Below, piece after piece: positions 1 to 64,000 of a stretch of DNA of 64,000 nucleotides (its first letter is position 1; each line of letters starts with the position of its first letter). The notes below the pieces were generated by a model that was not told the DNA's origin, searched no databases, and saw nothing but the letters and a program-made list of their open reading frames with translations. The stretch spans positions 10,502,001 through 10,566,000 of the forward strand of contig JAWHQI010000005.1 of assembly GCA_033032865.1 (NCBI GenBank). The letters are read 5' to 3'. This DNA is from Dactylorhiza incarnata (taxonomy: Eukaryota > Streptophyta > Magnoliopsida > Asparagales > Orchidaceae). Position numbers and translations under genes: made by a program.

Positions 1-308
1 TTTCCCGCGCTAGTGCTAACGCCGGCAGTAGCGCACCTATGTGTTTTTCTGTATTTTTAAAATTTTGAAAAATCCCTAAAAATATATTAATCTATGTGTA
101 CTATTCATTTCTGCACTTTTGCTTTTATTACATTTTTAAAAATCAAATACAAAAATACAAAAGCCAAATTACAAAAAATATGTTGTCTTTTTTTTTGTCA
201 TTTGTTTAAATTCTATTTCTAAAGGCAAAAATCAAATACTAAAATATAAAAAAAAAACAAGTATCAAAAATTATTATTTTGAACTTAACTTTTCTATTTA
301 GATGTATC

Positions 309-398
309 TTGCGAAAAGGTGATTTGGGCTATCATCCCATCATATCACCTAGTACCGGGCGAACCTCTCACAAGGTAGTCCTTAGGAAGTCCAAGATC
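309..398 (+). other. Non-coding block shared with Gypsy element G
   Basis: About 90 bp centred on TTGGGCTATCATCCCATC, then CCTAGTACCGG, then GGAAGTCCAAGA. Near-identical in element B (60732-60826) and clearly related to two places in the unrelated Athila element G (39463-39555 and 43650-43742). TGGG and CCCA can form a small hairpin. Function unknown. Confidence 0.8.
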
Positions 399-918
399 AA
401 ATTATAAGAGTTCAAACTTTAAATTAAAATTATTTCACAAAAATATCAAAAATACTGTATGGACTTTATTGAGAAAATAAAGCATGATTTAATCTATTAT
501 TTAGAACTTCTATAATGTTGCAATTTATCTTTTCAAACTACTTTGAACATTGCTTTCATCATGCTTTGATATATCTATTAATATGTGCATCAATTATATT
601 GAAAAAGTTGTGTAGAACTATGCGTAGCATGCCTCTAAGTATGAGTAAATGTTTTATGTTTGATAATGATCTTTATTCACTCACTTATTTTGGCATTGTC
701 TACATATGTGTTTAATCTAAGCATGCCTGTGTATGTTTTGTATTAGTACAATGAATTAAAATTGCACAAGTATCTTACCTACACTCCTTTGTTTGCACTT
801 TAAAAGTTAAGAAAAATGTTTATGTTTTTTATAAGTTATATTGGTTTGCAAAACAAGGGTATTCAGAGAACTTTGTACAAAACAAAAATCATAAAATAAA
901 GTGACAAAGATAACTCCA

Positions 919-1162
919 CCAAGAACTACTTGAACCTCCTGATAAGTCTTAATAAGCGTTGTGAGGTTGAGCACCTTGGAAAGAATAGTAAAGTATCTTG
1001 TTCAAACCATACTTTCTTTCAAAATAAAAACCACTTATTCTTAAGTACACCAGATCACAATAAAAAATCAATATTGAAGAATAAAATTATGTGATCCCCC
1101 TAGCACTACTTTGCACCCTGATAAGTCTTAATGAGCATTGTGTGTGCAAAGCACCTTGGTAG
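919..1162 (+). repeat. Two-copy hairpin module with covarying stems
   Basis: Two copies share the loop TGATAAGTCTTAAT(A/G)AGC and the tail GCACCTTGG. The arms differ but stay complementary: AACCTC (933-938) with GAGGTT (963-968), and CTTTGCAC (1109-1116) with GTGCAAAG (1144-1151). Both are preserved in element B; element C has the first at 15742-15777. Confidence 0.8.
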
Positions 1163-1398
1163 TTGTACATTTTCTGTGCATTGAAGTGCGTGGAAGTAAA
1201 ATTATTTGTGTTTTATTGTGCTTTTTACTTTACATATTTCTTGTATTTTTGATTAAAAGACTTGTTTACTCTATTCAAAATACACTTATGTGCACATCAT
1301 TATCTTCCATAACACTTCTTCTCATGAGTATTGGATCCTAATGCAAATTCCATACTACTCTTTATTTATAAAATGCACTAGATAACCTAGCATGCTTT

Positions 1399-1447
1399 CT
1401 ACAATGTTTGGTATGTTTTGAATTTGTGAATTAAAATAACATTGTAG
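1399..1447 (+). other. Conserved hairpin, 10-bp perfect arms
   Basis: CTACAATGTT at 1399-1408 pairs perfectly with AACATTGTAG at 1438-1447. The loop of about 29 nt varies while the arms are kept in B (61828-61837 with 61867-61876) and C (16075-16084 with 16112-16121). Confidence 0.75.
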
Positions 1448-1973
1448 CAATCTTTTTGATAACATTATTTCATGCTTGGTTACATTATTGTTAAACTTAA
1501 AGATTTTAATTGAACAATAATTTACAAAAACATCTTCTTTATGAAATTTAACTCATATATCTTTTTATGGATAATCATTGATTACAATAAGATGTTTTTT
1601 GTATTTCTATAAGTTTTCCGCATCATCACCATATAATTGTTTTACCTTGCGCTTTCATGCTTATTTAAAGTCTTTCATTTTGTGTGCATCATCACTTGAA
1701 TCTTCAAATTCCCTTCTTGCAATAAGTGGTAGACTTGCTTGGTAAACTCTATATTGGTTGCTTTTAACATGGATTATTTTTGTTATAAAACTCTGATTTA
1801 TTTCTATGAAAATATTATTACGCTAAAAACTATGATTTATTAATGGACTTCAAAATAGCTATGTGAGTGTTTTCATAAATTCAAATAAAAATATAAATCC
1901 ATAGGCTATGTCATTAGATTTAAAACACTTAAATATTTCCAATAATTATTATCCATGACTTCATATCTCACCA

Positions 1974-2215
1974 TAGCGGGGGCGTAGGGTTGTAGACATT
2001 AGATAACCTTTATCTCTAGTCATGTCTTGTCCTTAACCGAGGAGGGTTCTAGTGGGGCCTTGCAAGGCATTGGGGGGAAAGAGTGCTAGGTTGAGTTGTG
2101 TCTAGTGTTTGCATATAGGACTAATACCCCAACCTACGGCATGTTTGCAGCTCCTCATGCCCATCCGTCACTTAGTACAGGGCTAGGGTGTAGACATATT
2201 GTCTGGGTAGTTTAG
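1974..2215 (+). other. GC-rich non-coding block conserved in elements A, B and C
   Basis: About 240 bp beginning TAGCGGGGGCGTAGGGTTG, with GTGGGGCCTTGC, CACCCCAACCTAC-like and AGCTCCTCATGCCCATCC stretches. Matched at 62406-62645 (B) and 14490-14720 (C), with far fewer differences than the surrounding AT-rich sequence. No open frame explains the conservation. GTAGGGTTG near the start can pair with CAACCTAC further on, which suggests a folded RNA. Confidence 0.75.
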
Positions 2216-2410
2216 TTACTTGGAAATCATTACATTTTGGTTATACTACAAACTCTGATTTATGAAAATGTTGTAATACTCAAACTCTGATCTATTTAAA
2301 TGAAAAGTATTCTAAAACACCTTATCATTTCCTTCTCTATAAGCTCGATCATGCTTTTATCTTATTATCAATTTTTAAGTGGTGTCTCCTTACCCGCTTT
2401 TGCTAATAAC

Positions 2411-2660
2411 AAAAGGGGGAGAACTAACATGATAAATATAATCTACTATCAAAATATAATGGTTAATTAAGATGATAGCTTACATATTAGTAGAGAATTC
2501 ATTTAGGGGGAGCATATATTTAGGGGGAGCAATTCTAAATGCTAAAATCGTAAATTATCCTAAGTCATCACTCTCACACACACACAAGTATGTTTCTTCA
2601 TGCTTATATATTAATGCTCTGATTTATCATTAATGGATTTGTTATTATCAAAAGGGGGAG
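2411..2660 (+). other. Repeated polypurine tracts upstream of the A 3' LTR
   Basis: AAAAGGGGGAG-type tracts lie at 2411-2421, 2505-2512, 2522-2529 and 2650-2660. The last sits 2 bp before the LTR and is the likely plus-strand primer. Several such tracts before the 3' LTR are a known Sirevirus trait. Confidence 0.75.
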
Positions 2661-2864
2661 TTTGTTGGAACATGGTCTTCCGCATCTCCTAGGTTTGAGA
2701 ATAACAAATCCTATGTGTATTTGATCTTGTGTGTTTAAGTGTGCAAGATAACAAAGTCCACATGACTCAAGGATTACATAAGAAGGTTGCCCCCAAAGTT
2801 TAGCCAACAAATCCAAAACATCTACTGGCGCTGGCGGTAGTACTAGCGCATGCGCTAGCTACCG

Positions 2865-3085
2865 TTCGACGAACTGTTAGCGATGCTCGACGAAATGCTC
2901 ATAACGGCGTTCGACAAAAATTTTGTTCGACAAACTCCTAGCGGCGTTCGACAAATTCTCGTTCGACGAAATTTTCGTTCGACAAACTCCTAGCGGCGTT
3001 CGACGAATTCTCGTTCAACGAAATTTTCGTTCGACAAACTCTTAGCGACGTTCGATGAATTCTCGTTCGATGAAATATTGGATTA
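2865..3085 (+). repeat. Array of CGTTCGACGAA/CGTTCGACAAA motifs in the A LTR
   Basis: About ten imperfect copies of a motif near the palindrome TTCGTCGAA, spaced irregularly with CTCCTAGCGGCG-like linkers. The array is longer in the B LTR (56905-57255). Related motifs occur in element D. It lies upstream of the TATA box. Confidence 0.8.
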
Positions 3086-3273
3086 AGCGCAATTGCCGTG
3101 AGAACTTATAGAAGGAGATAGCGTCAGGCGATATCCGATAGCGTCGACGATAGCGAGGAGCACAGTTGGCAAGGGAAAATTATTTCCTCGGATTGAAGAT
3201 TCTGCCACACAGAATATGTCCAAATATAGGATAGCGCCGGCGGCAGCACTAGCGCAGGCGCTAGCGCTGAGAC

Positions 3274-3281
3274 TATAAAAA
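3274..3281 (+). promoter_or_regulatory. TATA box of the A LTR
   Basis: TATAAAAA, just downstream of the palindrome cluster AGCGCAGGCGCTAGCGCT (about 3252-3269). The arrangement is identical in element B at 57454-57461. Confidence 0.7.
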
Positions 3282-3991
3282 GGACCCATTGGCTCCGTCT
3301 TCATCATTCTCTTGAGATCCAGAATTCCAGAGCTTCGTGCCACAACATAGAGAGGAAGGTTCAGAGAGATACTCCCACAAATCCATGAAGGCTTAAGGAG
3401 ATCCGTGGAGAAGATTTCAACACGCGTCATCGTGACGAAAGACCGCATCGACTATGATCATACTCTGCGTTTTCATTTACTTCTCCAAGAGATCCACATA
3501 GAGGGAGTTTTTATATTATTGTCTTTTTATTTCACATCTTTTCTTGTAATCGTGTATTAAATTCGCCTCGTGTTGGCGACTAGGTCTGGGTAGGACTTAG
3601 GGCAGAAATTTGCCTCATATTGGCGACTAGGTCTCGGGTGTAGGTCTAGGGGGTGCTCGAGGCCATATCCAGGGAAGGGTTGGCTAAAGAGGCTTGAGGC
3701 CGTATCCGGGGAAGGATCGGCTAAAGCCAATCGGTTCGTGGGGATACGAGTCGTTATAGAAAACAAAAAGAGTCTTTCTATTAGCTTTGATTTCTAGCTT
3801 CGATAAGAGATCAAGTTTTGTAATCATGCTTCTCAAGTTAATAAAATCATGTCTTTACTTTTACTTCACTTGATTTGTCTTGATCTTCTCTGGTTTAATA
3901 GTCAAAGCTTTTTCAAAGTTATTCAAAATATATTATAAGTTTTTAAAACCCTTATTCACCCCCCCCTCTAAGGCCGCCTACTGATCCAACA

Positions 3992-4310
3992 CTTCTCGGA
4001 CCACGAATATTAAAATCTTTGACAATGTTCACCTAAGGCTGCATAATATTGAAGTTTGTGTTTATAAGGTCCATCTTTAACATAAGCTCGTCTCATTTTA
4101 GCTTGTTGATTTTTAATATATTACCAAATTTGAGGTTGTAATCCACGATCACGTTAAAAAAATGAGTGGACGACTCTCAACTAAGGAAGAATCAACATTA
4201 ACTAAAGGAGATTGAATATTAATTGGTTCTATTGAGGAAGGTGTGTCATCTTCATTTGATGGCTTCTTGTTAAAAATGAGGCAATAGTTTTCAGTTTTTC
4301 ATGATTACGA
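3992..4310 (-). pseudogene. hAT-like TTF-type zinc finger protein, 5' fragment
   Basis: On the minus strand, read with one frameshift and some stops, there is an acidic/serine-rich N-terminal stretch (KKPSNEDDTPSS...), then RGLQPQIW, RRAYVKDGPYKHK and HCQRF. This is the order of the TTF zinc-finger start of plant hAT-related transposase / ZMYM1-like proteins (family pattern RRAY-x-GP, then RRF...SWF). The fragment stops at the outer end of the element A LTR, so A probably inserted into it. No dimerisation domain is present. The recognition rests on a short, degraded match. Confidence 0.5.
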
Positions 4311-5189
4311 AAGAATTATGAACAAAATCAACATTAAATAAAAGATATTCTATTAAGTTAATTTTGTACAATTTAATTCTAATCCAAACATTAAGAATCT
4401 ATATGTTTTGCAATCAAGCACAAATGATAAACAAATAAACACTGAACATTATACTATATGAAAGAATTGATTGGTACAAGAAGAGAGAGACCAATTGAAT
4501 TTTTTACACCTAAAAATAATGTTGATACATTTTGAACAAAATAAGCTATCTTATCTTATTATTACTTGTATATTTAGCAGGTTTTATGTCATTTTGATCT
4601 ACGATCAAGGTTCTATTTAGGTATTATCTAAAATACTATTATACAAGTCCATAGCATGTGAATTGTGAACATGAAAAAAAGGAGATGGAAATTCATGAGA
4701 AAAATATCAACCAAAATACTTAACCTAATGCATGTCATTTTTCACAAAATCAGAAAGTAAGGACCATCTAAAAAAACAAAAGGAAAAATCAAACCTTTGC
4801 ATGCGATTCAGAACGATGTCAGTCTTTTAGATGACTTCAAAAATCGTGAAATCCCTAAGGTGCGGAGGATATTGAGAGATTTTAAACATCACGAATCACC
4901 TGGACATTTTGAAGACCATAGAGGAAACTTGAGATCTCAGAAATTGTAGATGTCATAGCGGAAGGTTGATCCATGGGGGCGATTTGGCAGCGGAGTGAAG
5001 AATCATTGGTGTGTCACGAAAAGAGGTGGAGGACCGAGTGGTGCAAGAAGGTACTACAAAGTTGTGAGCACCGAGCGGCGAATCTGCACAAGAGCAGGAT
5101 CTCAGGATGGGAGAGAAGGGACAAAGTTAGGGATCTCCCAGCATCAGATAAGTTCTTAAAGAAAATTAATAAATAAAAAAATTCTTGGG
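4311..5189. other. AT-rich stretch with no recognisable gene
   Basis: No domain, repeat shared with the rest of the window, or convincing long frame was seen. By position it could be the leader or intron of the hAT-like fragment on the minus strand, or the flank of the Gypsy relic that follows. The 67-codon open frame at 4973-5176 has no recognisable features. Confidence 0.4.
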
Positions 5190-5640
5190 GGTATGCTGCA
5201 CCTACATCATTTTGGTGGGTGGAGACGCACTCAGATCTCTATGGAGGTCTTCTCCGAAACTTTTCTTAGGAGATATATACCCATCATGACATGCTTGGCA
5301 CTGTAGTTTTTGACACTGATCTAGAGAGATGAGTATTTAGATGACTTCACCAAACTGAGCCGCTATGAGGGGAGGTTGGTTAAAGATTAGGAAACTAAGA
5401 TTCATAAGTTTTATAAAGTCGTTCGTGATGGCCTAAGGCTAAGGCTTGTGGGTTCCAAATATCTTGGATTTCGCACTCTTGTGGAGACTGCTAGGTAATT
5501 GGCAATGGACTTAGAAAAGGTCCAACATAGGAAGGGCTATAATGAAAAAGCATCAGATTTGATGATGCCACTTTCTTAGTGAAAACTTGAGGATGGTAAA
5601 CACAAGAGAAAACTATGATAGGTAGAGGTCTCCGCCTACC
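5190..5640 (+). pseudogene. Gypsy gag (capsid) remnant, element J
   Basis: Across several frames the order of a Ty3/Gypsy capsid can be followed: FSETFLRRYIP, LTLIQREMSI, then a LVGSKYLGFRTLVETAR-like stretch and an acidic/basic tail. Stops and frameshifts are frequent, so this is an old relic. It leads into the protease and reverse transcriptase remnants downstream on the same strand. Confidence 0.55.
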
Positions 5641-5974
5641 ATGTTAAGAGGCACTACTAGACAAGGTCCCTTGGCCTTCTATACCAGCAGAAAGGTGTAA
5701 CACATGGAATGAGCATGTCGATGTTGTCCTCCAAAGGTAGAGAGATGAGTGGTGGAGGTTACTCAAGTAGCGGGTCCTAGATACTTGGAGAAAGGGAAGG
5801 AAATGGAATCTTTCGCATCCCAATATCACCCGACCCAATCGAAAGTGTACTTGTTAGGCCAACAGGAGGCCATCTAATAGAACGATGTTGTGACAAGTAT
5901 GAACTTTATTTAACTTGTATATATTTAATTAATTTATACATCATGAGTTTTATATGCCTTGCATGTGATGACTA

Positions 5975-6313
5975 GGCTTTGTATTGATTTTCAACTATTT
6001 AGTGAGAACTCATTTCGATACTAGTACTCGGCATTCCTTTTTATCAGATGAATTCACATTTTGGGCAGAAGTGTCACTTGCATTAGCAAACAAAAAATTT
6101 GTTATGCCACTGCTTAATGGTTACATGATGAGCATGGATAGGAAGAGTTGTGTGAAGGTCCAAATTAGAAACCAAGACTTTGATTTGGAAGTATCCCTAT
6201 TACCACTATTGGACTTCGATATCATCTTTGGCATGGACTGGCATGAAAAGCAGTGTGCGTGCATAGATTTCAAGTTAAAGGAATTCACACTGGGTAGAGG
6301 AACCAAATGCTAG
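5975..6313 (+). pseudogene. Gypsy aspartic protease remnant, element J
   Basis: The longest readable part of J. It shows LLPLLDFDIIFGMDWHEK, the C-terminal flap and hydrophobic-glycine portion of Ty3/Gypsy proteases (family pattern DIILGMDWL), preceded by THFDTSTRHSFLS, where the active-site aspartate and glycine context is degraded. It lies between the gag and reverse transcriptase remnants in the expected order. Confidence 0.7.
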
Positions 6314-6689
6314 ACCATATTCACTGGAATATCATGGGTGATCAAGGTACTAATGTGTACCCTTCAAGTGGAATAGGTTGTTCGAAAAGGCTTGGAGCTA
6401 TTCTTCACTTTCTTGGAGGTTCCAAAAAGCATACCCAATTTGGGTGATGTACCGATGGTAACAAAATAAGTAGATGTTTTTTCTTGAGGAACTCCATGGG
6501 GCTCCACCTCAATATGAGAATGATTTTTTGGCATTGATCTAGGGCCAGTATCCATTTCTATTTCATGGTCACCTTATCGATTAGCAAAAAAGGACTAGCT
6601 GTGTTGAAAGTCAAGGTACAAAAGTTGCAAGCGCAAGGCTATATATGCTCGAATTCTTCTTCTTAGGATGCTTGTCTTCTTTTTGAAAA

Positions 6690-7560
6690 AGAAGGATGGT
6701 AGCTTATGACTACCATTGACTATTGAGGAATGAACAAGTTAATAAAGAAGAATAAGTACCCAATACCTTGTATTAAGAAGTTATTCAATTAGTTGGTTGG
6801 ATCTACCATATAAAAGAGGTTGTATTTGATGTTCTGATAATATCAGTTACAAATTCAGGAAAGTGATATCCTGAAGATGGCATATTGCACATGCTTTGGT
6901 CACTTTGAGTTCACCATGATTCTACTTTGGATTATGAATGCGCCATCGGTATTCATGAATTTGTTGAACTAAATATTTTGAGAGTGCCTAGATTGGTTTG
7001 TCATTGTCTTCATTGACGACATCTTGGTCTACTCTCAACCATAAGAGGAACATGTAGATCACTTACATACATTTTTGAGCATACTAAGAAGATAACATTT
7101 GTATGCCAAATTCTCTAAGTGAAAATTTTTGGCTATTGTTAGTGGCATTTTGAGGTCACATGGTTTATGGAGTGGGCATATAGGTGGATCTATCAAAGAT
7201 TGCAGCAATTTGTAATTGTCTAGAGCTAAAGAATACGATGAAAGTTTAGAGCTTCATAGGACTTGCTGGATACTATAAGTGCTCCATGGAGAACTTCTCG
7301 GGGATCACACATTCTCTCACTACATTAACTAGGAAGGAGCATATGATTGCTTGGACACCAGAGTGCGTAAGAGCCAATGAGGAAATAAAGAACCGACGGA
7401 TCATGACACCACTTTTGCATTCACCGTGCAGGACATAAGGTTATCAAGTTTATAGTGACGTATTAGGGAATGACAAAGGTATGTGTTATGCCAGTTTGGT
7501 AAAGTGATAACTTATGGTTCATGCTAGTAAAAGATGTATGAGAGGAACTACTCGGTCCAT
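6690..7560 (+). pseudogene. Gypsy reverse transcriptase / RNase H remnant, element J
   Basis: Reverse transcriptase motifs appear in broken frames: NKYPIPCIKKL, FGHFEFTMILLWIMNAPSVF, and the catalytic stretch FVIVFIDDILVYS (about 6990-7035) with both aspartates. Thumb-like sequence follows, then an RNase H start ending near ERNY. The homology stops where element I begins (7561). Many stops show that J is among the oldest layers. Confidence 0.75.
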
Positions 7561-8805
7561 TGTTAGATCGCGAAGCACCATTAGAGAGGAAGGGGTTGAA
7601 TAAGGGATTATTAAATTTTTATGAAAATCTTTTATAAGTTAAAAACTTTTGATTCATTAGAAACTCCAAATTCAAGAATGAGAAAAAATTCAAGATAAAA
7701 AGAGAGACAAAATTTTATTAATTTAAAATGATTGCAAAATTTTGATCTTCATAACGCTAAGAATCAAGGTGATGAATAAAAAAAAATATCTTTTTGTTTT
7801 CTATATTGATTCACACCTCGAACTGGTTGGCCTTATCATGTATCTCCCTAGATAGTCCTCAAGCTGCCCCGAGATCTAAACCTCAGTCTAGTCACCTAGC
7901 ACATGAGTCAAATTTCCCCTAAGCTATACAAATACATAGTCACCAACACAAAGCCGAATTCCTCTACATAAAATAAAAACATCTCTGAAAATAAAGAGAA
8001 AATACAAGAGATAAAGATAAAAAAATTATGAAGTGAAAACTCCCTGGAGAACTTCTGAAGGAAAGGACAAAAAAAATCTTGTGATTGTCGTCGTAGACGT
8101 GTTTGCTCTTTGTATTGAATAAGTTTTGACCTCCTTCCCCTTTGAAATCTCTTCTGATGGTTGTATGGGAGTCTTAGATCTCCTTTGGATGTCAGGCTTG
8201 AATCCTCTCTTCAGAATAATTTGTTTTGTGCATGAGAGATAGAGCAAAATGTTCATAAAAAAGAAAATTTTCTATTATTGCATGTGGTAGCACCTATCGC
8301 CATGAGGTAGCATAATTAATTAAATTTCTCTCTCTTAGCCTTCTTGATTTGGAAGCAAAGATACTATCTAAGGCAATGTTTTATCGCTCCACAGTAAACC
8401 TATTTCCAAGCAGGTTGTGATATTCTTCCACGACAAAATGTGATCTCCTGCTTAATTTGGCTCCCCAATCTTTTTGTTACTTCTTTGGTCTCCTTAAAGA
8501 TACTGCTGCACGATAAGGTTCCCGGTGGGATAATGTCTTACATAATAAGTTTTCATCTCCTGCCAAGTCTCATTTGAAATGCTCCTTGCGAGTTGTCACT
8601 ATGTAATAAATATATTCGCTAGTGGTAACACCTACTATCATATGGTAGATGGAAATTCAATCCCAATCTCCATTTGATTGTCCTGATCATACTACTTTTT
8701 ATTTTACTTGTAGTCCTGCACACTATAAACACAAGCAAACTAGATCAAATATAGATTATAATTTATTATTCTCAAACAAAGAGATGCAAATCATGTGTTC
8801 CAACA
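7561..8805 (-). repeat. 3' LTR of element I (diverged)
   Basis: 1245 bp. On the minus strand it begins TGTTGGAACACATG and ends GCGATCTAACA. It carries the GGCCAACCAGTTCGAGG and CTAGGTGACTAGACT-like segments of the A/C LTR leader. It is clearly more diverged than the LTRs of A, B or C. Confidence 0.75.
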
Positions 8806-9743
8806 AACTCCACTTTTGATAACAAGAAATCCCATGAATGAGTAATCAATCATTTATATAAGTGCTTTTTTAATGAGATTGTGCGATAAATAATAATCAT
8901 AAAAAGCTATTTTAGAATGGTGTATGCAAATACACTAGTACACTAAATTTTTCCAAGTGTGTAATCCCCCTAAATAGGTACTCCCCTAAGTTCAATGGTT
9001 TAGTTGTTTTCTTCCTCTATATTTCTCAATTTATTCTCTCACTTTTGGTATTATAAAAAGAGGGTGGAGGTGAAATATTTCAAAAAATAGTGAACTATTT
9101 GATAAATATAATCATGAACAATCAAAGAGTGTATGCAACTGAAGAAAAAATCAAGAAATAATGCATATAAAGGGAAATACACATAAGATAATCATAAAAG
9201 CATAAGACCACAACTTCATACAAAGATAATTATGATAAACTGTATATCATAAAATATTAGTGTTATAAATAGCAAAGCATAAAAGATTTGTGTTATAAAC
9301 CAAAAGAAAGTGATTTTTTAGGATAATCATTATAGTTCATATTGAGTATGACAAGCATGTAATGTATAACCTTATAGGGATTTAACAATACAGTGAGATA
9401 TGATTTGAGATTCAAGCTTTAAAGACATTGTAAAGTTCTTGCTTAGTCATCGAGTACATTTAGTCAATTATGTACGAATATGGTTTTTGTGCTTAAAGTT
9501 CAATTCTCATGAGTGGAAGGTTTATAAAAGACAATGATAAATATAATTTGTGATTTGATAGAGTATACAAAATAATAATCAAGACTCATATAAAAATTAA
9601 TGAATATACATAACAACATCAACATGCAAAGTACAATTACTTCCACAACTTATAAGCACAATACAGTACAACTACAAATATGATTCAGTCACACAATGCT
9701 CATTAAGACTTATCATGAATACAAAGTATGTCTTGGTGGATCA
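7561..9743 (-). mobile_element. Element I: 3' end of a relative of A, inserted into J
   Basis: The reverse complement matches the 3' part of elements A, B and C. The LTR occupies 7561-8805 (minus-strand start TGTTGGAACA at 8805). A degraded purine tract and internal non-coding sequence follow to 9743. The last recognisable piece (9680-9743) is the hairpin module TGATAAGTCTTAATGAGC. It stops exactly where the Athila LTR (element E) begins, so E inserted here. No gag is left in the window. The internal stretch 8806-9743 holds no gene. Confidence 0.75.
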
Positions 9744-10244
9744 TGATGAGCCCAATTTATATAGTATTTTCTGTACTCATCTGGGCTCATTTTTACTCAC
9801 TTGCACTTCAATTTTAGTTCATTATTGCTTATATTTCACTAGTTCACTCTCTCACACGAAGTGCACTTTTTGGCCCATTGTGGTATGCTATTGCGCGCTA
9901 TAGTGTTAGGGTAAGCACATGGTGCTCCCCATTCATTTTTTGGTGTTCAACTTATGCGGGAGGTGTATTCCTAGCTTGTGGTCTTGCTGTAAAGGTGGGG
10001 AAGGTCTCCTTTATTGCCCAACTTTCATATCTATAGAAATCGCTTGGTCGTGCATTTCCTTGACGCTCGATCAGATAGACCGTGTGTTTTCTACAGCTTT
10101 CCTGGATAGTGATCTGCTCCCTGCTCGTAAGTTTTGTTCGCGCACAGGTAGTTTTGACCGTTCTTGAGTAAAATCTCAAGAGCCCCTCTTTTGTCTAATT
10201 ATTTTATGAAATTAACACCCATGCATTTCTTTCATGCACGTTTT
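9744..10244 (+). repeat. 5' LTR of element E, first part
   Basis: Begins TGATGAGCCCAATTTATATAG, like other Athila-type LTRs, and runs to the C insertion point. With 17885-19067 it gives an LTR of about 1.68 kb. Short open frames here (for example 9919-10167) show no domain and are not called. Confidence 0.65.
10240..10244 (+). repeat. Target-site duplication of element C
   Basis: GTTTT on the left; GTTTG at 17880-17884 on the right. One mismatch. Confidence 0.6.
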
Positions 10245-11425
10245 TGTTGGACATGTGTGTCACATCCCTGTGTTTGAGAATAACAAATCCCAAATTGTTT
10301 TTGATCTTGCTTGTCGTGTGTTTATAGTGTGCAGGAACTATAGGTGCAATACTCTACAGGTAGAAAGTAGCTTGGAACCAACAAACTGAACTAAAGCACT
10401 ACCGCCAGTGCTAGAGGCTACCGTAGGTGCTAGCACTACCGCCTAGCGCTAGCTTAAGTTCGTGTACAATGCCACGCCGTGACGGTTTCATAACCGCTTC
10501 TACACGAACACTACCACAGGCGCTAGGAGCTACCGCAGGCGCTAGCGAGAAGTTCTATAAATTGGAGCTTTCTTTCTCATTTTGGCTATCCATCCCAGAG
10601 AGATTGATTGTGCCACAATTCTATTGTTGTTATGCTGCCGAAGATGGATCTCCCACAAAAAGCTTAAGGAGAATTCTGGAGGAGGACTACGTCACGCTAC
10701 ATCCGAAGGACGATCGCTTTGACCTCGCTCATACTATAGCGATCCTTCATCTCCGACTTTAGAAGATCTCATATAATGAGTTTTTATTATTGTTATCATT
10801 ATTTTCATTCCATATATTATTGTAATTTTTGTATTAAATTCTCCTTGTGATGGCGACTAGGTCCTTGCACAGCTTAGGGGGTAATTCGTCGCGTGAGTTG
10901 GCGACTAGGTCTAGGAGGTTAGATCTAGGGGGTGCTTGAGGCCATATCCGGGGAAGGATTGGATAAAGCGGCTTGAGGCCATATCCGGGGAAGGATTGGC
11001 TAAAGCCAACCGGTTTGTGGGGATACAAGTCGGTATAGAAAAAGAAAAGATATTTACTTTTGTACGCCTCCGATTTCTAGCGATACTGAAATCAAATTTA
11101 TGTAAACACTTTTTCATATAATACAATCATGTCTCTTTTGTGTTTACTTGATTTCTTTCATTTGGCATAAATTTTACTATATTGGTTACTAAGATTTCAA
11201 TTCAAATCACTTTATCTAAATTGTTTATTTTAAATCTCTTTTATCATAAAACAATTTAGCACTTGTTTCTAAATTCTAAAATTGGAAATTACAATATTCT
11301 CTTCCTTTAGCTAAATTGTTATTTTGCTCTCTCTTACTAAAACCAATTTAGTCATTTTCATAAAATTATACAAAGAATTTTATTCCCTTATTCACCTCCC
11401 TTTAAGGGCGCCTATCGATCCAACA
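10245..11425 (+). repeat. 5' LTR of element C
   Basis: 1181 bp, TGTTGGACATG...GATCCAACA. It carries GGCGCTAG-type palindromes (10390-10545), a TATA box (10556), and a GC-rich leader with paired arms such as GTCGC/GCGAC and ATCC/GGAT (10846-11035). The 111-codon open frame at 10427-10762 is LTR sequence repeated in the other LTR, not a gene. Confidence 0.9.
10556..10562 (+). promoter_or_regulatory. TATA box of the C 5' LTR
   Basis: TATAAAT, 11 bp after the palindromic run GGCGCTAGCG. The copy in the 3' LTR is at 17009-17015. Confidence 0.65.
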
Positions 11426-11427
11426 AG

Positions 11428-11439
11428 TGGTATCAGAGG
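11428..11439 (+). other. Primer-binding site of element C
   Basis: TGGTATCAGAGG, 2 bp after the 5' LTR, complementary to the 3' end of plant initiator tRNA-Met. Confidence 0.85.
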
Positions 11440-11474
11440 TAGGTTATTCCAAATACGTTTAAAAATAAGGAATA

Positions 11475-13004
11475 ATGGCGTCTCATGATCTCGCTTCTAC
11501 TAGTGGGGGAAACTTTCTTATAAATGAAAAATCTTTGGCACCACCTTTATTTGAAGGCAAAAATTATAATGGGTGGAAAACTCTTATGGAAAAATTTCTT
11601 AAATCTTTGAATATTGAAGTTTGGAATATTACATTAAAATGCCCCCAAGTATTCTTAATAAAAATAAAATGTTTTTAAATGCCAAATCAATGAATAATCT
11701 ATATTGTGCATTAGATCAAAATATTTTCAAACTTATTTATACACTTCCTACTGCTTATGAAGTTTGGAAATTTCTTGAGAATACTAATAGTCTTCCTTCC
11801 ACAGATGATGAACAAGAGGAATTCCTTATGGATCCAAGAGAAGAAATCGACGAGGACTCATGCTTGGAGGAAGATCTATCTAAGAGAGAAACAATATTGA
11901 ACTCAATTGATGGCAAAACATCAAGCAAAAGAGAAGACGGAAACTATGGCAAGGTAAGAAAATCTAAAAATTCCTTTTTTGTAACAAATTCTATTTCTAC
12001 ATTTTGTATGCTTAAATTTGCTAAACATAAAATTTCAAAGTTGAAGCATGCTAATTCCAAATTACGTTTAGAAAATAAAACTTTAAAAGCAAACGCTAAA
12101 GTAGAATCTTATATTGATGTTTCAAATTCTCTTTCATGCTCTTTAGATAAAATTTCTACTCCTTGTTTAGAATGCAATCTATTAAAAGAAAATTTCAAGG
12201 ATATTGAAAAAGGGCTCTTAGTTTCTAAAGAACATAATGAAAAATTGATAATTGAAAATGATGCTTTAACTTGTAAGTTAAGACAATTAAAATCTTTTGT
12301 TGAAAAAGTTCTAATTTCTAGTAATATCATTCATCATAAGATTTTGAATAACAAAGATAAATTAACTTACAAAATCACTTCTAAAAAAGACCACTTTCAC
12401 ACATCAACTCAAAAGGAGTTTAGTTTCAAAAGGAATTATGATCCTCATAAAATTCTTAAGAGTCACTATTATAAGTCTCAATATAGTTTCAATCATGACT
12501 CAAATTTAAAAACTCCTTTTCATGAAAATCAAACTATAAAATATTTTCCTTCACATTATAAGACTATGTCTATAAGAAAGAGTGGAAGTGAAAATCATCA
12601 AAATAAGAACCAATCATTTAAAACATATTGTAACCCACTCTTTCAACATTCAATTCTTAAGAAAGACCATCACTCTTATAAACTCTCAAAGAATCAATAT
12701 AATAAAATTCATTATGATTATCAACATCAATGTATTTTGAAAAATAATTTGAATAAACATAAGTCCCAAATGAATTATTTTTCAAACAAATTTCATCACA
12801 AAAAGATGTCAAATAATCATAATATGAATTTAAAAGATAAACAACCAAAGTATGGATGGTGGCCCAAAAGTAAAAACGAAACACTAACTACACTTGTAAA
12901 GGCCCATTCATCACTATCTACCTAAAAGCCAACACGATATATTTGGGTACCCAAAAGAACCATCCCACTTGGTCCCCTTTGGATACCTAAATCTCTCATT
13001 CATT
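11475..13004 (+). pseudogene. Gag-like protein of element C
   Basis: Starts MASHDLASTSGGN, the same N-terminus as in element B. Residues 1 to about 110 resemble the start of a Copia capsid (PPLFEGKNYNGWKTLMEKF; NIFKLIYTLPTAYEVWKF). An acidic spacer, a Lys/Asn/Glu-rich likely coiled coil, and a His/Lys/Asn-rich region with no zinc knuckle follow. It ends with RYIWVPK...LWIPKSLIH, the WVPK segment that precedes protease in autonomous Sireviruses, but no protease follows. Two lesions: a frameshift between about 11621 and 11675 and an in-frame TAA at 12923-12925 where element B has CAA. The frame 11621-12925 is otherwise open. Confidence 0.75.
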
Positions 13005-16000
13005 AGTATCCAATCATTTGCATGAAGTAGAAACAATTAAAAATGAAATATCATTTCTCTACTTCATGATACGCTTAATTTCTTTTTCTTTGTTGCTTTT
13101 TATTATTTATTTTTACTTAAGCTAACATGCCTTGGTCACCTCATAAATATTTAAAATATGACTTTATCATTTAAATCTTTATAACGTATAAATCAAATTG
13201 AATAAAATTGAATAAAAAGTCATATGTGTTTAAAAGTGACCTATCTCTCATCATTTTAGTTTTTATCCTTTTTAAATCCTTTACCCATAAATGTCTTGAA
13301 TTTTCATTATAAATTGAATATTGAAATGATTATCAAACATAATGAAATTATTTTAAAGAATTTATTTAAATAGCTTATTTAAGGGTCTTAGGCTAAAAAT
13401 ATTAAATGCACAACTAATTGTATATTTGTCTAATTTCTTTGTTGCATATGATAGCCCATATATTGAAAAATCATAATCGAGAAAAATCAGAATCAAATGA
13501 TATAAAAAACCATGTGTTTTTAAATCAAAAATTGTAACTCAAAATTTTAAATAAAAAACCATGAGTTGCTAATGCCAGGCGTTACCACTATCGCCGGCGG
13601 TAGCTTATTTTCCTAAAAAATTCTGATTTCTCTAATTATTATTTTCTGAAAAATTATCTTATTCAAATTTTTGATAACTATGTGATTTGAAATTATAATA
13701 GAATACTAAAATTCCAACAAACATATAGTTTATGGATTAATCATTAGAATATATATGAATATTGTATAATGAATCATATATTATATGTAAAACCAAAGAT
13801 AAATAAATTCAATTATTGAATGCAATTTTATTATAAATTAAAAAACTTTATATATGTAATCTTTGTCTTTGATATGATTGCATGATCATCACTTTCTTGA
13901 CTTACAAATCAAACATGTTATAGAATTCACATACATCATGATGATCTAACATATCTGCTATGCAAAATTCTCTATAATCATAAATCATAATTCATGTTCT
14001 ATCATGAAATATCCCAAATCAATAATGTTTATCACCTAGGAATTATGAATCTTATAATAAAAATATGAATAAGGTTTTCTTTACAATATTTGGTGTATTG
14101 ATATACTTTGCTATTGATTGCATGTATCTTACATATATGTAGACTCTAGAATCAACTTTGAAATAATGCGAATAAATCAAACTAAATCATAACTTTATTC
14201 TAGATCTATAATTTGAAACTCTATTTTGGAATACAAGAAATATTAATGTTAATCTTATAACGTGACATTAAACCCAAAACTCATCATACTAGCATTATCA
14301 CTTATTAACTATTAGTAATTGTGCTAGTTATCTCATATCGTCATCTCATAAAAGTAGAAAAACTTTGCAGCTTTATATTTTTCTATAATTCTTCACATTA
14401 AACAAAAACCATAGTTTATAAATCAACCCATAGTTTAAGAGCATAGGTTGTCCAAAGATTATTCACCTATGACATATCTCACAATAGCGGGGGCGTAGGG
14501 TTGTATGCATTAGAGACCTAACCTCTAAGTCATGTCTTGTCCTTAATCGGGAAGGGTTCCAGTGGGGCCTTGCGAGGCACTCAGGGAATGAGTGTTAGGT
14601 TGAGCATTCTCTAGTGTGTGCATATGGGACTAACACCCCAACCTACAGCATGTGTGCAGCTCCTCATGCCCATCCATCACTTAGTACGGGGCTAGGGGTA
14701 GACATTTAGTCCGGGTAGTTTTTAATCTCAGGGCATACTTTTATTTCTCACTGCATGAACTTTTTATTTACTTATCACTTAAATCATGCATATTTTGGGT
14801 TGTTCGAAAATGTCCTCTTGTGTTTGCATAATTTATTCTTTTTGTGCTTAAATAATTTTGTAAAACACAAGTATTTGAAAAAGCCAAAGTTTCATGCAAA
14901 TTTGATCCAACTAGAAATCACCAAAAATTCTGAAATTTCTGCATGAAACTACTCTAAGGACACTTAATCATGTTCAAAAAGTGAAAATTTAAATTTCTCA
15001 AAAAATCACTTACTTTTTTTAGCGCTAGCACTAGCGCTGGCGCTAGCGTGGATGTTCATTTTTTCAGTTTTGTAAAATTTCTAAAAATATATAAAAATAT
15101 GCTAGTTCATATGTACTACTTATTTGTTGTGTTTCTGACTTTTGTTATTTTTGTTTTATTTATATTATGAAAAATCAACTACAAAACTTCAAAATTCAAA
15201 AATACAAAAATAATTGTTTTTTTTTCTTTCATTAAAAAATTTCAATACAATAAAAAAACTGTATGATCTCTATTGCTAATATCAAGCATGTATGAATTAT
15301 ATTATTTAGAATTATCTACATTGTTAAAACTTGTTTCCTCATATTACTATGAACATTGTTTTGTTTATCATGCTTTGATATATCTGTCTAAAGTGCATCG
15401 ATTGTATTTAAAAATATGTGTAGAACTAAGCTTAGCATGCCACTAAGTATGAGTAAATGTATTGTGATTGATAATGATACTTTTACACTCACTTATGTTT
15501 GGTAATGTACATGTGTGTTTAAATCTAAAAATGCTTGCTTGTCTATTGTAATTGTACAATGAATTAAAAATTGCATAACTTTATTATCTACACTACATTT
15601 GAATTGCACTTAAAAATTAAGAAAAGTGGTTTAAAAAAAAATTATTATGCTGGGTTTGCAAAACAAGTGTATTCGGAGAATGTTGTCTCACAAAAGTGAA
15701 CAAAAAAAATAGACAAATATAACTCCCTCAAGCACTACTTGAACCTCTTGATAAGTCTTCATAAGCATTGTGAGGTTGAGCACCTTGGAAAGAATAGTAA
15801 AGTGTCTTGTGCAAACCTTGGTTAGTACACCACTTTTTCTAAAAATTATGTGCATTAAAAGTGTGTGAAAGCAATATACTTGTGTTTTATTGTGCACTTT
15901 ACTCTACTTATGTTTTGTATTTTGTGATTTAAATCATTTGTTAACATTGCTCAAAATACACTTATGTGCACTTCATTATCTTTCATAACACTTTTTCTCA

Positions 16001-16671
16001 TGAGTATTGGATTCTAATGATTTATCTATACTACTATTTATATAAGAAATGCACTAGATAACCTAGCATAATCTCTACAATGTTTGGTATCCCTTAAACT
16101 TGAAATTAAGTAACATTGTAGTATAATTTATTTTTGATATGTTCATTTCATGTTTGGTATCTTTATGAAAAACTTTGAGATTTCAAAAAGGTTAAAACAT
16201 CTTTCAATTTTGAACTTAAACTCATACTTTTACTTATGCTTTTCATGCTTATAAAAAGATGTTTCTTATAATCTTCCGCTTGCTTACAACTCTTATCTTT
16301 TAATTTGAAATCTCTTATATATACTATGCTTAAACTCTTTATCATTATCTATATTACAAAAGCTTGATCATGCTTTATCATTTATAAGGAGTGCCTCCTT
16401 ACTACCCTCACCCCACCTTCTTTTGATAATACCAAAAAGGGGAGATTAATTGAAGAAATCTAGAGGAGAAATCTAGAAGATTAAGGGGAGACTAATTCTT
16501 GTAAATTTAGGGGGAGTAAAACATAAATTGCATTTATGTAGGGGGAGCATTAAGATAGTGGGAGTATGCACTATTCTCATGCTTATCATATACAATAGTT
16601 GCACTTTTATCTCGCTTATCATATACCATAAACACCTTTGTTGATTTCTTGCTAAGAGGATTTGTTATTAT
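13005..16671 (+). other. Long non-coding 3' half of element C
   Basis: About 3.7 kb, AT-rich, with no gene. It holds GCGCTAGC-type palindromes (13570-13605, 15018-15052), the GC-rich block shared with A and B (14490-14720), a covarying hairpin (15742-15777), a hairpin with 10-bp arms (16075-16121) and a cluster of purine tracts (16435-16684). Confidence 0.8.
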
Positions 16672-16684
16672 CAAAAAGGGGAGA
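16435..16684 (+). other. Repeated polypurine tracts before the C 3' LTR
   Basis: AAAAAGGGGAGAT near 16435, AAGGGGAG near 16483, AGGGGGAG near 16509 and 16540, and AAAAAGGGGAGAT at 16672-16684. The last adjoins the 3' LTR and is the probable plus-strand primer. Confidence 0.75.
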
Positions 16685-16685
16685 T

Positions 16686-17879
16686 TGTTGGACATGTGTG
16701 ACACATCCCTGTGTTTGAGAAGAACAAATCCCAAATTGTATTTGATCTTGCTTGTCATGTGTTTATAGTGTGCAGGAACTATAGGTGCAATACTCCATAG
16801 GTAGAAAGCAGCTTGGAACCAACAAACTGAACTAAAGCACTACCGCCAGTGCTAGAGGTTACCGCAGGCGCTACCGCTACCGCCAATACTACCTCCTGGA
16901 GCTAGCTCATGTTCGTGCATAATGCCACGCCGCAATGGTTTCATAACCGCTTCTACACGAACACTACCGCAGGCGCTAGGAGATACCACAGGCGCTAGCG
17001 AGAAGTTCTATAAATTGGAGCTTTCTTTCTCATTTTGGCTATCCATCCCAGAGAGATTGCTTGTGCCACAATTCTATTATTATTATGCTGCCGAAGATGG
17101 ATCTTCCACAAAAAGCTTAAGGAGAATTCTGGAGGAGGACTACGTCACGCTACATCCGAAGGACGATCGCTTCGACCTCACTCATACAACAACGATCCTT
17201 CATCTCTGACTGAAAGATCTCAAATAAGGAGTTTTTATGATTATTATATTTATTTTCATACCTTACATTATTGTAATTTTTGTAGTAAATTTGCCTTGTG
17301 TTGGCGACTAGGTCCTTGCGCGGCTTAGGGGGTAATTCACCGCGTGAGTTAGCGACTAGGTCTAAGAGATTAGATCTAGGGGTGCTCGAGGCCATATCCG
17401 GGGAAGGATTGGCTAGAGCAGCTTGAGGCCATATTCGTGCAAGGATTGGCTAAAGCCAACTGGTTTGTGGGGATACAAGTCGGTATATAAAAGGAAAAGA
17501 TATTTACTTTTGTACGCCTCAGATTTCTTGCGATATTGAAATAAAATTTATGTAAACACTTTTTCATACAATACAATCATGTCCCTTTTTGTGTTTACTT
17601 GATTTCTTTCATTTGGCATAAATTTTACTATATTAGTTACTAAGCTTTCAATTCAAATCACTTTATCAAAATTGTTTATTTTAAATCTCTTTCATCATAA
17701 AACAATTTAGCACTTGTTTCTAAATTATAAAATTAGAAATTGCAATATTCTCTTCCTTTAGCTAAATTGTTATTTTGCTCTCTATTACTAAAAACAATTT
17801 AGTCATTTTTATAAAATTATAAAATGAATTTTATTCCCTTATTCACCGCCCCCTTCTAAGGGCGCCTATCGATCCAACA
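16686..17879 (+). repeat. 3' LTR of element C
   Basis: 1194 bp, closely matching 10245-11425 in every segment, with scattered substitutions. TATA box at 17009-17015. Confidence 0.9.
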
Positions 17880-17884
17880 GTTTG

Positions 17885-19067
17885 GATCCAACCGTGCGTG
17901 AAGTAAATGCACGATCTGTCTGTTTTGCTTGGTTTTTCAATGATTTGACTTTAACCGTGCATTTTGTTCTTGCATAGGCTGCTTAGCCCGTTCGTGATCA
18001 AAATTGCATGGTCTACTACTGTACCAAGCTGAGTGATTTCTGCGAGCTAAAAAACACATGATCCATGCATGGTCGTGCATTCGACCGTGTGTGCCTATTT
18101 TTCAGACAGATTTATATTTAAGCCACAAATTTCGCCTTATTCCAGGATCATCTTCCTTTGCGCGCCAAAGCTCCCAGCTTCGCCCCTTTTCATCACTCCA
18201 CTACCGCCCACCTTAAGTAGGATCTTCGACCACCATTCTCTTGCAAATCTAAGGCCAGGGCATCCTATTGGCCTCCTTCATCATTCGTGTGCTACGAAGC
18301 CTCATTTCAAGGGATTTCTTGTTATACTCTTAGAGTTCTCTGGTGAGGGCTTAATCAAAGCTAATATACGAAGAATACGGGTAACATAAAAGGAGGTGAC
18401 AGCTCTTTTGGACCCCAAACGGTAGTTGAAGACCGAGCACGGACAAGGCTTGATAACCCTACAATTCCAATCGCGAATCCCCAATGAGTCTTCGTGCTTC
18501 GGTTGTAATCTTACCTTCTCCATGTTGTTATAGTTATTTTCTCTTGAATGTTTTGTTGTATGAATGATGTCCTTGAACTCTAATTGTTATTATGGTTATT
18601 TATCCATGTCTATGTGGTTAATTTTGTGGTTCATGTGAAGAGAGGAGCACCCCCATTCCATCTTCCATCCCGCCATCGCGTTGAGTCTGTCGCACTAACA
18701 ATTGCTAGTGGCATGCTTTGTGATGAGGTTCTTGTGACCCTCATTCCGCAGTTGCTCTTAAGCCATATGCAAGCCTACTCGCCCATCCACCTTGTGAAGC
18801 AGTGCATAGTGGCCTGCATGGTAATTTGTTAATCTAGGTTATATTCTATTTTCCACAAACCAAACCAAATCTTCCGCACTTCACCCAACTGAAGGAATTC
18901 AATATCAAGTCCTTTCTGGAAAGATAACTCTACCCTGCCGTGCTCTTTGTGAGATCGATCCTTGGGGATTTGCTCCTTATTTTATATTACTTGAACGATC
19001 GGTGCACTTGCAATTTCGTGCCTCATTCTCGCTCCCACCTATAGCGGTGTGTAAGAATTGACCGTCA
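17885..19067 (+). repeat. 5' LTR of element E, second part
   Basis: Continues the E LTR after element C and ends GACCGTCA before the primer site. It contains a GC-rich leader (about 18140-18300). Several short frames (for example 18069-18389) have no recognisable domain and are read as LTR sequence. Confidence 0.65.
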
Positions 19068-19073
19068 AGTTTT

Positions 19074-19091
19074 TGGCGCCCTTGTCAGGGA
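19074..19091 (+). other. Primer-binding site of element E (Athila type)
   Basis: TGGCGCCCTTGTCAGGGA, three differences from the TGGCGCCGTTGCCGGGGA of element G. It marks the end of the E 5' LTR. Confidence 0.75.
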
Positions 19092-19277
19092 ACATAGTCG
19101 TGTGAGTTTCTGGAGAAGGAGCTGAGAGGTAGAAATTCCTCCATTTCTGAATTGCATCCTTTTTGTTTTATTTCTTCGCATTCCTTTTTTTAAGTATAGG
19201 TTGCCTTAGTAATTTATTGTTGGGTGTAGTATTTTGCACAGAGTGTTTATTCTCATTGAATCCCTCCTTCTTGCACC

Positions 19278-20303
19278 ATGTTTATTGGTATTAATATTCA
19301 TTGTCAATGGTGCTGTGATTATAACCATTGGAGTTATAAATGCCCTAATGGAGATGGTTTGCATAATTCTCGCGGCCCAGTATACGGAGCACTGATCTCT
19401 TATGTTCCTTCAAACTCCATTCCCAAGTCTTATGCCACTCATCCTCGCCGCATTTACCATTTTTGTATTCCTCTATGGCCACATTGGAGTAATGTAAAAT
19501 GTTGCTAATTTTGTCGAAGCATAGATCATGCTCCGAACGATTGTGCTGAGTATCTTCGCCAATTGGACGAGGATGACAAGCCAAATATCTGGATCATTCC
19601 AACTCCTAACTCTGGCAACACACCTTCTACCTCTGGCTACTAATCTATGTCACCTTCATGTTTTGAAGGGAATGATGCAGACACGCTTTTCATAGTTATG
19701 GTGGATGTATGTTCCGACATAGCTGAGCCCATTTCTCATGTGCATTTATCACTACCCGGGGATTCGATTATTTGTGAGGAATCGGTGCTGACTTTTACTC
19801 GAGCACTATTCCTCCCCCTCTTGTGCATACTATTACATTCATCACTAACAACATTATCGATGATGCATCGCATGATAAGGTAGATGATTTATGTGTTTGC
19901 CTATTCCTATGGAGGATATTTTCCAAGGTGAAGAAGATTCTACCTCAGCACTGATGGAGGAAGTCCAAATCATGGAGGAGGCCACATATGATCCTACTGA
20001 GCCCTGCAGCATTATCAATGATGCTGACAATATCTTCCATCCTCAACCTAGTGGGAGCGAGACCGGGACTGCTCCCATATTTTTTTATTATTTATGTTCT
20101 TCTTCTCAGTTATTTCCTAACCCCACTCCTTTGTCTGAGCCTATGCAGGTTGAATCTTCACAGGAATGTTAAGAGGACCTGAAGCATGACACTCAAGTCA
20201 ATGATGTGTGTAACCTCTTATTTGAGGAGGTTGATCCCTCCTCCATAGTGGAAGCCTCCTTCATTGCCTTCTCCTCCTGTCGCCTCCCTGAAGATGACAC
20301 CTT
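19278..20303 (+). pseudogene. Zinc-knuckle protein remnant at the 5' end of element E
   Basis: About 190 nt after the primer site, a frame starts MFIGINIH and quickly reaches a CCHC knuckle, CQWCCDYNHWSYKC. A second, FCRSIDHAPNDC, follows about 65 residues later; an in-frame TAA (19506-19508) sits between its first two cysteines. An acidic, Ser/Pro-rich region follows in two frames (19647-19883, then 19891-20172 and on), ending at the F insertion (...LPEDDTF). The knuckles come first, whereas a normal gag has its capsid before them. The protein is not otherwise recognised; a truncated or rearranged gag is most likely. Confidence 0.5.
20299..20303 (+). repeat. Target-site duplication of element F
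   Basis: ACCTT on the left; AACTT at 56564-56568 on the right. One mismatch. Confidence 0.55.
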
Positions 20304-20782
20304 TGTTGGGAATATTGCCCTCAATGTTCCCTTTATTTGAAGAGGCATCACTCACAATGCAAAGTACATATTGTATTTGATAAACCCAAATTTTCATCAT
20401 GACTGTGCAGGGTTTAGATATTCCAAGGATTGGAATAATGTGTGTGGTTCATTGGTTGAACTGCTGAGAAGAACTCTCTGTCCCAACGGAACTGCTGAGA
20501 CGAGGCCAGGAACCACTGAGAAGGGGTCTGCCTCAGCCGAGATGTATATAGATAAATTCCACTGAGAAGACAATCTGTGTCAGCGGATCCACTGAGACCA
20601 TGACAGCTTAACCACTGAGATGGAAGACTGTCTCAATCCAACCGCTAAGACAGATTCAAATCAGGAAGACGACACCGACGGGATTTTCTTTTGGCGCAAA
20701 TATCTGTTAAGGGTAGATAAAGTGTTCTATCATGTTCCAAAGTGTCAGGGCCCTTTCTAAGAGTCGTCGAGGATAAATGAAG

Positions 20783-20790
20783 TATAAAAG
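20783..20790 (+). promoter_or_regulatory. TATA box of the F 5' LTR
   Basis: TATAAAAG; the matching site in the 3' LTR is 55710-55717. The CTGAGAC motif array lies upstream. Confidence 0.65.
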
Positions 20791-21105
20791 ATCAACTTAA
20801 GGCACTTTCAGAAGAGCCGGTTGGTGTGCTAAAAGTGTTAGAGCCATTACTGTTCCATTGATGGATTTCATGAACTCTCTCGTTCTGCTTCCATAACCAG
20901 CAAGAAGAATCAAGGAGGGAAGATATCTCTTCTATTTTGAAGAGCAAGGTGATCCTCTTTCATCTACTGTAGAGAAGGATCAGTTAGGAGCAGGTCTGAA
21001 GATTACTTTCAGCCCAACTTTAAGATTGCATCAGCTGTGCATAATCAACAGAAGACTTCAAACCAATGTTGTCCACTATTGTAAGCTAAAACTTATACTC
21101 ATTTT

Positions 21106-21400
21106 AGGAACTGTATAGTCTGAGCTTGTAAGGCATTGTGCCTGAGTTTGTAGTGTTGCTGAACCTGAGTTGTAGAAATGTTGAGCCTGAGATTGGTAAG
21201 GCTGTAGAGCCTGAACTGTAGGTCATTTTGCCTGAGAAGTAGGGCTTCTTTATAGGCCTGGGGTAGGAGATAGAGATTATCTCTGAGTTGTAGGAGTGGG
21301 AGCACTCTGAGTTAGTAGGGTTGTTAGGCCTGAGGTAGGGTTTGGAGCAAACCTGAGAGATCCTGAGGGATATGAGTTGTAAGCTCTTGAAGCAGAGATT
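21106..21400 (+). repeat. Tandem stem-loop array in the F 5' LTR
   Basis: About twelve units of 20-27 nt. Each is a short hairpin with its own stem, followed by a constant linker close to CTGAGTTGTAGG. Examples: GGCT-GTAG-AGCC, GAGTG-GGAG-CACTC, GGTTTG-GAG-CAAACC. It lies in the predicted transcribed leader, downstream of the TATA box. Confidence 0.8.
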
Positions 21401-21635
21401 GGAGGAATTTGTCTTGTCTAACACACTGCTAGAAAGGTATAGAGGGAAAGTTGACTACCCATAGACACCCTGTCTTGGGGAACCACTATAAATAACTATG
21501 TGCTTTCTGTGTTTGCTTGAGCTTTTGTTTATTATTCATTTACTGCAAGCAACAGTTAAGTAAAACTCAAAGAAACCTATTCACCCCCCCCCCCCCCTCT
21601 AGGTGAATTAGACTACTAACCTATAAATTATCAAG

Positions 21636-21647
21636 TGGTATCAGAGG
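21636..21647 (+). other. Primer-binding site of element F
   Basis: TGGTATCAGAGG, 2 bp after the 5' LTR; initiator tRNA-Met type. Confidence 0.85.
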
Positions 21648-21714
21648 GAGGTTGGTCAAAAATGACTTAACAGTCTGACCAGATCCTACATAGGTGTAGT
21701 CAAATCTGAAACCA

Positions 21715-24248
21715 ATGGCTACCAATGGAGTTCAGAAGGAGACGGGGTCAATGAAGCTGCCAATATGCAAAAAGGAAACCTTTGGCATTTGGAAGCAAAG
21801 GATAGGCTCTTCATGGAGGCCTCAGATCCTAGGATTTATATCACTATCCAGGAGGGTCCCTTTGTTGTCACAAAGCCCTCCACTATTAATCCTACTAGAC
21901 AGGTAGCCAATTCATATATTGAAATGACAAGGGATGACATTGCATTGGCAACAATGGATAAAGAGCTCAAAATATTATAGTCAATGCAATTGCTGATTCC
22001 ACCTTCCAAAACTTGGTACACTGTGAGACAGCAAAGGAGATGTGGGTTACAATAATAGTGTACATAGAAGAGACTAAAGAAGTGAGGGATGATAGGAAAA
22101 CCCTCCTTAATCAGGAGTATGGAGCCTTTAGGCAACAAAGCCTGGAATGCATAGTTGATTGCTATGAAAGATTTTTTAGGATAGTAAATGAGCTGAAGAC
22201 CTATGAAAGGGCCTTCACTCATTATGAGCTTAATGACAAATTCCATAGATCTCTAACTAGAGACTGGGATGCCAAGATCTGTGCCATCAGGGAGGTGGCA
22301 AAGTTGGGTGAGACTCCTCCTCATACTCTATTTGGAAAGCTGCTCTCTTATGAGATGCAACAATCTACAAAGAAGGAGGAGGACACATCCTCCAGGCCTC
22401 ATGCAAGGGATAAGACTATAGCCCTCAAGGCTGAGAGCTCAAAGAAGAGCAAGGTAAGGATGCCTTCACCTCAAAGGAGGGTTGCTGGCTCAGAAAACTC
22501 TGATCCCAGCTCATCTGATAGCAGCTCTTCTGATGAAGAGTTTACTGCCTTCTTAATACATTTCAAGAAGCTGGTGAGGAGGAAGAAGTGGAAGAACAAA
22601 CCTTCCACCTCCTCACATCCCATGAAGTATCACAGCAGATCTGAAAAGCAGCAACCCAAGGGGGACAGGTATCACTCTAAAGATATTTCAAATAATGTGA
22701 TTTGTTACTACTACAGCAAGCCTGGACATGTCATTGCTGACTGTCTAATCAAGAGGAAGGAGAAGGGTGATAAGAAGGCTCATCACCAAAAGGGAAGGAA
22801 GGGTGAAAATTCCTTCCTAGCCAAGAAGGAAAAGAGCTTGAGTGAATCTGAGTCATCATCCTCAGATTCAGATGAAGAAGAAGAAGCCTACGTTGGGTTG
22901 TTTGTAGCTGAAGAGGATGAGGACTATCCTACTGCAAAAGTGGGCATCAGGGCCCCTCTATCACACTCAGACAGCTACATAGAGGAGGATGAAGAAGATA
23001 TATAACATCATGACTTGATGGCCATAACTGATGATGATGAAGATAGTCAGGACAATCCCGATAAGGTATCAATTCCTATCAACCCTTCTTCTAATTATGA
23101 ATCTGTACCAGAATCTGAAGCATGCTCATCTTATGATATGAGTGGCTCAGATTCTGAAGTGGTTGTCAATCAATTGATTGACAAGTATGATGCTTTATTG
23201 GATGCTCTGAAGAAGAGCAAGAAGCTAGCCAAGAGGTAAGCTTAGGATATTGCGTCCCTTCAGTTGGCTAAGCAAGATTACACTAAGACACCAACCCTGG
23301 TGGATCAAATGAGTAGAAATATAAGCCAACTCAAGGGAATAACAATAGTCCAATTAAGCACCATTTCCCAAAAGAACAAGGTCATCAAGAACCTTGAGGA
23401 GAAGCTTCTGAAAGAGAAGAGCCTAGTGGCACAATTCTCCAAGCCCAAATCTGTACTACCAATCATTAACACCTTTTCCTACCAACCTAACATGAGAGGA
23501 CTAGGTTTCAAAAATTTGGCAGTGAGTGATGGGAGTGGAGAAAAGAGCAAGGCTAAGGCTAAGCCTCATACCACATTTCAAAAGGTGTTACTTCCCTCTA
23601 ACAGGTATAACCATGACAGTATATATGGTCACTAGAAAAATGGGAGTTCCTATAGGAGGGAAAACACTCCTTCTATAGTAGAAGAATGGGCATGGGGATG
23701 AGTGCTATGAATGCTCCCCATGAAGAAATTCAAATGGCCCATTCTGGAACAATTGTTTTTGGTGCTTCAGCCCCATCAGTCAAGAATAAGAATGCTAGCT
23801 CTTCAAGTCCCTACCAGCTAAGCCCTTGGCTACTGACAAGCTTGTTATCATGTCTAACAACTCAGCGTATGATGCCATCAAATCTTGCCTAACTACCAAG
23901 CCAAGACAAGCTGATGTCATTCAGACAATGACTGTCAAGACAGACCATAGATTGTCTTTCAGCCAAATCATTGCTGAGAGGAATAGGAAGAATGTTGTTG
24001 TATTCCCTCCTGAACTCAAGCATATTGATGCTACTTCTTCAAAGAATGTTCAGCAGAGAAGATACAATATTCATGAGAGTTGGTGTTGTGGCAAGGTGGG
24101 ACACTTTGCCATAGATTGTTGGCACAATCCCAATGTGCCAACTGCAAAGAAAAACTTTCCTGCAAAGGCCGCAGTAGGTGTGAAGTTATCTTATCATGCT
24201 AACAAAAGCCGAGGACCCATAACTAATTGGGCTCCTAAGGGTAAATAA
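21715..24248 (+). pseudogene. Gag of element F
   Basis: Copia/Sirevirus gag. It starts MATNGVQKETGSMKLP; the capsid domain (FGIWK; FMEASDPRIY; CETAKEMW; ALNDK-like region) passes through three frames before 22013, then reads openly to 23005. A Ser/Asp/Glu-rich stretch, a long coiled-coil-like region and a second basic region follow. Both zinc knuckles are defective: CYYYSKPGHVIADC (about 22706) has Tyr for the second Cys, and SWCCGKVGHFAIDC (about 24083) has Ser for the first. It ends RGPITNWAPKGK, the Sirevirus lead-in to protease. Further stops occur at 23003, 23237 and 23633. Confidence 0.8.
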
Positions 24249-24292
24249 ATTCCTTCTTGCTGGTTAGTTCATGTATCAGCATAGGGAAACTA

Positions 24293-25846
24293 TTGTACTT
24301 GGACAGTGGGTGCACAAGGCACATGACAGGTACCAAGAGTCTTCTACAGTAATACAAAGTTGTGAAGAATGGACCTAAGGTCATCTTTGGTGGATCAGAA
24401 AAAGGCATCACCAGAGGATATGGTATGATTTCTAATGGCATAGTCTCCATCACAAGGGTAGCTTATGTTGAAGGGTTGCAACATAACCTTGTAAGCATAA
24501 GTCAACTATGTGACTTAGGCTATGTCATTGAATTCCACAATGATAAGTGCTTGATCAAAAACTCAAATGACTTAGAGATCATTCTCTCAGGCACTAGGAG
24601 TGGGAATGTTTATTGCTTAGATTTTATATGCAATTCTTCTTTATCTCCTGTGTGTCTTGTGTCTAATGAAAGTGAGTCTCTTTGTCTTCAATGACACAAG
24701 AGACTTGCTCACATTAACTACAAGACAATGTATAGGCTATTTTCCAAAAACCTAGTTAGAAATAGTCCTAATTTGAAATGTATTAAATGTGGTCCATGTC
24801 ATCAATGCCAAATGGGCAAGCAAATTAGGGCCACCTTTAAAGGCATTGGCTCCAAAGACACTTAAAGATGTCTTTATCTATTGCACATGGACTTGTTTGT
24901 TCCTTTGCCAATTCAGAGCCCAGGTGAGAAGTTGAATACCTTGGTGATTGTTGATGATCATTCAAAGTATACATGAGTATTCTTCCTTAAAAAGAAATCT
25001 GATACTTTAGATGTCTTTATAAACTATGTCAAGGCAATCCAGAATGACCTACAATACATTGTGATCAAGACTAGAACTGACCATGGTAAAAAATTTCAAT
25101 CTGGGGCAATGATAAGGTTTTGTTAAGAATTTGGTATCACCCAAGAATTTTCCTCCCCAAGGACTCCAAATCAAAATGGTGTGGCAGAGAGGAGGAATAG
25201 GACCTTGATAGAAGCTGGGAGAACATTGCTTAGTGACTCCTCACTGCCAAATTATTTCTCGACTGAGGCAGTCAATACTGCATGTTATGTTCTTAATAGA
25301 GCATCTATCAATAAGGCCCTAGGCATAACCCCCTATGAGATTCTGAAAGGCAAACAACCAATTATTTCATACTTTAGAATCTTTGTTTGCAAATGCTACA
25401 TTTTAAATAATGGAAAATCTCAATTATCTAAGTTTGCTGAAAAATGCAATATATGGGTTCTTGTTGGATATAGCTCACATAGCAAGGCCTATAGAGTATT
25501 CAACAAGAAAACTCATGTTGTTGATGACTCTATGCATGTAGTTTTTGATGAGACCAGCCTGCTCTTTAAGGGCTGGTCGAGTTCTCCTATTTTGACAGGT
25601 AATGAACAACAAATGTAAGATATGTCTCTCCAAGATATACCCAGCACAAGCATGATTAATTTAGATGTAGCTATCCTTGATGTTAAAAATCAGCAAGCAG
25701 CTGAAGATGTTGGTGCTCAAGAAGAAGAGCTGCAAATAGCTGGCAGGTTGCCTGCAACAAACAAGCACCTAAGGGATCATTCAAGAAACCAAATAATTGG
25801 AGATATTGACCAAGGAGTGGTTACCAGAAGTAGAGCTCACAATTAA
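24293..25846 (+). pseudogene. Protease-integrase region of element F pol
   Basis: Opens with the retropepsin active site YLDSGCTRHMTG (Asp codon 24302-24304). The GAG-pre-integrase domain follows, with HKRLAH and CHQC zinc-binding residues, then the integrase core: LHMDLF, RTDHGKKF and NGVAERRNRT supply the D, D and E residues. It is one frame broken by nonsense codons; two replace the expected Trp (24692, and near 24975, both TGA) and others are TAA (near 24863 and 25124). A variable Pro/Ser/Glu linker (25622-25846) leads to reverse transcriptase. Confidence 0.85.
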
Positions 25847-25852
25847 GCTCTA

Positions 25853-27391
25853 TTCTTGAGCTTTCTATCACAGATGGAGCCCAAGATATTTGAAGAAGCT
25901 AATGAAGACACATTCTGGATTCAAGCAAATGCAAGAGGAGCTGCTTCAATTCAAGAGGTGCAAGGTTTGGAAGTTGATGCCAAAACTACAGGGACATAAT
26001 ATCATTGGCACCAAGTGATCTACAAAAATAAGATTGATGAGAATAGCACCATCATCAAGAACAAAGCCAGATTGGTGGCCAAGGGATACATTCAAGAAAA
26101 AGGTAGTGACTTTGATCAAACCTTTGCCCCAGTTGCAAGTTTAGAAGCAATAAGGTTGTTCCTTGTCTATGCTGCCCACAAGGGGTTCAAAGTGTACCAG
26201 ATGGATGTCAAATCAGCATTTCTGAATGGCAATCTAGAGGAAGAGGTATATGTGGATCAGCCCTCAGGTTTTGTTCATCCAACCCTCTCCTCTCATGTTT
26301 ATTTGCTTAGGAAAGCTTTATATGGTCTAAAGCAAGCCCCTAGGGCTTGCTATGAGACCTTGTCTAGCTTTCTCATCAAGAACAAACTCTTGAGGGGAAA
26401 GAGATAGTATATTGTTTCTTAGGGAAACAAAGGGCAAATGTCTCCAAGTCCAAATCTATGTTGATGACATAATATTTGGGTCTATAGATGACAACCTTTG
26501 CAAAAGGTTTGCCAACCTTATGCAGGGGGAGTTTGAGATGAGCAGTATGGGAGAACTCAAGTACTTCTTAGGCCTCCAAGTGAAACAGTCTGATGAGGGA
26601 ATTTTCATCTCTTATACCAAGTACACTAAGGAGCTTATTAAGAAGTTTGGGATGGAATCAGCTTCCACCATGAAAACTCCCATAGGGTCCAACATTTCCC
26701 TGGACAAGATTGAAAAGGGTAAGCACTTTGATGGGTCTATGTACAGGTGCATTATTGGGTCCCAGTTGTATCTGACTGCCAGTAGACCAGATATTATGTA
26801 TGCTACATGTGTTTGTGCTAGGTACCAAGCATGCCCTAAGGAATCTTATTACTCAGCTGCAAAGAGGATTTTGAGATACCTTAAGGGGAGGCAACATCTT
26901 GGCCTTTGGTACCCTAGGAACTATGATTTTGAGCTAATTTGCTTTTCAGATGCAGATTTTGCAGGTTGCAAAGAAGATAGAAAAAACACAATTGGAGCTT
27001 GTCAATTTCTAGGAAGAAGGCTGATCTCATGGAGCAGCAAGAAGCATACCATTGTGGCAATATCCATAGCTAAATCTGAGTACATTACTGCAGGAAGCTG
27101 TTGTGCACAATTAATGTGGATACAACATCAGCTGGAGGATTATAACCTCAAAGTAAGTAATTCTCCCATGTATTGTGACTCATCTAGTGCTATCTCTATA
27201 GCTAAGAATCTTGTCTCACATAGCAGGACTAAGCATATAGAGATAAGATATCACTTTATTAGAGAGCATGTTGAAAGTGAAGATATATGCCTTGAATTTG
27301 TCCCCACTGACAAACAAGTAGCTGATATCTTCATAAAGCCATTGGATGAGGCAAAATTTAATGCTTTTAAAATTGAGCTTAGTATGTTAAA
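25853..27391 (+). pseudogene. Reverse transcriptase-RNase H region of element F pol
   Basis: Copia reverse transcriptase: [43 protein letters not shown], then the catalytic QIYVDDIIFGS with both aspartates. A frameshift falls at 26400-26412 between fingers and palm, and two compensating shifts at 25925-26015. RNase H follows with FSDADFAG, KSEYI and CDSSSAI, retaining D, E and D. The frame runs into element G at 27392 and borrows a stop from it. The original stop lies beyond G, at 51873-51875, only a few codons after the insertion point. Confidence 0.85.
27387..27391 (+). repeat. Target-site duplication of element G
   Basis: TTAAA, repeated perfectly at 51861-51865. Confidence 0.9.
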
Positions 27392-27564
27392 TGATAAATA
27401 GTATTTATATAACTTTTTAATCGAAATTTTTGTAATTATTTAATATGAATTTTTCTTTTTATGTCAATTTTAGGTTATAAGTAGTTCTTTTATAATTTTG
27501 ATTCTAACTTAGCTTAATTTCAATTTTTGCAGAATTTGGGAGAAATTGGTGAAATTTATAAGTC

Positions 27565-28015
27565 ACGCCATCGGTCACGCCCGTGACCAAGGGCGTGTAA
27601 CCTGAAGATCAAACAAGAATCGATTTCGCGCTGATTGAGCTAGTCCACAGCAGGTCACGTCCTCGGTCATGCCCGTGACCCAGAGTCACAATGGTGACCA
27701 AGGGCGTGTAAACTTAGAATCTTCTCAGCAAGCAATCGTCGAGACGTGGAGATGCCATCGAGAAGTCAACTTAAGTCATGCGCGTGACCCAGATGTCATG
27801 GTCGTGACTTTCCCGTGTGATCCCTGCACATCGCCACGCCAAAATCGAACCCACGCTGCATTAAATGAAGTCGTCCAAGGTCACACCTGTGACCCAAATG
27901 TCACGGGCGTGACATGTCACTTTTCACCGCGCCATCATGCAAGACCCATGCCGCTGTCGGAACTGAGCTGAACAGGGGTTACATGCCCTTGGTCACGCCA
28001 GTGACCGAGGGCATG
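27565..28015 (+). repeat. GTCACG/CGTGAC palindrome cluster, G 5' LTR
   Basis: Repeated inverted motifs such as GGTCACG-CC-CGTGACC (27573-27588), many with a trailing AAGGGCGTGTAA. The 3' LTR cluster is at 45085-45540. It ends about 18 bp before the TATA box. Confidence 0.8.
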
Positions 28016-28032
28016 TAACATGAAATTTTTTC

Positions 28033-28039
28033 TATAAAT
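28033..28039 (+). promoter_or_regulatory. TATA box of the G 5' LTR
   Basis: TATAAAT, identical in context to 45553-45559 in the 3' LTR. Confidence 0.7.
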
Positions 28040-29082
28040 TCAGAGGTTCTCCTTGAGTCCAGGGTTCAGAAATTTGGAGAGGGGGAGGTGCTGCTAGAGC
28101 TGTTAGTGAGCTTTTTCTTGTTTTTCCCATACATGTTCTCTCTTTTTCTTCCTTTCAAGCAATGTTCTAGTTTCCTTTTAATGCAATAGTTTCTTAAGCT
28201 TGTAATTCTTATATTTTCTAGCATTGTAATCTTTGTTAAGGCTTGTAATAGTTTTTTTTTTATTTCAATAAAATTTAGTTTTGTTTTCTTCACTTCTCTT
28301 TCTCTTTTAATTAGCTTTTCTTCCTGCAATTTTATCTAACTCACTTTCCCCCTCCACCATGATTAAATAATTCTCATTAGTGCTCGATCGAAATGATCCG
28401 AGGATGAGATAATCAAGTTATGATTTTCTAAGCTCTTTTTTTCGTTATTTAACACTTGAATTAACCTTGATTTTTAACTAGTGAGGCCATATTTTTTATG
28501 TATGGTTTTCGTTTAGGTTTTCATACTTAGCTAGCCAAGAGGCTCAAAGTATGAATTGATCACTCAAGGGTAAAGAGAGTTGCACGCACCCCTCGAGAGA
28601 GGATGACGTAAATCTCCCAGATTGGAGTCAAATCCAATAGTAGGGTTCACATCGTAAAGCAAGTTTTAGGTAATCGATTATAGGATGAGAGTCCGGTTGA
28701 TTTTTCCTAAACTTAGTTGAGCATTAACCTCGAGAGAGGCATGTTCAAGATTCGGGAACCTCCACGGTCAAGTAGTTTAATTAAAATGGAATTAGATTTA
28801 TTTTTCTTTCACTTGATTATTCTCACTCCAAGGTGATTTTAGATTGAGCACTAATCTTTTTACCATCGTTTAAACCCTACTTTTAGTTTGCAAATTATCT
28901 CTTTTAGCAAAGTAAAACAAAACCTCAAAAATTTAATAGATAAGATAATAGTGATTTTTCTCGAAGTAGAAGTAATCAACGCTCCCCATGGAATACAACC
29001 TTGGAATTTCTAAATATCTTATGCTATAGATGATAAGGTGCACTTGCCTTCATCGAATATAATTTGGAAAAAATCTTTAATC

Positions 29083-29087
29083 CTTTG
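29083..29087 (+). repeat. Target-site duplication of element D
   Basis: CTTTG, repeated perfectly at 39299-39303. Confidence 0.9.
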
Positions 29088-29704
29088 TGTTGGAACAACC
29101 CTATTACTGATTTGGGCTAGGATCACTATATGTTGATTAGGATCTGTATTGACCCCAATGTATAGCCTTAGGGTCAAGCTTTAGGCTGATTAGATTAGCA
29201 GAATATAGGAAAATTCAAGCTCGATAAATGACTAGCAGCGGTCGACAAATTCTAAGCCAGCGCTCGACAGTGACTAGCAGCGGTCGACAAATTCTAAGCC
29301 AACACTCGACAAATGACGCAGCGGTCGACAAATTCTAAGCCAGCGCTCGACAAATGACTAGCAGCGGTCGACAAATTCTAAGCCAGCGCTCGACAAATGA
29401 CAAGCAGCGGTCGACGAATTCTAGCCAGCGCTCGACAAATTGCTTTCTGATGTTCAGACTTATATTCTCAGTGGATGTCAGTTCTCTGAAGTCAACTCAG
29501 CAGAATAACGGATATATTTATTTCTCCTTGGACGTATTCAGGCAGCCAAGTAAGGATATCTTTCTTAATTATTATATTCTTATATTCCTTCTATTCCAAG
29601 AAGAAGAATAGCCGTTGACATTTAATGCCAAGGCATCTTTCTCGACAAAAGGAATTGAAAGGACCTGCCAAAGTCGTTTTTGGGTGGCTACCTAGTTCCA
29701 AGAA
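29088..29704 (+). repeat. Truncated 5' LTR of element D
   Basis: 617 bp matching 37808 to about 38428. The match stops after CCAAGAA, and gag sequence begins at once. It retains the 41-44 bp tandem array (29220-29450). Confidence 0.9.
29220..29450 (+). repeat. Tandem repeat in the D 5' LTR
   Basis: Five units of about 41-44 bp, each with GCGGTCGACAAATTCTAAG and GCGCTCGACAAATGACTAG. The same array with five units is at 37938-38165. It is a promoter-region repeat, not a CRISPR array: the units are contiguous, without unique spacers. Confidence 0.88.
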
Positions 29705-31275
29705 TAAAGTCTCTGGACAAAGTGATCTCACTCACAAAGATCAATGACAAAATTCTTATGTGCTTTCCCAGCACATGGGACTCCAGAATCTGGCCAATCA
29801 AAGAAGCCAGAAGTCTCAATGAGATCACCACTGAAGCTCTGTTGGGCAAGCTCAAGTCTTATGAGCAGCTCATCAAAACTAGGGATACTGAAGACTCTAC
29901 TTCATCCCCAGCACCCAAAAAGGAAAGAAGCATAGCCTTCAAGGCTGCAGAAGATAAAGGAAAAGCTCCTGACAAAGATGAGTTTATGACTCTGTTAGCC
30001 AAAAGATTCTACAAGATGGCTAAGAAAGACATCAAAAAACAGCTATCCAGAAGTCATGACAAACCAAGGTATGATAAAAATCACTCTAATGAAATTATAT
30101 GTTTTGGCTGCAGGAAACCAGGACACATTGCTCCTGAATGTCCAGAGATTCAACACAAGAAGGACAGGAAGGAAAGAAGAAAAGAAAAGGAAGAAAAGAA
30201 GGGCTCCAACAAATCTTCCTCCCACTCTCACAAAAAGAAGGGAAGAGGATTTGTAGCAACATCCTGGAGTGAAACAGAATCTGAATCAGAATCTTCATCT
30301 TGTTCTTCTGATGAAGAAGAAACAAAAGAAAACAGCCAATGCTTAATGGCTATTTATGACTCAGACAATGAGTCACAATCAGCATCATCATCCAGCTCCA
30401 GTGATGATGAAAAAGAAAAAAGTTTTTGCATGATGGCAATCAATGCCTCAACCAACAATTCTGATGAAGAGAAATCAGAATCAGAAACATAAGATGATGT
30501 TGATCAGGTATTATCTAACTTTGATTTCACTTCTATTGAATTCAAAGCTGATTTCAAAATCCTTTGCCAAGACTTAATAAAATCTGAGAAAGAAATAATC
30601 TCTCTCAGAACTAAGTTAGTTGAAATGAACAATATAAGTGAAGAGAATGTAAATCTTAAGAAAGATTTGGCTGCCTTCAGAGAACACATCACTGCTCTTG
30701 AGAATAAGTTATCTGAAGCCAAAAAGTTTGAAGAATCCCTCAATGGGAGAAGTATCAAACTGATGGACATCACAAGCACTGTCAATGCTAGATTTAATAA
30801 TAGCAAACTGGGTTTGGGTGCTTCATCAAGTGAGCCATCTCTGATTAAGAAAAACATCCTCTCCACACCCATAAAATTCATTTCTGCTAAAAGCAAAGAG
30901 GCTGCAGAAAGAAATAAAGACATTTCAAGCAAGTTTGTTAAGGATAAAAGAATTCAGAAGAATTCGTTGAACGATGCTCGACAAAAGGATTCAAATATGT
31001 CGAACGAGGCTCGACGAAAACTGAGAACAGATTTTCAGTATAGTTATAAAATGAACAATAGTCGACGAATTTATTCAAATTCCTCGAACAAGCACTATAC
31101 AGAAAACTCTAAGAATTCTAATCCTAAATGTACTAAAAATCCCTTTACTGAGTGGACTATACCTCCAAGGAGATATCATCCACAAGGCTACAAGGATCAG
31201 CCTGAAATGATATTTATCTCTGAATTTTGTGGTAACATAAAAGGACCCAAGGTAGTCTGGGTCAAAAACAACTAG
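29705..31275 (+). pseudogene. Gag of element D, N-terminus deleted
   Basis: Begins mid-capsid at the LTR fusion (ISLTKINDKILMCFP; LNEITTEALLGKLKSYE) and stays in one frame to 31275, with a single TAA at 30490-30492. It has an intact CCHC knuckle, CFGCRKPGHIAPEC (about 30102-30143), Ser/Glu/Asp-rich runs, a coiled-coil-like segment (30620-30750) and a basic tail ending KGPKVVWVKNN, the Sirevirus motif before protease. The tail is partly coded by TTCGTCGAACG-like motifs (30961-31095) that resemble the element's promoter motifs. Confidence 0.82.
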
Positions 31276-31326
31276 TTTATGTTTTTGTCTTTACATGTAC
31301 ACAGCTATCCAAGATTAAATCAAAAA

Positions 31327-32662
31327 TGGTACTTGGACAGTGGAGCATATGACAGGGAACAAGGCCAACCTGAACAACTACAAGGCAAAACTTGGACCCA
31401 AGGTGATCTTTGGAGACTCCAACTGTGGACAAACCAAAGGCTATGGTCAAATTAAGGTTGGAACAGTGACATTCAAGGAAGTAACCTATGTCAAGGGTCT
31501 AAAGCACAACCTCATCAGCATAAGTCAGTTATGTGATGAAGGTTATCGGGTAACATTTAATAAATCAGAATGCATCATTAAATCATCTGATAATGTTATT
31601 GTTCTATCTGGAATTAGATAAGGAAATATATATTTAGTAAATTTCAACTCATCTAAATCAAAAATTTGTTTATTTAATGAGTTAAGCAAATCTAGTGATT
31701 TATGGCATAAAAGATTAGGACATGTAAACCTTAGGACCATTGCTAAATTAGCTAAGGATAATCTTGTTAGAGGCTTACCATCAGGATCATATAAGAAAGA
31801 AGGTCTTTGTAGGGCATGTCAATTAAGTAAGCAAACCAAAAACAGCTTTAAATCATTATCTAAAAGTGATTCACCTAGAATCTTATACTTGCTACATATG
31901 GACCTTTTTGGACCTATTGCAATAAAGAGCTTAGGGGGGAAGTCTTACACTCTAATTATTGTGGATGACTTCTCTAGATTCACTTGGGTGTTCTTTTTGA
32001 GAGAAAAGTCAGATAACTTTAAAGTTCTTACAGTCTTTCTTAAGAGCATACAGATTGAGTACTCTACTGTAGTTGCATTGATCAGAAGTGATCATGGCAC
32101 TGATTTTGAGTCTCTTCTCATGCAAGAATTCTGTGAGATGGAAGGTATCAGGCATTGCTTCTCATCTCCTAGAACTCCTCAATAAAATGGTGTAGTTGAA
32201 AGGAAGTATAGAACTCTAATTGAATCAGCAAGAACATTGCTTGCAGATGCTAACTTACCCCTATCCTTTTGGGCTGAGGCTGTCAGCACAGCAAATTATG
32301 TTCTGAATAGAAGTTTGATACACAAACTTAAGGGTAAAACTCCCTATGAATTGCTTAAAGGGAAGACACCCAAAGTGGATTATTTTAGAACTTTTGGATG
32401 TAGATGTTTTGTTCATAACAATGACAAGAAATATCTTAGAAAATTTGAACCAAAATCTGAAGAAGGAATCTTCTTAGGATATTCAATAGTTAGCAAAGCA
32501 TATAGGGTATTTAACAAATCCTCTCTTAAAATAGAAGAGTCTATGCATGTTTCCTTTGATGAAACTAACATATTTTACCAGGAGAAGAACTCTTCTACCA
32601 AGAACACTTTGCAGGTACCAGCTTTATGTGAAGAGCTTAAAGGGTTAAATCTACAGACATGA
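31327..32662 (+). pseudogene. Protease-integrase region of element D pol
   Basis: The protease active site begins WYLDSG, but a small deletion directly after it shifts the frame and removes the usual Cys-x-x-His segment; MTGNKA follows in the new frame. The domain then continues to LWHKRLGH and CRACQ (zinc-binding pre-integrase) and the integrase core LHMDLFGP, RSDHGTDF, NGVVERKYRT (D, D, E present). In-frame nonsense codons lie at 31619-31621 (TAA), 32183-32185 (TAA where Gln is usual) and 32660-32662 (TGA). Confidence 0.85.
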
Positions 32663-32794
32663 GACTCACTGCATCCATCACCTCAAACTCTTGAAGATAG
32701 TGAAGAAGAAGATCATCCAGATCTTATTGATTACCTGAATCAAGCAACATCAGAACATCCTCCACAGGATGTAATAGCTGAACAAATTCCCAAT

Positions 32795-34483
32795 GTGGAT
32801 ACTACTGCTGAACCAACTCCAACTGCTGACCACATCACAGTTAGAGATCATCCAATTTCACAAGTGATTGGTGATATCACAGCAGGTGTTCAAACAAGGC
32901 ATCAATTACACCAAAATCAGATGCATACTTGCTTTCTATCACAAGTTGAACCTCAACCCATAAAAGATGCAGAACAAGATCCAAACTGGATCATTGTAAT
33001 GCAAGAGGAACTCAACCAATTTGAAAGAAACAAGGTTTGGGATTTGGTTCCAAGACCATAAGGCCATCCAGTTATTGGCACCAAGTGGGTCTTCAGGAAC
33101 AAGCTTGATGATCAAGGAAATATTGTGAGAAATAAAGCAAGATTGGTAGCTCAAGGATATTCACGGGAAGAAGGCATAGATTATGATCAAACATTTGCCC
33201 CTGTTGCAAGGCTTGATGCTATAAGGATTTTCTTGGCCTTTGCTGTATTCAAGAAGTTCAAGGTATATCAAATGGATGTGAAAAGTGCTTTTCTCAATGG
33301 AGACATCAAATAAGAAGTCTTTGTGGAACAACCACCAGGTTTCATCTCTCCAACTCATTCCTCCTATGTATTTAAACTTAATAAAGCTCTTTATGGTCTC
33401 AAACAAGCTCCCAGAGCATGGTATGAGACTTTAGCTAACTTTCTCTTGGAAAACAATTTCTGTAGAGGCATGGTAGACAAAACATTATTTTATAAAGTAC
33501 ATAAAAGTCAAACTCTACTAGTTCAAATATATATAGATGACATCATCTTTGGATCTACTGCTTTAAATTTGTGCAAAAGATTTTTCAATCTAATGCAATC
33601 AAGATTTGAAATGAGTAGTATGGGTGAATTATCATACTTCCTTGGTCTTCAAGTGAAGCAAACCCCATCAGGAATCTTCATCTCTTAATCTAAGTATGCT
33701 AAGGAATTGGTGAAAAGATTTGGAATGTCTGATTCTTCTACTATGAAGACACCCATGGCCTCTAATGTTGTTATTAATACTGATGAATCAGGGAAACCTG
33801 TTGATCAGAAACTGTATAGGGCAATTGTTGGCTCTCTACTCTATTTAACAGCCAGTAGGCCAACCATAATGTTTGCTACATGCATTTGTGCTAGGTTTCA
33901 AGTTAATCCTAAAGAATCTCATCTTACTTTTCTAAAAAGAATTTTAAGATACCTAAAGGGTTGCCCTAATCTAGGACTTTGGTATCCAACAACATCTGAA
34001 TTTGAATTAACTGGATTCTCAGACTCAGATTATGCTGGATGCAGGGTAGATAGGAAAAGCACATCAGGAACTTGTCAGTTTCTTGGTGATAGGCTTGTGT
34101 CTTGGTTTTGTAAGAAACAAACATCTGTGTCTACATCAATAGCTGAAGCTGAATACTTAGATGCTGGCAGTTGCTGCTCACAGATATTGTGGATACAAAA
34201 TCAGCTCCTAGACTATGGTGTCAGCTTAAATAATTCAGTTATATTTTGTGACAACACTAGTGCAATATCTATAGCACAAAATCCAGTTCTCCATAGTAGG
34301 ACTAAACACATAGAAATTAGGCACCACTTCCTTAGGGACAATATGGATAAAAACAAAATTTGCCTACAATTCATTTCTACTGATTTGCAAAGAGCTGATA
34401 TTTTCACCAAGCCCCTGGATGAAAAGAAGCACATCTTCTTTATAAATCAACTAGGAATGATAGATGGAGATTCAATCTGCTAA
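32795..34483 (+). pseudogene. Reverse transcriptase-RNase H region of element D pol
   Basis: It continues the integrase frame. [53 protein letters not shown] and the catalytic QIYIDDIIFGS are all readable. RNase H shows FSDSDYAGC, AEAEYLDAG and CDNTSAI. Nonsense codons at 33059-33061, 33311-33313 and 33686-33688 (all TAA) split an otherwise well kept frame. It ends at its own stop, 34481-34483. Confidence 0.87.
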
Positions 34484-34510
34484 AAATTAAGTATTTCTAT
34501 TTATCTAACA

Positions 34511-34844
34511 AATTCGTCGAACGAAGAACGACAAATTTGAATCATTTGTCGAACGGTGGTCTCTGAAACCTCTTAAACGCAGAGTCAGTTAAGGCAATTT
34601 CATTTGTCGAACGACGGTCGACGAAAAAGATGTTTTCGTCGAACGCTTTCAGACAAAGAAATAAAGCCTTTTCGACTTCTAATTTTATTAGGTTTTGTCG
34701 AACAATGGTTTACGAATGCGCCCCCATTCTTCGACCCTTCTATATAAGCCTTATTTTATCTTATTCTAAGCTTTGCGCCTATAGAAATCATTTTTCCCTC
34801 CAGTTCCCCTCTGCACTTGATCTTCAACTCTCTTTGCAGGAACA
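34511..34844 (+). promoter_or_regulatory. Promoter-like spacer between pol and env of element D
   Basis: About six TTCGTCGAACG/TTGTCGAACGACGG-type motifs (34511-34705), related to the LTR's CTCGACAAAT and GGTCGACGAATT repeats. A TATA box (TATATAA, 34741-34747) and a pyrimidine-rich leader with a possible splice acceptor (CTCTTTGCAG, 34830-34839) follow, 5 nt before the env ATG context. TATA to ATG is 104 nt. Inferred to transcribe env separately. Confidence 0.55.
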
Positions 34845-37627
34845 ATGGTGATTCCTCAGGCCTCTCTGCACCTAATGAAGTTTGACGCAGGTTTCGACAT
34901 TGACATGGACTCGTTTGCACAGTCAGACCAAATCTTCAAGGATATTCTTCAATCGCTGGATGAACAACATCAAAGGAAGCTTCTAAGCACCAGGCAGAAG
35001 ATAGCTGTTGCAGAGATAAAAGAATGGGTTTACACTGCAAAACCAGTCGATGAAAGCTTGTTGGGAACAATCTCAGGTCATCATGTCTCTCTCTCTCTCT
35101 CCCATCATCCTTTCTGAAATCTTTGGTTTTGAAAATGGTGAAGATGAATTAGACATAAGCTCAAATGAATTTGATGAAGCCTTAGTCAAAATGGGCCTTT
35201 TGACTGTAAACCCTAGCCACCTTCTGAAAAAGAACCTGTCTCAGGACTACAAGTTCTTGGCGGATATTGTTGGAAAAGTCTTGCTGAGCAAGACTTCTGG
35301 GCATGACTATATCAGTAGGCACCAATTTCTGTTGATGGTGGCCTTAATGGAGAAGAAGAAAGTCAACTGGGGATCAATTCTTTTTGACCTGATTAAAAAG
35401 AAAAACTCTAAAGACAATGTATGCTTTGGAAGAGTTTTAGGGATTTTTCTGCAGGAAAGGCATCCAGAGCTTCTGGTGTCACCAAAAGTGACAATAAATG
35501 CCAGCAAGAGGCTGACCTCAGCACTCTTTGCTAAATGGGATAGAGTAATTCCCAAGAAAAATACAGGAGCTGATGCCTCTAGATAAAGGAAAACTTCTGA
35601 GGACACAAGGACTGATCAAGTCACTCCCTCTACCCTTCTAGAAGCTCCTTCCTCAGTTCCTTCTTCCTATCATATCCTCTCTCCACCTGCTCAACAATCT
35701 CCTGTACATTCTCATTCTTCATCCCCTCCTTCAACTGCTAAATCACCCATCAATGATATTCCACTATCAACTGCCCACATCAATGATGTTCCACCTCCAC
35801 CTCTATCTTCAGAACCACTACCTACCACACCTCCATCTCCAATACATACTGAATATCATTCACCCATTCATTCTCCTAGTCCAATCCATCTAGGCATTCC
35901 CACACATACCACCAACATCAGCAATATCATTCCTCCAATCTCATCTCCATCCACTTCACAACCATCCTCTAGTCATCCACCAGATTATCCATCCCTCAAC
36001 CTCTCCTCCATTGCTGATCAAGTTTTTGATCATATCCTTCCTAAAATAAGCCAGCTCCTGGATGCAAAACTTGCTCTAGTTCTTCAGGCAATTTCTACTC
36101 TATCTGCTAAGATAGCTTCTCTTCCCTCCTCCACTGCTGTCCCTTCTTCTAGGGGCCTAGATTCAGGCTGCCCTGAAGCTAGGCAGGGGGAGATGTCCTA
36201 TGAAGAAGCTCCTGAAACAGAAGAAACTCCAGCAGATACATAAATTACAGTTTTTGATACAGATATAATTGATTCAGATATACAAGTTATAGAAGAAATA
36301 AATAGTATATGCATTCATCCATCCTGTGATCTATATAGTTTATTATCAAAATTTGATGTCACACATACTTCAAGGGTATCACCAAAGGTATACATAGAGG
36401 ATCTATCAAAGGCTCTGATTTGCCTTCCTCAGAAGACTCATTCTGATATCATACAAAATTACATATCCTCTATTCCTTCATCCACTGCTCAAGACATTCA
36501 AATAAAGGATCATTCTACAGAATATTAAGATGATCTTGCAGAATTCCTTGATGATACAACAACCTCACAAATTACTTCTTCACCTCCAATCCCTGTATGG
36601 AATGAAGAACCAATGCCAAGCTTTGATGAAATCTGGAGAGAAGCAGATGCAGAGTTTGACAAATCTGAGGAAGAAAGATTAAAGGCTCGTGAAGCAATCA
36701 AGGAAATTGATGATTTATACAATAAGCCAATCTCATCTTCTGACTCTGATGATGATGATGACAACAGTGATTCTGATGATACACTTTCAAAGAAAAGAAA
36801 GAAAAGAACAGCTATGTCAAAGGCTGCTCCCAAGCCCCCAAATTCAAATAATGACATTCCTCTGTACATTTTGTATTATGTTCCTCTTGATGAGAAAACT
36901 CCTCACTGGATGAAGCTCTCTAGAAATGAGAACAACAGGAGGAAGAAATTCAAGAAGACTGGCTGCATCCATGACAAACCAGTCAAGCACAATCCTCCTC
37001 CTCCTCCTCCAGCAGCTGGTGCAACAGGATCAGCAGGTGTATCATCTTCCTCTCAGAAGCCAAGCTCTCAACATTCAGGGAGACCTGGTAGTTCTAGTGG
37101 TTCTCAAGCCTCTAGATCAGCCAGTGCTCCTCCCTCTAAGAAATCAGCACCTTTCCTTCAAGAAAGACAAACCTTTTCTTCTTCTCAAATATCTTCAGAA
37201 TACAAACTTCACATTTCTGATAGATCTCTTCACAGAGATAGAGTACCTCAAAAGGTTATTCAAGACAAAAAATGATTCAGAAGATATTTATTATTGTCTA
37301 GATCCAGAAGAAGAGACAATCTGTCAGATGGCAAGACTGAGAGAAACAATTGCATATGCACAGATTAAAAAGGCTAAAGCAGAAGGCAAAGACTTCTCAA
37401 GTTTCTCAACCATGTCAGAATACAGAAGAAAAGAGCTTGAAAAATACAAAACAGTTAAAGCATTCAATGCTGAGGAATATATTGATATGCACCCAGAAGC
37501 ATTTATCCCTCATGTCAAAGAACAGAAAATTATTGGAGCTCAAGATTTGTTTATCAGCAAAAAGAAATCAGAAGACCCTAACAGGAAAATCATATTCAAG
37601 CCATCTTCTCAGGACAAAAGGTCTTAA
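34845..37627 (+). pseudogene. Env-like protein of element D
   Basis: Extra gene after pol, as in Sireviruses. It begins MVIPQASLHLMKFDAG and shifts frame in a CT microsatellite (about 35087-35103), then reads on with in-frame stops at 35584, 36241 and 36526, and shifts again near 37275. Order: a folded N-terminal region (about 220 residues), a Pro/Ser-rich region (35600-36200), an acidic region with Asp repeats (36740-36790), a basic region, a Pro run, Ser-rich low complexity and a charged helical C-terminus. No convincing signal peptide or fusion peptide is visible. Function in this family is unproven. Confidence 0.7.
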
Positions 37628-37807
37628 ATAAATTGCTTGGTTATGAATGTAAAGCTTCTAAACTCAGAGCATTTTTTTCTCTCTATCTAATGATCTATTT
37701 TAATCTATCAGATATATTTCAATTCATTGTTGCTCTGTTGATTATACTTTCTGCTGTATCTATTCAATTATTTGTCAAATATTATCCTAACCCAAATAGG
37801 GGGAGAT
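37628..37807 (+). other. 3' untranslated stretch and polypurine tract of element D
   Basis: T-rich sequence ending in AATAGGGGGAGAT next to the 3' LTR. A short frame (37633-37830) would encode a hydrophobic segment but runs into the LTR and has no clear start context. Confidence 0.7.
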
Positions 37808-39298
37808 TGCTGGAACAACCCTATTACTGATTTGGGCTAGGATCACTATATGTTGATTAGGATCTGTATTGACCCCAATGTATAGCCTTAGGGTCAATCT
37901 TTAGGCTGATTAGATTAGCAGAACTTAGGAAAATTCAAGCTCGACAAATGACTAGCAGCGGTCGACAAATTCTAAGCCAGCGCTCGACAAATGACTAGCA
38001 GCGGTCGACAAATTCTAAGCCAGCGCTCGACAAATGACTAGCAGCGGTCGACAAATTCTAAGCCAGCGCTCGACAAATGACTAGCAGCGGTCGACGAATT
38101 TTAAGCCAGCGCTCGACAAATTTCTAGCAGCGGTCGACGAATTCTAGCCAGCGCTCGACAAATTGCTTTCTGATGTTCAGACTTATATTCTCAGTGGATG
38201 TCAGTTCTCTGAAGTCAACTCAGCAGAATAACAGATATATTTATTTCTCCTTGGACGTATTCAGGCAGCCAAGTAAGGATATCTTTCTTATTTATTATAT
38301 TCTTATATTCCTTCTATTCCAAGAAGAAGAATAGCCGTTGACATTTAATGCCAAGGCATATTTCTCGACAAAAGGAATTGAAAGGACCTGCCAAAGTCGT
38401 TTTTGGGTGGCTACCTAGTTCCAAGAAGGATTTAAGTCAGAAAAATATATTCCTTAAAATAGACAGAAGATTTTGAATTTGAAATATAACAAGCTATCGA
38501 AAAAGATATAGAGATCAAGTATTCCTTCTGAAAAACAAAAGAATAGCAGCAGCTTAAGAAGAAGAAGAAGAAGAAAAATATATTTTTTTTGAAGCATTCT
38601 TCCTCAGCAAAGAAGCATCCTCTTTATTCTGAGAACAAGATTCAATCTCTCAGATCTGCTGCAAAACAAAGTCTTTCAATAGCAACAACAATCTGAAGAT
38701 TAACTTCTTCCAGATAATCAGCTACAAAGACTTTTGTTTGTGAAAGCTCTGTCCTCAAAGCTGTCATCAACTCTCAACAGACAGGGGGAGCTTTCAACTT
38801 CAACATCTTTTGTCTTCTCTCAGATCATTGACAGAGAAGAACACTCTATACTTTTTATCTAATCTTGTACAAGGTTAATACTCCCTTAAAAAGTTTACCC
38901 AGTGGTGGCAAGACACCTTATCAAAAAATCTCTGTGTGGTTTTTAAGCACCTTATCAAAAGCTTATTGGTGTATGGACACCTTATCAAAAACCCCTTGGT
39001 GCCTGAGCACCTTATCAACCCTCCTAGTGGATTCCTACCAAGGGTGGTAGAAGAGTAGACGTACACAGATTTATTGGGGTACTACTATAGCTCCTTGTGT
39101 CTTCTGTGCTTGTTTATTTTCTGTGTGCTTGTGCTGTGTGCTTCTCATTACTCCTGTCTTTATCTTTCACTCTCACTGATTACATATATATTTACTCAGT
39201 ATTTTAAAATTCAGCTATAAAACTAAACAAAAAGTTTTAATACTCTATTCACCCCCCCCCCCCCTCTAGAGTAAATTAAGATCTGACCTCCACTTTCA
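37808..39298 (+). repeat. 3' LTR of element D
   Basis: 1491 bp, TGCTGGAACAACC...CACTTTCA. It contains the five-unit TCGAC array (37938-38165), a GAA-rich stretch (about 38555-38585), the CACCTTATCA hairpin array (38904-39020) and a C tract (39251-39264). Confidence 0.92.
38904..39020 (+). repeat. CACCTTATCA hairpin array in the D 3' LTR
   Basis: Four CACCTTATCA copies at 38914, 38948, 38978 and 39008, about 30-34 bp apart. Each is the 3' arm of a small hairpin. Stems change together: GGTGT/ACACC (38968-38972 with 38977-38981) and GGTGC/GCACC (38998-39002 with 39007-39011). The 5' LTR copy is deleted. Confidence 0.75.
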
Positions 39299-39332
39299 CT
39301 TTGCTTAACTTAAATCCTAAATTTCTATATCA
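39299..39332 (+). repeat. 5' LTR of element G, last part
   Basis: CTTTG duplication, then CTTAACTTAAATCC...TTCTATATCA, matching 51831-51860 of the G 3' LTR. Confidence 0.9.
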
Positions 39333-39338
39333 AGTTTT

Positions 39339-39356
39339 TGGCGCCGTTGCCGGGGA
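39339..39356 (+). other. Primer-binding site of element G
   Basis: TGGCGCCGTTGCCGGGGA, the standard Athila/Tat-type primer site. Confidence 0.9.
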
Positions 39357-39660
39357 CTTTGCGTAGATCTTTTGAAAAGAGGATAGCTATTAATTTTATC
39401 GTGTTTTTTTTTTTCATTTTACTTTTTCTAAATAAAAAAAATATATCTTAAAGGTGTAATCAAAATCTTGGAAAGGGACATTTGGGTTATCATCCCATCG
39501 CACCTCATAGTACCGGTGAGAACCACTCACAGGGTATACCTCGAGAAATCCTAAAAGAAAAAAATATAATAATAAAGTTTTCCTCTCTCTTTATTTTTAG
39601 TTTTATTATTCTCTCTTTTCTCTTTTTCGCTTTCTTGTTTCTCTTTTTCCTTTTTAGTGT
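39357..39660 (+). other. Leader of element G with the shared block
   Basis: Non-coding. Bases 39463-39555 are the block also found at 43650-43742 in the same element and in elements A and B. In this copy GTGAG-AACCA-CTCAC could form a hairpin. Confidence 0.75.
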
Positions 39661-41008
39661 ATGACCCGAGGTAGCACTTTTAATATTCCATTTGATCTAG
39701 AGATCGAGCGAACCCTTTCGTGGCACTGTCGTTCTCGTGATCAGGAAATTCAATTATTATTCGAAGAGTCGATCGGGGACACTAACACAACAAATATTCG
39801 AAGAGTCAAGTATTATTCGCCCCGTAGTGGCGAACAATAACTTTTAGATCAAGTCCAGCATCATACAAATTGTGCAGCAATCAGTGACCTTTGATGGTCA
39901 GCCGGACGAAGATCCAAACTGTCATATTTCTAATTTTCTCAAAATCTGTGACACGTTTAAAATCAATGGCGTCACCAATGACGCCATTGAAATATGTCTT
40001 TTTCCTTTTTCTTTGCGGTCTATGGCCAAGCAGTGGTTGGGCTCACATCCTAGGGAGTCCAACACTATATGGGCCGATATGGCGGAAAAATTCCTCACTA
40101 AATATTTCCCGCCCGCAAAGACAGCCAAATTGCGAATAGATATTGCATCGTTTATGCAAATCAACTCAGAGACTCTCAACGATACATGGGAGCGCTTCAA
40201 GTAACTTTTGCGTAGATGTCCCCACCACGCACTTCCCACTTGGCAAAAAGTGCAAATCTTTTATCATGGCTTGAATTTCCAAACTAGGAAAATGGTTGAT
40301 GCGGCCGCTGGGGGTACATTAAATAAAAAAAACTTGGAGGCCGCTCAAGAGCTTTTTGAGGAAATGTCCATGAATGCTCACTAATGGAATATTCCCCGAT
40401 CTAGGCCTAGCAGAACAGCCAGAATTTTTGAAGTTGACGCAAATGCAAATTTAGCTTTATAAGTTGAGTGCTTAACAAAGCAAGTGGAGGAGATGTCTGC
40501 TTCCTCCGCCACTCCTCCTTGGGCTAATAATATTTTAATTGAAGAGCAGGTTGACTACATGGGAAATCCACTTTGTCCTTCCTATAATCCAAACTCCGCT
40601 CCATACAACAATATTTACAATGCGGGTTATAAGAACCACCCGAATTTGTCATGGAGCAACTAAGGAAATGCTCAGAGTCCTTTAGATTTGAATCAACCTC
40701 CTAATCAACTTCTTAACTTACCTCCCCCTCCAAATTTTAATCTGCCCGGTTTTCCACCACAACAACAAAAGCTCTCTCCGCTTGAAGAGGTCTTTGCAAA
40801 ATATGTTGCTATAAATGAAACAAACATCCGGAACCTTACCAGAACGATCAAAAATTTAGAGAATCAAGTGGGCAAACTCGCAAAGATGTTCTCCGTGGGT
40901 CAGCTACGCTTGTTCCGCACGCTTGTTCCGCACGCTTCTAGTTCTAATATTCTGTATCGGTCTAAATTTAGGAGTGAGTGCGCCGAAAAAAATTATAAAA
41001 AAAATTAG
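39661..41008 (+). pseudogene. Gag of element G (Athila type)
   Basis: Starts MTRGSTFNIPFDLEIERTL. The capsid is well preserved at 39872-40204 (FDGQPDEDPNCHISNFLKI; FPFSLRSMAKQWLGS; FLTKYFPPAKTAKLR), the characteristic Athila gag. It continues past an in-frame TAA (40202-40204) into LLRRCPHH and a Pro/Gln/Asn-rich linker, then a coiled-coil-like segment at 40790-40900 (NIRNLTRTIKNLENQVGKLA). The initial segment and the capsid are in different frames and several stops interrupt it. No zinc knuckle is seen. Confidence 0.82.
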
Positions 41009-41199
41009 AAATTTTAAAACAAATTCATATTAATGTACTCTTCTGCGAGGCTATCTCTCAAATGCCGAAGTATGCAAAATATCTTAAGGAGTTGCTCTCC
41101 AATAAGAAGAAATTATAAGATATTTCGCATATTTCCTTAAACGCAGAATGCTCCGCGATTATACTCAACAAATTGCCTCAAAAAGAAAAATGCCCCGGG

Positions 41200-41587
41200 A
41201 CGGTTTTCCATCCCGTGTCTATTTGGCAATTCTTTAGTAAAACACGCTTTAGCGGATCTTGGAGCAAGCATAAACCTCATGCCTTTTTAGTCATTCAAAA
41301 AGCTAGGTCTAGGAAATCCTAGCCTCACTCGAATGAGTATTCAATTAGCAGATCGTTCATTAAAATATCCGGTAGGGATAGGGGAGGATGTGCTCGTTAA
41401 GGTTGACAAGTTCATCTTCCCTGTGTACTTTGTCATTCTTGATATCGAAGAGGATGCTGAAGTACCCCTCATACTCGGCCTCCCCTTCCTTGCCACCTCG
41501 CGCGCAATTATCGACATAAGTAACGGAAAGCTCCTCCTTCGGGTTGGAGACAATGAAGTTACTTTTAGTATAAATCCCTCGATGTGA
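41200..41587 (+). pseudogene. Protease of element G
   Basis: Retropepsin with active site ADLGASINLMP (about 41248-41283), an in-frame TAG soon after, then an open frame with MSIQLADRSLKYPVG, PVYFVILDIEEDAEVPLILG and PFLATSRAIIDIS, the conserved distal motif of Athila proteases. It ends at 41585-41587. Confidence 0.82.
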
Positions 41588-41805
41588 AACACCATAGAGA
41601 ATGGCGATTCATGCTTCTATTTAGAAGAATGTTTTGAGAATGAATTTTATTCACTTCCCGAGTTAGTCTCCACATCGAGTCACGATTCCGAGCTCGCCGA
41701 GCACTTTTGTCTTGAAAAAGAAGTCTCTCCCTCCACACGACCAAAACCACTATATTTAGAAAAATTAAAAATCAAAATTTTTATGAAGAGCCACCCGTTT
41801 TAGAA

Positions 41806-43103
41806 TTGAAACAACTCCCGCCTCACCTAAAATATCTATTTTTAGAAAATGAGTCTAAGCTACCCATTATCGTTTCATCCGAACTTAGCGATTCAGAAAT
41901 TTCTGAAATGACTATAGTCTTAAGCAAGCACCGCCACGCAATTGCGTGGCAAATATCGGATATCAAGGGTATTAACCCTTCCTTCTGCACTCACAAAATC
42001 TTCCTCAAAGATAATTCCTGTAACGCGGTCCAGCCTCAACGATGACTAAACCTTAATATGAAAGAAGTAGTTAAGGCTGAAGTTATCAAACTTCTAGACA
42101 CGGGAATCATCTACCTGAAATCGGATAGTTCTTGGGTTAGCCTAGTATAAGTCGTGCTGAAGAAAGGCGGCGTAACGGTAGTAGCGAATGAAAATTATGA
42201 ATTGATCCCAACCCATATCATTACGGGTTGGTGGATGTGCATTGTTTATCAAAAACTAAATGATGCCACCCGTAAAGATCACTTCTTGTTACCTTTTATC
42301 GATCAAATTTTAAAGAGCCTTTTAGGTCACTCCTACTATTATTTTCTCGATGGTCTGTCGGGATATTTTCAAATCCCTATTTCGCCTGACGACCAAGAGA
42401 AAACAACATTCACTTGTCCCTTGGCACCTTCTCTTATCGAAGGATGCCATTTAGTCTTTGTAACGCACCAACTACATTCCAAAGATGTATGCTGGCGATA
42501 TTCGACGAGTTATTAGAGGAAGTGATGGAAGTTTTCATGGACGACTTTTCCGTTTTCGGAAACTCTTTTCAAAATTGTTTAAAAAATCTTGAGCGCGTGC
42601 TACAACGTTGTGAGGAAACAAATTTAGCTCTCAATTGGGAGAAATGTCATTTTATGGTCAAAGAAGGATTATTCCTTGGCCATAAAATATCGGGAAAGGG
42701 GATCAAGGTCGATGGGGCCAAGATTGAAGTTATCGAAAAACTTCCCCCTCCAACGAATGTAAAAGCAATTAGAAGTTTCCTAGGCCACGCAGGGTTCTAT
42801 TGGCATTTCATACAAATTTTTTCCAAAATCACGAAGCTGTTAACCCATCTTCTCGAGAAAGAATCTTCTTTCCTTTTTAATGACGAATGCCACTTGGCCT
42901 TTAAACTTATAAAAGATAAGCTTATAAACTCTCCGATTCTAGTCGCATCGGATTGGTCGCTCCCTTTTGAAATTATGTGTGACACGAGTGATATTGCGGT
43001 AGGCGTCGTATTAAGCCAACGGGTGAGTAAGTATTTCCACCCGATTTATTATGCGAGCAAAACATTCACGTCGGCACAAGCAAACTTCAACAATTTCTCC
43101 TAA
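41806..43103 (+). pseudogene. Reverse transcriptase with partial RNase H of element G
   Basis: Gypsy reverse transcriptase in two overlapping frames (shift at about 42414-42516). Readable parts: SKHRHAIAWQISDIKGI, DATRKDHFLLPFIDQIL, LDGLSGYFQIPIS, MPFSLCNAPTTFQRCM, the catalytic VFMDDFSVFG with both aspartates, LFLGHKIS and IRSFLGHAGFYWHFI. RNase H starts (CDTSDIAVGVVLSQR; YYASKTF) and breaks off at a deletion near 43103. Earlier stops lie near 42043 and 42147. Confidence 0.85.
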
Positions 43104-43106
43104 AAG

Positions 43107-43360
43107 GTTCCTATGGGACAATTCTAATTTCCCACCCGGAAAAAGGTTCCTTCAAAGTAAACGGGCACCACCTTATGTTATATCTTCCTGGAGATATTTC
43201 GAATGAAAAGAGTGATTCTATTATTCTTCCACCAATATCGCAAGCGCCAATTGGGTCAAGCTACGCGACCTTAAACAAAATGCTTTTGGGAGACACCCCA
43301 AAGTTATTTTTTATTGTTTTCTTTTATTTTTGTTTCTTCTTTAACATGTTTTGTAGGTAA
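43107..43360 (+). pseudogene. C-terminal tip of Athila pol, element G
   Basis: SHPEKGSFKVNGHHLMLYLPG matches the extreme C-terminus of Athila polyproteins, directly after the broken RNase H. The remainder of RNase H and the integrase have therefore been lost by internal deletion. Confidence 0.6.
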
Positions 43361-44895
43361 CTGCTGCTTCCCCCCGCATCCTCAAAATTAGGGAAGCCCT
43401 TTTTCATTCTTCTTCCTTCTCTTTTATCTTGCATTTCATTTTACATTATTTACTTTTTCTTTTTTTCACTTCATACTTAGTTTTAAACATTGGGGACAAT
43501 GTTTAACTTTAAGTATGGGGGTGTAAATAGCTCTTAAAAATGTAGTTCTTAATTTAGAAAATCTATAAAAAAAAATTATTTCTTATGTTTTCTTATATTT
43601 AAGCTTGTAAAACCCAAAAATTCAAACAAAATAGAAAATCAAAAATTTAAATCTTGGAAAGGGACGTTTGGGTTATCATCCCATCCCACCTCCTAGTACC
43701 GTTGAGAACCCTTCATGGTGTATACATCGGGAAGTCCAAGAGTTTTTTTTAGGTTTAAAGCTAGGTTTTTATCTTTTATTATCAAAAATTCAAAAAAACA
43801 AAGATAATATCAAAAATTCCAAAAAAAATATGAAAAACTTAGAACAAAAAAACCAAAAATTCTTATACCCCTCCTACTTATTGTTTTTGTGATATCTTAG
43901 AAATCTAGTTGAGAATATTTATAAGCATTTTTAGGTTTTTAATTGGCTAAAATTTTGTTTATCATAGTTTATTAATTTTAAATTTTAGATAATCTTGTTT
44001 TAAGAATCATCTTATAATTTTAACTTGAATAGAGAATTTATTTAAAATGACTTCTTTTTATTTTTAAATGGTTTCATTTTGCAGTAAATTTGCTAAATCT
44101 CTTTAGATTTCAATTATATTTTCTTCTAGCTTTTTAGATCTTAGGAAATTTAAATTTACTAGAATTTGCTCTCAATATAATTTAAACTATAAGCTAGAAA
44201 ATTTTCCTTCCATATCCCTTTGTTGGCATTACAAAAAAAATATTTTAAATGATCATATGTCATGGGAATAAGAGGATAAAATTCATAATTCCCTAAACAT
44301 ATGGACCCAAAATCATTTAAATATTATATGGCATGGAGTAAGAGGATAAAATTCATTACTCCTAAACATATGCATTTTGAGTTTTTATTAGAAGAGAATT
44401 TAAAAGACTATATGGCATGGAGTAAGAGGATAAAATTCATTACTCCTAAACATATACAAAAAAATAGATAGAAAAAATAGAGGTGAGAGGATAAAATTTA
44501 TCACCTCCATTCAAAAACCTCTTCTTAGGTCTAATTTTGTGAAATCCCCCTTAGCCAATTATCATTGATCTAGATTTAGTTTAAATTATGGAGAGAGCAT
44601 TATTTAGTAAGTTACATTTCCTTAAGTTTCTTTTATGATAGAGTTCTTATAATTTTAATTTAATCTAGTTTTATTATTTCTACAATTTTGTTAGCTAATT
44701 AATTATCTTGAGAAGTCAATGCATAAACACTCCTCCTCTTTTCAAATCATCATCATAATTTAAGACCTAACTCCTCCTATAATTTATTCTTAGCTTAACT
44801 TTTGGTTTAAATGAAATTTTAGCTTATAATTAAAAATTTTATAGATGTCTTATAAATTATGTCTCATACTTTTGCTCTGGAATAGCAAAATCTCA
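43361..44895 (+). other. Long non-coding 3' region of element G
   Basis: About 1.5 kb, AT-rich, without a gene. It contains the second shared block (43650-43742) and the four-unit covarying hairpin array (44251-44510). Confidence 0.85.
44251..44510 (+). repeat. Four hairpins with constant loop and covarying stems, element G
   Basis: Each has the loop region GAGGATAAAATT(C/T)A. Inner stems: GGGAAT/ATTCCC (44264-44293), GGAGTAA/TTACTCC (44335-44362 and 44419-44446) and GAGGTGA/TCACCTC (44480-44507). Units 1-3 also have outer arms CATATG/CATATG, ATATG/CATAT and TATATG/CATATA. Confidence 0.9.
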
Positions 44896-44909
44896 AGTAT
44901 GGGGGTATT
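44896..44909 (+). other. Polypurine tract of element G
   Basis: AGTATGGGGGTATT directly before the 3' LTR. AAGTATGGGGG also occurs near 43512. Confidence 0.65.
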
Positions 44910-45865
44910 TGATAAGTAGTATTTATATAACTTTTTAATCAAAATTTTTGTAATTATTTAATATGAATTTTTCTTTTTTATGTCAATTTTTGGTTATAAG
45001 TAGTTCTTTTGTAATTTTGATTCTAACTTAGCTTAATTACAATTTTTGTAGAATTTTAGGAGAAATTGGTGAAATTTACAAGTCACGCCCTCGGTCACGC
45101 CCGTGACCAAGGGCGTGTAACTTGAAGATCAAACCAGAATCAATGTCATGCTGATTGAACTAGTCCACAGCAAGTCAAGCCCTCGGTCACGCCCGTGACC
45201 CAAAGTCACGCCCGTGACCAAGGGCGTGTAAACTTAGAATCTTCCCAGCAAGTTGTCGTCGAGACGTGGAGATGCCGTCGAGAAGTCAACTTAAGTCACG
45301 CTCGTGACCCAGATGTCACGGTCGTGACTTGCCCGCGTGATCCTTGCACATCGTCGTGTTGAAATCGAACCCACGCTGCATTAAATGAAGTCGTCCAAGG
45401 TCACACACATGACCCAAATGTCACAGGTGTGACATGTCACTTTTCATCGTGCCGTCTCGCAAGACCCTTGCCGCTATCAGAACTGAGCTGAACAGGGGTT
45501 ACACGCCCTCGGTCACGCCTGTTACTGAGGGCATGTAACATGAAATTTTTTCTATAAATTCAGAGGTTCTCCTTGAGTCCATGGTTCAGAAATTTGGAGA
45601 GGGGGAGGTGCTGCTAGAGCTGTTTGTGAGCTTTTTCTTGTATTCCCCTTACATGTTCTCTCTTTTTCTTCCTTTCATGCAATGTTCTAGTTTCCTTTTA
45701 ATGCAATTATTTCTTAAGCTTGTAATCCTTACATTTTCTAGCATTGTAATCTTGGTTAAGGCTTGTAATATTTTTTTTTAATTTCAATAAAATTTAGTTT
45801 TGTTTTCTTCACTTCCCTTTCTCTTTTAATTAGCTTTTCTTCACGCAATTTTATCTTACTCTCTT
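44910..45865 (+). repeat. 3' LTR of element G, first part
   Basis: Matches 27392 onward. Palindrome cluster 45085-45540, TATA box 45553-45559. Interrupted by element H after CTCTT. Confidence 0.92.
45861..45865 (+). repeat. Target-site duplication of element H
   Basis: CTCTT on the left; CTATT at 51088-51092 on the right. One mismatch. Confidence 0.6.
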
Positions 45866-46774
45866 TGTTAAAATTTTTGATTTGAATCATTTAGGAGTAA
45901 GTAGGAGTTGCATCAACTCAGTTATAGCCAAACAACCACAATATGCCACACAGCAACACACAGCTTTATTGAATCACAATACTTGATTACAGTGCAAGGT
46001 ATACAAGGCGAGACATGATTCATAATTATCACGAAGGAGAGAGAAACAAAACACACCAAAAATAAAACTGGCGGCTTGACAAGCAAAGACCGCACAGACC
46101 GCTCGGCTCTAGAAACTGGCCGGCTTGACCTGAGACCACTCGAACAGAAAACAGGGAAGACCGCAAACAATTCACACGGCTTGACCTGCACTGCCAGACC
46201 GCCACCTCAGACCGCACGAACTCGAGCTTATTGAACTGAACAAAGAACTGAAGCTGTCTCCAGACCGCAACTCTGATCGCCTAACCACTGAAGGTCGCCT
46301 GATCGCTGAGCTCGCTGCGAACAACACAAGAACAATCATAAACCAATTCGCAGACAAGCCGCTGCCGAACTCTTTATTCAAGCCGCTGGGAATCACCAAG
46401 GAAGGAGACCGCAACCTGCTGACCGCAAACCTGCGAACACAATAAACAATTAACTCGCTTCCGAGACCGCCCGACCTCAAAGTGAGACCGCATGAAACAA
46501 CCCAGGCTCTAGTTCTTACAGTTTTCGTTATGAATGACGGGCCATGCACCCCTATTTATAGGCGACAAAACGGATGTCATCACCGCCACAAAAGAGATAC
46601 AGTTACCACCCGCCAGATCGCCAGCGGTCTCACAAAGTAGACCGCGCGATCACACCACTTGGACAACATCCCGTCCAAGACCACAGATCAGCAGCAGATC
46701 GCGCACAAGCCGTGCGAACACAAGACTGCGCACAAGCCGCGCGGACACAAGCACACTCCTTCCTTAGATCACCA
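45866..46774 (-). repeat. Truncated 3' LTR of element H
   Basis: Matches 49876 to about 50784 of the other LTR and stops at GATCACCA, where reverse transcriptase sequence begins. TATA box (minus strand) at 46560-46553. It is rich in AGACCGC motifs. Confidence 0.88.
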
Positions 46775-47390
46775 CAAAATAGAAGATACTCCGCGATCTT
46801 TCCATACCACGCCCGAGGCGCTTGCTTCAACCCATACTGGGCCTTCTTCAGTTTGCAGACGTAGTCCGGACAATCCTCCGAAATGAAACCCGGCGGTTGG
46901 ATCATAAAGATATCCTTGTCGATCTCGCCATATAAGAAGGCATTCTTAACGTCAAGCTGCCAAATCTCCCAACCATTGGATGTCGCCAAAGCAATAACAA
47001 ATTGGACCGAAGTCATCTTTGCCACTAGACTGAACGTCTCATCATAATCTTCTCCATACTGCTGTGAGAACCCGCGAGCCACAAGGCGAGCCTTGTATCG
47101 CTCGATCGTGCCATCAACTTTCTTCTTGAGCTTATACACCCATTTGCATGTCACAGGGGTAATGCCCTTGGTCCTGGGCACTAGAGACCAAGTCTCATTC
47201 TTCTTGAGAGCATCCATCTCCTCTTGCATAAGAATGTCCCACTGCTTCACGCCTTTGGCCTTCTCAAAGCTCGACAGCTCCCTCTCATCCAAGGGACCAG
47301 CAAAAAAACATGAAACAAAGCTCACCATATTTCCTCCTGTGTATCGATCCGGTGGCTTAATAATCCTCTTCGACATCCTAAGAGGTTACT
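46775..47390 (-). pseudogene. Reverse transcriptase (N-terminal part) of element H
   Basis: On the minus strand: [66 protein letters not shown]. The palm, including the catalytic aspartate pair, is absent. The frame runs on into LTR sequence, giving a chimeric tail down to 46630 that is LTR-encoded. No active reverse transcriptase can come from this copy. Confidence 0.87.
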
Positions 47391-48405
47391 CTTGACTAAC
47401 CACCTCTTTAGCTGCTTCTTCTGTGCTAGCTCCTCTTCTAGACGAACTTGGAGCATCGCTCCCCCTGCTTCCAGAACCTGAAGCCTCCATCTCAGAGCTT
47501 GACACAACTGGAGCTCCTGGTGAAACAGGCAACTCCACTTGAAGATTTCCCACAGCCTTTCCTTCTTCATCAACCGTGCTCTCCAGTAGTTCAACTCCTG
47601 AACTCCCCTTGTAGGAAGTCATCTCATCGAACACCACATCCCGAGATATAATTGATCTCCGTGTCTCCGGATCCATGCATCTCCATCCCTTCTTCCGCTC
47701 ATCATATCCAACAAAGACTAGTTTCCTTGCTTTCACATCTAGCTTTGTCCGAAGAGCATCAGGAATATGCACATAACAGGTTGACCCGAACAGCCGAAGG
47801 TGTGCAACACTTGGTTTCTCCTTGAACATCAGTTTGTGAGGGGTCTTCATGTTGATAGGACTTAGAGGCATCTTGTTGATGACGTAAGCCGCATAAGACA
47901 TTCCCTCCGCCCAAAAGGACTTTGGGATACTCTTGGCATGAAGCCAGCACTTGTAGGTTTCTGTCAGATGACGAATCTTCCTCTCTGCAATGCCATTTTG
48001 CTATAGAGTATGGGCACAAGTGAGATCTCTCCGGATGTCGTGTTTCCTGCAAAAACTTGAGAACTCACCAGAGGTGAACTCCCCACCATTGTCAGTTCTC
48101 AATTTTTTCACCCGCAGTACTAAACGACCTTCCACCAGCTCCTTGAACTCCACGAACTTTGCAAAAGCTCCCGACTTCTTTTTTAGAAAATACACCCAGA
48201 CATATCTGGTATAATCATCAATCAACACCAACATAAATCTGTTGCCTCCAAGGCTTGGGGTTGCAGTCGGTCCCATCAAATCACCGTGAATACACTCCAA
48301 CGACGCTTTGCATCTTGTTTGCGATTTATCAAATGGAAGTCGATGAGACTTACCAAACTGACATCCCGTATAAACATGACCGTCTCCATAAGAGGACAAG
48401 CTAGG
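47391..48405 (-). pseudogene. Integrase of element H
   Basis: Same frame as the protease. CQFGKSHRLPF, then the core with IHGDLMGP, RTDNGGEF and, after an in-frame TAG (48001-48003) where Gln is usual, NGIAERK: the D, D, E residues are all present. The C-terminal part (RLFGSTCYVHIPD; KARKLVFVGYDERKKGWR; RDVVFDE) and a Ser/Glu-rich linker end at a TAA (47386-47388). Confidence 0.87.
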
Positions 48406-48970
48406 CTAGCCCTTGACAAGGCCCCTTACCGCCATAGCCTTCAATTTGTCCATGCTAACATGCCCCAACCTTTCATGCCAGATAGCCGCGCTATCATTGG
48501 TCTTCATTTTATCAACATAGGTACTTATCGATAACACGAACAAGTCCTTTACCCTCTTTCCAACATGGATAACATCTCCATTTATCTCCGGTTGAGTTTT
48601 AAGAAACTTCACTTCTGTTGGGCCAAACAGAACGTGATAACCGACATCGACTGCATTGGTCACAGAGAAGAGATTCTTCTTCATACCAGGCACGTGATAA
48701 ACACTCCTCAATATGAGTGGACCCTTATCACTGCTCAGAGAGACAACACCTTCTTGTTCTACTGCATGAAAAGAATTATCAGTCGTAATGATCGCATCGT
48801 TACCTGAGTAAGGTGCCAAAGAAGAGAACTTTGATTCATCCCCGGTGAGGTGATGCCCACACCCTGAATCCACGATCCAATCCTCTTTGAAGTTGATGGC
48901 AGCCAAGGCCTTAATTAGCATCGCCGTCATATTGGCCGCAAAGGCTCCTCCCCATCCAGCTTCATCAGAC
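48406..48970 (-). pseudogene. Protease and pre-integrase domain of element H
   Basis: Retropepsin active site DWIVDSGCGHHLTG (about 48885-48844), then GPLILRSVYHVPGMKKNLFS and the GAG-pre-integrase IWHERLGHVSMDKL. The frame is open from the gag zinc knuckle to a TAG at 48406-48408. Confidence 0.88.
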
Positions 48971-48984
48971 TTTGGCTTCTCCTT

Positions 48985-49784
48985 CTCTGATGCATGTCCC
49001 GGCTGAAGATTAACCCGGCAATCCTTCTTGAAGTGGCCGGTCTTATTACACCTGAAGCACCTTGGTCCCTATCCCATCTTCTTCCCATCAGACTTAGAAG
49101 CATAACCCCTATCCTGCTGACCTGAAGTAGAGGGTCCAGCATGACATGGATTCTTCTTCTCCCACTTCTTCTTCTTCTTCTTCCCAGAGAACAACACATC
49201 ATTATCTCCCCCAGAGATAGAAGTCCCAGCCATCTGTCTTGCCAAACTTTCTTGCGAAGAAAGTAAGTTTTCCAGCTCCAATAGAGATGGTTGATTTGCC
49301 CAACCATGAACTGAAGTCACAAAGGCAAGATACTCCTTCCGCAACCCACAGATGATATGCCTCTTCAGTTTTGCCTCCGAGATGGGCTCATCTTGAGAAA
49401 GAAGGTAGAAATAGAAAGATCACCTTGAGAGGCCTTTACCAACTCATTTTCAAGAAACTGTAGCCGAGCTACATTCTTCTTATTAAACAGCCCGTCTAAA
49501 GTCGTCCAAATCTCAGCAGCAGATTTACATCCAATGATGTGATCGAACAACTCTTGTGAGATAGCCCTTTTGAGTGTGAACTCTCCATTAGCATTAGTCC
49601 TCCTCCAAAGTCTCACCTCTGCCATATTATCTCCTGCTAGAAACACTTCTTGTGTGTCTTCTCCTCCAACTATCTCCCATAGATCCTCGCCAAGTAAGTA
49701 ACTCTCCATGCACGACCTCCACTTCTTATAGTTAGTCGATGTGAGGAGTTCAATACCAAGCCCTCTTGCGTATCCAGCTTCCAT
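48985..49784 (-). pseudogene. Gag of element H
   Basis: Starts MEAGYARGLGIELLTSTNYK, a Copia capsid of the UBN2 type (WRSCMESYLLGEDLWEIV; AAEIWTTLDGLF; RLQFLENELVK). A frameshift near 49390 moves it to the frame used by the rest of the polyprotein (FVTSVHGWANQPSLLELENL). A Lys-rich stretch, an in-frame TAG (49069-49071) and an intact CCHC knuckle CFRCNKTGHFKKDC follow. Confidence 0.87.
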
Positions 49785-49859
49785 GGCAACCTATGTGGTC
49801 TCTTCTTCACAAAGACGATGGCAACTCAAGTTGATCACTGCTTATCCACTCCAAGAACC

Positions 49860-49875
49860 TCGCTTTGATACCATG
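49860..49875 (-). other. Primer-binding site of element H
   Basis: On the minus strand TGGTATCAAAGCGAGG directly after the 5' LTR; initiator tRNA-Met type with one change from TGGTATCAGAGC. Confidence 0.8.
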
Positions 49876-51087
49876 TTAAAATTTTTGATTTGAATTGTTT
49901 AGGAGTAAGCAGGAGTTGCATCAACTGAGTTATAGCCAAACAACCACAATATGCCACACAGCAACACACAGCTTTATTGAATCACAATACTTGATTACAG
50001 TGCGAGGTATACATGGCGAGACATGATTCATAAGAATCACGAAGGAGAGAGAAACAAAACACACCAAAAACAAAACTGGCGGCTTGACAAGCAAAGACCG
50101 CACAGACTGCTCGACTCCAGAAACCGCCCGGCTTAACCTGAGACCGCTCAAACACAAAACAGGCAAGACCGTAAATAGTTCACACGGCTTGACCTGCACT
50201 GCCAGACCGCCACCTCAGACCGCACGAACTGGAGCTTATTGAACTGAACAAAGAACTGAAGCTTTCGCCAGACCGCAACTCTGATCGCCTAACTGCTGAA
50301 GGTCGCCTGATCGCTGAGCTCGCTACGAACAGCACAAGAACAATCATAAACCAGTTCGCAGACAAGCCGCTGCCGAACTGTTTATTCAAGCCGCTGGGAA
50401 TCACCAAGGAAGGAGACCGCAACCTACTGACCGCAAACCTGCGAACACAACAAATAGTCAACTCGCTTCCGAGACCGCCCAACCTCAAAGTGAGATCGCA
50501 CGAAACAACCAAGGCTCTAATTCTTACAGTTTTCGTTATGAATGACGGGCCATGCACCCCTATTTATAGGCGACAAAACGGATGTTGTCACCACCACAAA
50601 AGATATACAGTTACCACCCGCCAGATCGCCAGCAGTCTCACAAAGCAGACTGTGTGATCACACCACTTGGACAACATCCCGTCCAAGACCGCAGTTCAGC
50701 AGCAGATCGGGCACAAGCCACACGAACACAAGACCGCGCACAAGCTGCGCGGACACAAGCACACTCCTTCCTTAGATCACCAAGAGCAAGACAAGAACAT
50801 CTGGCCGACTTCAGAGAAGTCGCCAGATTGACCTGTATAAGCCGCCCGATCAAGCGGCTACACAGAACAGACCGCCCTATCTTCCCACAAGGAAGATAGG
50901 ACAACCAAGTAGAACAACCCGGGAACAGACCGCAGCAAACAAGAACAAACCGGCTGGTCACACCAGACCGCCAGGGATAGACCGGCAGAGGCAGACCGGC
51001 AGAGCACCAGCGCAGACCGTGTGGTCTCTGCGGTCTCCAATAATCAGACCGCCGGCCACCTTCCACTCCACTTCAACAATTTCAACA
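49876..51087 (-). repeat. 5' LTR of element H
   Basis: 1212 bp; on the minus strand TGTTGAAATTG...AATTTTTAACA-like ends. Dense AGACCGC/GCGGTCT motifs on both sides of a TATA box (minus strand TATAAATA, 50568-50561). Several open frames here come from this repeat and are not genes. Confidence 0.9.
50561..50568 (-). promoter_or_regulatory. TATA box of the H 5' LTR
   Basis: TATAAATA on the minus strand, followed by GGGGTGCATGGCCC. The same site in the 3' LTR is at 46553-46560. Confidence 0.7.
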
Positions 51088-51860
51088 CTATTTTCCCCCT
51101 CCACCATGATTAACTAATTCTCATTAGTGCTCGATCGAAATGATCCGAGGATGAGATAATCAAGTTATGATTTTCTAAGCTCTCTTTTCCGGGTTTTTTA
51201 ACACTTGAATTACCCTTGATTTTTAACTAGTGAGGTCATAATTTCGATGTAAGGATTTCTCTTAGGTTTTCATACTTAGCTAGCCGAGAGGCTCAAAGTA
51301 TGAATTGATCACTCAAGGGTAAAGAGAGTTGCACGCACCCCTCGAGAGAGGATGACGTAAATCTCTCGGATTGTAGTCAAATCCAATAGTGGGGTTCACA
51401 TCGTAAAACAAGTTTTAGGTAATCCATCATAGGATGAGAGTCCGGTTGATTTTTCCTAAACTTAGTTGGGCATTAACCTCAAGAGAGGCATGTCAAGCTT
51501 CGGGAACCTCCACGGTCAAGTAGTTTAATTAAAATGGAATTAGATTTATTTTTCTTTCACTTGATTATTCTCACTCCAAGGTGATTTTAGATTGAGCACT
51601 AATCTTTTTACCATCGTTTAAGCCCTACTTTTGTTTGAAAATTATCTCTTTTAGCTATAAAGCAAAACCTCAAAAATTTAATAGATAAGATAATAGTGAT
51701 TTTTCTCGAAGTAGAAGTAATCAACGCTCCCCGTGGAATATGACATTGGTATTCTAAATATCATATACTATAGATGATAAGGTATACTTGCCTTCATCGA
51801 ATATAGTTTGTAGAAAATCTTTAACCCTTCGCTTAACTTAAACCCTAAATTTCTATATCA
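51088..51860 (+). repeat. 3' LTR of element G, second part
   Basis: Matches 28352-29087 plus 39304-39332 of the 5' LTR and ends TTCTATATCA. The TTAAA target duplication follows. Confidence 0.92.
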
Positions 51861-51865
51861 TTAAA

Positions 51866-52402
51866 CCTAGAATAGATTTAATATTGCCAACTTGCTCAGT
51901 ATGTTATTTCTTAGCTTTAGCAAAACATGTGAACATTTACAACAAGCTTTGATAGGATTAGTTGCTATATAAAAGATTGGTAGCAAGTTTAGGCACTAAA
52001 ATATGCCTAATTATACATTTCACTAATAGGCAGTGAAATCAGCTAAAACAATTGAGAAGGTTTCAGCTGAACCGCTGAGACAGCTAAGAAGGTATCAACT
52101 AATCCACTAAGACAACTAGTACTATCTCAGCGGTTGGCAATATATTGTCCCAGCGGATAACAACTTCGTCTCAGCGGTTCCGCTGAGACAGGTTGGCTAA
52201 AGTAAAATATGCCCTAATTGACACGTCAGCAATGTAAAATCCATCAAATTGATTAGTCTAATCAACATATACACTTAGGGAAAATCTAAACCTAATCAAG
52301 CCCTTATAAATATCAGAATGTTCATTAATTAATAACACTTTCATTAACCTAGCCAACGAGACGAACCCTCTCCCTCCCATAGAGACCTATCCTTCAGAAG
52401 AA
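51866..52402 (+). promoter_or_regulatory. Pol-env spacer of element F with LTR-like palindromes and TATA box
   Basis: After the pol stop (51873-51875) come AT-rich sequence and a cluster of CCGCTGAGAC/GTCTCAGCGG motifs (52068-52189). One is a 22-bp inverted repeat with perfect 10-bp arms (52168-52177 with 52180-52189). The same motif forms a perfect 22-bp palindrome in the F 3' LTR (55423-55444). A TATA box TATAAAT lies at 52305-52311, 98 nt before the env ATG. Inferred internal promoter. Confidence 0.6.
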
Positions 52403-54855
52403 ATGGCGCTAAAGATGGCAAAAGATCTCCATGAAGGCTATGAGATAGTTCAAAATGGATTCCTGCATGATCCTGCAGAAATAGGAGAAGTGATTCAACT
52501 TCTAACAGACCAAGGACTGGAATATATTATATCTGAGCCCTCCACAATTCTCATAATTTAAGTTCTGGAATTTTTCACTAGTGCAAAGAAGTCTTCCTCT
52601 AGTTCCTCCATCAATGGCAAGATAGGGAGTGTAAAGATAAAAATCTCTCTTAGGAAAATGGAGAAGGCCCTTCAGCTGACCTCCTGCAGTAAAGTAGAGG
52701 AAGATGAAATATCTAAAAAAATAAAGACCAAGCACTGCTCTGGTGTGAGTATAGTGATGCCAACATCGGCTCACTAAAAAGGAAGTTCTTTAACCAGAGA
52801 GGCAAACTGCTCTCTGATACAGTTGGCAAAGCCATATTATGTAAGCCAGGATCACATGACACCATATCCAAACATATGTTTAAATTGATGTCAAGGGTCA
52901 TCCTGAAGAAGAAGACATCATGGGTTGTTGTGCTCTTTCAATGAATAAGGGAATGTCTGATGGCCCCCGACCTAGGCAAAATTCTCTCTCTACTTCTTAA
53001 ACTCCTATCCAGAGGAATTTGACAAGACCAAAGGAACAAACCTCAATTATTTGAAGATAATGGATATCAAGTCCCTGGACAGATTCTCAAGGGTCCTCCC
53101 CATGATACAACCATCTGAACCCAAGGAGAAGAAGAAGACTTAGATCAAAGGGATGAGTAAAGCCAGGATTTTCTACTATAAATCTGAGTCAAAGGCAGAA
53201 GGCCAGTCCCAGCTATGGACAATCAAGGACCAGCAAGCATCCCACCAAAGGATGATCAAGATGGAGGTCATGACAAAGAAGGTCATTGAAGACCATGCTC
53301 CTGAAAAGATCATGAAGAACAGAAGAATGAAGATGTTGTTGCTGCTGCTAAGGACTTGTCAGAAGGACATAATGAAGATAACTCTACTTGTGATGCTTCC
53401 AATCCTACTGTTGCTGATAAGAGTGTTCAGATCATTCAATCCTCCTCAGAAGATCATGAGGATGAAAAAAACACCACTGCTGCTGATCTTGAGGGTAAGA
53501 TTGATTTACTTCTATTCAATCTGAATCAAAGAATTAAGCTAATACCTCCAGAACTAGAAGGCTACTGGGAAGATAATCAGGAAAATGATGATCCCTCATC
53601 TGAGGGGGAGCAGCAGAAGAAAACTCCTGCTAAGGATGATGAAGATGCTCCAAGTGAGGGGGAGCAAGAAAGGAATGATGAAGAAGCAAGGAAGAAGGCT
53701 GCAAACAATCAAGTTGCTGCTCAGCCTAGTAATCCAGCTGAGGGGGAGAAAATCCCTGCTCATGTTGTGGGGGAGCTTGATATAGTACCTGGTGTACCCT
53801 CCACATCAGCAATCTCACATAATCAGCTCATCAACTCAGCAGCCTAGTAATTGAAGGTCAGATGAATTCTATGAAGAATTATATTGACAGTTCATTCATG
53901 TCTATAAGGGAAGAAGTCATGGCTGAAGTAAAAGAGATTAAAGAAGAAACTGCCTTCCTTAATAAGCAAATGACTAAATGGTTTGATCTGGCATAAAAGT
54001 CAGTAGTTTCTCAAAACACTATTCTGAGATCAATGGACAAACATCTTCAACTGTATGAGCAAGACATGTCCTATGTAAAGAATTATGTAAGCAAAATAGA
54101 TGAAGTCATAGAAAAAGTCTCCAATCATATGGAAGACTTTGTATGGAAAATATCTACTACAATAATTGGAGAGACGGAGAAAATGAAGGATGATCTAAAG
54201 TCTGATTTGGAAATTGGCTTCCAGACACTTTTAGGTTCTGTACAGCTGCCTCCCAGACCATAAAAGCCAAAGTTGTTGAAGAAGCCAGAAAGGGAGAGGT
54301 GGCCAATGCTGAGACCAATTCTGAATTGGCTCTCCAAGTGCTACAAAGAACAAGGATAGCCCTAAATCTGCCCTTGCTGGAAAACTATAGGAAGGAAGAT
54401 TTTGATTTTGAAGGACATGCTAAGATAGCTCAAGATGCTCAGCTATCTAGAAGGAGAAAGAGAGAAGGATTATTGCTAGCTGAAGAATACATGGCTAAGA
54501 GAAGGGAAAAGCAGGGCAAAGACCCATATTTTGAATATTGGAGGGAGGACTCTAAGAGCATAATTATGAATGCCTGGCTAAGCCATGGTCAAGTCTGCAA
54601 GGATATTGATAGAATCTATCCAACTGAGGAGTGGATTAGGCATCTAGAAAGTAACACTCTAAGAGACAGAATCTTTAAGGAAAATCTAGTGAGAAAGAAC
54701 AATCCAAGAAGGATGCCCTCGAAATACATTCCAAAGCCATACCTGTATTTTAAGAGGCAAAAAATAAGAAGAAGCTAGCTGAGATAGCTGTTGCTGCTAA
54801 AGGGAAGGAGGTTGCTGATGACAAGGCTGAAAGTTCCAAAGGAAGAAAAACTTAA
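52403..54855 (+). pseudogene. Env-like protein of element F
   Basis: Post-pol gene of a Sirevirus. It starts MALKMAKDLHEGYEIVQNG and is open for 52 codons to a TAA (52559-52561), then continues across frames. Readable parts: the acidic 53356-53847 segment with SEGEQ repeats; a charged helical, coiled-coil-like part (about 53850-54263); and a basic helical C-terminus (54299 to 54855; FEYWREDSKSIIMNAWLSHG). No clear membrane anchor: the Leu-rich frame at 53153-53524 is an out-of-frame reading of the acidic segment. Its job is unknown. Confidence 0.65.
53602..53776 (+). other. Polypurine-like GGGGGAG tracts inside env of element F
   Basis: Four tracts at about 53602, 53656, 53740 and 53768, coding the repeated GluGly/GlyGlu steps of the env-like protein, 1.5 kb before the true tract at 55233. 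They fit the multiple-tract habit of Sireviruses. Confidence 0.65.
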
Positions 54856-55232
54856 ATTGATGTATATAGTTTTGTAGTAAATCAAATTGTAATTTGAAGT
54901 ATTTATCAACATATTAGCAACATGAAAATGAAACTTCTGTTGAAATTGATAGGTTGTGCTATAGGCTAACCCTAGTCAAAGCTTAAATGTTATTCACTAT
55001 TATTGTTTATATATACTGTGATGCCTAGACATAAATAGTTAACAATGTTATTATTTTGAAAAACAATGCTGTTATTATGTTGTCATGTACACAATCTGTC
55101 ATGACATTATCTGTAATGCCAAAGTAATGTTAACATTTATATGGTATGATAACATGAATGCTATGTAATACATTTACATGATAAGTTTTCATTTAATATG
55201 TATCCTAGCATAGAGGATGTTCTACCTTCTTC
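54856..55232 (+). other. 3' untranslated stretch of element F
   Basis: AT-rich, with repeated ATGTT/AACAT words and no gene. Confidence 0.6.
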
Positions 55233-55246
55233 AAATAGGGGGAGAT
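55233..55246 (+). other. Polypurine tract of element F
   Basis: AAATAGGGGGAGAT directly before the 3' LTR; same core as element D. Confidence 0.85.
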
Positions 55247-56563
55247 TGTTGGGAATATTGCCCTCAATGTTCCCTTGATTTGAAGAGGCATCACTCACAA
55301 TTCTAAGTACATATTGTATTTGATAAACCTAATTTTGCATCATGACTATGCATGGTTTAGATATTCCAAGGATTGGAAAAATGTGTGTGGTTCACTGGCT
55401 GAACCGCTGAGAAGAACTCTTTGTCTCAGCGGATCCGCTGAGACGAGGCCAGGAGCCACTGAGAAGGGGTCTGCCTCAGCTGAGCTACAGATAGACAAAA
55501 TCCACTGAGAAGATAATCTGTCTGAGCAAGATAGCTCAACCACTGAGACGTAAGATTGTCTCAGCCCAACTGTTGAGACAAATTTAAATCAGGAAGACGA
55601 CTCTGGCAGGATTTGCTTTTGGCGCAAATAGCTTTAAAGGGTAGAAAAGTGTTCTATCCTCTTCCAAAGTGTCAGGGCCACTTGTAAGAGCCATCCAGGA
55701 TAAATGAAGTATAAAAGATAAACTTAGGGCACTTTCAGAAGGGCAGGTTGGTGTGCTAAAAGTGTGAGAGCCATTACTGTTCCATTGATGGCTTTCAAGA
55801 ACTCTCTCCTTCTGCTTCCAAAACCAGCAAGAAGAATCAAGGAGGGAAGATAACTCTTCTATTCTGAAGAGCAAGGTGATCCTCTTTCATCTACTGAAGA
55901 GAAGGATTAGTTAGGAGTAGTTCTGAAGATTACTTTTAGCTCAGCTTCAAGATTGCATCAGCTGCGCATAATCAATAGAAGACTGCAAACCAATGTTGTC
56001 CACTGTTGCAAGCTAAAAATTATACTCATTGTAGGAACTGTGTAGTTCTGAGCTTATAAGACATTGTGCCTGAGTTTGTACGGTTGCTGAACCTGAGATG
56101 TAGGGATGTTGAGCCTGAGTTTGGTGAGGCTATAGAGTCTGAGCTGTGGGGCATTTTGCCTATGAAGTAGGGCTTCTTGATAGGCCTGAGGTAGGAGATA
56201 GAGGTGATCTCTTAGCTGTAGGAGTGGGAGCACTCTAAGATAGTAGGTTTGTAGGCCTGAGGTAGGGTTTGGAGCAAACCTGATAGATCCTGAGGGATCT
56301 GAGTTGTAAGCACTTAAAGATGAGATTGGAGGAGTTTGCCTTATTTAACAAACTGTTTGAAAGGTGTAGAGGGAAAGTGGACTACACATAGACACCATGT
56401 CTTGGGGAACCAATATAAATAATTATGTGCTTTCTGTGTTTGCTTAAGATTTTGTTTATTATTCATTTACTGCAAGCAATAATTAAGTAAAACTCAAAGA
56501 AACCTATTCACCCCCCCCCCTCCCCCCTCTAGGTGAATTAGACTACTAACCTATAAACTATTA
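55247..56563 (+). repeat. 3' LTR of element F
   Basis: 1317 bp, TGTTGGGAATATTG...AACTATTA. Contains the perfect 22-bp palindrome (55423-55444), a TATA box (55710-55717), a stem-loop array (56034-56320) better preserved than in the 5' LTR, and a C tract near 56510. Confidence 0.9.
56034..56320 (+). repeat. Tandem stem-loop array in the F 3' LTR
   Basis: Same array as 21106-21400. Perfect stems include GAACT-GTGT-AGTTC, GGTT-GCTG-AACC, GAGAT...ATCTC, GAGTG-GGAG-CACTC, GGTTTG-GAG-CAAACC and GATCC...GGATC, each followed by a CTGAG-GTAGG-like linker. Confidence 0.82.
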
Positions 56564-56568
56564 AACTT

Positions 56569-56673
56569 GTTGGGAAAGGATAATTTGGTGAGATGAGTGT
56601 GGATTCATCACCCTAATTTTACATTATATTCCCTCTACCTGTGAGGTGAAGGTATTATTATTTAGGTTGAGGG
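56569..56673 (+). other. Short continuation of element E interior
   Basis: About 105 bp between the F target duplication and the B LTR. Reading on from the E frame before F it gives a few codons and then stops; no domain. Confidence 0.5.
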
Positions 56674-58170
56674 TGTTGGAACAAGGTCTTCCGCATCTCC
56701 TAAGTTTGATAATAACAAAAACTATGTGTATTTGATCTTGTGTGTTTAAGTGTGCAGGATAACAAAGTCTACATGACTCAAGGATTACATAAGAAGGTTG
56801 CCCCCAAGTTTAAGCCATCAAATCCAACACTCCCACTAGCGCCGGCGGTATCACCTAACGCCTAGCGCTAGCGCTAAGGAACAGATGAGAATGGATATTG
56901 GGTTCGACGAAAGTGATCTTGCGTTTGATGATCTTACGTTCGATGATCTTGCGTTCGACGAATTTCCGTTCGACGAATGTTGAAGCCCGCTCGACAAACT
57001 CTGGTTGACGAAATTGAGCTCGACGAATGTTGAAGCCTGACCGACGAATTGAGTTCGACAAAATTTCATTCGACGAACTAAAAGCGGCGCTCGACGAAAT
57101 TCTCATCACTGCGTTCGACGAAATTCGCTCGAGTAAATGTTAGCTATCGTTCGACGAACTATTAGCGGCGCTCGACAAAATGCTCATAACGGCGTTCGAC
57201 GAAAATTTGCTCGACGAACTCTTTGCTGCTTTCGATGAAATTTTGTTCGACAAATTGTTGTCTTAAGCGCAAATGCCGGGAGAACTTACAGAAGGAGATA
57301 GCGCCATGCAATATTCGATAGTGCAGGCGATAGCGATGAGCATAGTTGGCAAGAGAGAATTGTTTCCTCGGATTGAAGATTCTGCCATGTAGAATGTGTC
57401 CTAATATGGGATAGCGCCGGCGGTAGCACTAGCGCAGGCGCTAGCGCTAAGTCTATAAAAAGGACATCTTGGCTTCGTCTTCTCAATCCTCTTGAGATCC
57501 AGAATTCCAGAGCTTCGTGCCACAACATAGAGAGGAAGTTTCAGAGAGGTACTCCCACAAATCCATAAAGACTAAAGGAGATCCGTGGAGAAGATTTCAA
57601 CACACGTCATCATCGTGATGAAAGACCGCATCGACTACGATCATACTCTGCGTCTTCATCTACTTCTCCAAGAGATCCACATAGAGGGAGTTTTACATTA
57701 TTGTCTTTTTATATCACATCTTTTCTGTAATCGTTTAGTAAATTAGCCTCATGTTGGCGACTAGGTCTGGGTAGGACTTAGGGAAGAAATTCGCCTCATG
57801 TTGGCAACTAGGTCTCGGGTGTAGGTCTAGGGGGTGCTCGAGGCCATATCCGGGAAGGGTTGGCTAGAGCGGCTTGAGGCCGTATCCAGGGAAGGATCGG
57901 CTAAAGCCAACCGATTCGTGGGGATACGAGTCGGTATAGAAAACAAAAAGAGTCTTTCTATTCGCTTTGATTTCTAGCTTCGATAAGAGATCAAGTTTTG
58001 TAATCATGCTTCTCAAGTTAATAAAATCATGTCTTTACTTTTACTTCACTTGCTTTGTCTTGATCATCTCTAGTTTAATAATCAAAGTTTTTTCAAGTAT
58101 TAAAAAATATAATATAAGTTTTTAAAACCCTAATTCACCCCCCCCTGTAAGGGCGCCTACCGATCCAACA
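56674..58170 (+). repeat. 5' LTR of element B
   Basis: 1497 bp, TGTTGGAACAAGG...GATCCAACA. Longer than the A LTR because its TTCGACGAA array (56905-57255) is expanded. GCGCTAGCGCT palindromes, TATA box at 57454-57461, GC-rich hairpin leader (57735-57930), C tract near 58136. Confidence 0.9.
57454..57461 (+). promoter_or_regulatory. TATA box of the B LTR
   Basis: TATAAAAA, just after the palindromic run AGCGCAGGCGCTAGCGCT. Confidence 0.7.
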
Positions 58171-58172
58171 AG

Positions 58173-58184
58173 TGGTATCAGAGG
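58173..58184 (+). other. Primer-binding site of element B
   Basis: TGGTATCAGAGG, initiator tRNA-Met type. Confidence 0.85.
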
Positions 58185-58219
58185 CAGGTTATTCCAAATC
58201 GGCTTAACAATCGGGAATA

Positions 58220-59671
58220 ATGGCGTCTCATGATCTCGCTTCTTCTAGTGGGGTAAATTTTTATGAAGAAGAAAAATCTCCTAAACCACCTTTATTCGAA
58301 GGGAGAAATTATAAAGGGTGGAAATTATTAATGGAAAAATTTATTAAAAGTTTAGATATCAATGCATGGGATATAGCAATAGTTAGACCAGCGGACGAAT
58401 CAAATAAACAAGAGCGTCACCTAAATGCAAAAGCTATGCATTATATTTTTTGTGCTTTATCTCAAGATATTTTCAAATTAATATATTGTTTTTCTAGTGC
58501 ATACAAAGTATGGAAATTTCTTGAAGAAATGTATGATTCTCCTTCTACAGGTATGGAACAATCGCAAGAACCGGAGAATATGCAAGCTTGCACAAGTCTT
58601 CAAGAATGCTCCTCTCATGACGGATCAATGGAGCACACATCAAATGGAAAAGAAGAAGAAGTATTGTCTTCGGAAGAGGAGTGCCAAAAAGATGTAAAAG
58701 AAACGATATGCTCAAATCGTGCCTCTCCCGAAAGCAATGTAAGGAAATCAAATCCCTTTTCTGTACTTCTATTTCTACATTACAAATGCTTCAAACTACA
58801 AAGCGCAAAATTAAGAAATTAAAAAATGCTAATAAACATTTGCGCTTAGAAAATAAAAATTTAAAGGCAAAAATTAATGAAAAATCAAATTCAAATTTAT
58901 CTAGTTCTATCCATGGATCCTTAGTTGAAAACACTACACCTTGTATGGAATTTGATGATTTAAAAGAAAAATGCAAGGAACATGAAAAGGAACTTCTTTT
59001 TATAAAAGAACAACATGAAAGATTATGTTTAGAAAATTCAACTTTGAAAAATGATTGTGCTATGTGTACAAGTTATAAAATTGAAATTAGAGATGGATGA
59101 AACTTTTGATGACTTTAGAAATGAATACAACAATCATATTGAGTCTATCGTATCCACTCTCAAAAATAGCACAATAGTGTATAATAAAGCAAGACATAAT
59201 CTTAAAGTTAAGAGCTATGAATTAGAAACTAAAGTAAACTTGCTTAAGGAAATTATAAAGAAAAATTCTCAACACATAAATCAACAATTTCAAGCAAATT
59301 CCAAAAGCAAGTTAAATCTGAATTTTCATAATATGTCTAAGCCTAACAATGGAAATAAAAAATATCAAATGCCTGAAAATGAAATTCAAAATCATCATTA
59401 CTTACAAAATCATGTTACTCCCAACATAAAATTAAATGTTCACAAATTTCCTATAAACAATGTTTTACAAAATCATCATGGAAATTTGACATATAAGAAT
59501 AATATTAAACCAAGGTTTGAATGGAGACCTAAAGTTAAAGATGAAACACAAACTCCACTCAAAAGGGCTCATTCACTTCCATCTCCCCAAAAGCAAACAC
59601 GATGTATTTGGGTACCCAAAGGAATCGTCACACCCGGTCCTCTTTGGATACCTATATCTCTCATTCATTAG
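58220..59671 (+). pseudogene. Gag-like protein of element B
   Basis: Same protein family as in element C. Starts MASHDLASSSGVN; capsid start with PPLFEGRNYKGWKLLMEKF, LNAKAMHYIFCALSQDIFKL and SAYKVWKFLEEMYD. Then an acidic/Ser stretch, a Lys/Asn/Leu-rich coiled-coil-like region and a His/Asn-rich tail ending TRCIWVPKG...LWIPISLIH. Two frameshifts (58681-58822 and 59051-59100) divide it into three readable parts. No zinc knuckle and no protease follow. It keeps Gln where element C has a stop near the end. Confidence 0.78.
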
Positions 59672-62600
59672 TATCCAATTATTTGCATGAAGTAGAAATC
59701 AACTAAAAACTAAAATATCAATTATCTACTTCATGATATGCTTAATTTCCTTTTTTGTTTTTTGTTTTAATTGAACCATCATAATATGATCACTTTATAT
59801 GACTTATGATATGACTTTCTCATATTAAACCAAAATTCATAAATAAATCAAATTGAATAAAATTGAATAAATAGTCATGTCATTTTTCAAGTGATCTACT
59901 TATCCTTTTTATTTCTATCCTTCTAAATCCATTTCCTAAAAGTCTTATAAAATTTGAAAAACTAAATTTGTTATATGATATTATAAAGACTAAATGAAAT
60001 AAGTGTCAAAATGGATTTAAAAGGTGTATTTTAGGGGTATTAGGCTAAATTTATAAAATGCGCAAGTTTTGCTTAGGTAGTTAATATATTTGCGTCATTT
60101 TCAATTACCCCAAAGTATGTTTAATCATAATCATGTTTAAATCGGAATTGAAAAATTGCATGAATATTATTTCACTTATTTATGATCATTTCACTCATGC
60201 ATATGTTGTGCAAAACTCAATAATTAAGGTTTAATAAATATGAAACTCTAATGAAGATGAAACTCATGTACTAATTTTAACTTCCGCAACTTTTTGCGAT
60301 TTCTTCTCGTCTCATCACTTCATTAGACAGGCCTTACATTGCAAAAACATAATTAAGAAAAAACGGAAGCAAAATCAAAGAAAATCTAGGCCATATGATT
60401 AAAATAAGCACTCTCTGTGAGCTAACGCAGGCGCGAGGACCTAACGCCGGCGCTAGCTCGAGTCTCCGATTTTCTGAAATTTTAAAATTCTGAAAAATCA
60501 ATAAAAAAATATTATTTTATATGTACTACTCATTTTTGCAATTCTGCCTGTACTTGTTTTTGAAAATTTAAAATACAAAATTACAAAAGCCAAATTACAA
60601 AAAATATTTTGTTTTGTCTTTGGATATTTGTTTGAATTCTATTCCTATATGCAAAAATCAAATACGAAAATATAAAACAAAAACAAGTATCAAAAATTGT
60701 TATTTTTGAACTTAACTTTTCTATTTACTTTTATCTTGCGAAAGGGTGATTTGGGCTATCATCCCATCATATCACCTAGTACCGGGCGAACCTCTCACAG
60801 GGTAGACCTCGGGAAGTCCAAGATCAATCTTATGAGTTCAAACTTTAAATCAAAATTATTCTTCAAAAATATCAAAAATACTGCATGGACATCATTGAGA
60901 AAATCAAGTATGATTTAATCTATTATTTAGAACTTCTATAATGATGCAATTTATCTTTTCAAACTACTTTGAACATTGCTTTCATCATGCTTTGATATAT
61001 CTATTAATATGTGCATCAAATATATTGAAAAAGTTGTGTAGAACTAAGCTTAGCATGCCTCTAAGTATGAGTAAATATTTTATGTTTGATAATGATCGTT
61101 ATTCACTCACTTATTTTGGCATTGTCTACTTGTTTGTTTAATCTAAGAATGCTTGTGTATGTTTTGTAATAGTACAATGAATTAAAATTGCACAAGTATC
61201 TTACCTACACAACCTTTATTTGCACTTTAAAAGTTTAGAAAAGTGGTTATGTTTTTATAAATTATATTGGTTTGCAAAACAAGTGTATTCGGAGAACTTT
61301 GTACAAAACCAAAATCATAAAATAAAGTGACAAAGATAACTCCACCAAGCACTACTTGAACCTCCTGATAAGTCTTAATAAGCGTTTTGAGGTTGAGCAC
61401 CTTGGAAAGAATAGTAAAGTATCTTGTGCAAACCATAACTTTCTTTCAAAATAAAAAACCACTTATTCTTAAGTACATTGGATCACAAGTTTCAATATTA
61501 AAATAAAATAAAATATGTGATCCGCCAAGCACTACTTTGCACCCTGATAAGTCTTAATGAGCATTGTGTGTGCAAAGCACCTTGGTAGTTGTACAATTTT
61601 TTTGTGCATTGAAGTGTGTGGAAGTAAAATTATTTGTGTTTTATTGGGCTCTTTACTTTACATATTACTTGTATTTTTGATTAAAACATTTGTTTACTCT
61701 ACTCAAAAATACACTTATGTGCACATCATTATCTTCCATAACACTTCTTCTCATAAGAATTGGATCCTAATGCTAATTCTATAATACTCGTTACTTATGA
61801 AATGCACTAGATAACCTAGCATGCTTTCTACAATGTTTAGTATGTTTTGAAATTATGAATTAAAATAACATTGTAGTAATCTCTTTTTGATAACATTATT
61901 TCATGCTTGGTTACATTATTGTTAAACTTAAAGATTTTAATTGAACAATGATTTACAAAAACATCTTCTTTATGAAATTTAACTCATATATCGTTTTATG
62001 GATCATCATTGATTACAATAAGATGTTTCTTGTATTTCGATAAGTCTTCCGCCTCATAACCATATAGTTGTTTTACCTTGCGCTTTCATGCTTACTTAAA
62101 GTCTTTTATTTTGTGTGCATCATCACTTGAATCTTCAAATTCCTTTCTTGCAATAAGTAGTAGACTTGCTTGGTAAACTCTATATTGGTTGCTTTTAACA
62201 TGAATTTTTTTTGCTATAAAACTCTGATTTATTTCTATGAAAATATTATTATGCTAAAAACTCTGATTCATTAATGGATTTCAATATAGCTATGTGAGTG
62301 TTTTCATAAATTCAAATAAAAATATAAATCCATAGGCTATGTCATTAGATTTAAAATGCTTAAATGTTTCCAATAATTATTATCCATGACTTCATATCTC
62401 ACCATAGCGGGGGCGTAGGGTTATAGACATTAGATAACCTTTATCTCTAGCCATGTCTTGTCCTTTACCGGGGAGGGTTCTTGTGGGGCCTTGCGAGGCA
62501 CTGGAGGGAAAGAGTGCTAGGTTAAGTTTTTGTCTAGTGTTTGCATATGGGACTAACACCCCAACCTACGACATGTATGCAGCTCCTCATGCCCATCCGT

Positions 62601-62853
62601 CACTTAGTACGGGGCTAGGGTGTAGACATATTGTCTGGGTAGTTTAGTTACTTGGAAATCATTACATTTTTTTATGCTTAAAACTCTTATATAAAAAGGG
62701 GATGAACCAACATAATAATACTTAAAAATGTTATATTGCAAAAAACTCTGATCTATCTCTATAAAAATTACTCTAAAACTCCTTATCATTTCCTTCTCTA
62801 CAAGCTCGATCATGCCTTTATCTTATTGTCAACTTTTAAGTAGTGTCTCCTTA
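59672..62853 (+). other. Non-coding 3' half of element B
   Basis: No gene. Contains GCGCTAGC-type palindromes (60421-60465), the Gypsy-shared block (60732-60826), two covarying hairpins (61357-61396; 61535-61577), a hairpin with 10-bp arms (61828-61876) and the GC-rich conserved block (62406-62645). Confidence 0.8.
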
Positions 62854-64000
62854 TAAGACCCCGCGTCCTCGCGCCCATAGAGAGCGAACGAGAGGTCGAA
62901 GGCGTGAATGCTGACGGTTTCCTTCTCCACCCAGGAGGGAAGGATGCTGGAGATGTCCACCCGGTTGGTCTCCGGCTTCCAGTTAACCAGGAGCTCGCCG
63001 GTCTCATCGCGACGCCTCTGGCCGAGACCGAAATTGTAGTGGTTGACGAGGATGGGCAGGACGGACGTTCTGGAAACCTCCTGGCAGGGCTCGTCATCCT
63101 CACCCCCTGCGAAGAGGGCGGTGAGGTCGAACTCGTCGAAAGCCGCCTCGCGGGGCACCTTTCCTTTCGAGGAGGCGAGCGAGATCCCGCTCGTCTTACT
63201 CTTCTTCTTTTGCGGAGACTTTGGGGGAACGGCATGACCCCCAGGGGCTCCCGATCTCTTGCGAGAAGAGGGCTCACTCGGAGAAGAGGTGCCTCGGCAA
63301 GCCTCCGCCCCCATGGTCGCGAGAGTTAGGGTAGCGTCAGTTTTACGATGGCTCCCGTAGGGTGGATGGAGAGGAAGATCCCGCTCGCCTAAAAATAGTG
63401 GAAGAGTTAATAAGTACGGGTACCGGAAAAGGGAGCGGGGGGTTTGATGATGGAGCGAGATCTTTTACCTTCCCCGGCGAGTACGGGAAGAAGCTTGTCG
63501 ACGTTGCGGTGGAGATGGACGACCTCGAAGTTCTTCTTGCAGAAGAACTGGTAGAGAAGGGCGTCGTGACCTCCGAGAGCGGCGGGTCGGTAGGTGGTCT
63601 CACCGTGCTGGACTAGCGAGAACGGGATATTTCCTAAGTTCCTCTTGATGAGAAGGAACTTCTGCGCCCAGAAGTGGGCTTTGTTGACGGTCTCGTCCAC
63701 CTTAGGACCTTAGCCCACGAAGTAGGCTGTCCCCTCCTTGAACGCGCGGAACGAGAACAACTTCCGGAAGACCAGGATGCTGAACTCGATGCGCTCCTCG
63801 CAAAGGAAGTAGGCGTAAGCTATGATCACCGCCATGGCGTTAGGGGTTAGCTGGCCCGGAACAACGCCATAGTGCTTGAACACCTGACGAGAGGCAAGAA
63901 GATCAGGATTAGTTTGCATGATAAGCGAGACTAGACCGACACAGAATAAGAAATGAGCGAGAACGATCATACCTGGCGAACTTCCGGCCATAGTGGAAGA
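62854..64000 (-). pseudogene. Gene K: plant gypsy-type transposase-domain protein, partial, with two introns
   Basis: Minus strand, markedly more GC-rich than the rest. Three exon pieces can be read: up to 63973; 63883-63469; and 63388 to the break at about 62854. Between them are introns with GT...AG ends, 63972-63884 (89 bp) and 63468-63389 (80 bp). Both joins keep the frame. The first join completes the family's LP(L/H)xPxVxxxxxxYGVxPGQLxPNA-type motif; LFSFRAF and VNKAHFWAQKFLLIK follow. A Ser/Lys-rich region and a C-terminal part (PILVNHYNFGLG) come last. One in-frame TAA (63712-63710) makes it a probable pseudogene. The 5' part is outside the window and the 3' end is cut at element B. 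Confidence 0.65.

Follow-up and report, generated by a model that had tools for sequence, protein, structure and literature searches.

How can a tandem repeat keep its linkers and its base pairing while its stems change in sequence, and what could such a repeat do in the long terminal repeats (LTRs) of a retrotransposon? The question is raised by a locus in the 64-kb stretch of DNA analysed here (the window), for which the original prediction had claimed about twelve tandem stem-loops with differing stems and a constant linker in both LTRs of one element. The element and its arrays comprise the following features:

20304-21633, + strand: 5' LTR (F LTR), with TG...CA ends and the primer binding site after it
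20783-20789, + strand: TATA1, a mid-LTR TATA-like box (GTATAAAAG), 36% into the LTR
21107-21397, + strand: hairpin array of the 5' LTR, 13 units with CTGAG..GTAGG-like linkers
21487-21494, + strand: TATA2, a TATA-like box (CTATAAATAA) past the array, 89% into the LTR
21584-21597, + strand: poly-C tract (C14), resembling the Sirevirus integrase signal; the LTR ends at 21633
21635-21648, + strand: primer binding site (TGGTATCAGAG)
22013-23005, + strand: gag open reading frame of copia type (PF14223)
26412-27401, + strand: C-terminal piece of the reverse transcriptase (RT; PF07727, RVT_2)
55232-55246, + strand: polypurine tract (PPT; AATAGGGGGAGAT) preceding the 3' LTR
55247-56563, + strand: 3' LTR of the same element, ending in TA, not CA
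56034-56324, + strand: hairpin array of the 3' LTR, 13 units

The two LTRs differ at 131 of 1309 aligned bases and are flanked by ACCTT (at the 5' LTR) and AACTT (past the 3' LTR), which match at 4/5 positions and represent a possible target duplication. The 34 kb separating them contain other repeats that are probably nested. The best two matches of the RT piece in a homology search are proteins of the orchid Platanthera zijinensis (73% identity), which makes an orchid the probable host. The PPT, whose octamer we take to be of Sirevirus type, is joined to the start of the 3' LTR (AATAGGGGGAGAT followed by TGTTGG, 55234-55252). According to the available sections of PMC2829016, Sireviruses have a conserved PPT that meets the 3' LTR in an AT/TG junction and a poly-C signal with ~21 bp from the signal to the LTR end. 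With its PPT-AT/TG junction, poly-C signal, TATA box near mid-LTR and copia-type gag and RT, the F element would be assigned, judging by its sequence features, to the Sirevirus-like Ty1/copia elements.

Array units were cut by hand, yielding 13 per LTR instead of about twelve, with a typical unit running GTAG, G-stem, loop, stem'-C, TGAG. An exact linker GAG is present in 11/13 units of the 5' copy and 9/13 of the 3' copy, and an exact GTA in 11/12 and 8/12 linkers, respectively. Two of the five stems originally named as perfect, GAGTG/CACTC and GGTTTG/CAAACC, are so in both LTR copies; the other three, GAACT/AGTTC, GGTT/AACC and GATCC/GGATC, are perfect in the 3' LTR only. When 3' halves were swapped among units, none of 20,000 permutations reached the summed pairing energy of the 5' array (-43.9 vs. 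a mean of -18.6) and one of 20,000 that of the 3' array (-46.0 vs. -17.7), confirming tandem stem-loops with differing stems and a constant linker in both LTRs. Leaving out units 1, 12, and 13, the least regular ones, 16 and 37 of 20,000 permutations reached the observed pairing (5' and 3' copies), and under a linker-only segmentation with nine units per copy 4 and 11 of 2000 swaps did so. Arm swaps on the minus strand were equally telling (2 and 1 of 20,000). A test anchored exactly on TGAG alone was not significant when G-U counted as a pair (3820 and 1477 of 20,000); it gave 0 and 630 of 20,000 with Watson-Crick pairs only, and 0 and 17 of 20,000 with A-C replacing G-U.

Measures of the array as a whole were not outstanding. 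Whole-array MFE compared with dinucleotide shuffles yielded z-scores of 0.28 (5') and -1.89 (3'), and hairpins of at least 5 bp occur at densities of 6 and 5 per 300 nt, with at least 5 being found in 58 of 637 window stretches (top 9%, not unique). Arm-swapped arrays were as low in whole-array MFE as the 5' copy in 166/300 cases at unlimited span, 62/300 at span 40 and 7/300 at span 22, and as the 3' copy in 5/300, 3/300, and 0/300 cases. At unlimited span, 4/10 and 3/11 array units have a pairing probability of at least 0.5. No Rfam family matched at gathering score on either strand of the 64-kb window, and a fixed-spacing pattern search returned no match in the window. What distinguishes the array is thus local complementarity specific to each unit and not the stability of the whole, and the presence of paired, unit-specific hairpins with constant linkers is almost certain.

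LTRs of one element are identical at insertion, and here they have since diverged at 12/130 arm, 6/65 loop, and 14/95 linker positions, arms no less than loops; we therefore do not count the LTR pair of the window as two independent observations. For this reason, the search was widened to the 3.27-Gb genome (3184 contigs; 8393 first-look candidates, 40 scored, 45 matches listed). The double-linker pattern CCTGAGNTGTAGG-N6..14-CCTGAGNTGTAGG occurs 2774 times (1333 + 1441) and CTGAGNTGTAGGA-N8..14-TCTGAGNTGTAGG 4593 times (2339 + 2254) in this genome, and the reversed controls of both patterns have no match in the same 3.27 Gb. Between the same linkers, stems elsewhere include GACC/GGTC, GATCAG/CTGATC, GATCTG/CAGATC, GACCAG/CTGGTC, GGCT/AGCC, GAGGA/TCCTC, and GGTT/AACC. 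From 70 parsed sources, 53 with distinct unit sets of at least six units were subjected to 2000 swaps each. An array's own pairing beats the swap mean in 53/53 arrays, and fewer than 5% of swaps reach it in 51/53 (exceptions: L080, 104 of 2000 swaps; L089, 115 of 2000), although these arrays are not independent, comprising 38 rows of the F family, some LTR pairs and, among the other 15, several near relatives. The strongest array (L125) contains 19 units and pairs at -105.8 vs. -42.5 (sd 8.1) kcal/mol when swapped. Nine other arrays have whole-array MFE z-scores of -0.7 to -3.6 vs. shuffles, and under hairpin competition 1 to 5 of their 9 to 19 units keep a probability of at least 0.5. In contrast to the F array with its varied stems, some arrays (L116, L118, and L132) are homogenised, nearly the same GGCT/AGCC stem recurring many times every 22 nt.

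Covariation by column was analysed for 282 of the 291 distinct units, in length classes of at least eight. Pairing exceeds every shuffle at length 16 (n = 42; 82.5% paired vs. 62.4% swapped), length 17 (n = 20; 91.7% vs. 77.7%), and length 18 (n = 39; 90.6% vs. 80.6%); length 14 is slightly above its shuffles, lengths 15 and 19 about equal the shuffle maximum, and length 13 (n = 38) stays within the swap range. Among 91 distinct cores, standard pairs are present at positions 4 and 5 (n = 90) in 87 and 86% and at position 6 (n = 50) in 82%, compared with 59, 54, and 52% after swapping, and position 3, which is largely fixed by the search patterns, does not differ from swapped cores. At least four pairs are formed by 171 of the 291 distinct units, and these carry 20 distinct 4-nt 5' arms. 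Swap and column tests hence extend beyond one element the earlier claim that linkers and pairing are kept while stem sequence is not, and pairing has very probably been maintained by compensatory change in the replicating lineage.

The original prediction had also proposed aligning many LTR copies and reading covariation per unit. We aligned 40 array copies of the F family (the two in the window and 38 others) and counted 47 pairs in 10/13 units, excluding units 7, 10, and 13 with unclear pairing. Standard pairs are formed in 1761 of 1868 cells. Stems hardly vary, with two double changes, each in one copy, and within-family covariation is therefore uninformative. Rare variants found in one or two copies (23 G-U, 19 A-C, 53 other mismatch, and 2 Watson-Crick cells) look neutral; variants in at least three copies amount to 5 G-U, 2 A-C, 5 other, and 1 Watson-Crick. 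Thus, the proposed alignment shows pairs kept in sequence, and stems too invariant within the F family for covariation to be demonstrated.

One unit, TGTAGG-x-CATTATTG-y-CTGAG, illustrates a double change at the level of the genome. Its G..C state is present at 442 sites (229 + 213) and its A..U state at 389 (178 + 211), compared with 44 sites (26 + 18) in the G..U state and at least two A..C sites among the double-linker matches listed. A partner 3-60 kb off on the same contig exists for 65 of the first 100 A..U sites listed and for 4/44 G..U sites. The paired states hence seem to be carried by replicating elements, the G..U state having mostly arisen in single LTRs after insertion; template switching that converts both arms together may give a similar picture.

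A sister family (family E) provides a comparison within the window, its Sirevirus-like LTRs having four or five hairpins that follow a TATA box:

57745-57950: family E hairpins, LTR end near 58170
3565-3771: family E hairpins, LTR end near 3990
10848-11045: family E hairpins, LTR end near 11425
17300-17497: family E hairpins, LTR end near 17880

Four hairpins were modelled, excluding a fifth, upstream one that differs between two subfamilies. Across 44 pairs, 97.1% of cells are paired, and three pairs show double changes in the four LTRs, which fall between the two subfamilies; the 37-nt tandem units of the family add two double-change pairs in eight rows. Slid controls reach 24-47% pairing, a comparison favouring the unslid version, as the structure was drawn from the same sequences. 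Shuffles attain the number of covarying pairs in 176/500 and 144/500 cases, a weak control with few related rows, and the score in 5/500 and 2/500 cases. An AATAAA lies downstream of the hairpins. Family E carries covarying hairpins at the same place in the LTR as the F array.

Which strand carries the structure was addressed via mismatches within otherwise paired stems, where G-U exceeds A-C by 47:14 in 179 distinct units (47:10 in 135 units under a looser filter). The ratio is 35:7 in F-family loci and 15:7 in others, and 18:10 at the level of distinct contexts (p 0.18). Scores of the minus strand are similar, both in the window and in nine other arrays. The G-U excess is suggestive of a sense-strand bias; strand evidence favours sense RNA, and the array probably acts in that form.

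The array had been placed downstream of the TATA box, and accordingly in the leader of the genomic RNA. This holds with respect to TATA1 (20783); a second box, TATA2 (21487), lies just past the array, and therefore the leader location depends on the promoter used. TATA2 could also be a poly(A) signal. With at most one mismatch, GTATAAAA (TATA1) precedes the first linker by 180-480 nt in 50/53 loci and CTATAAAT (TATA2) lies 60-260 nt past the last linker in 50/53; both flank the array in 47/53, compared with 26% (TATA1) and 20% (TATA2) of random window stretches of equal length, each box taken alone. The loci tested include 39 of the F family, one being the window's own 3' LTR, and among the 12 non-F loci listed TATA1 is found in 10/12 and TATA2 in 12/12. 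The surroundings of TATA2 (GGAACCACTATAAAT...TGTGTGCTTTCTG; window positions 21475-21510, L118, and L125) look strongly conserved across subfamilies, exceeding the flanks of TATA1.

We propose that, in the sense RNA of the element, the array may form a modular structure in which each 20-27-nt unit would fold as a 4-7-bp hairpin, and constant CUGAG-(N0-4)-GUAGG linkers, together with GAG-bearing loops in some units, would connect the hairpins. Beyond the pairing observed, selection in the replicating lineage would retain pairing and linkers, letting stems drift by compensatory change. Judging by the motifs, RNA started at TATA1 would include the array and RNA started at TATA2 would be devoid of it. 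In the barley element BARE, the TATA1 RNA, which alone carries R, is packaged, and the TATA2 RNA is translated, as described in the accessible part of PMC3735527; by analogy, the TATA1 RNA of the F element could be the packaged genomic RNA. Similar unpaired purine-rich sites spaced by hairpins might then form a multivalent platform for Gag/nucleocapsid, marking genomic RNA for packaging or dimerisation. We assign this whole model a probability of roughly 0.38, and the packaging or dimerisation platform itself is put forward tentatively. More doubtful is the generalisation that a modular RNA code is widespread in the LTRs of plant retrotransposons: selection would act on nothing but linkers, some loops, and pairing in long arrays (with as many as 19 parsed units), and these arrays, placed between two promoters, would tag genomic RNA for packaging, apart from translated RNA.

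Other explanations have to be weighed against the packaging model. Chance, with the constant GG and CC ends of a G/T-rich tandem repeat mimicking stems, would agree with the unremarkable whole-array MFE and hairpin density in the window, and GG..CC ends do pair in any unit; the arm-swap controls, however, retain these ends and rarely or never reach the observed pairing, so that pure chance was rejected and its probability is negligible. The array might also act as DNA, TATA2 being the main promoter, the linker a repeated factor site, and the dyad stems palindromic boxes like those of Sireviruses. The repeated Sirevirus motifs are palindromic, many-copied, and situated shortly upstream of a TATA box (PMC2829016, sections available), and TATA2 follows the last linker by 60-260 nt in 50/53 loci. 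Minus-strand pairing that is about as unit-specific as that of the plus strand, and a TGAG-anchored signal lifted more by A-C than by G-U, likewise suit a cis-regulatory array. The known motifs nevertheless have one sequence per element, whereas the stems here vary and a factor reading sequence would not keep their pairing; the G-U excess over A-C (47:14 by unit vs. 23:19 among F-family rare variants), which is not significant by context, also argues for RNA, and we regard the cis-regulatory reading as unlikely.

A mutational by-product, in which tandem duplication and template switches made at imperfect palindromes by the reverse transcriptase copy one arm onto the other and so maintain pairing that has no function, would account for the variable unit number, for arrays homogenised with a repeated GGCT/AGCC stem (L116 and L118), and, by two-sided conversion, for a G..U state that is rarely common to neighbouring copies. 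It sits poorly with linkers, some loops, and an array place between TATA-like boxes that are kept across subfamilies, and with a sister family having other hairpins at the same place, together with G-U states and double changes, and appears quite improbable. An RNA structure with another job, be it translational control via the long leader, formation of the 3' end (should R include the array), or feeding or evading host small-RNA pathways, is not very probable either. In its favour, small RNAs are drawn to clusters of palindromes in the LTRs of maize Sireviruses, according to the part of PMC10760457 at hand (citing Bousios 2016). TATA2 is also AATAA-like, and AATAAA follows the family E hairpins, yet nothing in this analysis ties the array to translation or 3' ends. 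The stems of miRNA-like hairpins are far longer than those of the array, which counts against the small-RNA variant.

The packaging model touches a process known for few elements, the separation of genomic RNA from mRNA in plant LTR retrotransposons, and with the array sitting between two conserved TATA-like boxes, a role in packaging can be tested directly. Thousands of copies in a single genome, with varying stems and retained pairing, amount to a covariation experiment of a kind that nature rarely provides, and the array offers a structural hallmark for finding such elements. Retroviral packaging leaders contain several hairpins and unpaired purine-rich sites. The array resembles them in having several hairpins in a genomic leader with purine-rich single strands; unlike their few distinct hairpins, it repeats one kind of module, with as many as 19 parsed units joined by a constant linker. 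The proposed packaging role is one by analogy. BARE shares with the F element its copia type and two TATA boxes per LTR, the upstream one making the packaged RNA in BARE; the available portion of PMC3735527 describes no hairpin array between the boxes, and two RNA pools would be an extrapolation for F-type elements.

In the literature searched at the level of titles and abstract beginnings, no comparable array was described, which does not prove its absence. Among viral contigs, the RT query found no relative, alone or as an alignment; the linker pattern picked out 72 stretches, none with a gag/RT relative by tblastn and with a best E of 0.2 to the LTR. Six of the viral-contig stretches (L016, L023, L033, L044, L053, and L063) hold at least four linker-like words in 300 nt, which we take as chance. 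Two contigs assigned to Labilibacter sediminis CG51 (L073 and L074) encode a plant-type copia polymerase, a probable plant contamination, and no comparable array was recognised in them by eye and with few motif and repeat searches.

The nearest known likeness is provided by the repeated motifs of Sirevirus LTRs, which are many short palindromic units near a TATA box in an LTR of the same type (Bousios et al. 2010, PMC2829016, as far as accessible). In that account, they repeat a single sequence within each element and precede the mid-LTR TATA box, in contrast to the varying stems and constant linkers of the downstream F array (PMC2829016). The array was thus rejected as a Sirevirus repeated motif, as its sequence is not constant and it follows TATA1, even if it precedes TATA2. 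By eye, the F LTR additionally has CTGAGA..TCTCAG palindromic boxes upstream of TATA1 (20440-20680 and 55390-55620), candidates for the Sirevirus motifs, which are palindromes with a CGG-CCG core. The word CTGAG occurs both in these boxes and in the linkers of the hairpin array, and the two may share an origin or a binding factor.
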